DNA of 37,651 nt from Bacteroidia bacterium (GTDB taxonomy: Bacteria; Bacteroidota; Bacteroidia; CAIKAF01): the NCBI GenBank assembly GCA_016742095.1, contig JACVCJ010000035.1, forward strand, positions 1 through 37,651. The letters are read 5' to 3'. The translations under genes were made by a program, and so were the position numbers. Position 1 is the first letter of the stretch, and every line of letters starts with the position of its first letter. Below, in pieces: positions 1 through 37,651 of this stretch. The notes beneath the pieces were generated by a model. That model saw only the letters and a list, made by a program, of their open reading frames with translations, did no database searches and had not been told where the DNA came from.

Positions 1-475
1 GTATATAATTGGTAGAACCGTTCACGATGCCTTCCACCGAATCGAGCAGGTCGTTATCGTAATATTCTTCCAGGTTCCGGATGATGGGAATACTGGCACA
101 ACAGGCCGCCTCGTAAAGCAAAGGTACATTATGGATACGCTGCAGTTCCAGTAGTTCACTGAAATGTTCCGCCAGCATCTTTTTATTGGCCGTTACCACT
201 GCTTTGCCCTTTTGCAGGGCCGTTCTCACAATTTCAAAGGCGGCATCCGCATCGTCGATCAGTTCCACCACCACGTTAATTTCCGCATCGTCCAGAATTT
301 CACCGGGGTTTGTGGTAAAATATTCCGCCGCCAGGGGCCGGGGTTTTTCCGGGTGTTTGATGCCTATTTTCTTTACGCGGGCGCGCAGTCCGGGCGTTTT
401 CTGCAATACCTCGTACAGGCCCAGGCCTACACAGCCAAATCCGAAGAGGCCGATCGTTACATTTTTTCTGCTCAT
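1..475 (-). CDS. hom: Homoserine dehydrogenase, N-terminal part (runs off the window)
   Basis: The minus-strand frame starting with ATG at 475 reads to the window edge, giving about 158 residues of the N-terminus. It opens with a nucleotide-binding glycine motif (GLFGFGCVGLGL), followed by the TANKKMLA segment and then EAACCASIPIIR and GIVNGSTNYI, which match the cofactor-binding and substrate-site regions of homoserine dehydrogenases. The enzyme reduces aspartate semialdehyde to homoserine with NAD(P)H in the cytoplasm, supplying the methionine and threonine branches. It lies 39 nt downstream of the cystathionine gamma-synthase gene on the same strand, so it is probably co-transcribed under the SAM riboswitch. 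No N-terminal aspartokinase domain is present, so this is a monofunctional enzyme. The C-terminal half is outside the window. Confidence 0.9.
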   Translation of the reverse strand, partial: MSRKNVTIGLFGFGCVGLGLYEVLQKTPGLRARVKKIGIKHPEKPRPLAAEYFTTNPGEILDDAEINVVVELIDDADAAFEIVRTALQKGKAVVTANKKMLAEHFSELLELQRIHNVPLLYEAACCASIPIIRNLEEYYDNDLLDSVEGIVNGSTNYI

Positions 476-514
476 TGTTTTGCTTTTTTTCGTTTTAACT
501 AAACCGGACCGTCA

Positions 515-1684
515 TTAACCGGCGATCGCCGCCTGTTCTTTCCGTACACTTTCAAACACTTCCTGCAGATCGGCCAGCAGGTCTTCTGCATCTTCCAGTC
601 CCACGGAAAGACGGATCAGGCTGTCCGTTACGCCCGCCGCATATCTTTTTTCGCGGGGGATGGACTTGTGCGTCATGGTAGCCGGGTGGCAAATGAGGCT
701 TTTTACGCCGCCCAGGCTTTCGGCCAGTTTAAAGTAGCGGGTCGAGGAAACGATCTTTACGGCCAGTTCTTCGGAATCGGCATGCAGGTCGAAAGAAATA
801 ACGCCGCCGCTGAATTTCTGCTGTTTACGCGCGATATGATGGTTCACGTGATTGGGCAGACCGGGGTAGTAAACGTTGCGGACCAGCTCACAGGATGCGA
901 GAAATCCGGCCAGCTGCTGTGCATTTTCGGAATGCTGTTTTACGCGCAGGGCCAGGGTCTCGATACCGCGTATCACCAGCCAGCTGTCGAAAGGCGCCAG
1001 TATGGCACCGGAAGCGTTCTGTATGAATTTGATCCTGTCGCCCAGTTCCTGCGTGCGGGTCACCACCAGTCCGGCGATCAGGTCGCTGTGCCCGGCCAGG
1101 TACTTGGTGGCGCTGTGGACTACAATGTCGGCGCCCAGTTCCAGGGGTTTCTGCGACACGGGCGAGGCAAAGGTATTGTCTACACAGAGCAGGATACCGT
1201 TCGCTTTCGCGATATCGGCGATCACCCGTATGTCCGAGATCTTAAGCGTGGGATTGGTAGGACTTTCCAGCCAGATGAGCCGGGTACGCGGAGTAAGGGC
1301 TGCCGCCACATTGGCCGCATCGGTACTGTCCACATAGGTTACCCGGATGCCGAACTTTTCGTAGATATGTGTGAACAGACGGAAGGCGCCACCATAAATA
1401 TCGTCCACGGCCAGGATCTCATCACCGGCGTTCAGCAGTTTTACCACAGCATCGATGGCCGCCAGTCCGCTGGCAAAGGCATAGCCGGCCGCCCCGGATT
1501 CCAGTCCGGCAATAATGTCTTCCAGGGCTTTACGCGTGGGATTGTTAGATCGGGCGTAGTCGTAGCCTTTGTTTACACCCGGCGCTTCCTGCACATAGGT
1601 AGAGGTCTGGTAAATGGGCACGGAAACGGCTCCGGTCAGTTCGTCCACAGGCACACTGTGAATAATACGTGTTTGATCTTTCAT
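515..1684 (-). CDS. metB: Cystathionine gamma-synthase family PLP enzyme
   Basis: This 389-residue protein belongs to the Cys/Met metabolism PLP-dependent (fold type I) family. Visible landmarks are YARSNNPTRKALE near the N-terminus, ASGLAAIDA, LESPTNPTL, VDNTFASP and the PLP-lysine motif SATKYLAGHSD (Lys about 194). Family members join an activated homoserine with cysteine to make cystathionine, or run related gamma-elimination reactions; sequence alone does not separate synthase from lyase. A SAM-I riboswitch upstream and a homoserine dehydrogenase gene downstream favour a biosynthetic role in methionine formation. I chose the ATG at 1684 over a TTG at 1738 because the family N-terminus begins near KDQTRIIH and the upstream 18 codons look like untranslated leader. 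Confidence 0.88.
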   Translation of the reverse strand: MKDQTRIIHSVPVDELTGAVSVPIYQTSTYVQEAPGVNKGYDYARSNNPTRKALEDIIAGLESGAAGYAFASGLAAIDAVVKLLNAGDEILAVDDIYGGAFRLFTHIYEKFGIRVTYVDSTDAANVAAALTPRTRLIWLESPTNPTLKISDIRVIADIAKANGILLCVDNTFASPVSQKPLELGADIVVHSATKYLAGHSDLIAGLVVTRTQELGDRIKFIQNASGAILAPFDSWLVIRGIETLALRVKQHSENAQQLAGFLASCELVRNVYYPGLPNHVNHHIARKQQKFSGGVISFDLHADSEELAVKIVSSTRYFKLAESLGGVKSLICHPATMTHKSIPREKRYAAGVTDSLIRLSVGLEDAEDLLADLQEVFESVRKEQAAIAG

Positions 1685-1763
1685 TTTATTGTATTTTAAA
1701 TAGTTACAAACCTGTCGTTCCAAATTGTACCTATCCAAAACACGCCTGCGGAAGTGCCTGGAA

Positions 1764-1799
1764 ACAAAAAAGGCTCTTCCGACAAGTCAGAAGAGCCTT
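1764..1799 (-). terminator. Rho-independent terminator, expression platform of SAM riboswitch
   Basis: Read on the minus strand, a stem of about nine pairs (AAGGCTCTT with AAGAGCCTT) is followed directly by a T tract. It lies between the SAM-I aptamer and the metB start, as expected for a transcription-terminating riboswitch. Confidence 0.85.
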
Positions 1800-1836
1800 C
1801 AAAATATGTTGTGTATTTATCAGCTGCTTTGTTTCT

Positions 1837-1948
1837 AACTTATCTTTCTCCGGCTATACCGGGGTTGAATGTAGCACCTTCTTCGCGTAATGCGAAGGGT
1901 TGCTAAGACTTCATCGGGTCAATTCCCTCCGTCTTTCTGGATAAGAAA
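1837..1948 (-). promoter_or_regulatory. SAM-I (S-box) riboswitch aptamer
   Basis: Read on the minus strand, the P1 helix pairs CTTATC with GATAAG. Between them lie the S-box landmarks: AGACGGAGGGAATTGACCCGATGAAGTC, then TTAGCAACC, a hairpin (CTTCGC with GCGAAG), AAGGTGCTA and the closing GGAGAAAGATAAG (longer stretches described by position 1841-1945). These match the conserved core of the SAM-I class, which binds S-adenosylmethionine and then favours the terminator at 1764-1799. It controls metB and probably hom, so methionine synthesis is switched off when SAM is plentiful. Confidence 0.93.
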
Positions 1949-1969
1949 ACTTGTATAAGAACGAGGTTG

Positions 1970-2002
1970 CAAATATAGAGCGGGCTTTTTCACTTTTGCA
2001 AA
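1970..2002 (-). promoter_or_regulatory. Promoter of the riboswitch-metB-hom unit
   Basis: A perfect Bacteroidota -7 box, TATATTTG (1970-1977), is preceded on the minus strand by TTTG (1999-2002) with a 21-nt spacer. The predicted start lies near 1963, about 15 nt before the aptamer P1 helix. Confidence 0.7.
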
Positions 2003-2048
2003 TCCCGGGGACATTTTTTTCGATCTTTCACTATGGATGCCGGGGCAT

Positions 2049-2083
2049 AAAAAAGAGCCGTCTGTATCAGAAACGGCCCTTTA
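2049..2083 (-). terminator. Probable terminator of the SRPBCC gene
   Basis: An imperfect ten-pair stem (AAAGGGCCGT with ACGGCTCTTT) ends in six T on the minus strand, about 130 nt past the stop of the gene at 2215. The rest of 1978-2214 is AT-rich and shows no gene. Confidence 0.5.
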
Positions 2084-2214
2084 ACGAAAGTAAAACGCTG
2101 ACAATATATTCTTTATTTACTTTTTATTAGACCAATCAAAATAAAAGTAATTAACATTTTACCTATCAATTTATTAACACACGAAAAATAGGGACCGGCT
2201 ATTCCCTGCAGTAA

Positions 2215-2625
2215 TTACTGAGCCTCGGAATATTTTTTAAAGTTATCGAGAATGGCCTGCCAGCCCATGCGTTGCATTTCGACCGGATTGGTACCTTCCG
2301 GATCAAATGTTTCGCGTACTTCGGTAAAGCCGTCGTTCTCGCTGAAGCTGATGCGCACCTTACGTCCGTCGGCCATGGTATAGGAAATGAGGCTGTGGGG
2401 TTCCACCTCGTCGTACACGCCTTCAAAATCGAAGCCCATGCTGCCGTCGCGGGCTTCCATGCGCGAGGAGAATTTTCCGCCGGCACGCAGGTCATTTTCG
2501 GCGCGGGGCGTATGCCAGTCTTCGGAAGCGCTGTTCCATCTCATAATGTGTTGTGGATTGGTCCAATACTCCCACACACGTTCAACGGGAGCATTTACGC
2601 TGCTGGTCACTGTGATCTGTTCCAT
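2215..2625 (-). CDS. SRPBCC/AHSA1-like START-fold protein
   Basis: A 136-residue cytoplasmic protein with the pattern of the Aha1 C-terminal-like (AHSA1) branch of the SRPBCC superfamily. It shows an N-terminal beta strand ending in NAPVERVWEYWTNPQ, a central DFEGVYDEVEPHSLISYTM segment, and a C-terminal helix with MQRMGWQAILDNFKKY. These proteins form a helix-grip fold with a hydrophobic pocket, and the ligand is usually unknown. It stands alone, with a -7 box 35 nt upstream of the ATG and a probable terminator downstream. A second, unrelated-looking SRPBCC gene lies at 14620-15078. No enzyme activity can be assigned. Confidence 0.85.
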   Translation of the reverse strand: MEQITVTSSVNAPVERVWEYWTNPQHIMRWNSASEDWHTPRAENDLRAGGKFSSRMEARDGSMGFDFEGVYDEVEPHSLISYTMADGRKVRISFSENDGFTEVRETFDPEGTNPVEMQRMGWQAILDNFKKYSEAQ

Positions 2626-2659
2626 AGTTCTGTTATTTCGTATTGATTTTACTACAGCA

Positions 2660-2667
2660 CAAAGGTA
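2660..2667 (-). promoter_or_regulatory. -7 box for the SRPBCC gene
   Basis: TACCTTTG on the minus strand matches TAnnTTTG exactly and sits 34 nt before the ATG at 2625. No clear -33 element is visible. Confidence 0.5.
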
Positions 2668-2767
2668 AGGCGGGGGCGGAAGACCACAGGGGGGTAAACG
2701 CGGCGATGTACAGGGGCAAATACGACAAAAGCTTTCTGTAACTTATAGCTGACGGCTAATAGCCAAC

Positions 2768-2802
2768 AAAAAAGTCTGAAAGCGATGCCTTCAGACTTTT
2801 TT
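2768..2802 (-). terminator. Terminator of tRNA-Pro
   Basis: AAAAAAGTCTGAA pairs with TTCAGACTTTTTT around a nine-base loop. The stem is symmetrical, so it could work in both directions. It lies 7 nt past the tRNA 3' end. Confidence 0.8.
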
Positions 2803-2809
2803 ATTTAAG

Positions 2810-2883
2810 TCGGGATGACTGGACTCGAACCAGCGGCCTCTTCGTCCCGAACGAAGCGCGCTACCGGGCTGCGCTACATCCCG
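2810..2883 (-). tRNA. tRNA-Pro (anticodon CGG)
   Basis: The minus strand gives a 74-nt cloverleaf. The acceptor CGGGATG pairs with CATCCCG, the D arm is GCGC/GCGC, and the anticodon stem CTTCG/CGAAG surrounds the loop TTCGGGA, reading CGG. The T arm carries GGTTCGAGTCC. The terminal CCA is not encoded; the gene ends in discriminator A. A -7 box lies 46 nt upstream and a terminator follows. Confidence 0.96.
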
Positions 2884-2928
2884 AAAATTTTTGGACAACG
2901 AAAATACGTTTTTCCAAAAACCAGGATG

Positions 2929-2936
2929 CAAAAATA
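2929..2936 (-). promoter_or_regulatory. -7 box for tRNA-Pro
   Basis: TATTTTTG on the minus strand matches TAnnTTTG exactly, 46 nt upstream of the mature tRNA 5' end, which leaves room for a short 5' leader. Confidence 0.5.
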
Positions 2937-3024
2937 CGGATTTTCCCGATAAAAAGAAGAGTAAATACGGCAGATGCCGCCAAAAAATATATCCTGCCGG
3001 TGAAAAGGTTCCCGAAGAAAACGC

Positions 3025-3333
3025 TCAGCTGTATTGCTGGATCACCTGTTGCAGCTGCTGCAGAGGCATGGCCCCGGACTGGCGCCATACCTGTTCCCCG
3101 CGGCTAAAAAGCACAAGGGTGGGCACGCCCTGTACCTGGTAGGCGGCGGCCAGGGACTGGTTCTTATCTACGTCGATCTTCAGGATGCGCAGTGCATCGC
3201 CGTTCCTGCGTTTCAGCTCTTCCAGCACGGGTTTCATCATCTGGCAGGGGCCGCACCATTCCGCCGAAAAATCGATCAGTACCAGGGCGTCCTCTTTAAT
3301 GATATCCGCGAAGTTTCTCTTTGCATTTTCCAT
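3025..3333 (-). CDS. trxA: Thioredoxin
   Basis: A 102-residue single-domain thioredoxin with the active site WCGPC (Cys27 and Cys30), followed by KIDVDKNQSLAAAY and the cis-proline segment VQGVPTLVLF. It reduces disulfides, and persulfides on proteins, in the cytoplasm; no signal peptide is present. It is the last gene of the sulfur unit, 3 nt after the 74-residue membrane protein. In that context it may regenerate rhodanese or persulfide carriers, which is inference. It is a standard-length family member. Nothing excludes a general house-keeping role. Confidence 0.92.
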   Translation of the reverse strand: MENAKRNFADIIKEDALVLIDFSAEWCGPCQMMKPVLEELKRRNGDALRILKIDVDKNQSLAAAYQVQGVPTLVLFSRGEQVWRQSGAMPLQQLQQVIQQYS

Positions 3334-3336
3334 ACG

Positions 3337-3561
3337 TTACTTCTCCTTTCCGGCTTTTTCGTACCCGTTCATTCTATTCTGCGGCAGGGCGCAATTGCCT
3401 GAGGCACAGCCAAAGGCAAAAAGACCCATCGACATAAAATACAGGCCGGGCAGCAGGCCGAACCACTCAGCCGTCCATATGGCCTGCACGGTAATGGCCA
3501 GTCCTGCCAGCAGGTACAAAATGCGGACCGAATTCCAGCCGCTTCGTATACGTTGTATCAT
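3337..3561 (-). CDS. Small membrane protein with CxSGxC motif
   Basis: A 74-residue protein with two hydrophobic segments (about 12-28 and 33-50), followed by FGCASGNCALP (Cys52 and Cys57) and a polar tail. The layout resembles DUF2892 proteins (two short membrane helices and a cysteine just after the second), but the usual FCPLY signature is replaced by GCASGNC, so the family assignment is tentative. It lies between a rhodanese gene (16 nt away) and thioredoxin (3 nt away) in the sulfur unit. The paired cysteines next to the membrane suggest a thiol or persulfide relay role; this is inference. Confidence 0.75.
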   Translation of the reverse strand: MIQRIRSGWNSVRILYLLAGLAITVQAIWTAEWFGLLPGLYFMSMGLFAFGCASGNCALPQNRMNGYEKAGKEK

Positions 3562-3577
3562 GATCTTTTGTTTCCTC

Positions 3578-3895
3578 TTAAGCGTTCAATCTGTTTTGCA
3601 GCGAGGCCCATCCCCCGCCGTTATACACCTGGCCGTACCCTGCCGATGTAAGTATACCTTTTGCCGAAGCGCTGCGCATGCCGCTGGCACAGCAGGTAAT
3701 TACGGGTTTATCTTTCGCGATCTTCGAAAAGGAGTTCCGCAGTTCATCCAACGGTATGTTTATGGAGCCCTTTATGTGACCTCCCTTATATTCGCCACGG
3801 GTACGCACATCGATGATCTGCGCTCCGTTTTTACGCAGTTCTGCAAAATCGGGCGTATTACCCGATCCGAACAGGTTTTTCAGTATCTGCAACAT
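3578..3895 (-). CDS. Single-domain rhodanese
   Basis: A 105-residue rhodanese-like protein. It shows the fold landmarks IIDVRTRGEYKGGHIKGSINIP and an active-site loop CCASGMRS, with Cys69 as the expected persulfide-forming residue in the C-x4-R loop. No signal peptide is visible; the first ten residues are mildly hydrophobic. Such proteins transfer sulfane sulfur between thiols. Its ATG follows the stop of the membrane-anchored rhodanese by 3 nt, so the two are probably co-translated. A second cysteine next to the catalytic one (Cys68) is common in this type. Confidence 0.9.
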   Translation of the reverse strand: MLQILKNLFGSGNTPDFAELRKNGAQIIDVRTRGEYKGGHIKGSINIPLDELRNSFSKIAKDKPVITCCASGMRSASAKGILTSAGYGQVYNGGGWASLQNRLNA

Positions 3896-3898
3896 GGT

Positions 3899-4399
3899 TT
3901 ATGCGTTTTGAGCGATCATATAATTTACATCGAGCCAGGAACCGGCATTTACACAGTCGATATCCTGCTGGCTCAGGAAACTCCAGGCCTGTCCGCTGCG
4001 GTTCCCGGAAGCACAGAACAGGATCAGCGGCGCGGGCAGCTTTTTCAGTTCATCGAGGCGGGCCGGTATTTCCTGCAGGGGTATATTGCGCGAACCGGCC
4101 ACATGTCCGCCTATAAATTCGTCGTAGCCACGCACATCGATCAGTGTGCCTTTTCGTTCTTTTATCAGAGATTCGATATTCATATTCCTATTGTGTGTGT
4201 TTTTCGTTCTTATGTTATGTAATGTCCCTGCCAGCAGAAAACCCATCAGGGCGCCGTACAGGGTACTGTTCAGCGGCTTTGAGGTAATGGCACAGCTACC
4301 CGAGCTGCAACCGACAAAATAATACCAGGCGTAGCCCAGTATGGCTCCGGCAGCGATACCGGCCATTGCCCGCCAGTGTTTTTTTATAAAATTCAACAT
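3899..4399 (-). CDS. Membrane anchor (DUF6132-like) fused to a rhodanese
   Basis: This 166-residue frame joins two modules. Residues 1-62 form a small membrane domain with two hydrophobic segments around VGCSSGSCAITS (Cys31 and Cys36), like the DUF6132 proteins found as separate genes in many Bacteroidota. Residues 73-166 form a complete rhodanese with LIDVRGYDEFIGGHV and the active loop CASGNRSG (Cys129). The linker (about 63-72, Thr/Asn/Lys-rich) ends in Met73, itself a plausible start with AGGA a few bases before it (ATG at 4183). The coding sequence may therefore be one fused protein, two products, or a fusion with an internal start. It lies 3 nt after the MBL gene and 3 nt before the next rhodanese. 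Confidence 0.82.
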   Translation of the reverse strand: MLNFIKKHWRAMAGIAAGAILGYAWYYFVGCSSGSCAITSKPLNSTLYGALMGFLLAGTLHNIRTKNTHNRNMNIESLIKERKGTLIDVRGYDEFIGGHVAGSRNIPLQEIPARLDELKKLPAPLILFCASGNRSGQAWSFLSQQDIDCVNAGSWLDVNYMIAQNA

Positions 4400-4402
4400 T
4401 GT

Positions 4403-5740
4403 TTAAAAGGTTTTTACGGCCTCGCCCAGGTCAAAAACAGGCGTTTCCCCTTGAAAGACAGACTCAAGTATACTGGCTCCCGCCGCGCTGCGGTATCCGC
4501 CGGCACAGTGCACCAGTACGGGTTTGCTGAGTGGTATTTCGTTTACACGGCTGCGTAGCTGGTACAGGGGTATTTCCAGGGCCTGGTCAAAAATACGCAG
4601 GGCCTTCACTTCCGAGGGATTACGCAGGTCTACAATGGTATACTGCTCCGGGTGCTGCCGGAATAATTCCACATCGGTGCCGGGGCTTGTCTGTGTACCG
4701 GCGTTGCCCGCCAGCCCCGCCTTAACGTACGTTTCATAACCGATGGAAGCGGCCCTTTGCAGCAGGACCTGCAGGGTTTCGCGGTCCGCCGCCAGCAGGT
4801 AAAAAGCTTCGCCCGGCTGTATCACCGAACCCAGCCAGGTTTCGAAGCGGGTATCGTCCATCAGGTTAAAGGCGCCCGGCAGATGTCCCTGACGGAACTG
4901 CGCAGCCGGACGGGTATCGGCGATGAGTACACCCGGCTCCGGAAGGAAGGCCGCATCCACATTCCGTATCTCTGCCGCCGCCAACGCTTCGCGGAAAGGC
5001 ACAGCTCCCCTGCGGTTCACCTCAACGGCATACGGGAAATAAGCCGGCACAAAAGGCTGATCGGCCAGCAGTTCCCGTACAAATTCATCTTCGCTCTGCG
5101 GCTGCATGCTCCAGTTGGTCATTTTTTCAGCGCCGATGGTACTGCTGTGTGCGCTGCCGAGGGCTTTACCACATAAGCTACCGGCTCCGTGGGCCGGGTA
5201 TACCAATACCTCATCGGGCAAGGTCATGAGCTTTGTACGCAGGGAATGATACATCTGTCGCGCCAGTTCTTCGCGGGCAGCGGTAAGGTTACCGGCAGAT
5301 TCGCGCAGGTCGGGACGGCCACAGTCGCCTATAAACAAGGTATCCCCGGTAAAAACGGCCTTCTCCCGGCCTTCTTCGTCCAGCGCCACAATGCTTATAC
5401 TGTCCGGTGAATGCCCGGGAGTATTCAGTGCCCGCAAACGGGCGGCTCCCACCTGTATTTCAGCCCCTTCGTCGAATGGCTGATGCGGGTACAGGGCACC
5501 CAGCAAACGACTTACGTATATACGCGCACCGGTCCGTCTGTGGATCTCGAGGTGACTGCTTACAAAATCGGCATGCGGATGGGTCTCGATCACCGCTACG
5601 ATAACGGCACCCCGGTTCTCTGCCAGTTCATAGTACGGGGCGGGATTACGGGCCGGGTCTATAAGAGCCATCTGTCCTTCACTGATGATCGCGTATGCGT
5701 AATGCGCGAGTCCTTTATCTTCAAACTGAAAAATTTCCAT
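4403..5740 (-). CDS. Persulfide-dioxygenase-like MBL hydrolase with two rhodanese domains
   Basis: A 445-residue cytoplasmic protein. Residues 1-220 form a metallo-beta-lactamase fold of the ETHE1/persulfide dioxygenase type, with THPHADF (His54, His56, Asp58), TPGHSPDS (His110), FTGDTLF (Asp133) and YPAHG (His184). The fourth residue of the usual HxHxDH motif is Phe59, which fits a single iron site rather than the two-zinc glyoxalase II site. Residues about 255-350 form a rhodanese-like domain without a catalytic cysteine, and 365-445 one with HCAGGYRS (Cys412). Such fusions oxidise glutathione persulfide to sulfite and pass sulfur to the rhodanese. It heads the five-gene unit, 25 nt after a -7-like box and a palindromic operator candidate. 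Confidence 0.88.
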   Translation of the reverse strand: MEIFQFEDKGLAHYAYAIISEGQMALIDPARNPAPYYELAENRGAVIVAVIETHPHADFVSSHLEIHRRTGARIYVSRLLGALYPHQPFDEGAEIQVGAARLRALNTPGHSPDSISIVALDEEGREKAVFTGDTLFIGDCGRPDLRESAGNLTAAREELARQMYHSLRTKLMTLPDEVLVYPAHGAGSLCGKALGSAHSSTIGAEKMTNWSMQPQSEDEFVRELLADQPFVPAYFPYAVEVNRRGAVPFREALAAAEIRNVDAAFLPEPGVLIADTRPAAQFRQGHLPGAFNLMDDTRFETWLGSVIQPGEAFYLLAADRETLQVLLQRAASIGYETYVKAGLAGNAGTQTSPGTDVELFRQHPEQYTIVDLRNPSEVKALRIFDQALEIPLYQLRSRVNEIPLSKPVLVHCAGGYRSAAGASILESVFQGETPVFDLGEAVKTF

Positions 5741-5765
5741 ACTTCCTGATTCATTTTTACGATGA

Positions 5766-5773
5766 CAAAGTTC
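5766..5773 (-). promoter_or_regulatory. -7-like box for the MBL-rhodanese unit
   Basis: GAACTTTG on the minus strand differs from TAnnTTTG at the first position. No -33 element is visible, which fits an activator-dependent promoter. Its centre is 33 bp from the centre of the palindrome at 5796-5809. Confidence 0.45.
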
Positions 5774-5795
5774 CGGTGTTTTCCTGTCCTGTTCC

Positions 5796-5809
5796 GTAAC
5801 AAAAGTTAC
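5796..5809. promoter_or_regulatory. Palindromic operator candidate, site 2
   Basis: GTAAC-AAAA-GTTAC is a perfect inverted repeat with a four-base spacer, preceded by GTTCC. It overlaps the stop codon of the permease gene and lies upstream of the MBL-rhodanese gene. A near-identical site is at 6458-6471. Dyads of this size are typical of Crp/Fnr dimers, and a Crp/Fnr gene is in the cluster; binding is inferred. Confidence 0.65.
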
Positions 5810-6198
5810 TAAGCCCGGGCCGCCTTATCAAAAAACAGCATTTTAACGGCGATGAGCAGCAGCATAACGGCAAAGGCCTTTTTCAGCAGATCCTGCGGCA
5901 CCACGTTTGCGAGGCGTGCCCCGGCAAAACCACTTACAAAAAACGTAGCGGCCAGCACCAGCGATGCTTTTACATCCACCTGTCCCGATCTGTAATACTG
6001 GAATGCCGCCAGTGCGCCTACCGGCAGCGATAACATGAGCAGTGTGGTACCCTGGGCCGTCTGCTGGGAATAGCCAAGTACCATCACCAGGGCCGGAATA
6101 ATGATCACCGCACCGCCCAGTCCGAGCATTCCGCCCAGAATCCCCGCCACGGTACCTGTAAGCGCCAGGAGCAGGTAATGTGTCAGTTCGGGGTTCAT
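5809..6198 (-). CDS. TauE/SafE (TSUP) half-size membrane permease
   Basis: A 129-residue integral membrane protein with four predicted hydrophobic helices. The glycine-rich GTVAGILGGMLGLGGAVIIIP motif at about 14-34 is the hallmark of the TSUP family, which moves sulfite, sulfonates or other organosulfur anions. The usual family length is about 250 residues; this is one half-unit, so it probably works as a dimer, as half-size members are thought to. The start overlaps the stop of the DUF2892 gene by 4 nt (ATGA), showing translational coupling. In this cluster it may export sulfite made by the persulfide dioxygenase. Confidence 0.88.
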   Translation of the reverse strand: MNPELTHYLLLALTGTVAGILGGMLGLGGAVIIIPALVMVLGYSQQTAQGTTLLMLSLPVGALAAFQYYRSGQVDVKASLVLAATFFVSGFAGARLANVVPQDLLKKAFAVMLLLIAVKMLFFDKAARA

Positions 6199-6401
6199 GC
6201 CTGTTTTTTACGTGTAGAGATACGGAAGGGGACATATAAGGGGCAGAAGCCTGCAAAGGAAGTAAGCAGGAAAATACCTGCTGCAACAAGCATAATAATG
6301 CCTGCGGTACCGCTTACGGTATCCGTTACAAATAAAACAACCGCGATAACCGCAACCAGTATGCGTATAAGCCGGTCAGCAGTACCCATATTCTTTTTCA
6401 T
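6195..6401 (-). CDS. DUF2892 (YgaP-like) membrane protein
   Basis: A 68-residue protein with two membrane helices (about 10-28 and 32-50) and the family signature FCPLYVPFRIST near the end. In E. coli YgaP this domain is joined to a rhodanese; here it is a separate gene beside several rhodaneses. The single conserved cysteine of FCPLY lies at the membrane surface. It is the first gene of a two-gene unit with the TSUP permease, 26 nt behind a -7 box and 57 nt behind a palindromic operator candidate. Its molecular role is not established. Confidence 0.85.
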   Translation of the reverse strand: MKKNMGTADRLIRILVAVIAVVLFVTDTVSGTAGIIMLVAAGIFLLTSFAGFCPLYVPFRISTRKKQA

Positions 6402-6427
6402 AACCTTTTGTTTTACCGTTTATAAAA

Positions 6428-6435
6428 CAAAGTTA
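6428..6435 (-). promoter_or_regulatory. -7 box for the DUF2892-permease unit
   Basis: TAACTTTG on the minus strand matches TAnnTTTG exactly. Its centre is 33 bp downstream of the palindrome centre at 6464.5, the same distance as at the second promoter. Confidence 0.6.
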
Positions 6436-6457
6436 TGCGAAAGCGCAGGGTCGTTCG

Positions 6458-6471
6458 GTAACCAAAGTTAC
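6458..6471. promoter_or_regulatory. Palindromic operator candidate, site 1
   Basis: GTAAC-CAAA-GTTAC is a perfect inverted repeat preceded by GTTCG, matching site 2 at 5796-5809. It overlaps the last codon region and stop of the Crp/Fnr gene. The predicted position near -40 fits class II activation by a Crp/Fnr protein. Confidence 0.68.
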
Positions 6472-7100
6472 AGTTCCGAAAATGCCGATAACAGCTTTAC
6501 CTGGTTACGGTAGAGGAGCAGTTTACCATCGTCCTCAAGTTTTTTCAGCAGGCGGGATATCACCACCCGGGAACTGGCCAGGTCGGAGGCGATCTCTTCG
6601 TGCGAAAGGTTAATAAGGGCCGAGCCCGTTACGCGTGATTTTTCGCGCAGGTAAAATACCAGCCGCTCATCGAGTTTATGAAAAGCCACCTGGTCGATGG
6701 TACGCAACAGTTCCTGGAAGCGCAGCTGTATGGTACGCATCACAAAGCGTTTCCACTCGGGGTATTGCGCCATCCATTCTTCCATAAAGCGCACGGGCAG
6801 GGCCAGGATCTCCGAATCTTCGGCGGCCACTGCCCGTATTTTGCTGGCCTGTGCCTGCATGCAGCAGGTAAAGGTCATGGCGCAGCCTTCGTTGGGATTA
6901 ATATAATAGAGTAAAAGTTCGCGGCCGTCCTCTTCCACGCGTGATACCTCTACAAGACCCGAAAGTACCAGGGGCATTACCCGTACGGTCTGGCCCGCTT
7001 CCAGCAAGGGCTCGCCGGCTTTCACCCGCAGGCGCTTTGCCTGTTTTTCGAGTTCAGCGCTGAGTTCAGCACCAAAAATATCGCGCAGTGTTTCCATCAT
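6468..7100 (-). CDS. Crp/Fnr family transcriptional regulator
   Basis: A 210-residue regulator (ATG at 7100; the next codon at 7097 is also ATG). Residues about 10-120 form the cyclic-nucleotide-binding-like sensor domain and 130-205 the winged helix, with the recognition-helix region SHEEIASDLASSRVVISRLLKKLE. The sensor has a cysteine group in GCAMTFTCCMQAQ (Cys73, Cys79, Cys80), a feature of a Bacteroidota branch of the family that lacks obvious iron-sulfur spacing. It sits directly upstream of the two sulfur units, which carry matching palindromes, so it is the likely activator of both. Effector unknown; a thiol or sulfane-sulfur signal is inference. A TAGTTTTG box at 7106-7113 would give a very short leader. 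Confidence 0.88.
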   Translation of the reverse strand: MMETLRDIFGAELSAELEKQAKRLRVKAGEPLLEAGQTVRVMPLVLSGLVEVSRVEEDGRELLLYYINPNEGCAMTFTCCMQAQASKIRAVAAEDSEILALPVRFMEEWMAQYPEWKRFVMRTIQLRFQELLRTIDQVAFHKLDERLVFYLREKSRVTGSALINLSHEEIASDLASSRVVISRLLKKLEDDGKLLLYRNQVKLLSAFSEL

Positions 7101-7110
7101 GGATCCAAAA

Positions 7111-7597
7111 CTACGCAAAGTGCGCTATAAAACCAGGGTAGGAACGGCTGAAATGCCGGTACATTTCCTCGCCCGAAAAATCGTACATGTACTTCATGCG
7201 CAGTTGCGAAGCGGCATAGGCCCGCTGCCGGATAATGCGCGGGAACGGCGGCCAGCAGCTTTTCAAACGCGTTGCGTTCCAGTACCAGCACCTGCGAGGC
7301 CACCACAGCGTGTAAAGAAAAATCCGAGGCCGTCTGCCGCTCCAGGCTGATGTAATCGGCCATCCACCAGTTTTCGATGGCGAACTGCGTGGTACGTTCC
7401 GTGCTCTTGTCATCGATAAAGAACATACGCAGGCAGCCTTTATCCACAAAATAATCGGCCCGGCATACCCCGCCTTCGCGGAAGAGCAGTTCCTTCTTCC
7501 GCAGTTCGGCCGTCTTCAGCGAAGCACGCAGTATTTCAAATTCCGGCTCTCCCAGTTTTACAAAAGACGCGATATGTGCTTCCAGGTTCGTGTACAT
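7111..7597 (-). pseudogene. Broken Crp/Fnr-type regulator (frameshift, lost C-terminus)
   Basis: The frame from ATG 7597 begins like a second Crp/Fnr-type protein (TNLEAHIASFVKL, then TTQFAIENWWMADYISL) up to LLAAVP near 7245. There the reading frame changes: the family-typical continuation RIIRQRAYAASQLRMKYMYDF and YPGFIAHFA lies in another frame, which stops at 7111. About six residues expected between the two parts are missing, so a small deletion near 7235-7245 is likely. The usual C-terminal tail (about 30 residues of the HTH region) is also absent, because the sequence runs straight into the next Crp/Fnr gene. A sequencing error could explain the frameshift but not the missing tail. Confidence 0.75.
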
Positions 7598-7675
7598 TGT
7601 GCCCAAGGTACGAATACTTAGTATGAACGGGGGACAACGCTACGCTGAAATCGGGTATTTCTTTTTACGATTTTC

Positions 7676-7718
7676 CCAAAAATCTCCTAATTTTTGAAAA
7701 GTTAGGAGATTTTAAAAT
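7676..7718 (-). terminator. Terminator of the Fic gene
   Basis: AATCTCCTAA pairs with TTAGGAGATT around a TTTTTGAAAAG loop, flanked by A and T runs, so it could act on both strands. It follows the Fic stop by about 20 nt. Confidence 0.75.
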
Positions 7719-7738
7719 AAAAAGAGCTCTTAGAAACT

Positions 7739-9046
7739 TCAGAGCATCTTTCCAAGAAGCATATCAAAATCGGGATGTCTGTAATAGCCCTTTGTTTTTT
7801 TATTGAGATCCATCTCCTGCAGATACCCCATTTTTACAAGACCCGACAGGTCGGTCCGGGCCGTCTGGTTCGAGACCATAAACCGGGTTTCGATCTCCTT
7901 TACGCTGAACAACAGATCGGGTTCATCGTACAACCATTTTATGATCAGGGCCTGGCGCTCGTTCACTCCCCGTATACGCTGAAAATGCAGTATCCGCTTC
8001 TTCTCACGGATCTTACGTTCAATGTAGGCCTTCAGTTCTTTATAGGCCAGTTCCATTACCTTAAGTTTATACTGAAGGAAATAGGTAAGATCATTGTCGT
8101 CCGTTTCCGTGTATTGAAACGCCCGGGCATAACGTGTTTTACTTTTAACAATAAGACGTGATATGGATAAATATTCCGTGAGCCAGTAACCGTTGCGCAG
8201 CAGGTACCAGTAAAACAAGGCCCGGGCCGTTCGCCCGTTACCATCCACAAAAGGATGAATATAGCCTATGAGAAAGTGAATGGCACAGCCTTTAATAATG
8301 GGATGTACAAAGCGTTCTGGATCATTTTCATTAAAAAGGCGAAAAAGATCCTCCATTAACTGCGGAAGTTCTGTATAATCGGGCGGAGCATGCACCACTT
8401 CATTATTTTCCGCATCTACTACTTTAATGTCGTTATTGCTGCGATACCGGCCTTCGTCCTGTTTATCATCCAGTGTATCAAGGGCGATGAGCCGGTGTAT
8501 TTCCAGCAGACGTTCATTGGTAAGTGGTTCATCTTTGATCTGTACGATCCTTTTAATGGTCTCGTAGTTGTTTACGATCATCTGCTCCGATTTGGTTTTC
8601 GGCCGGATGTTCTTCCGCAGCATATCTTTTGCCTGCTGTCTCGTAGTAACGGCCCCCTCGATCTGGCTGGAGGCAATGGCTTCTTCCATAATGGAACTGA
8701 CCAGGTAGCGGTCTTTATCTTCTTCGGGGATGATGCTTCCTGATGCAAGATTACCACCCATGTTCATGTCAAACAGATGAAGTCCCTCCTGGATAGAATC
8801 CGTAAGGTTATATGTAAAGATATAATCCCCGATCTTTATATTGCGCGCACCCGCTCTTTTCAATTTCACCAGGGACCATAATTCTTCAGCAGATATATCT
8901 GCAGGCCGTTTCTCATACTTAACTTTATCCCAATACAGGTACTCTGTATTAATATGTTCAATGAGTTCACTTACACCATTCAGCGCCTCGAACGTTTTTA
9001 ATGTTAAATGTAAAGTCCATTCAGGAGCTTTTTCAAGCTTTTTCAT
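7739..9046 (-). CDS. Fic domain protein with C-terminal winged helix
   Basis: A 435-residue protein with the Fic catalytic motif HPFVDGNGR (His264 to Arg272), which in most families transfers AMP from ATP to a target hydroxyl. An N-terminal helix carries SSQIEG (Ser126 to Gly131), matching the inhibitory motif (S/T)xxxE(G/N) that blocks ATP in resting Fic proteins. Residues about 360-425 form a winged helix with SVKEIETRFMVSNQTARTDL, suggesting DNA binding. No antitoxin gene is adjacent. The gene is AT-richer than its neighbours and has a strong AGGAGG ribosome site before its ATG, which is unusual for this phylum, so transfer from elsewhere is plausible. Its leader is duplicated (9046-9141). 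Confidence 0.9.
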   Translation of the reverse strand: MKKLEKAPEWTLHLTLKTFEALNGVSELIEHINTEYLYWDKVKYEKRPADISAEELWSLVKLKRAGARNIKIGDYIFTYNLTDSIQEGLHLFDMNMGGNLASGSIIPEEDKDRYLVSSIMEEAIASSQIEGAVTTRQQAKDMLRKNIRPKTKSEQMIVNNYETIKRIVQIKDEPLTNERLLEIHRLIALDTLDDKQDEGRYRSNNDIKVVDAENNEVVHAPPDYTELPQLMEDLFRLFNENDPERFVHPIIKGCAIHFLIGYIHPFVDGNGRTARALFYWYLLRNGYWLTEYLSISRLIVKSKTRYARAFQYTETDDNDLTYFLQYKLKVMELAYKELKAYIERKIREKKRILHFQRIRGVNERQALIIKWLYDEPDLLFSVKEIETRFMVSNQTARTDLSGLVKMGYLQEMDLNKKTKGYYRHPDFDMLLGKML

Positions 9047-9141
9047 AAAACCTCCTAATTTTGGTAAAATTTGGAAATATTAGCAAATATATACCAAATT
9101 CCCTAAAACCTCCTAATTTTGGTAAAATTTGGAAATATTAG
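9046..9141. repeat. 38-bp direct repeat in the Fic leader
   Basis: Two identical 38-bp copies lie at 9046-9083 and 9104-9141, starting TAAAACCTCCTAATTTTGGT. Copy 1 starts at the Fic ATG and includes its AGGAGG ribosome site (minus strand). Copy 2 lies upstream of a -7 box found between the copies. AATTAGGAG(G/A)TTTT also occurs in the terminator hairpin at 7676-7718. Confidence 0.92.
9084..9091 (-). promoter_or_regulatory. -7 box for the Fic gene
   Basis: TATATTTG on the minus strand matches TAnnTTTG exactly and lies between the two 38-bp repeats. The mRNA would start near 9077, inside copy 1. Confidence 0.5.
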
Positions 9142-9163
9142 GAAGTTTGAGATTTCGCTTCCG

Positions 9164-9736
9164 CTAAATTTTGGATTGCGTACTACCGCCGCCAGCTCTG
9201 TCTAACCTTCTCCCATAATACCGAAAAGCCCAGACCAATGCCGCCAGGATAACCAAGCCAAAGGCCACACGTACATGAAAACGGCGTTCTTTGCTATTAT
9301 ATTGCTGCAGCTCTGCGGCACTCAACAGTACTTCGCCACCTGTTTCCACCTGCACCAGGGGAATATGCGCGCGTGCATCCCGGAGTTTTTTCTCGTCGCT
9401 GCGGCCGAACTTTACGCGCAGTGTATCGCCTGCGGACAGACTGTCGACCCGCAGCCAGGCATTCGTTCCGGAATTCTGTACCAGGTCAAAAGCTCCTTTT
9501 TCTATACGAAAACGGCAGGCATAGCCCCGGGCATGCAGGCTGTAAAACCCCGACTCAGTTCGGCTGGAAGATTTATAACTTAGCGCCTCATCCAGGACAA
9601 GCTCCTTTTCAACAAGATCCCCGCCTGAATAATATCTTTTTTCACCGTTATAACCGTGAATAATAAGTCCGCCGATGCCTGTAAATAAAAGCAGCAGAAT
9701 ATAAAACCCGGCAGATGAACTTCTTTTCTTCTCCAT
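9164..9736 (-). CDS. Uncharacterised protein with two membrane helices
   Basis: A 190-residue protein that I do not recognise. It has one hydrophobic helix near the N-terminus (about 10-27), a middle domain of about 115 residues rich in beta-type pattern, and a second helix (about 155-172) followed by a short basic tail. This suggests that the middle domain faces the periplasm, with both termini inside. The middle part contains LRVDSLSAGDTLRVKF, typical of a beta sandwich. Its stop lies about 20 nt from the Fic leader repeat, and its ATG is 5 nt after the hydroxylase stop, so it is probably co-transcribed with that gene. No function can be assigned. Confidence 0.7.
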   Translation of the reverse strand: MEKKRSSSAGFYILLLLFTGIGGLIIHGYNGEKRYYSGGDLVEKELVLDEALSYKSSSRTESGFYSLHARGYACRFRIEKGAFDLVQNSGTNAWLRVDSLSAGDTLRVKFGRSDEKKLRDARAHIPLVQVETGGEVLLSAAELQQYNSKERRFHVRVAFGLVILAALVWAFRYYGRRLDRAGGGSTQSKI

Positions 9737-9741
9737 AACAG

Positions 9742-10437
9742 CTACACCTCACTCCACATCCGTACCAGGTTGGCGTATACCTGTTGCAGCAGCAGGTGTT
9801 CCGTACTCAGCGGATCGCGGCTGCCTACAGATTCTTCCACACTTTTGAGCTGGAAAATAAGTTCGCGCTGTCCGGTATCTTTTATGAAAGACTGCATCCA
9901 GGTAACGGCCGCTACCCGCTCCCCTTCCGTTACGGGGTTTACGCAATGCAGGCGGGTGGTCGGGTAAATGACCACATCGCCCTTTTTACCTTTAAAGGGT
10001 ACAAAACCCGTGGGCGTATGGATCACCAGTTCGCCGCCCGTATACGTTTCCGGCTGACTCAGGAACAGGGTGGCGCTCAGGTCTACGCGTATCGTTTGTC
10101 CGCCGTCGCTCATGATGGGACTATCGGTATGCCAGCCGTAGGTATTACCATTGCTGTAACGGCTGATGACGGGCGGCAGGATGGCTTTGGGCATAAAGGC
10201 CATTTTTACAACGGGATGCTGGGCCAGGGCCGCAAAAACGATCTCCTGTACGCGCTGTTTGGCCGCATTGGGCGTGCGGGACGCCTGCTGGTTGTGCTTT
10301 ACCTCGCGGGCCGCACCGCTGGCGGTATTTTTACCGTCTTCGAAAGGTATCTGCGGCAGCAGGACATCGATCTCGGACAGGGCCGCTTCGCTGAGAACGG
10401 AAGGCAATACAAGAAGGGACGACGGAAGTTGTTGCAT
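9742..10437 (-). CDS. Fe(II)/2-oxoglutarate PKHD-type hydroxylase
   Basis: A 231-residue cytoplasmic protein of the YbiX/PiuC type. The iron triad is visible as GWHTDSP (His103, Asp105) and TRLHCVNPVTEGER (His164), with Arg174 as the probable 2-oxoglutarate ligand. SRYSNGNTYGWH and DLSATLFLS are further family landmarks. Members hydroxylate an unknown substrate and are often linked to iron uptake, but no TonB receptor gene is nearby, so that link is not supported here. Length agrees with the family (about 225). It heads a two-gene unit with the membrane protein at 9164. Confidence 0.88.
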   Translation of the reverse strand: MQQLPSSLLVLPSVLSEAALSEIDVLLPQIPFEDGKNTASGAAREVKHNQQASRTPNAAKQRVQEIVFAALAQHPVVKMAFMPKAILPPVISRYSNGNTYGWHTDSPIMSDGGQTIRVDLSATLFLSQPETYTGGELVIHTPTGFVPFKGKKGDVVIYPTTRLHCVNPVTEGERVAAVTWMQSFIKDTGQRELIFQLKSVEESVGSRDPLSTEHLLLQQVYANLVRMWSEV

Positions 10438-10512
10438 GGGTGTTTGATTAACGTGCCGCCAAAGTACTGCTTTTCTGTAAGTGTTCCTAATGATGTATAT
10501 CCGCGGAAATGT

Positions 10513-10541
10513 GTATCTTTTTAGATACGGTTCATGACCGT
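10513..10541. promoter_or_regulatory. Two adjacent dyads before dinB
   Basis: GTATC-TTTTTA-GATAC (10513-10528) abuts ACGGT-TCATG-ACCGT (10527-10541), and the second dyad is followed by seven T. The first overlaps a -7-like TATCTTTT. They could be a repressor operator and a terminator-like hairpin in front of a DNA-damage gene. Confidence 0.5.
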
Positions 10542-10555
10542 TTTTTTGTCACTCC

Positions 10556-11677
10556 ATGGAAGAAGAACAGGCCATACAGCGCAAGATCATCCACATCGAC
10601 ATGGACGCTTTTTATGCGTCGGTGGAGCAGCGCGACTTCCCGGAGTACCGCGGCAAAGCGCTGGCAGTGGGTGGCCGGCCGGAAGAACGCGGAGTGGTGG
10701 CAGCCGCCAGTTACGAGGCGCGGCGCTTCGGGGTACGCTCGGCCATGTCTTCACACAAAGCGCTGCAACTCTGTCCCGATCTCATCTTTGTACGGCCCCG
10801 CTTCGACGTGTACCGCGCCGTTTCCCGGCATATTCATTCCATTTTCCGCAGGTATACCGATATCATCGAGCCGCTCTCACTGGACGAGGCCTACCTGGAC
10901 GTAAGCCATGACAAGGCCGGTGTGGGTTCTGCCATAAAGATCGCCCGCGAAATAAAACAGGCCATCCGCGAGGAACTGGACCTCACCGCTTCGGCCGGGA
11001 TATCCGTAAGCAAATTCGTGGCCAAGATCGCCTCGGACATGAACAAGCCCGACGGGCTCACCTTCATCGCGCCTTCGGAAGTGGAAGCCTTTATGGAACG
11101 GCTGCCCGTGGAGAAATTCCATGGCGTGGGCCGGGTGACCGCTGAAAAAATGAAACGCATGGGCTGGCATACCGGTGCCGATCTGAAAAAGCTGAGTGAA
11201 GACGAACTGGTGCAGCACTTCGGAAAATCAGGACATTTTTTCTACCGCATCGTACGCGGCATCGACCTGCGGCCCGTGCAGCCGGAACGCGAGACCAGGT
11301 CCGTGGCGGCGGAAGACACCTTTATACAGGACCTGCATACCCTGGAAGAAATGGAGGCCGAACTGCAGAAAATTGCCGGACGGGTAAGCGGACGACTGCA
11401 AAAATATGGGCTGCGCGGACGTACCATTACCCTGAAGGTGAAGTTCCACGACTTCCGGCAGATCACCCGCAACCAGTCGTACACGCAGGCAGTGAACGAT
11501 CACGCAAGCCTGTTCCGCACGGCGGCAGAGCTGTTGCAGAAAATAGAACTGCGGCCGGTACGCCTGCTGGGTATTTCGGTGTCCAATTTCGGGGAGGCGC
11601 CGCAACGTTCGCCACAGCAGAAAACGCATGTAAGCGGACAACTGAGCCTGTTCAGCGATGAGATGTACGAGGAATAA
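10556..11677 (+). CDS. dinB: DNA polymerase IV (Y family)
   Basis: A 373-residue translesion polymerase. The catalytic acidic residues are visible in IIHIDMDAFYASVEQ (Asp15, Asp17 region) and SLDEAYLD (Asp110, Glu111). The thumb and little-finger regions follow, including FHGVGRVTAEKMKRMG (helix-hairpin-helix, about 190). The C-terminal QLSLF matches the beta-clamp-binding motif. It copies past damaged bases during replication. Length agrees with the family (about 350-400). It stands alone, with two adjacent inverted repeats immediately upstream that may control it. Confidence 0.95.
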   Translation: MEEEQAIQRKIIHIDMDAFYASVEQRDFPEYRGKALAVGGRPEERGVVAAASYEARRFGVRSAMSSHKALQLCPDLIFVRPRFDVYRAVSRHIHSIFRRYTDIIEPLSLDEAYLDVSHDKAGVGSAIKIAREIKQAIREELDLTASAGISVSKFVAKIASDMNKPDGLTFIAPSEVEAFMERLPVEKFHGVGRVTAEKMKRMGWHTGADLKKLSEDELVQHFGKSGHFFYRIVRGIDLRPVQPERETRSVAAEDTFIQDLHTLEEMEAELQKIAGRVSGRLQKYGLRGRTITLKVKFHDFRQITRNQSYTQAVNDHASLFRTAAELLQKIELRPVRLLGISVSNFGEAPQRSPQQKTHVSGQLSLFSDEMYEE

Positions 11678-11720
11678 GAGATCTGTCCGGGCACTACGCG
11701 GAATGTTTTTTCATGCTATT

Positions 11721-12662
11721 TTAACGGATCAGGAAACGGCGCATGGCTTCCAGGTATACTTTTTTATCGCTGGGATGCGGCACATGGCCCGAATGTTCCA
11801 GCACGGATATCTCGGCATGGAGGGTATCCGCCAGGCGCTGACCATAATCCAGGGGAAATACGCGGTCTTTTTTGCTCCAGATAACGCCGTTGCGGGTGTG
11901 CAGGGTACTCATGCGGCTGCGGTACAGATCGGCATGGGCCACCAGTTCGCGCATCAGGCTGCGTTTGGCATCGGCATGTTTCTGCGTTTCGGATTCAAAA
12001 ACCTGTTCAAAGATGAAATCGGGCACGGGCAGACTATCGTTTGAAAAAACGAAACCCGTAAGTTTACGCAGACCTTCGGCCTCCTTCGGCACAAAAAGAT
12101 CTTCGGGCGTGGGAGTACCTGCCCGCTGACACATCTGGCGTATATCATCGGCCCCGAAAGCCGGTCCGGGACTGTTCACAATAAGCAGTTCCTCCGCCCC
12201 GTAGGGACGCTGGTTCAGCATTTCCATAGCCACAAAACCGCCGTAGGAAATACCCACAATAGCATCGGGACGCACCTGCAGCTGATCGCAGAGTTTCCAC
12301 ATTTCGGCGGCCTCATTCTCCAGGGTGGGCTGCATGCTACTGTTGGAACGGCCGAACCAGGGCAGATCAGGCACCAGGGCCTGTACACTGTCGTCCAGGC
12401 TCAGCATGGCATCAAACCAGGTGGTGGCCCCGCCCACGCCAAAACCGTGTACAAAAAGTACCGTTTTGGAACCACTTCCGCCGCGGTAATAAAAGATCTC
12501 GGAAGAATCGGTGCGTACCGTACCCGAATCGTAACCGGCGGCATGCAGGCGTGCATCGCGCAGTACGTTCAGTATACTGAAAATGTTGTTCAGGGCCAGT
12601 ACAACCAGTATGGCCAATGCAGAGAGAATGATACCGGTAATATAGAGACGGCGGCGTTTCAT
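11721..12662 (-). CDS. Alpha/beta hydrolase with N-terminal membrane helix
   Basis: A 313-residue protein. Residues 6-28 form one membrane helix or uncleaved signal; the rest is an alpha/beta hydrolase with VHGFGVGG (oxyanion loop, about 71-78), the nucleophile elbow GISYGG (Ser139), Asp266 in SKKDRVFPL and His293 in EHSGHVPH. A helical lid lies between about 165 and 245. It is probably an esterase or lipase held at the outer face of the inner membrane; the substrate is unknown. It converges on dinB with a 43-bp gap. Confidence 0.87.
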   Translation of the reverse strand: MKRRRLYITGIILSALAILVVLALNNIFSILNVLRDARLHAAGYDSGTVRTDSSEIFYYRGGSGSKTVLFVHGFGVGGATTWFDAMLSLDDSVQALVPDLPWFGRSNSSMQPTLENEAAEMWKLCDQLQVRPDAIVGISYGGFVAMEMLNQRPYGAEELLIVNSPGPAFGADDIRQMCQRAGTPTPEDLFVPKEAEGLRKLTGFVFSNDSLPVPDFIFEQVFESETQKHADAKRSLMRELVAHADLYRSRMSTLHTRNGVIWSKKDRVFPLDYGQRLADTLHAEISVLEHSGHVPHPSDKKVYLEAMRRFLIR

Positions 12663-12667
12663 TCTTT

Positions 12668-12715
12668 AAATATACAACAAAAAACAGGCCATTTTACGCA
12701 GACCGGGCCTCTTTT
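12668..12715 (-). terminator. Possible terminator of the secreted protein gene
   Basis: On the minus strand AGGCC pairs with GGCCT over a long loop and is followed by GTTTTTTG. It lies just past the stop at 12729. Confidence 0.4.
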
Positions 12716-12728
12716 TACGGCGTTCCGC

Positions 12729-13316
12729 CTATTTTTTACCCGTATTGAAGGCAAAAACAACGCTGCGGCCGTCGCTGCTGTATTTGTCGGTAACCTGCAG
12801 ACCCTTGTCCGGGTAGAAATAGGTAATGTGTTTCAGTCCGATGGAAGGAATATCCAGCGTAACTTCAGAGCGGGCCGCCTTGCCCAGGTACTTCCGGCTG
12901 AGGTCCGATGCCGGGTCCACCGCTTCGGTCGTGAGCAGCTTCTGCGTACCGCCCAGCAGGTAGGGCCGCATATCTGCGAAAAAGGTAATGCGGCTGAGTG
13001 TGCTGCTGTTGTTATCCCAGATGAGGTAAAGGATGCAGTTCTTTTTCTGGCCCCCGGCGTCCCGGTCGTACACGTATATGCGGTGGTCCTTTGTAGTATG
13101 CATCCCGTCGATATAGTAGTATAGTTTCGACTTTTGCTCCGTCAGCAGGCTCTCTACCTTTTCACGCGTCATACCCAGGCTGATGGAAAAAACGGAAATA
13201 TCGGCGGAAGTTGCCTCGGGATGCAGGGTAATATCGTCGCGGGTGATCTCGTATTTCTGTGCATGAGCGAGCACCGGAAACAGGGCAAGAAGAAGAACGG
13301 GGATGAATTTTTTCAT
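12729..13316 (-). CDS. Uncharacterised secreted protein
   Basis: A 195-residue protein with a clear signal peptide (MKKFIPVLLLALFPVLAHAQ) cleaved after about residue 19. The ATG at 13316 is chosen because it starts this signal peptide. The mature part has SLGMTREKVESLL, which resembles a short recognition helix of SmpA/BamE-like folds, followed by beta-rich segments (IYVYDRDAG, ITYFYPDKGLQVTDKYS). I do not recognise the family. It is probably periplasmic. It stands alone and is transcribed towards the alpha/beta hydrolase. Confidence 0.7.
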   Translation of the reverse strand: MKKFIPVLLLALFPVLAHAQKYEITRDDITLHPEATSADISVFSISLGMTREKVESLLTEQKSKLYYYIDGMHTTKDHRIYVYDRDAGGQKKNCILYLIWDNNSSTLSRITFFADMRPYLLGGTQKLLTTEAVDPASDLSRKYLGKAARSEVTLDIPSIGLKHITYFYPDKGLQVTDKYSSDGRSVVFAFNTGKK

Positions 13317-13447
13317 AGCGGGTATTTTATGGCAAGGTAACAAAAACGATACAGGAAACAGCTGCCGCAAATGCAGTATAAAAGGGCGGAACGGTTTCTG
13401 CGCCGTTTTCCATGGCCCGGGCCCGTAACTTTTACTACTTTAGTAGT

Positions 13448-14299
13448 ATGGAACCCGAGAAAAAGCGGAAGTTGCCGGAGGAACACAAGCCCCTGGCCCC
13501 CTGGAAACAAAAACTGCACGAAGTGATCTTTGAGGCGGATACGCCGGCCGGAAAACTGTTCGATATCATCCTGCTGGTACTCATCCTGGCAAGTATGTGT
13601 ATTGTAATGGCCGAGAGTATACACGCGGTGAACCTGCACTACGGTCCCCTGCTGCGGACCGCCGAATGGGTACTTACCATCCTCTTCAGCCTGGAATACG
13701 TGTTGCGCCTGCTTTGTGTAAAGAAACCGCTGAAATACGTCTTCAGTTTTTTTGGGGTGGTGGACCTGTTGTCGATCCTGCCTACCTACCTGGGCCTGTT
13801 CATCCGCAGTTCGCATTTCCTGTCGGTGATCCGCGCCCTGCGCCTGCTACGGATCTTCCGTATCTTTAAGCTGACCCGCTTCGTGCGCGACAGCAATACC
13901 ATCCTGATCTCCCTACGTAAAAGCCGGCATAAGATCGTGGTGTTCCTCTTTTTTATCGTGCTCACGAGCATTATCCTGGGTTCAATGATCTATGCCGTGG
14001 AGAACGAGGTAAACCCGGCCTTCAGCAGTATTCCACAGAGTATTTACTGGGCCATTGTTACCCTGAGCACGGTCGGCTACGGCGATATTGCCCCGGTAAC
14101 GCCTTTCGGCAAGGTGATCGCCTCGGTGATCATGATCATCGGTTATTCCATCATTGCCGTGCCTACCGGTATTATTACCGCTGAAATGGGCCGCAGCAAA
14201 AAACAGGGCGGACTGAGTACCCAGGCCTGTCCTTCCTGCTCGCGCGAGGGACACGATACCGACGCAAAATACTGTAAATACTGCGGGTATCACCTGTAG
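13448..14299 (+). CDS. Voltage-gated potassium channel with C-terminal zinc ribbon
   Basis: A 283-residue six-helix channel of the Kv type. The voltage sensor S4 carries spaced arginines (VIRALRLLRIFRIFKLTRF), and the selectivity filter TLSTVGYGD lies between the fifth and sixth helices. After helix six the protein ends in a short domain CPSCSREGHDTDAKYCKYCG, two CxxC pairs that form a zinc ribbon. It conducts K+ across the inner membrane. The ATG at 13448 is preferred over one at 13412 because the extra twelve residues overlap the likely promoter and are not family-like. The zinc ribbon may gate or dock the channel, which is inference. Confidence 0.9.
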   Translation: MEPEKKRKLPEEHKPLAPWKQKLHEVIFEADTPAGKLFDIILLVLILASMCIVMAESIHAVNLHYGPLLRTAEWVLTILFSLEYVLRLLCVKKPLKYVFSFFGVVDLLSILPTYLGLFIRSSHFLSVIRALRLLRIFRIFKLTRFVRDSNTILISLRKSRHKIVVFLFFIVLTSIILGSMIYAVENEVNPAFSSIPQSIYWAIVTLSTVGYGDIAPVTPFGKVIASVIMIIGYSIIAVPTGIITAEMGRSKKQGGLSTQACPSCSREGHDTDAKYCKYCGYHL

Positions 14300-14352
14300 T
14301 ACCTGCTTTGTTTCATCAACGGAAACGCTATCTTTACGACCCTGTTCAACCG

Positions 14353-14617
14353 ATGATGAAACACCTGTTCAGCACCTTCTGTGCACTGCTCCTGACCTGC
14401 AGCCGGCGAACGGGGCCCGGGCTGTGCCGCCCTCATGAACCAGATGCAGGTAAGCCTCATCATGTCTGACGAAATGCACGAAGGCTATTTTAATATCATC
14501 CTGAGCCGGGAGATCTCCGAAAGCACCTATTACCTGCTGAACGGCGAGTGCGAAGAGAAAAAGGTGAGCCGCTACGAAAAACAGGTATTGCGCTACCAGG
14601 ACGGCATCTACAAATAA
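14353..14617 (+). pseudogene. Small secreted protein with a frameshift
   Basis: ATG at 14353 or 14356 starts a good signal peptide (MKHLFSTFCALLLTC), but that frame stops soon after. The rest of the protein (CAALMNQMQVSLIMSDE to the stop at 14617) continues in the next frame, which has no start before 14435. One extra base near 14398-14402 would explain this. The downstream part has a normal protein composition (YFNIILSREISESTYYLL). It is either a recent pseudogene or an assembly error, and the family is unknown. Confidence 0.55.
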
Positions 14618-14619
14618 AT

Positions 14620-15078
14620 TCAGGATGCGGCAAAGCGAAAATCGAAAGCGCCTTGGCGAAGATGCACCCCGTATTCGAGCCAGGCTTTGAGGCAGGCCAG
14701 GAAATTGGCCCAGCCTTCGGTATTTCCCTTCAGCCAGTTGAGATCGGGCGTACCGCTGATACTCCGCTCCGTAATCCGTATCACGGTAGAACCATCGCCG
14801 TAAGGCTCCAGCTGCATTTCATTCATGTGCTCACGGCCGTCCACGTCCCAGTAACAGGAAATGTACCTGTCCTTTTCGATCCGACCCACCCGCACGGGCA
14901 CATCGTCGGGGAATTCAGGAAAATGCCAGATGAGTTCACGCCCTTCTTCCATACGTCCGCTGCCGTCCGAAATAAAATAGTTTGCCATACGGGCCGGATC
15001 TACGATCGCTTCAAACACTTCGTGTACGGGCTTCTGCACCTGAAGAGCTGCATGAATCACCATTTCTTCTGTACGCAT
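14620..15078 (-). CDS. SRPBCC/AHSA1-like START-fold protein
   Basis: A 152-residue cytoplasmic protein. It starts with MVIHAALQVQKPVHEVFEAIVDPARMANYFISDGSG at about residue 6, has a central strand-rich part and a C-terminal helix with GWANFLACLKAWLEYG; these are landmarks of the AHSA1 branch of SRPBCC. The WHFPEFPDDVPVRV segment is typical of a Bacteroidota subgroup. ATG 15078 is preferred over an upstream GTG because it gives the normal family N-terminus. The ligand is unknown. Its start codon lies within a 9-bp-arm inverted repeat (15077-15103) that may affect translation. Confidence 0.83.
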   Translation of the reverse strand: MRTEEMVIHAALQVQKPVHEVFEAIVDPARMANYFISDGSGRMEEGRELIWHFPEFPDDVPVRVGRIEKDRYISCYWDVDGREHMNEMQLEPYGDGSTVIRITERSISGTPDLNWLKGNTEGWANFLACLKAWLEYGVHLRQGAFDFRFAAS

Positions 15079-15103
15079 ATTGCTGGTTTTGATACAGCAA
15101 TAT
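15077..15103 (-). promoter_or_regulatory. Inverted repeat covering the SRPBCC start
   Basis: ATATTGCTG and CAGCAATAT are perfect nine-base arms around a nine-base spacer. The lower arm overlaps the first two bases of the ATG at 15078, so an mRNA hairpin would hide the ribosome site. Confidence 0.55.
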
Positions 15104-15284
15104 ACAAAAATCACCGGTACTGTAAAAGCGCCTGTTCAGGGCTCAGGACAGGCCCGTATTGTTTTGGAGTATTTCTTGTTGTACCTTTACCGTATCATTA
15201 TCAAACCTTAACTATGTATGACCGGCCCTACCTGTGAGTATACCATTATCCTGTAATTTTTGTTCAACGGATCACGCCCGTGCC

Positions 15285-16709
15285 TCAGCGGTTTTCCCGT
15301 ATGATGCGCAATGCCTGTTCCATTTCCGTATCCCTCCCGGAAAGACGGTCCTGTAAACTGCCCTGCAGAGGATGATCGGGTGCTGTTCCGCGGCCCCGGT
15401 GCAGCGTTGTGTCCACCGCCGTCGTATACTTCTGCAATGGTATGGTAAGGATGAGTCCCGGCGGCACCACGGTTTCGGGCATCATACCGCTGTTATTGCC
15501 CTGGTAAGCGCCCCCACTTTCTTCGCCGATAACGGAGACTTTGCCATTGTAGCGGAGCACGGCGGTAAGATCACTGCAGGACGACATGCACAAACCGTTC
15601 GTAAGCAGCCAGCAGCGGCCTGCGTAAGCATTGCGGGCCGGTTTCTGAGGTTCGTAAAAATCGAACTCCTTTGTGAACGGCGTCTTCTGCCAGAGGTAGC
15701 GACCTTCACTCAATACCGGTTTACGGTAGAACAGGCGTGCGGCGCCTTTTATTTCCGCAGCAATAGCGGGTGTAACCTCGATACGGTCCCAGTAACGGAA
15801 GGTACTGTCGAAAAAATACGAGGCCAGGAAAGCTGCATGGGCGTCGGTGCCGCCGGTGTTGTAACGTAGATCGAGCAGCAGGTCGCGGATACCTTCACGG
15901 CGCAGGCTGCGGAATGTTTTACGTATAAAAGGCCGGAAGCGTTGCCCCGCAGCACGGACCGGCGTACGTGCAAAACTGCGTATCCGCAGGATACCGATGC
16001 CTTCCTGTATTTCGAACTGCAGGGGCTTTTCGCCGGCAAAAGGCAGCGGAGGCATGGCCGTAGCTGCTAACCCGGAAAGTTCAACGGTTTTTTGTTCTCC
16101 ATCCTGCATTACCCCGAGTACATATAGCGTATCGGCCCCGATCATGCTCTGGTACCACTGCGGAAAGCGGTGGTTGAGCATACGCAGCTTCAGGGTCTGG
16201 TTATACCCGTCGGAAGGGATGGCGTTCATAAGTATACGTAATACATCCGGAACGGGGCGGCCGTTGATGCTTAAAATTTCGGCACCGGGTGTTAATTGTG
16301 GTACTGCGGAAAGATCGCGAAGCACATATACATGCCTGTCTTCGCCGATAAACAGTTCCAGCGGCAGCAGACCGGGAAGAGCCGCCAGTTTTTCCGTGTA
16401 TTCCGCAGGCAGCGCAATGCCGGTGTGCAGGCAGCCGATCTGGGCCAGCAGCGGTTTCAGCAGGCGGTAATACCCGAGACCGTTCAGAGGCCTGTTGATG
16501 GAAGCCGCAGCGGAATCGAGCCGCACACGAAAACGCTCTGGTGTGGTGTAGCGGTAAAATCCCGGGTGTTTAAGGGCCGCTTCATCCATAAGGTCATAGA
16601 GCCAGTGCCGCAAACTATCCACAGGCCAGGTACGCTGCGGATCAAAGGAGGTCTGGGCATACAGCGGGAAGAAGGCAACAAACAGGAAAACGCTCAGGTA
16701 AGATCTCAT
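15285..16709 (-). CDS. Secreted S41-type (tail-specific) peptidase-like protein
   Basis: A 474-residue protein with a signal peptide (about 1-18). Residues about 120-220 contain a PDZ-like element (PGAEILSINGRPVPDVL), and about 235-450 an S41 core with GIGILRIRSFAR, DLLLDLRYNTGG, LTNGLCMSSCSD (probable nucleophile Ser376) and GEESGGAYQGNNSG. Such proteins cut proteins near their C-termini or act as periplasmic processing enzymes. The usual acidic residue a few places after the Ser appears as a changed sequence (SCSD), so activity is not certain. It stands alone. Confidence 0.82.
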   Translation of the reverse strand: MRSYLSVFLFVAFFPLYAQTSFDPQRTWPVDSLRHWLYDLMDEAALKHPGFYRYTTPERFRVRLDSAAASINRPLNGLGYYRLLKPLLAQIGCLHTGIALPAEYTEKLAALPGLLPLELFIGEDRHVYVLRDLSAVPQLTPGAEILSINGRPVPDVLRILMNAIPSDGYNQTLKLRMLNHRFPQWYQSMIGADTLYVLGVMQDGEQKTVELSGLAATAMPPLPFAGEKPLQFEIQEGIGILRIRSFARTPVRAAGQRFRPFIRKTFRSLRREGIRDLLLDLRYNTGGTDAHAAFLASYFFDSTFRYWDRIEVTPAIAAEIKGAARLFYRKPVLSEGRYLWQKTPFTKEFDFYEPQKPARNAYAGRCWLLTNGLCMSSCSDLTAVLRYNGKVSVIGEESGGAYQGNNSGMMPETVVPPGLILTIPLQKYTTAVDTTLHRGRGTAPDHPLQGSLQDRLSGRDTEMEQALRIIRENR

Positions 16710-17153
16710 ACGGGAAGATAACGGCGGAGCACCCAGGGCTATTGTAGCAGGTGAATTACGGACTTTCTTTCCCGACGGTACGAATTAACTGACGATCAAT
16801 ATATTTTAACAAAAAACAGATAATTTAACTTTCATTTTTTCGATCTCTTTTTTAGGTTTGTCATCCAAACCAATACCTTATGCTGTTATGACCTGTCCTT
16901 CTTTTTTACTTGGACTTTTCCCGTAATTTTTGTTTTGTGCGTTAAATGCTGACCTGTATGTGCAGGCATCAGGATTTTTTCCGTGCATTCCGCCGCGTCT
17001 CCGCGTGATGATCATTCACGCCTTTCATTTTCGTATATACGTTAATGCGGCATTCGTATGTCCTTCTCCCAATGTAACTACGTAGTTTTTTTAATAACGG
17101 AGGCAGCCGAAAATCCGATCCCAGAGTAGGCAAAAAATCCAATCCTTACTAAC
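16710..17153 (+). promoter_or_regulatory. 444-bp leader region of the 633-residue gene
   Basis: No gene is seen. A perfect -7 box TAGGTTTG lies at 16853-16860, overlapping a hairpin GGTTTG-TCATC-CAAACC. If used, it gives a 5' leader of about 287 nt. Further dyads are GCGTGA-TGATCAT-TCACGC near 17005 and AACTACGTAGTT followed by T near 17078. Other functions cannot be seen. Confidence 0.4.
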
Positions 17154-19055
17154 ATGAGTAACTATGTTATCAACGGGAAGCTGAAGGGTTTCCTGTGCAA
17201 AGACTGCAGTGAACCGATCTTTCCTGCAGAAGTGTACCTGTACCTGCCCTGGCAGGAAAAAAGTCTGCTGGCCAATGTGGTGGCAGGCACCAAAGAAACG
17301 TTCCGGCAGGTTAACGAAAAAGAGGCAAAACAGCGCGAACATCTGCTCCTTACCAAAACAGAGACCGATGCCGAGGGCAACTTCCGCATAGAAGTAGACC
17401 CCAAACATGTCGGTTCGGCCTTCGACATCGACTTTGTATGTAAAAGCGTTCCCCGCAAGCTGTTTGGCGGCATCCAGGGAGAGCCCGAACCACCGGCGCC
17501 GAAACAGTTTCATCTTACGACCATTGCACCGCGCTGGGCCATGCAGAAACAAGCCGGAAACCCACAGGAAACACCGGAGATGTTCTTTAAATGGGAATAC
17601 GTTATCCCGGCCAACTGGTGGTGTATGATCCGCGGAGCACTCTTTGATGCATGGCTGATCTGCGGCCACCTGCGCAACTGCAAAACGGGCAAACCGATCG
17701 CCCGTGCCACAGTACAGGCCTGGGATGCCGACCTGCTCTCCGACGATTTCCTGGGCTCGGCGGTTACGGATGCCAATGGTCATTTCCGCATCGATTACAG
17801 CAGTGCCGACTTTCGCCAGAATGCCTTTCCGCTCAACCTGGAGACCGATCCTGCCTGGCCTTTTTTCAGTAAGGGGCCCGATATCTATTTCAAAGCAACG
17901 CTGGGTGGGGTGAGTCTTGTGGACGAAGGACATGCCCAGCGCCGGAACAATGTGGGATATTGTCTTTGCGTAGACCTGTGCACGGAAATACAGGTGGCAG
18001 ATAACCCCGACGGGAGTTTTCCGAGTGCCTGGACCGGTATCGGTAAGCGCTTTAACATCTCCTGGGACGGCCATGAAGATGATTTTGATGCCGAAGGTTA
18101 CGCCGGGCATGAGAAATATGCACTGTGCGGGAACATTCGTCTTACCGGGCAGGCTCCGGCCAGGTCTGCAGCCGGGAACCCCGTTCAGTACCGCTTTCTG
18201 GTTAGTCACCACACTACGCCCAATGGTTCGGCCAGTCCGGCATTTACCGACTATAAAACCGTAGGCGTAACAGCGGGGCTGTTTGTTCCTTCCGTAGTGG
18301 CCAAGCTTATACGTAACACATTTCCGTTCCCTGTTTATTCCGTGAGAAGTGCACAGGAAGACTTTGATGCAGAAGGCTGGTTCGACATCAACAAAGCTAT
18401 TGAACGGACAAGGACGCTGAACGGCCTGGGTGATCTGGGTAATTATTCCCTGATCGATGAAGATACCCTGATCACCCTGAACACGGCGGCGTTGACCACA
18501 GCTCCGGATTTCTCGGGAATACCGCTGGATGCCGGAGATCCCTTCCCGGCAGACCGGAAGGTAGCCATAGAGAAAATTGCGATCCGCTTTGAAATACGCG
18601 AAGTGACCGACGCTGCAGCTCCCGCGTATGCTATCGTAGCCGGCAGCGGAAAAACGCTGAACTCCGCTATAATAAGTAATAACAGGGCTTTTGGCAGGCT
18701 CGATATCGACAAACTTAAAGCGACGGGCAGCTGTGCTCCTATCAGCGGCGATATACATGCGCTTTACACGCTGTACCATCCACACCTGCAATCGGCCTCC
18801 ATTACCCTGTGGAACAACAGCCATACGATCACCCGCAGCCTGAGCGATCCATTCCTTCCCTTAAGCGGAAATACCGATGCTTCCGTGCAGGATAATAACA
18901 GCACAACGCTTAAGATCAATAACCCGGACAATCTTTCTCCATGTACTTACACATTAGCACTGGATGTGTCGGCACGCCTTCATAACGGGGATGATATCAC
19001 AGGATATCTCGGTCGCAACAGCGATACTGTAGAAACGTTCTTTTACGGAGGTTAG
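17154..19055 (+). CDS. Large protein with two transthyretin-like beta domains
   Basis: A 633-residue protein without signal peptide or membrane helix, so probably cytoplasmic or exported by an unknown route. Two parts look like carboxypeptidase-regulatory/transthyretin-like domains: residues about 5-115 (ending TKTETDAEGNFRIEV and DFVCKSVPRK) and about 165-280 (ICGHLRNCKTGKPIARATVQAWDAD, then VTDANGHFRIDY). The TDAxGxFRI strand pair is shared by both. Residues 280-633 show beta-rich sequence with aspartate-rich stretches (HEDDFDAEGY, AQEDFDAEGWF) that may bind calcium. I do not recognise a family for the whole protein. It has a long leader and a strong terminator, so it is a single-gene unit. 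Confidence 0.75.
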   Translation: MSNYVINGKLKGFLCKDCSEPIFPAEVYLYLPWQEKSLLANVVAGTKETFRQVNEKEAKQREHLLLTKTETDAEGNFRIEVDPKHVGSAFDIDFVCKSVPRKLFGGIQGEPEPPAPKQFHLTTIAPRWAMQKQAGNPQETPEMFFKWEYVIPANWWCMIRGALFDAWLICGHLRNCKTGKPIARATVQAWDADLLSDDFLGSAVTDANGHFRIDYSSADFRQNAFPLNLETDPAWPFFSKGPDIYFKATLGGVSLVDEGHAQRRNNVGYCLCVDLCTEIQVADNPDGSFPSAWTGIGKRFNISWDGHEDDFDAEGYAGHEKYALCGNIRLTGQAPARSAAGNPVQYRFLVSHHTTPNGSASPAFTDYKTVGVTAGLFVPSVVAKLIRNTFPFPVYSVRSAQEDFDAEGWFDINKAIERTRTLNGLGDLGNYSLIDEDTLITLNTAALTTAPDFSGIPLDAGDPFPADRKVAIEKIAIRFEIREVTDAAAPAYAIVAGSGKTLNSAIISNNRAFGRLDIDKLKATGSCAPISGDIHALYTLYHPHLQSASITLWNNSHTITRSLSDPFLPLSGNTDASVQDNNSTTLKINNPDNLSPCTYTLALDVSARLHNGDDITGYLGRNSDTVETFFYGG

Positions 19056-19079
19056 AGCCGTTCTATGACCGTTTGACCC

Positions 19080-19110
19080 GGCCGGTCTGTTTAGGCAGAC
19101 CGGCCTTTTT
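19080..19110 (+). terminator. Strong terminator of the 633-residue gene
   Basis: GGCCGGTCTG pairs perfectly with CAGACCGGCC around a six-base loop and is followed by five T, 25 nt after the stop. Confidence 0.92.
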
Positions 19111-19125
19111 AGTATCAGCGATCAT

Positions 19126-19560
19126 GCAAATATCCCGGCGGTGGCGCTTAAAGCGAAACTTTTTTCTGCTCCAACCTGCTCAGTCAGGTCTGGAAGCGTC
19201 GGGATCGCTTCGCCATCCCGCCTTTCTAAAGGTCGAAATGATAAAGCAAATAGCCCGGTGCCGCCGCTTAAAGCGCGACTTTTTTCTGCTCCAACCTGCT
19301 CAGTCAGGTCTGGAAGCGTCGGGATCGCTGCGCCATCTCTCCTTACCAAAGGTCGAAATGATAAAGCAAATATCCCAGTAGTGCCACTTAAAGAGAGACT
19401 TTTTTCTGTTCCAACCTGCTCAGTCAGGTCTGGAAGCGTCGGGATTGCTGCGCCATCCCTCCTTACCAAAGGTCAAAATGTAAAAGCATACATTCCTGCT
19501 GTGCAGGAATGGCTTTTTTCATGTCTCCACCCGCTCAGGCAAGCCTGGCGTGTTTTGACA
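19126..19560. repeat. Tandem 120-bp repeats, three copies plus a degenerate fourth
   Basis: Units begin at 19126, 19246 and 19366 with an exact 120-bp period; a decayed partial unit begins at 19486. Each has three self-pairing parts: CGCTT-A-AAGCG (decayed in unit 3), a T tract followed by CCAACCTG-CTCAGT-CAGGTCTGG, and GGGAT-C-GC-TNC-GC-C-ATCCC. Because 120 is a multiple of three, long open frames exist on both strands, but none looks like a protein. The array fills the gap between two convergent transcription units and resembles a small non-coding repeat element that was copied in tandem. Confidence 0.9.
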
Positions 19561-19570
19561 TGAAAAAAGC
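19512..19570. repeat. 14-bp perfect inverted repeat beside tmRNA
   Basis: GCTTTTTTCATGTC (19512-19525) and GACATGAAAAAAGC (19557-19570) are perfect complements. Inside is a smaller dyad CAGGC-AA-GCCTG. The right arm overlaps the T tract of the tmRNA terminator. Confidence 0.85.
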
Positions 19571-19592
19571 GCCTCGCTTACAGCGAGGCGCT
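19563..19592 (-). terminator. tmRNA terminator
   Basis: On the minus strand GCGCCTCGCT pairs with AGCGAGGCGC around GTA and is followed by six T. Confidence 0.88.
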
Positions 19593-19606
19593 TTCTCATT
19601 CTCTTG

Positions 19607-19973
19607 TGGAGCCGGAGGGATTCGAACCCTCGTCCAAACACGTGACCCATAAGCTTTCTACACGTTTATTCTGCCTTTGCATTGTAGGCCCGCAACCTGA
19701 GGACAGACACCCTAATTACGGACTTAGTTGCTGTTTCTTATCCCTGCACCGCAACACAGCAGGGACCAGCCTTATTTGATCGAGGCTTCCGGACCTGATC
19801 CTAAAGGCTCGGACCAGGGGAAACCGCATGTTGCTAATCTTACTGATTAGGCAGCCATTGCAAAGTTGTAGCTATTGCCACTTGAAAGTTGATGGTCGAG
19901 ATTTGAGGGGAAACCAACAGCCCCCTACGTGCTTACCTACCGACCTGCCGCGCTGTCAAAACCAGTCGACCCC
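19607..19973 (-). ncRNA. ssrA: tmRNA (transfer-messenger RNA)
   Basis: On the minus strand the RNA starts GGGGTCGACTGG and ends with GGTTCGAATCCCTCCGGCTCCA; its ends pair as a tRNA-like acceptor stem. The T arm and loop are clear. The tag frame at 19850-19879 encodes GNSYNFAMAA followed by TAA; with the charged alanine the tag is (A)GNSYNFAMAA. It frees stalled ribosomes and marks the products for breakdown. The CCA end is not encoded. Length, about 367 nt, is within the normal range. Confidence 0.95.
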
Positions 19974-19987
19974 GGTATCGCTATATC

Positions 19988-20218
19988 TTAATACTGACGC
20001 TGATACATCTTATCGGCCAAAGCCTTTTTCACAAAGGGCTTCACCCTCGTTTGCTTCTTAACCATCACCAAAAGGTAACGTAACGATACAAATATTGCTC
20101 CTGTTATAAAAAACAGGAACGAACCACGGGTGCCGGTAAGCAAAGCTACCATACCTCCCGCGATGATCAGCCACCCGAGGGCGCCGACAGCCTTTAAGAC
20201 TTGTTTCTTCTTCGTCAT
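19988..20218 (-). CDS. Small two-helix membrane protein
   Basis: A 76-residue protein with two hydrophobic helices (about 10-30 and 34-52) and a basic C-terminus (VKKQTRVKPFVKKALADK). The ATG at 20218 gives MTKKKQVLKAVG; an upstream start would add five unlikely residues. A near-perfect Bacteroidota promoter lies 44 nt upstream (20262-20291). The gene ends 15 nt before the tmRNA 5' end on the same strand, so tmRNA may be transcribed from the same promoter. Function unknown. Confidence 0.7.
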   Translation of the reverse strand: MTKKKQVLKAVGALGWLIIAGGMVALLTGTRGSFLFFITGAIFVSLRYLLVMVKKQTRVKPFVKKALADKMYQRQY

Positions 20219-20261
20219 TTCCTGTAAAAACAATTAAGTTTTTCGTATTAAAATAAAAGTA

Positions 20262-20291
20262 CAAAATTACTAAAAAATACGATACAACAAA
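20262..20291 (-). promoter_or_regulatory. Promoter before the small membrane protein and tmRNA
   Basis: TAATTTTG (20262-20269) matches the -7 consensus; TTTG (20288-20291) is 18 nt upstream. It may also serve tmRNA, which has no separate clear box. Confidence 0.6.
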
Positions 20292-20369
20292 TACCCTGAT
20301 TGTTAATGTTTGTTTATCGCGAATTCAGCCTGTAACTGTAGTATACGTAATTTCTATACCAAATGTTGC

Positions 20370-22157
20370 TTAAAACTGGAAATATATGAACTTCTGCAGG
20401 TCGCCGCTCACGAACTGGTACGTGAAAAACACCGCCACCACGGCAAATACGGCCTGCAATACCCGCGGCCAGGACGCAAAAAATTCACGGTAACGCTCCT
20501 TCCAGCTTTCCGGCAGCCAGTGGATGATCATACCCAGCACAAAGATCAGGAACACCTTCCAGTACGCCGCCAGGATGTCCGGGGCCAGCTGCAGGTTGAA
20601 CTCGTACCACATTTTGTTGATCATGTCCTTCGCCGTTTTCATTTCCGGCGTATTGATGAGCTCCTGGGCCTGTCCGCGTACGTCTGACTTCTGTGCGTCC
20701 GCTGCGCGGAAGAAGATACGGGTAAGCGATATGAACACGAAAGTAATAAGTATACTAAAAATGCGCACCACCCAGGTCTTGTTCTCCTTAATGGGCGAAA
20801 TACGCTTCCACTGCCGGTAAAATACCATTCCCAGACCGTTGAGACCGCCCCAGATCACGAAGTTCCAGGACGGACCGTGCCACAGGCCGCCTACCAGCAT
20901 GGTGATCATCATATTGATATCGGTGGTCACGATCTTCTTCAGCTTGTCCAGCCCGAAACCAAACGCGTAAATAAGCAGCGCCAGCGGGGCAAACACACCG
21001 ATCAGCGATACGCAGCCGAACAGTACGTAATCGGCAAATTTATACTCGGGAATTTTGGCAAAGGCCAGGTAATACTGCCAGCTGAGCACGCCCACAATAA
21101 GTCCGATGATGCCCAGCCAGAGAAAGGTTCCCACACTGGCCCTCTTGTTCCCCCCGAGCGGAATATACAGGTAGTCGCGCAGCCAGGTGGAAAGCGAAAT
21201 ATGCCAGCGGCGCCAGAAATCGGATACGTTCTGGGCCTTGTAGGGCGAATTGAAGTTCTGTGTAAGGTGAAAGCCCATGAGTCCCGCTACCCCGATGGCA
21301 ATATCTGTATAGCCCGAAAAATCGGCATATACCTGCAGGGAATACAGCATAATGCTCATGAAGTTCTCGAAACCCGTGTACATGCCGGGATTGGCAAAAA
21401 CGCGGTCGATAAAGTTCACGGCCATATAATCGCCGATCACCAGTTTTTTAATGAGGCCGTTCAGTATCCAGAAAACGGCTATACCAAAGGCTTTGCGCGA
21501 GAGTGAATAGGGTGCGTAAAGCTGTGGCAGGAATTCCGAAGCACGTACGATGGGGCCGGCCACCAGCTGTGGGAAAAACGATACATAAAACCCGAAGTCG
21601 AGCAGGGAACGCGCCGGTTCCAGGCGTCGTTTATACACGTCGAGCGTATAGGAAAGGGTCTGGAAGGTATAGAACGAAACACCCACGGGCAATACGATCT
21701 TGTCCACATCGAAGGTATTCCCGCCGAAAAAGCCATTGCCGAACACCGCCAGGTGATTGATCACCTCTGCACTGCCGTTGAACAGGGTATTGTAGCTGGC
21801 CGTAAAGAAATAGGCATATTTGAAATAGGCGAGGATCGAAAGATTGATGATCACGGACAGGGACACCAGCAGCAGGCGCAGCCACTGTTTCGGAGATCGG
21901 GCGATGATCTTCGAAAAGTTGTAGTCCATGGTGATGGTAAACAGCAGCAGCAGAAAGAAAAGGCCGCTGGTTTTATAGTAAAAGAATACAGAGACTACAA
22001 AAAGGAACAGGGAACGCATCTTTTTGCGTTCGTAGATGAAGGAATCCACCGCCAGTACGGCTGCGAAGAAAAGCCAGAAGAACATGCCCGTAAAAATGAA
22101 GGGCGAGTCCGGGGAAAACACAAAAAACGCTTTCAGAAATTTCAGCACAGGTTCCAT
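20370..22157 (-). CDS. MBOAT O-acyltransferase (AlgI-like)
   Basis: A 595-residue inner-membrane protein with about ten or more helices. The MBOAT core is visible as DFSGYTDIAIG, FNSPYKAQNVSDFWRRWHISLSTWLRDYLYIPLGG and the catalytic histidine in GGLWHGPSWNF (His427). It moves acyl groups, usually acetyl, from a cytoplasmic donor across the membrane to a periplasmic acceptor. It is longer than AlgI (about 500) because of an extra C-terminal segment of about 90 residues. It is the last gene of a unit with two SGNH proteins, which fits acetylation of an exported polysaccharide or cell-wall sugar. Confidence 0.9.
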   Translation of the reverse strand: MEPVLKFLKAFFVFSPDSPFIFTGMFFWLFFAAVLAVDSFIYERKKMRSLFLFVVSVFFYYKTSGLFFLLLLFTITMDYNFSKIIARSPKQWLRLLLVSLSVIINLSILAYFKYAYFFTASYNTLFNGSAEVINHLAVFGNGFFGGNTFDVDKIVLPVGVSFYTFQTLSYTLDVYKRRLEPARSLLDFGFYVSFFPQLVAGPIVRASEFLPQLYAPYSLSRKAFGIAVFWILNGLIKKLVIGDYMAVNFIDRVFANPGMYTGFENFMSIMLYSLQVYADFSGYTDIAIGVAGLMGFHLTQNFNSPYKAQNVSDFWRRWHISLSTWLRDYLYIPLGGNKRASVGTFLWLGIIGLIVGVLSWQYYLAFAKIPEYKFADYVLFGCVSLIGVFAPLALLIYAFGFGLDKLKKIVTTDINMMITMLVGGLWHGPSWNFVIWGGLNGLGMVFYRQWKRISPIKENKTWVVRIFSILITFVFISLTRIFFRAADAQKSDVRGQAQELINTPEMKTAKDMINKMWYEFNLQLAPDILAAYWKVFLIFVLGMIIHWLPESWKERYREFFASWPRVLQAVFAVVAVFFTYQFVSGDLQKFIYFQF

Positions 22158-22173
22158 TCAGTCTTTCCTGGTA

Positions 22174-23409
22174 TTATGGTTTTGTTTGTTGCAGGTATGT
22201 GGTGTAACGATGTATAAGCGCCTCGAACATCAGGTCGCCGATCAGCTTGTAACCGGCGCCGGTAAAGTGGATCCGGTCGGATGCGGCCAGGCCGTTCGTC
22301 TGCCAGGTGGCCATACTCCCGAAGCCGCCCATGATGCTGAACACGTCCCATACGCTCAGTCCGCGCTCCTTTGCCATCTGGAACATGGCGTCCTTTACCG
22401 GACCGGCATTGTAGTTCACGTATTTCTTGCGGAAGTATGTATCGTTATTGGTAACAAACAGGATGGCACAGCCCGGAGCCGCCTGTTCGATCAGGTCCAG
22501 CAGGCGGCCGTAATTCTTCATGAACACTTCCTTGGAGAAATTGCTGCCGTGGGCGTCGTTCACCCCGATGGCCAGGATCACCAGGTCGGGTTCCAGCACC
22601 GAAAGATGTTCTGCAAATTTCTGGCACTTGAGGTAACTGGGCACCGAAGCGCCGTTCACGCCGATGGAATGGTAACTGAAGCCCGGATCGTCGTTCACGA
22701 ACTGTACGCCGTACAGGGTAAAAAAGTTCTGCCCCGGACGTGATCTGCGCAGCTGAAAATCGGCCACCTTTTCGTAACCGGAAAATTCGATCTCGGTATA
22801 GCCTTTGTCCGGGTAGGTGGTAATGCGCGCCGGCATGGCCGAAAGCGGGAATATCTCGAAAGAAGCGGAGTCGATACGGTGAAAGATCCGCAGTTTATTG
22901 AAGTCGTAATAACCCTGTACGCGGTTGTTGGGATCGATGCGAATTTCGGTAAGTGTATCGTATGTGGTAACACTGATGCCGCTCAGGCCCAATTCACAGG
23001 CAGAGCTCTGTACATTGCGGCAGGCCAGCCAGTTACCGCTGTAACTCACCGTGTAATTGGACGGACTGTTGGTCTTTGCCATTTTGAACGGGAATACAAA
23101 ACCGCGCGGGCCGCTCATACCCGGCAGCATGTGCTCCAGCTTATCGCGGAAACGCCCGCTGTGGATATCGGCCTGTACGTGGCTTCCGCCGATGTGTACA
23201 ATGTTCACCGAGCCTTTGCCCAGGGTGACCAGGTCGTCCATTTTTTTCAGGAAACGCAGCAGCCGGCTGCTGTCGCCGGGCGATTGTATGTAATTGAGGT
23301 CGTAACGTACAAAATTGTAGGGATGTTCCTGGTAGGGGTAATAGGGATACTGCGCACGCGCCGTAAGCGCTGCCAGGAACAGGATGATATATAAAAAGCT
23401 TTTCCTCAC
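22174..23409 (-). CDS. Secreted SGNH/GDSL-family protein, acetylation partner
   Basis: A 411-residue protein with a signal peptide (about 1-20, ending ARAQ). SGNH landmarks are HIGGSHVQAD (Ser76; the block-I GDS is changed to GGSH), AIGVNDAHG and DRIHFTGAGY (Asp/His near the C-terminus). The middle 140 residues are beta-rich and may bind sugar. The start is GTG at 23409, overlapping the stop of the previous gene by one base (TAGTG); no other in-frame start keeps the signal peptide. In AlgJ/AlgX-like and PatB-like systems such proteins take the acetyl group from the MBOAT protein. Here the MBOAT gene follows by 16 nt. Confidence 0.82.
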   Translation of the reverse strand: MRKSFLYIILFLAALTARAQYPYYPYQEHPYNFVRYDLNYIQSPGDSSRLLRFLKKMDDLVTLGKGSVNIVHIGGSHVQADIHSGRFRDKLEHMLPGMSGPRGFVFPFKMAKTNSPSNYTVSYSGNWLACRNVQSSACELGLSGISVTTYDTLTEIRIDPNNRVQGYYDFNKLRIFHRIDSASFEIFPLSAMPARITTYPDKGYTEIEFSGYEKVADFQLRRSRPGQNFFTLYGVQFVNDDPGFSYHSIGVNGASVPSYLKCQKFAEHLSVLEPDLVILAIGVNDAHGSNFSKEVFMKNYGRLLDLIEQAAPGCAILFVTNNDTYFRKKYVNYNAGPVKDAMFQMAKERGLSVWDVFSIMGGFGSMATWQTNGLAASDRIHFTGAGYKLIGDLMFEALIHRYTTYLQQTKP

Positions 23410-24833
23410 TATTTTTTACTGTCTGCCTGTGTCTGCAGGTCTTTCATCTGCTTGCGGAAGCGGTATTCGTTGTAATCGTCGATCAGGGCCTTGGTAAATA
23501 TTTCGGCAATGCGTTCGGCGCCGTCGCGGGTAAAGTGAATGTAATCCGGACCGGCCAGGCGTTGTTTTACCCAGCCCGGCATGGAATTACGTCCGCCCAT
23601 GGCCGCATACATGTCCCAGAAACCGCATCCCGTCTCAAACGAAGCTTCTTTCAGGGCGGTGCGCACTTCTTCGAGGTAAGGCCAGGTCTGTAACTGTCCG
23701 TTCACGCGTTTGCTCATATCGGCCGGACCGATCGTGATGATGCTTGCCTCCGGCGCTACCGCCTTCAGGTATTCCAGCTGGGCCTTGAATTCTGCCTTGT
23801 ATTTCTCCACGCTTTTCGGTCCGCCTACGGAGGGCAGCATATTTCCGCCGAATTCCATCAGGATCAGGCGCGTGTTCATCAGGGACATCATACGGCCGTA
23901 ACCGCTTTTTTCCACCATGGTAAAGCGGGTGCCCGCACTGCCGCGCATGGGCACATTGTCCACCGTAACCCCGGCACCGCCGTCCAGTGCAATACCGTAC
24001 ACATCGGGCGAAGGCCCGTTGAACTGCAGGGTAAAGCTGTTGGGCAGGCTTTCGAAACTGAGTTTAATTACGTTCACCCCATCGCCGGCTTTCAGATCGG
24101 CGCTTTTACCGTTCAGCGAAATGCTTACGCCTTCGGCACATTTACCGTAATACACGCGCACGGCGGTAATGTCTTTATTGCGTTCGTAACCGATATTGCT
24201 CTTGCTGAAACGTATGGAAGCACTGTTACCGCTGTAGCTGCAAACGGCCAGCATGGCGCCGTAGCGTTTGTGCGGGGCTTTCTGTTCGGTGGTACCGAAT
24301 ACGGCGTAGCGCGTCCAGTTCTCCGAAGCGCTCTGGAACACCGAAGAGGCCCCGATGGGCTGCACGGCAGGTACCAGTCCGGCCCCCGAACCGCCGAAGA
24401 GCTCCTGCAGACGGTCGCGCAGGTAACCGCTGATGCGGTCGCCCTCGATCTGTGAATCGCCGTAATGGATCACGCGCAGCAGGCTTTTCTTATGTTCGCG
24501 CACGGAATCCAGGGCGGCAAAGAACGGGTACAGCACTTCTTTATGCTGATCGGGATACTTGATGCGGGACGAATCTTTGGGATCGTTATGGAAAATTTTG
24601 AGGGAATCGGCAATGTTCAGCGAGTCGCGGATGAACAGGCTGTCGCGCTTAATGTCCAGCGCAAAAGAGGCGTCTTTGTAGGTAACGGTGTCCAGGAACA
24701 GCTGCGACAGGCTCATGAAGCGCAGTGTACCCATATTTCCCATCGTTACGCCGTCCTTCGGAAAAAGGAGGGACACCCCGCAAAGCAGGCCCAGGCAAAG
24801 CAACACAAAGAGTAAGACTTTTTTCGGCGTCAT
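23409..24833 (-). CDS. SGNH/GDSL-family protein with N-terminal membrane anchor
   Basis: A 474-residue protein with one N-terminal hydrophobic helix (about 6-24) as anchor or signal. Block I is HYGDSQIEGDR (Ser127), block III MEFGGN, and block V GPDYIHFTRDG (Asp and His). The C-terminus is basic (RKQMKDLQTQADSKK). Between the blocks, residues about 200-290 form a beta-rich insert that may bind carbohydrate. Its stop overlaps the GTG start of the next gene by one base, so translation is coupled. Together with the second SGNH protein and MBOAT it makes a three-gene O-acetylation cassette. Confidence 0.84.
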   Translation of the reverse strand: MTPKKVLLFVLLCLGLLCGVSLLFPKDGVTMGNMGTLRFMSLSQLFLDTVTYKDASFALDIKRDSLFIRDSLNIADSLKIFHNDPKDSSRIKYPDQHKEVLYPFFAALDSVREHKKSLLRVIHYGDSQIEGDRISGYLRDRLQELFGGSGAGLVPAVQPIGASSVFQSASENWTRYAVFGTTEQKAPHKRYGAMLAVCSYSGNSASIRFSKSNIGYERNKDITAVRVYYGKCAEGVSISLNGKSADLKAGDGVNVIKLSFESLPNSFTLQFNGPSPDVYGIALDGGAGVTVDNVPMRGSAGTRFTMVEKSGYGRMMSLMNTRLILMEFGGNMLPSVGGPKSVEKYKAEFKAQLEYLKAVAPEASIITIGPADMSKRVNGQLQTWPYLEEVRTALKEASFETGCGFWDMYAAMGGRNSMPGWVKQRLAGPDYIHFTRDGAERIAEIFTKALIDDYNEYRFRKQMKDLQTQADSKK

Positions 24834-24853
24834 CTGCGATCACATTATTTGGG

Positions 24854-24861
24854 CAAAAGTA
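24854..24861 (-). promoter_or_regulatory. -7 box of the acetylation cassette
   Basis: TACTTTTG on the minus strand matches TAnnTTTG exactly, 20 nt before the ATG at 24833. Confidence 0.55.
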
Positions 24862-24951
24862 ACGTTCACATTTGGCATATAGGTATACCACTCTAAATGT
24901 TTTCAACATAAAAAGTATTAAAAGCCGTTTTCCGCGCTGCTGTAAAATAGC

Positions 24952-24959
24952 TATTTTTG
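24952..24959 (+). promoter_or_regulatory. -7 box of yicC-metG
   Basis: TATTTTTG matches TAnnTTTG exactly, 18 nt before the ATG at 24978. It is divergent from the acetylation cassette promoter, about 90 bp away. Confidence 0.5.
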
Positions 24960-24977
24960 CCACAAACAGATAATTGA

Positions 24978-25853
24978 ATGCTTCAATCGATGACCGGCTT
25001 CGGCAAAAGTGCCGTTGAGACAGAAAACTACAGAATACGCGTTGAAATCCGTTGCCTGAACAGCAGAAATATGGATATTATCCTGAAACTGCCGGCGGCT
25101 TTCCGTGAATTTGAGTACGATCTGCGGAGCCGGATCAGTGAAATTCTGCTGCGCGGCAAAGCTGACGTATGGATCATGGCCGATGCGCTGCGTACCGAGA
25201 ACGGCGGCCGCCTCAACATGCCCATCGCGGTTTCGCTGTACAACGAACTGCTGCAGTTCAGCCGCCAGACGGGCGCTTCCGCCGATGGTATACTGGAATC
25301 GGTGATGCGGCAGCCCGACGTGTTCAAGACCGACGACACCACCGCGTCGGAAACAGATGCCAATGCCCTGCGCCGGGCCCTGGACGAAGCCCTGGAACAG
25401 GTAAAGGCCTTCCGCTTCCAGGAAGGTAAACACCTGGAAGAAGATATCCTGCTGCGTATAGACAACATCGCTGCCGGCAAAGAAGCCGTGAAGCCTTTTG
25501 AGCAGCCCCGCATAGAGCGCATGCGCCGCCGCCTGCAGGAGAACATACAGGCCACCCTGAACCTGGACGGCATGGACGCCAACCGCTTTGAGGAAGAGCT
25601 GATTTACTACATGGAAAAGCTGGACATTACCGAAGAAAAAGTGCGCCTGCAGGGCCACCTGAACTACTTTGGCGAAATTGTACGCGGCACCACGCCCGAT
25701 GCCGGACGTAAACTGGGCTTCCTGGCACAGGAGATCGGCCGCGAGATCAATACCATCGGCAGCAAGGCCAACGACGCCGATATCCAGAAAGTAGTGGTGG
25801 GCATGAAAGACGAACTGGAAAAAATAAAGGAACAATTACTGAACATCCTGTAA
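24978..25853 (+). CDS. yicC: YicC family protein
   Basis: A 291-residue cytoplasmic protein with the N-terminal signature MLQSMTGFGKS and the C-terminal DUF1732 signature FLAQEIGREINTIGSKAND. YicC proteins act as RNA-cutting or RNA-decay factors in several bacteria; the role here is inferred from family. Length matches (about 290). The stop is separated from the metG start by one base (TAAAATG), so the two genes are coupled. Usually yicC precedes gmk in other phyla, so this pairing with metG is less common. Confidence 0.92.
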   Translation: MLQSMTGFGKSAVETENYRIRVEIRCLNSRNMDIILKLPAAFREFEYDLRSRISEILLRGKADVWIMADALRTENGGRLNMPIAVSLYNELLQFSRQTGASADGILESVMRQPDVFKTDDTTASETDANALRRALDEALEQVKAFRFQEGKHLEEDILLRIDNIAAGKEAVKPFEQPRIERMRRRLQENIQATLNLDGMDANRFEEELIYYMEKLDITEEKVRLQGHLNYFGEIVRGTTPDAGRKLGFLAQEIGREINTIGSKANDADIQKVVVGMKDELEKIKEQLLNIL

Positions 25854-25854
25854 A

Positions 25855-28002
25855 ATGCATTCTGAAAAGGAACGATATACATTAACGGCAGCCCTTCCCT
25901 ATGCCAATGGTCCGGTACACATCGGGCACCTGGCCGGCTGCTACATTCCCGCCGACATCTATGCCCGCTACCTGCGCCTGCGCGGCCGCGACGTGCTTTT
26001 TGTGTGCGGGTCCGACGAACACGGTATTCCCATTACTATAAAAGCCCGCCAGGAAGGCGTTACGCCCCAGCAGGTGGTAGACAAGTACCACAAAATTATG
26101 GGGGATGCCTTCCGCGATTTCGGCATCAGTTTCGATATTTATTCACGCACCAGCGCCGATGTACACAAGAAGACCGCTTCGGATTTCTTCCTGAACCTGT
26201 ACGAAAAAGGCGAACTGCTGGAGAAAAGCTCCGAAGAGTTCTTCGATCCCGAAGCCGGGGAATTCCTGGCCGACCGGTACATTACCGGCACCTGCCCCAA
26301 CTGCGGCAACCCCGAAGCCTACGGCGACCAGTGCGAAAAATGTGGTAAATCGCTCAGTCCGGACGAACTCATCGACCCGCGCAGTAAACTCTCCGGCGCC
26401 ACCCCGGTAAAAAAGCCCACCAAACACTGGTACATAGACCTGGGCAAACACCAGGACACCTGGCTCAAGAGCTGGATCGCCGGTAAGAAAGACGAGTGGA
26501 AGCCCAACGTATACGGACAGTGCATGAGCTGGCTGGGCGAAGGCGAGAACAAGCTGAAACCCCGCGCCGTGACCCGCGACCTTTCCTGGGGCGTGCCCGT
26601 TCCCGAACAGGTGCCCGGCCACGAAGGCAAAGTGCTGTACGTATGGTTCGATGCACCCATCGGCTATATTTCGGCCACCAAAGATTTCTTTGAACGCGGT
26701 AACAAACCGGCCTGGGTAAAGGGCGAAAACTGGAAGGACTACTGGACGCAGGAAGGCGGCAGCAGCCTCATTCACTTCATCGGCAAGGACAACATCGTGT
26801 TCCACTGCATTATTTTCCCGGCCATGCTCGAGGCACACGGCGGACTGCTGCGCCCCGACAACGTACCGGCGAACGAATTCCTGAACCTCGAAGGCAATAA
26901 GATATCCACCTCGCGCAACTGGGCCGTGTGGCTGCACGAATACCTGCAGGAAATGCCCGGACGCGAAGACGAGCTGCGTTACGTGCTTACCTCGAACATG
27001 CCCGAGACCAAAGACAACGACTTTATCTGGAAATACGACGGCAGCGACAGCACCACCGACAGCTACCAGGCCAAGGTGAACAACGAACTGGTGAACAACC
27101 TGGGCAATTTTGTGCAGCGCGTGCTGGTGCTCACCCAGAAATATTTCGAAGGCAAAGTGCCCGAAGCGTCGCAGGATATCCTCGGCGACGAGCATGCGGC
27201 CCTGTATGCCCGCATCCGCGACAGCCGCAGCCAGGTGGAAGAACGCCTGGAGCGCTACGAATTCCGCGCGGCCCTGCTCGAACTCATGAAACTTTCGGGC
27301 TATGGCAACCAGTACATGCAGAGCTTCGAGCCCTGGAAACTGTTTGCTTCGGATCCGCAGAAAACGGCCCTGGTACTGCACAACTGCATACAGCTTACGG
27401 CGCACCTTTCGGTATTGCTGGCGCCTTTCCTGCCCAAAACCGCGGCCCGGCTGCAAAAACTGCTGCAACTGCACAACGCGGACTGGAACACGCTGGACCA
27501 GGACCGCATACTGGCCGTCGGTACAGAACTGGGCGCCCCGGAACACCTTTTTAAACGCGTAGAAGAAAGCGAAATAAACCGCCAGCTCGAAAAACTGGAA
27601 GCGGCCCGCAAAGCTTCCGAAGCCGACAAACCGGCCCCCGCTGCGGAAGAGAGCAAAGCCATTGCGGCGGCCAAAGAGGAAATTCAGTTCGACGATTTTG
27701 CCAGAATGGACATCCGCGTGGGCACCATACTGGAAGCCGAACGCGTGCCCAAGGCCGACAAACTGCTGCAGCTGAAGGTAGACACCGGTGTGGACGTACG
27801 TACCATACTGAGCGGAATTGCCATGCATTACACACCCGAACAGGTAGTAGGCCGGCAGGTTTGCGTGCTGATAAACCTGGCCCCGCGGAAAATGCGCGGT
27901 GTGGAAAGTGCCGGTATGATCCTGATGGCCGAGGACAGCGAAGGCAAACTGCACTTCGTTCGCCCCGAAAATATAATAAACAACGGCGCCGACGTACGAT
28001 AA
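25855..28002 (+). CDS. metG: Methionyl-tRNA synthetase with C-terminal tRNA-binding domain
   Basis: A 715-residue enzyme that charges tRNA-Met. The class I signature HIGH is at residues 22-25; the second signature is KISTS (349-353) instead of KMSKS, a variant I recall for this phylum. A zinc knuckle has Cys147, Cys150, Cys160 and Cys163. Residues about 365-560 form the anticodon-binding helical domain, and about 610-715 the Trbp111/EMAP-like tRNA-binding domain (FARMDIRVGTILEAE). An Ala/Glu/Lys-rich linker joins them (about 585-610). Start ATG lies one base after yicC. Confidence 0.96.
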   Translation: MHSEKERYTLTAALPYANGPVHIGHLAGCYIPADIYARYLRLRGRDVLFVCGSDEHGIPITIKARQEGVTPQQVVDKYHKIMGDAFRDFGISFDIYSRTSADVHKKTASDFFLNLYEKGELLEKSSEEFFDPEAGEFLADRYITGTCPNCGNPEAYGDQCEKCGKSLSPDELIDPRSKLSGATPVKKPTKHWYIDLGKHQDTWLKSWIAGKKDEWKPNVYGQCMSWLGEGENKLKPRAVTRDLSWGVPVPEQVPGHEGKVLYVWFDAPIGYISATKDFFERGNKPAWVKGENWKDYWTQEGGSSLIHFIGKDNIVFHCIIFPAMLEAHGGLLRPDNVPANEFLNLEGNKISTSRNWAVWLHEYLQEMPGREDELRYVLTSNMPETKDNDFIWKYDGSDSTTDSYQAKVNNELVNNLGNFVQRVLVLTQKYFEGKVPEASQDILGDEHAALYARIRDSRSQVEERLERYEFRAALLELMKLSGYGNQYMQSFEPWKLFASDPQKTALVLHNCIQLTAHLSVLLAPFLPKTAARLQKLLQLHNADWNTLDQDRILAVGTELGAPEHLFKRVEESEINRQLEKLEAARKASEADKPAPAAEESKAIAAAKEEIQFDDFARMDIRVGTILEAERVPKADKLLQLKVDTGVDVRTILSGIAMHYTPEQVVGRQVCVLINLAPRKMRGVESAGMILMAEDSEGKLHFVRPENIINNGADVR

Positions 28003-28004
28003 AC

Positions 28005-28034
28005 TTGATTATTCCGGCAATAATTCTAAATTTG
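28005..28034 (+). promoter_or_regulatory. Promoter of the 28054 gene
   Basis: TTG (28005-28007), a 19-nt spacer and TAAATTTG (28027-28034) match the Bacteroidota consensus. The ATG is 20 nt downstream. Confidence 0.65.
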
Positions 28035-28053
28035 TAAAAACACTGTCGGAACT

Positions 28054-28473
28054 ATGAAAAAAGGCGTAAAAATTGCAATAGGCATACTGGTTGCCGTACT
28101 GTTTATCGTTGCCGGTATCGTTTACTGGAACTATTATTTCGTATACAGGGAAGGTACCCGCGTAGGTATACTGTACAAACTCTCGAAAGAGGGGGCCGTA
28201 TTCAAAACCTATGAGGGCGAGATCATACAGCCCGGTATCCGCACTTCGAGCGACAGCAAGGTCGGCTCCAACGTTTTTCACTTTTCCATCAGCGACAATA
28301 AACTGGCCGAGCAGCTGAACAGCCTGCAGGGCAAAGAAATTGAGGTACATTACGTGCAGTACCGCCGCACACTGCCCTGGCGCGGCCGCAAATACCCGGA
28401 GCACGAGGGACAGTATGTGGTAGATAAATTTATATCGGTAAAAAATGAGAATCCGAACGGGTATGGCCTATAG
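28054..28473 (+). CDS. Uncharacterised membrane-anchored protein
   Basis: A 139-residue protein with one N-terminal membrane helix (about 6-27) and a beta-rich periplasmic part (GTRVGILYKLSKEGAVFKTYEGEI, ISDNKLAEQLNSLQGKEIEVHYVQY). The pattern matches a small conserved Bacteroidota family without known function. Its own promoter separates it from metG. The end overlaps the next gene, so the two are probably co-translated. Confidence 0.75.
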   Translation: MKKGVKIAIGILVAVLFIVAGIVYWNYYFVYREGTRVGILYKLSKEGAVFKTYEGEIIQPGIRTSSDSKVGSNVFHFSISDNKLAEQLNSLQGKEIEVHYVQYRRTLPWRGRKYPEHEGQYVVDKFISVKNENPNGYGL

Positions 28474-29185
28474 ATATACGTTTTTTTTCAGCCTTATCCT
28501 TCTCTTATGCAGTGCCGCACAGGCACAGAAAACCCTGGACGGCACCGAACTGCGTACGTCTAAAAAAGCCATTACCGTAAGTGCACAGGGCAAAGAACTG
28601 CCCTTTCAGATGTCGGAAGTATTCCGGTTTCGCCTGCATCCGCATTTCCACGACCATGAGGGCATGTACATCATGGATACCGTGGTGCTGATGACGCGCG
28701 GCTGGTTCCGGCAGCACAGCGGTCTGGAGAGCGGACTGGAGTCGATGCAGCTGCCCGGTAAGCATATAGACAAACTGACCCGCTTCCTGGTCTCCGTGGG
28801 CGACCCCATGAGTCCGAGCAGCAACAGCGATACCATCGGCATTAAAATTACCCTGAGCTACAAGGGCGGAGCGCGTTTCAAAAAGCCCTTCGACCTGGCC
28901 CTGCATGTAGACGGCAGCGATGCCCAGTCCATGGCCTGGGGCTATATGTCTTCCATGATCGATCTGCCGGCCCTGGGCGATTCCTGCATAACGGAAACCG
29001 TACCTCCGGAGATCGGCGATTTCCGTTCGGGCTTTATACAGGAGATACACCTTATGAATGCCATGCCGGCACGTATGCTTTTTAATTTTTCGGACGCAAA
29101 GCGCAGCATGTGCGTGGAAGCTTTTGAAAAAAAGGGCGTTAAAACCCACTGGGAAATTAAAAATATCGTTTTACGCTTTCCGTGA
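28445..29185 (+). CDS. Uncharacterised secreted protein
   Basis: A 246-residue protein with a signal peptide (RYTFFFSLILLLCSAAQAQ) cleaved near residue 27. Two starts are possible, ATG 28445 or ATG 28463; the second gives a more usual signal peptide and an 11-nt overlap with the preceding gene. The mature part is beta-rich and contains HPHFHDHEGMY, a His-rich stretch that may bind metal. No family recognised. It is probably co-transcribed with the genes on each side. Confidence 0.68.
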   Translation: MRIRTGMAYRYTFFFSLILLLCSAAQAQKTLDGTELRTSKKAITVSAQGKELPFQMSEVFRFRLHPHFHDHEGMYIMDTVVLMTRGWFRQHSGLESGLESMQLPGKHIDKLTRFLVSVGDPMSPSSNSDTIGIKITLSYKGGARFKKPFDLALHVDGSDAQSMAWGYMSSMIDLPALGDSCITETVPPEIGDFRSGFIQEIHLMNAMPARMLFNFSDAKRSMCVEAFEKKGVKTHWEIKNIVLRFP

Positions 29186-29209
29186 TGATGTAACAAATCG
29201 AAACCACAT

Positions 29210-29878
29210 ATGAGACCTAAACCCCTGCTTTATGCAGCAATGGTGGCCCTCATCACCTCCTGCGCTTCTAAAGAATCGGTCCAGGTTAAATTTATTCACG
29301 CAGCCGCCGGCGCAGGCCCGGTAGACGTCTACTTCCAGGACAAGCTGCTGGCCCCGGGCACGGTTTCGGGCAGATCAGCCGGGTATTTTACGGCAGAAAA
29401 AAAAGAAAAAGAACCCTATTACGGAGAGATCCGCTCCGGCAACGCCTCGCTGAGCACGGTGACCAACCCCGCCTGGGAAAACGGCAAACGATATACGGTA
29501 GTGCTTTTCGGCAATAATAACCAGCTGTCCAAAGAACTTTTCGGCGATAGCTATTCCATACCTTCCTCCGGGATGGCCAACCTGCGTTTTATGCATTTTG
29601 CTCCCGATATGCCCGAGGTAGACGTATACCTGGACAATAAGCTGCTGTTCGACGATGTTGCGTATTACGGCGATAATATTTTCAACGGCACACGCCCCTT
29701 TACCCAGGTGAATGCCGGTGGCATACACACAGTGGAAATACGCAGTACCGGCGGCACGGCACGCAGTTTTACACGCAGCTTCAGCCTGCAGCAGGGCAAT
29801 ACCTATACCCTGTTCACCCGTGGAAATGCGGCTGCTTCAGGAGCGGACGCCTTTGCCATGGAACTGGCCGTACACTAA
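29210..29878 (+). CDS. DUF4397 lipoprotein
   Basis: A 222-residue protein with a lipoprotein signal peptide (LITSC, lipidated Cys about 18). It shows two related beta modules: VKFIHAAAGAGPVDVYFQDKLL near 26 and LRFMHFAPDMPEVDVYLDNKLL near 124, the repeated start of DUF4397 domains. It is expected at the outer membrane or cell surface; the function of the family is unknown. It follows the secreted protein by 24 nt and converges on the lipoprotein gene at 29892. Confidence 0.87.
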   Translation: MRPKPLLYAAMVALITSCASKESVQVKFIHAAAGAGPVDVYFQDKLLAPGTVSGRSAGYFTAEKKEKEPYYGEIRSGNASLSTVTNPAWENGKRYTVVLFGNNNQLSKELFGDSYSIPSSGMANLRFMHFAPDMPEVDVYLDNKLLFDDVAYYGDNIFNGTRPFTQVNAGGIHTVEIRSTGGTARSFTRSFSLQQGNTYTLFTRGNAAASGADAFAMELAVH

Positions 29879-29891
29879 AAACGTATATGCA

Positions 29892-30386
29892 TCAGTTTTT
29901 AAAGGGTACATTAAAGAAACCCTCACGGATCTCCAGCAGGGTACCATCGTCGCTGCGGGCATTGAGCTCAAAGGCTCCGCTCACTTTCTGCGCGTCCATA
30001 TCAAGTGCGTCGAGCCTCACAAAGCCTTCCGTATCGAGGTGATGGTCCCGGAATATTTTTTCGAAATTATTATTCCCGTAGTAAAAAACGGTATTCGACC
30101 CGGTAAAAGGGATCGGCATTCCCAGGCTCTGCGGATCAAAATAGAAATTAAGCTTCATTTCGCCGTCCGGACGGTCTTTATTTACAAAGTTACCTACCCA
30201 GGAACCGGATACAAACAGGCGGTTATCCGAAGAAATAAGCGTGGCATTGGCCATTTTATTCGATGCCTTGAATTCCTGTCCGTTTATTTTACAGCGGAAA
30301 ATGGCATCGTTCCAGGCGGGTTTATCACAGGCGGTAACGGCATAGGCACAAAAAAGCAGAAGCAGGCCCGAACATATTTTTCTCAT
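29892..30386 (-). CDS. Small lipoprotein (NGQEFKA type)
   Basis: A 164-residue protein with a lipoprotein signal peptide (LLLLFCAYAVTAC, Cys about 20). The mature start FRCKINGQEFKASN is typical of DUF6252-like Bacteroidota lipoproteins, in which a beta sandwich follows. The TTG at 30401 is rejected in favour of ATG 30386, which gives a normal signal peptide. It converges with the DUF4397 gene; the 3' ends are 13 bp apart. Function unknown. Confidence 0.78.
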   Translation of the reverse strand: MRKICSGLLLLFCAYAVTACDKPAWNDAIFRCKINGQEFKASNKMANATLISSDNRLFVSGSWVGNFVNKDRPDGEMKLNFYFDPQSLGMPIPFTGSNTVFYYGNNNFEKIFRDHHLDTEGFVRLDALDMDAQKVSGAFELNARSDDGTLLEIREGFFNVPFKN

Positions 30387-30453
30387 AGGATCTTTTTTCA
30401 AAGATCTCTCTAAAATTGCGCTTACCCGCTACATCACATGTAGTATTTTGCGT

Positions 30454-30981
30454 TCAGGAAAGCTGTTTGTAGAATTCCCACATCAGGATACCGGCGGCCA
30501 CGGAAACATTGAGCGAATGTTTGGTGCCTTCCTGCGGAATTTCAATGGCCGAATCGCAGAGGGCCAGTATCTCCGGACTCACGCCCCGTACTTCGTTACC
30601 CAGCACCAGCACGTGTCTGGCATCGGCATCAAAAGGGCTGCGATGCAGCAATACGGGCTCATCGGTCTGTTCGGCGGCCCAGATGGTATATCCCTTTTCT
30701 TTGTAGGCGAGCAACACGGCGCCCAGGTCTTCAGCCTGCCGCCACTGAACCGTTTCGGTAGCTCCGAGGGCCGTTTTCTGAATTTCGGGTTCCGGCGGAC
30801 AGGGCGTATACCCGCCCAGGACCACGGATTCTATACGAAAAGCGTCGGCCGTGCGGAACACCGCGCCCACGTTATGCCCGCTGCGCACGTTATCCAGCGC
30901 CACCACGAGCGGAATTTTGGGGAGGCTTTTGAACGCTTCCTCCCCGATCCTTCCTAATTCTTCTAACTGCAGCTGACGCAT
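30454..30981 (-). CDS. SpoU/TrmH-family RNA 2'-O-methyltransferase
   Basis: A 175-residue SPOUT-fold enzyme with all three family motifs: NVGAVFRTADAF (motif 1, about 37-48), LVLGNEVRGVS (motif 2, about 124-134) and IPQEGTKHSLNVSVAAGI (motif 3, about 148-165). It adds a methyl group from S-adenosylmethionine to a ribose in tRNA or rRNA; the target base cannot be read. The gene follows maeB by 3 nt, which suggests one transcript, although the functions are unrelated. Confidence 0.92.
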   Translation of the reverse strand: MRQLQLEELGRIGEEAFKSLPKIPLVVALDNVRSGHNVGAVFRTADAFRIESVVLGGYTPCPPEPEIQKTALGATETVQWRQAEDLGAVLLAYKEKGYTIWAAEQTDEPVLLHRSPFDADARHVLVLGNEVRGVSPEILALCDSAIEIPQEGTKHSLNVSVAAGILMWEFYKQLS

Positions 30982-30984
30982 ACC

Positions 30985-33258
30985 TTACAACGACTTCTCT
31001 TCGCGCGTCTGTGCATCGGCCACCGCAACGGCCGCCATATTCACGATCTCGCGCACGGAACAGCCGATCTGGCATACATGCGCGGTGCGGTTCATGCCCA
31101 GCAGGATAGGCCCGATGGCATCGCCCACACCGAACGACTGCAGCAGTTTATAGCTGATATTGCCGGAACTGAGGTCCGGGAAAATGAGTGTGTTCACCTT
31201 CTGGTTCACCAGTTTGCTGAAGGGGAATACGTCTTTCAGCATATCCTGGTTCAGCGCAAAATTGGCCTGCAGTTCTCCGTCGGCCACCAGGTCGGGGTAA
31301 TCGCGCTGGAGGATAGCGGTCGCTTTGGCCATTTTTTCGGCCTGGGGTGCATTGCTGCCTCCGAAATTGGAGAACGACAGCAGCGCTATTTTGGGGGTTA
31401 CGTTGAATTTGCGCACCGTTTCGGCAGCAGACAGTGTAATATCTACGATCTCTTCGGCCGTAGGTTCTATATTTACCGTAACGTCCGCCAGGAAAAAGAG
31501 GCCTTTTTTGGTAGGCAGTACGTACATACCGGCAGCGGTCTTCACTTCCGGTTTACGGCCGGCTATCTGGAAAATGGGGCGCAGCACTTCGGTGTATTTT
31601 TTGGTTACCCCGGAGATGAACGCATCCGCCTCGCCGTTCTCGAGCATCATCATACCGAAATAGTTGCGGTCACGCATCAGTTTTTGTGAATCGATGAGCG
31701 AAATGCCTTTACGCTGGCGTTTTGCATAAAACTGCTCGGCATAGGCATGGCGTTTTTCGTGTTCTTCGAATACATCCACGAAAGTTGCGCCTTCCAGGTC
31801 CAGACCGTTATTTTCGGCCAGTTTTTTCATCTGGGCCATATTCCCCAGCAGCACAGGTTCGCCGATACCTTCGTCGAGCATGATCTGTGCGGCCTTCAGT
31901 ACTTTTTCGGAGCTGCCTTCGGCAAAGATCACCTTTTTGGGTGCGGCCTTGGCCTTTTGCATAATGCTGCGCGTAAACACATCGTTGAGACCGAGGCGCT
32001 CTTTCAGGTGTTCCTTATACACTTCCCAGTCGGTAATGGGCTCGCGGGCCACACCGCTTTCCACCGCAGCTTTGGCTACGGCAGGGGCCACGGTATGGAT
32101 AAGGCGCGGGTCTACCGGTTTGGGAATGATATAGGTAGGTCCGAAGGCGATATTGCGTTCATTATATACGGTGTTCACCACATCGGGTACCGATTGCTTG
32201 GCCAGGTCGGCCAGGGCATGTACGGCAGCCAGTTTCATTTCTTCGTTGATCTTGGTGGCGCGTACGTCCAGGGCTCCGCGGAAGATATAGGGAAAACCCA
32301 GTACGTTGTTCACCTGGTTGGGATGGTCGCTGCGGCCGGTGGCCACGATCACGTCCGGGCGGGCGGCAATGGCCTCTTCGTAACTGATCTCCGGATCGGG
32401 GTTGGCCAGGGCAAATACCACCGGGTCGGCCGCCATACTGCGGATCATATCCTGGCTTACGATATTCCCTTTGGAAAGACCCACGAACACATCGGCATCC
32501 TTAAAGGCATCTTCGAGGGTGTAGATATCGCGGTCGGTCGAGAAATAGGTCTTATGTTCATCGCCCGTTTCGCGGTCCTTACGGATAACGCCTTTGGAAT
32601 CGAGCATCACAATATTGCTGCGGTTCACACCCAGGGCCTCGAACAGGCGGGCACAGGAAATAGCGCTGGCACCGGCGCCGTTGAACACCACGCGGGCCTC
32701 GCTGAGTTTTTTACCGGCGATCTCCAGGGCATTGAGCAGGGCGGCACCGGCAATAATGGCCGTACCGTGCTGGTCGTCATGCATGATGGGAATGCTCAGT
32801 TCTTCCTTGAGGCGTTTTTCAATATAGAAGCAGTCGGGCGCCTTGATGTCTTCGAGGTTGATACCGCCGAAGGTCGGTTCCAAAGCTTTTACCACCTGCA
32901 CCACGCTCTCGGGGTCTTTGGCGTTCAGCTCGATGTCGAACACGTCGATATCGGCATAGATCTTGAAAAGCAGTCCTTTTCCTTCCATTACGGGCTTGGA
33001 GGCTTCGGCACCGATATCGCCCAGGCCCAGCACCGCGGTACCGTTCGATATTACGGCCACCAGGTTGCCTTTGGCCGTGTACTTATATACATCTTCGGGA
33101 TTCTCTGCAATTTCGATACAGGGCACGGCCACTCCGGGAGAGTAGGCAATGGAAAGGTCACGCTGACTATTGGCCGGTTTCGAGGGAATTACTTCCAGTT
33201 TTCCGGGACGACCGTTATAATGGTAGTCCAGGATATCTTTCTTACTGATCTTACTCAT
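30985..33258 (-). CDS. maeB: NADP-type malic enzyme with phosphotransacetylase domain
   Basis: A 757-residue protein. Residues 1-420 form the malic enzyme part, with [61 protein letters not shown] (nucleotide site) and [11 protein letters not shown]. Residues about 430-757 match the phosphate acetyltransferase fold ([47 protein letters not shown]). The enzyme converts malate to pyruvate and CO2; the C-terminal part is usually regulatory and binds acetyl-CoA. Length matches the multi-domain MaeB family (about 760). Confidence 0.95.
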
Positions 33259-33582
33259 ATCCTAATATAAACAAACAAGGGTACAAAGGAAGTAAATATT
33301 TGCAGATTCCACAGATATTCCCCAGTTTGAGGCATGACACCCTTCCGGGCTTTCCGGCGCTCCGGGCAGCGGCGTTTTCTAAAAAAGATCAGCAGATCGA
33401 AGTTTAAAAAACGCAGAAAAAATATAGCCGGTTATTTAACAGCAAGATAAGTTCGTATACACATACAAGCATTGTGACTCCGAACACACAAATATTTGTT
33501 AAACTCCCGTTAACTCTATACTATATTTTAAAATATGGCACAAATAATGTGAGAAAATGGACGGATAAACTATACACTATAC
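33259..33582. other. 324-bp divergent intergenic region
   Basis: The region separates maeB from the T9SS gene. It holds an AT-rich palindrome ATATTTTAAAATAT near 33523-33536 and ACAAATATTTGT near 33488, close to the T9SS gene. On the minus strand TTCCTTTG near 33281 is a near-match to a -7 box for maeB. No RNA gene or ORF is seen. Confidence 0.45.
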
Positions 33583-36576
33583 ATGACAAAGTTCTATTTT
33601 TCAATCGCGGGCATGATGCTTACCGTAGGGATAGCCTCCGCCCAGACCCGTTACGTAAGTGCGGGAGGAACAGACGCGGGAGACTGCTCATTACCGGGAA
33701 GTCCCTGTGCAACCATCAGCTATGCGGTTTCTGAAGCCGTAGCCGGAGACTCGGTAGTACTGAGTTCAGGCAATTATGCGTTTACCAGCACGCAACTTAT
33801 TGACAAGGATGTAACCGTTACAGCCGCCAATATCGCCAGCAAACCCGTTATTACCACTTCTGCTTCCGACGCCATTGTGGTGAATGCCAACGGCGTTACC
33901 ATCAACGGTCTGCGTCTGCAGCTGGGCCTCAGCGCTACCGAAGGTCTTAAAGGGATCGTTTCATCGGCTGCGTTCGACAACCTGACGCTGACCAACAACG
34001 AGATCCTGAGTTCCAAACCGGTTGCTACCGGTATGGTTTTCGGCAGTTATGCGGTACACCTGTATGGCGCTGCCGGACAAATGATCACCGTAGAGAACAA
34101 CATCATCGGTCCCATGAACGGACCGGCCAACGACAACTTCGGCCGTGGTCTGGGTCTGGGCCTGAACGGTGCGGGCGTAGCTCCGGGCGGTATCATCCAC
34201 AACAACGGGATCGCTGCCTACTACACCATTCATTACACGGTACCTTCCGCATCGGCAGATATTACCGATAACGTACTGGCCGGTATCCTTATGTACAATA
34301 CCCCGGTTACAGGTACCATCACTACGGTTGCCAACAACACGTTCGACCCCATCGACCCCCTGCTGGCAAACAACCTGTATGCCCTGCTGGAACTGCGTTC
34401 TATCGATAACGCCACACTGAATATCGATGACAACGACTTTGTGAACTACACCAATATCGCCATCCTGAACAGCTCTTCGAACGGGGTGAACATCATCAAC
34501 AATACCTTTACACCGCATGCTACCGCTACCAACCCGGTAGCTGTTCATGCCAATACCAAAACCATGACCAACGGTGTGGAATCGTATACCTATGCCAACT
34601 CGTTCAACCTGTCGTCCAACACCTTTAACGCTCCCGCAGCCGGTGTAGGTACGGCCCTCCACATTGCCAGGCACTACAACAACACCAATGGTTTTGCCAA
34701 CGTACAGATCGGTACCAGCGGTCAGAACGTTTTCGATACCGACCTGCAGTATTTCATCGTACTGGATACACTGAGCGGCGCCAGCAACAACTTTCCGCTG
34801 TGGGCCCCTTATGCCGTAACCACTATGGCCCCGGTTGACCAGGACTTCAACGCCTGGATCATCAACAATAACTACGGCAGCACAGACCCTGCCGTTATCG
34901 GTGCCAAAATTTTTGACGTAAACGACAACAACGCACTGGGCGAAGTGATCCTGGACCCTACAGGTACGCGTTATGTGGCCACTACCGGTAACAATACCGG
35001 CAACGACTGTCTCGATCCCAACAGCCCCTGCGCCGATGTGGACCATGCCTACAACGTAGCTTTTGACGGTGATTCCATCGTGGTCTTTGCCGGCAGCTAC
35101 AGCTGGACGAACACGCTGAACATTGCCAAACAGGGCATTACGCTTACGGCCGACGACATCAACAACAAACCGGTAATTACTTCTACTGCATCTGACGTAG
35201 TTAAGGTAACGGCTGAGAACGTGACCATCAACGGTTTCCGCTTCGAACTGGGCCTGGGTGCCGGCGGCGGTTTACGCGGTATCGTAGCGGAGAACACCTA
35301 CGACAGCCTCACCATCAGCAATAACTTTATCCTTTCTGTAAAACCGATCTCTACCGGTATGGTATTCGGTGCATACGGTATTGCCGCTTTCGGCGGAAAC
35401 GGTCTGTATGTGAACATCAGCGACAACGAGATCCGTCCGGCTTCTGCGGCGGCCAATGACGCTTTCGGACGTGCCATCGGTCTGGGTCTGAACGGTGCCG
35501 GTCTGGCTCCGGGCGGTGTGGTTGCCAACAACCTGGTACAGAGCTACTACCCGATCCAGGCTACGGTCCCTTCTGCCGATCTCGACATCGAAGGTAACGA
35601 ACTGGCCGGTCTTACCATGATCAACGCTGCACAGAACGGCATCAGCATTAATATCGGTAACAACATTTTCGATGGTGTGAACGACCTGGTTGCCGCCAAC
35701 CTGTACGCCCTGCTGGAAGTACGTGCCAATGACGGCGCGCTGGTGACCATCAGCAACAACGAGTTCCGGAACTACCTCAACATGGGTCTGTTCAGCTCGG
35801 CTTCACGCAATGTAAAAGCGATCAGCAACGAGTTTACGCCTTCGGCTACCGCTACGGACTTCGTAAGCATCCACGCCAACTCCAAACTGATGACCAGCGG
35901 CGTGCAGAACAACACGTATGCCAACGACATCGAGATCAAAGGAAACGCGTTCAACACGGGTGTTGCCGATAACGGTACGGCCATTGCCTTTGCCGATCAC
36001 TACGGCGTTACCAGCCCGGCTTTCAACGATTCGATCAAAGTAGGCGGCGGCGACGCAACCGATAAGAACACATTCGCCAACGGTCTTAAGTACTTTATTG
36101 CCCTGGATACCCTGAGCGGCAGCAGTAACGGTTTTGCACTGTGGCAGATGAACGGTTCTTCCGTTACTACCATGAAACCGTTTACGCAGAACGTATATGC
36201 GTTCACCGACTGGAACATTTATCCCAGCAATGATACGACCGTCCTCGAAGGCAAGGCTTTTGACGTAGCTGATGCTTCTTCACTGGGCGATGTGGTGTTC
36301 GTTCGTCCGAATACCTCACTGAACGAGTCTGACATCCTCAGCCTCAGCACTTATCCTAACCCCGCCGTAAATACACTGAACATCGCAGGCGAAGGTCTCA
36401 GCGGTAAAAATGTACTTACGATCACCGACATGCAGGGCCGTGTGGTCCGCACACACACTATAAATGCCGCCGGAAGCGTTATCAGCATCCCGGTACAGGA
36501 CCTGAGCAACGGCATGTACAACATCCGTATCACAGGTAACGGCAATGTGTACCAGGCCCGTATTATAAAGAACTAA
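33583..36576 (+). CDS. Large beta-helix protein with T9SS type A sorting domain
   Basis: A 997-residue secreted protein. Residues 1-21 are a signal peptide ending IASAQ. Two homologous copies follow: about 22-459 (starting TRYVSAGGTDAGDC) and about 461-905 (starting TRYVATTGNNTGNDC). Both contain TGMVFG, GLGLNGAG, APGG, LYALLE and YFI-LDTLSG-SN in order, with many short beta strands separated by NN/N-D turns, as in a right-handed beta helix. Residues about 918-997 (STYPNPAVNTLNIAG to ARIIKN) are a type A C-terminal sorting domain for type IX secretion, so it should reach the cell surface. Possible adhesin or polysaccharide-binding protein; no catalytic motif is recognised. Confidence 0.88.
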   Translation: MTKFYFSIAGMMLTVGIASAQTRYVSAGGTDAGDCSLPGSPCATISYAVSEAVAGDSVVLSSGNYAFTSTQLIDKDVTVTAANIASKPVITTSASDAIVVNANGVTINGLRLQLGLSATEGLKGIVSSAAFDNLTLTNNEILSSKPVATGMVFGSYAVHLYGAAGQMITVENNIIGPMNGPANDNFGRGLGLGLNGAGVAPGGIIHNNGIAAYYTIHYTVPSASADITDNVLAGILMYNTPVTGTITTVANNTFDPIDPLLANNLYALLELRSIDNATLNIDDNDFVNYTNIAILNSSSNGVNIINNTFTPHATATNPVAVHANTKTMTNGVESYTYANSFNLSSNTFNAPAAGVGTALHIARHYNNTNGFANVQIGTSGQNVFDTDLQYFIVLDTLSGASNNFPLWAPYAVTTMAPVDQDFNAWIINNNYGSTDPAVIGAKIFDVNDNNALGEVILDPTGTRYVATTGNNTGNDCLDPNSPCADVDHAYNVAFDGDSIVVFAGSYSWTNTLNIAKQGITLTADDINNKPVITSTASDVVKVTAENVTINGFRFELGLGAGGGLRGIVAENTYDSLTISNNFILSVKPISTGMVFGAYGIAAFGGNGLYVNISDNEIRPASAAANDAFGRAIGLGLNGAGLAPGGVVANNLVQSYYPIQATVPSADLDIEGNELAGLTMINAAQNGISINIGNNIFDGVNDLVAANLYALLEVRANDGALVTISNNEFRNYLNMGLFSSASRNVKAISNEFTPSATATDFVSIHANSKLMTSGVQNNTYANDIEIKGNAFNTGVADNGTAIAFADHYGVTSPAFNDSIKVGGGDATDKNTFANGLKYFIALDTLSGSSNGFALWQMNGSSVTTMKPFTQNVYAFTDWNIYPSNDTTVLEGKAFDVADASSLGDVVFVRPNTSLNESDILSLSTYPNPAVNTLNIAGEGLSGKNVLTITDMQGRVVRTHTINAAGSVISIPVQDLSNGMYNIRITGNGNVYQARIIKN

Positions 36577-36598
36577 TCGTTTTTTCATAAACACAGGT

Positions 36599-36633
36599 AA
36601 AACCGTCCGGAATCCCCCCCGGGCGGTTTTTTT
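36599..36633 (+). terminator. Terminator of the T9SS gene
   Basis: AAAACCGTCCGG pairs with CCGGGCGGTTTT (one G-T wobble) and is followed by T, 23 nt after the stop. Confidence 0.9.
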
Positions 36634-36710
36634 ATGCCCCGGCGGGAGCAAAGACCGGCTTTCCACGAAATGTAGAAAAATACCCCGCCGTATTTCCGGC
36701 TTCAAATGCC

Positions 36711-36718
36711 TAAGTTTG
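36711..36718 (+). promoter_or_regulatory. -7 box before the MmcQ-like gene
   Basis: TAAGTTTG matches TAnnTTTG exactly, only 4 nt before the ATG at 36723, so the mRNA would be nearly leaderless. Confidence 0.5.
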
Positions 36719-36722
36719 CAGC

Positions 36723-37076
36723 ATGGATATTGTCGAACTCCGCGAGTATTGTATTTCAAAACCGCACAGCAGCGAAGGCTTCCCTTTCGGGCAGGACGTG
36801 CTGGTATTTAAAGTGGCCGGTAAAATGTTTGCCCTCTGCAGCATCGATGCTCCCAATCCTTCGGTAAACCTGAAATGTGATCCCGAAAAAGCCGAAGAAC
36901 TGCGCGAACTGCACCCGGAGATCACAGCGGGCTATCATATGCATAAGCGCATGTGGAACACGGTATCCCTGCAGGGCCGCCTGAGCGATGCCTTTATACG
37001 CGGCCTCATCGATCACAGCTACGAAGAAGTAGTGAAAAGTCTTACCCTGAAAAAACGCCGCGAACTGGGCCTATAA
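36723..37076 (+). CDS. MmcQ/YjbR family protein
   Basis: A 117-residue single-domain protein with family landmarks: ELREYCISKPHSSEGFPFGQDVLVFKVAGKMFAL, SVNLKCDPEKAEELRE and AGYHMHKRMWNTVSL, ending in a helix SYEEVVKSLTLKKR. The fold is a CyaY-like alpha/beta structure. It is often called DNA-binding, but the function is not proven. Length is normal (about 115-120). The stop codon overlaps the T tract of a minus-strand terminator. Confidence 0.88.
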   Translation: MDIVELREYCISKPHSSEGFPFGQDVLVFKVAGKMFALCSIDAPNPSVNLKCDPEKAEELRELHPEITAGYHMHKRMWNTVSLQGRLSDAFIRGLIDHSYEEVVKSLTLKKRRELGL

Positions 37077-37188
37077 AAAAAACCGAAGCAACATACTGTT
37101 CGCTCCGGTTAGTTAAGGCATGAAAAAAAGCAAGGTCTCCTTTTCAAGGAATATGTTCAGCGGGTCAAAACCCGAAAAAGGTATTCGT
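37075..37188 (-). ncRNA. Candidate small RNA with own promoter and terminator
   Basis: On the minus strand, a perfect -7 box (37195-37202) predicts a start near 37188. The RNA would contain CGGGT-TTTG-ACCCG (37161-37174) enclosed by CCTTTT/AAAAGG (37139-37144 with 37176-37181), then an unpaired stretch. It ends in a strong hairpin at 37081-37110 (AACCG/CGGTT with inner pairs) and a run of eight T. Length is about 110 nt. The hairpin plus enclosing stem and the length recall short Bacteroidota 6S-like or Flavo-1-type RNAs, but that is not established. Confidence 0.55.
37081..37110 (-). terminator. Terminator of the candidate small RNA
   Basis: AACCG pairs with CGGTT with inner AGC/GCT and AAC/GTT pairs; the minus strand continues with eight T (37075-37082), overlapping the end of the MmcQ-like gene. 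Confidence 0.75.
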
Positions 37189-37194
37189 GCATAA

Positions 37195-37202
37195 CAAATA
37201 TA
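37195..37202 (-). promoter_or_regulatory. -7 box of the candidate small RNA
   Basis: TATATTTG on the minus strand matches TAnnTTTG exactly; no clear -33 element is visible. Confidence 0.5.
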
Positions 37203-37651
37203 TGTACGTAAACGACAAATTTTACTTTTTGTTTCGCCTTTCTGTCTTTTTTCGACCAATTTAATGCACTCTATTCAGCGAAGGTCCGGGACTGGTTTTC
37301 AAACCACTGTAAAAAGCGCTCTGACGTATATACGTTTCTAAAGGGGAATGGGCATTTTCCCGGGGAAGTGCTATGTGTTCAGATACCTTGCGGTACATTT
37401 CCGCTCAGGAGACCGGAGGGTTTCAGAGAGTCTGCAGCTGTTTCTCTCTACGCAAACTCACTATATCTCTTTCGTACCCGTTCATTTATGCCCGGCGCCT
37501 GTAGCTGACCTATCACAAAGGAAAGTTATCTGTATATAGTAAAGGGTTCATTATAAATAGGGTAAATATTTATACGAAAAGATTTTATGATTTTGATCCC
37601 GGGTATATGCATGAATAAAAAAGCAGGCAATATGCTACATAGATAAAAAAT
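37203..37651. other. AT-rich end region without recognised gene
   Basis: No convincing ORF is present; a 63-codon frame at 37348 has no protein-like pattern. Dyads include GACGTATATACGT near 37324 and AGAGAG/CTCTCT near 37425. The region may be a leader of a gene beyond the window, but nothing can be assigned. Confidence 0.35.

Follow-up and report, generated by a model that had tools for sequence, protein, structure and literature searches.

At the right-hand end of the window, that is, the whole stretch of 37,651 nucleotides analyzed here, a plus-strand gene of the YjbR/MmcQ family is met by a convergent minus-strand element that, judged by its sequence features, looks like a real, unannotated intergenic small RNA gene equipped with a promoter and an intrinsic terminator of its own. 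On the minus strand, the sequence of 37075-37202 is TATATTTG-TTAT-GCACGAATACC...AACCGGAGCGAACAGTATGTTGCTTCGGTTTTTTTT, and the region is single-copy within its own genome. The features of the locus are as follows.

36723..37076, plus strand: convergent YjbR/MmcQ-family gene, 117 aa (Pfam PF04237, 8.6e-30)
37195..37202, minus strand: -7 promoter box TATATTTG (TAnnTTTG, Bacteroidota primary sigma factor; read from the sequence, consensus and position from PMC7366714 and PMC9723704)
37179..37196, minus strand: MarR-type operator-like site TGTTATGCACGAATACCT (position weight matrix of 21 family sites, its own excluded)
37075..37190, minus strand: predicted small RNA of ~116 nt, 41% GC (start deduced from the -7 box, end at the T tract; fold z -4.48)
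37149..37186, minus strand: hairpin 1 of the predicted fold (GAAUA...CGGGU-UUUG-ACCCG...UAUUC), its 5' strand being half of the operator
37121..37146, minus strand: hairpin 2 of the predicted fold (UGAAAAGGAG-ACCUUG-CUUUUUUUCA)
37111..37120, minus strand: linker UGCCUUAACU, mostly unpaired (unpaired probabilities)
37075..37110, minus strand: intrinsic terminator, 11-pair stem and eight T (hairpin search, folding against shuffles)

Just upstream of mmcQ, another strong terminator, AAACCGTCCGG...CCGGGCGGTTTTTTT (36600-36634, plus strand), follows the gene of a 997-aa repeat protein.

Promoter, terminator and predicted fold

The box at 37202-37195 is a perfect copy of TAnnTTTG, a motif that occurs 27 times in 75 kb (the window, both strands). 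As the box of Flavobacterium psychrophilum was mapped at -12 to -5 (PMC9723704), the predicted start is G37190, giving an RNA of ~116 nt. The upstream element of published promoters usually sits at -33 (PMC7366714); here it is weak, with no match at the usual distance, and the nearest TTTG (37219-37216) lies only 13 nt before the box. The -33 element cannot be identified in F. johnsoniae (PMC7366714) and is not regarded as a requirement. The minus strand of 37075-37651 has no ORF of at least 60 aa, and no convincing ORF fits the RNA. Upstream, the sequence can be followed only to the contig end at 37651; these ~450 nt (37202-37651) are devoid of a convincing ORF, and 37201-37340 displays no unusual folding on either strand.

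The terminator stem, AACCGGAGC-GAACAGTATGTT-GCTTCGGTT, has 11 pairs and is followed by T8, with a folding energy of -14.7 kcal/mol (z -4.4). Its T tract (37082-37075) and the mmcQ stop codon (37074-37076) overlap by 2 nt. With terminator-like hairpins defined by E <= -12 kcal/mol and at least 7 of 8 T, a shuffled window yields ~2.75 of them over its two strands, so that the terminator alone is not decisive; what counts is its placement just downstream of the box, as at this density such a hairpin would lie on the same strand and no more than ~150 nt further downstream with p ~0.006.

The segment 37075-37195 folds with -35.6 kcal/mol (z -4.48), which none of 200 shuffles equalled. After removal of the terminator, the z-score is -3.6 for 37111-37190 and -2.65 in a slightly longer frame. 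The terminator-less stretch of the plus strand also folds (z -2.9), so folding by itself does not set the strand, which is set by the box and the T tract. The predicted architecture consists of two stem-loops, an open linker and the terminator. The most accessible stretches, according to the unpaired probabilities, are the 5' tail and UGCCUUAACU, which could be candidate sites of pairing with mRNAs.

These results agree with the sequence-only reading of this DNA, which had described a perfect -7 box, an RNA of about 110 nt with a hairpin (two internal hairpins in our prediction), a strong terminator with eight T and no ORF on the minus strand, as well as a T tract running into the end of a convergent, mmcQ-like gene.

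It might be argued that there is no RNA gene at all, and that an isolated -7 box happens to lie near a stand-alone terminator, for instance one that closes a longer minus-strand transcript begun beyond the contig end. The weak -33 element, the end of the contig at 37651 and the few terminator-like hairpins in each shuffled window would all be compatible with this, but it would leave the coincidence of box, internal fold, terminator and operator at one place to chance, and the minus strand of 37202-37651 has no ORF; we regard it as very unlikely. A short frame following AAGGAG (TTG CTT TTT TTC ATG CCT TAA) precedes the terminator; however, no minus-strand gene comes after it, and an attenuator or leader was discarded.

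Relation to known RNA families and to mmcQ

A scan of all 4227 Rfam families, at gathering thresholds and at E <= 10, gave no match to the RNA region at gathering thresholds, and the weak matches at E <= 10 belong to unrelated families only. The sequence-only reading had compared the element, in size and shape, with short 6S-like or Flavo-1 RNAs of this phylum and suggested a covariance scan for 6S, Flavo-1 and Bacteroidales-1, none of which matched the region even at E <= 10. With no covariance-model match and a fold unlike that of 6S, this identity was dropped; the proposed small RNA converging on mmcQ survives as an uncatalogued one, whereas the kinship does not. The RNA shares with 6S-Flavo (RF01685), Flavo-1 and Bacteroidales-1 only the size class and the phylum, and differs from them in fold. 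A divergent 6S RNA would suit the size near 110 nt and the lack of 6S-Flavo elsewhere in the genome. Nevertheless, the RF01685 model has matches in only 2 of 99 genomes of the class, none over the cut-off, so this absence is uninformative. Moreover, two separate stem-loops and a terminator take the place of the long rod with a central bubble, and no 6S family matches even at the permissive E-value, which makes a divergent 6S RNA extremely improbable.

Elsewhere in the window, the Rfam scan also identified a tRNA and the following elements.

19604-19973, minus strand: tmRNA gene, an ordinary family member
1837-1947, minus strand: SAM riboswitch, an ordinary family member
17097-17132, plus strand: DUF805b RNA motif (RF02914), 39.0 bits, just before the ORF starting at 17154 (plus strand)

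A covariance model built from the single RNA sequence found only the RNA itself, both in the order (16 genomes) and in the class (395 genomes); conservation at the locus thus backs neither the RNA nor the operator. The RNA looks lineage-specific, a narrow distribution also seen in Bacteroides thetaiotaomicron, where 27 of 49 high-confidence sRNAs from intergenic regions are strain-specific (PMC7366714). Relatives of mmcQ among the genome contigs have an identity of up to 63%, none being close enough for a congener.

The convergent arrangement raises the alternative of a cis-acting antisense RNA, or of control of mmcQ by convergent transcription, in which an mRNA reading through from mmcQ would be complementary to the RNA over its whole length. 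The 2 nt shared by the T tract and the stop codon speak for it, as does mmcQ itself, after which no plus-strand terminator was found. By contrast, the RNA ends where the coding region ends, so that mmcQ is not covered, and the arrangement is not kept beside the mmcQ orthologues of the family, which by synteny have other genes downstream and no RNA. Antisense control of mmcQ is thus rather unlikely in our judgement.

An operator-like site at the predicted start and a probable fatty-acid regulon

When the region was compared with 60 relatives by BLAST, all matches were short, but several clustered on the -7 box and the first ~20 nt of the RNA, which is how the operator was found. The matched sequence in the other genomes, TTTGTTATGCAnGCATACyTTTTT, is located upstream of marR (L004, L012) and of a phasin-like gene (L007). 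At the 5' end of the RNA, GTTATGCACGAATACC departs by one mismatch from the palindrome TATGCA-n-GCATA. The operator core TATGCACGAATA (37182-37193), with one mismatch to TATGCAnGCATA, spans approximately -3 to +9 relative to the predicted start. This site, absent from the sequence-only reading, is the most informative feature of the locus.

We scored the site with a position weight matrix built from 21 intergenic family sites (7 from the same genome and 14 from others), the window site being left out. The stretch 37179-37196 reaches 17.2 bits, compared to 7.7 for the next best in the 37.6-kb window. An exact calculation gives this score a tail probability of ~7e-7 per position, which corresponds to 0.026 sites expected per window. 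Matrices restricted to the same genome (n=7) or to the other genomes (n=14) gave much the same result. In addition, the flanks GTT...ACC of the window site also match the sites at phasin and marR genes.

In the same genome, TATGCAnGCATA occurs at 9 forward places, 2 inside genes and 7 outside, versus 3 for the reversed control pattern. It precedes marR, followed by a 3-hydroxyacyl-CoA dehydrogenase gene, as well as two acyl-CoA dehydrogenases, a lipase and an acylase-like gene, and is found twice between phasin-like and gyrase/topoisomerase-like genes. Among these names, MarR and 3-hydroxyacyl-CoA dehydrogenase (3HCDH) pass the Pfam cut-offs and the phasin-related match falls just under its NCBIfam cut-off, while the remaining ones were read from the sequences. 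Across the family, most genera have the site in front of marR; phasin-like, acyl-CoA dehydrogenase, carboxylase-like and ceramidase-like genes carry it upstream as well. A TAnnTTTG box lies 10-12 nt 3' of the operator at many marR genes, and 22-24 nt 3' of it at phasin-like genes and one acyl-CoA dehydrogenase gene. From gene content and site sequence, these sites appear to mark a coherent fatty-acid regulon, whose regulator would most simply be an autoregulated MarR protein. In a narrow search of the open-access literature on MarR and fatty acids, this operator was not found to have been described in Bacteroidota.

On contig C45 (G000:C45:6118, L138:1400-3012), the operator TATGCACGCATA stands 10 nt before a TATATTTG box at marR, which is followed by the 3-hydroxyacyl-CoA dehydrogenase gene. 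This marR (protein encoded at L138:1546-1980) is apparently autoregulated, and the gene pair recurs in several genera of the family.

The site at the predicted start differs from the other regulon promoters in its order, being downstream of the -7 box instead of upstream. Its core mismatch changes GCATA to GAATA, and hairpin 1 of the predicted RNA has GAAUA paired to UAUUC, a pair that the consensus base would break. The departure may reflect a dual constraint, on protein binding and on RNA folding, or a coincidence. The alternative to be weighed here is an intergenic sRNA that is constitutive or otherwise regulated, with an operator-like stretch in its 5' end by chance. Per whole genome, about 2.6 sites scoring this high are expected by chance, the site departs from the palindrome, and its position relative to the -7 box is unusual. 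However, the probability that one falls by chance as close as 20 nt to the predicted start is ~1e-5, and the GTT...ACC flanks are also those of sites at phasin and marR genes. We assign this alternative an appreciable yet clearly minor probability. That a fatty-acid regulator of the MarR type directly controls the sRNA, and that the operator serves at the same time as the 5' strand of hairpin 1, we put forward tentatively, at somewhat short of even chances.

Proposed regulation and comparison with known systems

The promoter box, the terminator, the fold, the operator-like site and the composition of the regulon are read in the DNA itself; transcription, MarR binding, the ligand, regulation in trans and its targets are what we infer in the following scheme. 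We propose, at about even chances, that the locus encodes a free-standing sRNA of ~116 nt that belongs to a MarR-type fatty-acid/acyl-CoA regulon, being repressed and then released on fatty-acid use. The primary sigma factor would transcribe 37190-37075 of the minus strand, and the intrinsic terminator would end the RNA. In the absence of fatty acids, the MarR protein encoded upstream of the 3-hydroxyacyl-CoA dehydrogenase gene on C45 would sit on the operator and block initiation; such repression is the simplest reading, since a protein at -3 to +9 would block initiation. An inducer, probably an acyl-CoA, would release the protein, and the RNA would then be made alongside the β-oxidation, phasin and lipase genes, presumably adjusting other mRNAs by base pairing. 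A crude duplex scan, covering a few start regions, was dominated by composition and gave no signal, the mRNAs of the regulon not being favoured.

FabT is a lipid-responsive regulator of the MarR family with an autoregulated operator. The present system resembles FabT-type regulators in the short palindrome at the promoters of marR and of lipid genes. An identity of the C45 MarR protein with FabT itself was ruled out, as it scores 29 bits against a model cut-off of 200 bits.

As to function, the nearest parallel is probably FarS of Vibrio cholerae, an sRNA in a feed-forward loop with FadR (PMC9438474), although origin and wiring differ and no sequence relation is claimed. FarS is cut by RNase E from the 3' UTR of fabB and works with Hfq, and FadR links it to fatty-acid synthesis (PMC9438474). 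It is an sRNA under the master regulator of fatty-acid metabolism, as we propose for the RNA here; unlike FarS, however, the latter has its own promoter and terminator and a MarR-type site, and would accompany degradation genes. In Bacteroides, obvious homologues of Hfq and ProQ are missing (PMC7366714). The intergenic sRNAs of B. thetaiotaomicron, including GibS (145 nt), have a TAnnTTTG-type promoter, an intrinsic terminator and a similar length (PMC7366714). This likeness is one of description, and GibS differs in responding to N-acetyl-D-glucosamine (PMC7366714).

The link between the RNA and the MarR fatty-acid regulon, which is likely and moderately supported, is new here. Post-transcriptional control of fatty-acid use and storage in Bacteroidota has been little explored, and linking an sRNA to a metabolic regulator that is defined offers a ready hypothesis on when the RNA is made. 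The analysis also outlines a family-wide MarR regulon with a clear site, comprising marR and the genes of 3-hydroxyacyl-CoA and acyl-CoA dehydrogenases, a phasin, a lipase and ceramidase-like proteins.

Further operators were seen in other genomes. In two genomes of one related genus (L184, L186) the site lies upstream of neutral-ceramidase-like genes, and in L185/L187 between isocitrate dehydrogenase-like and secreted-protein-like genes, which suggests a wider lipid regulon. In another member of the class (G039, L005:1512), an operator precedes a TAATTTTG box that is followed by no ORF and points towards the next gene, which runs convergently; this may be a further non-coding transcript driven from an operator.
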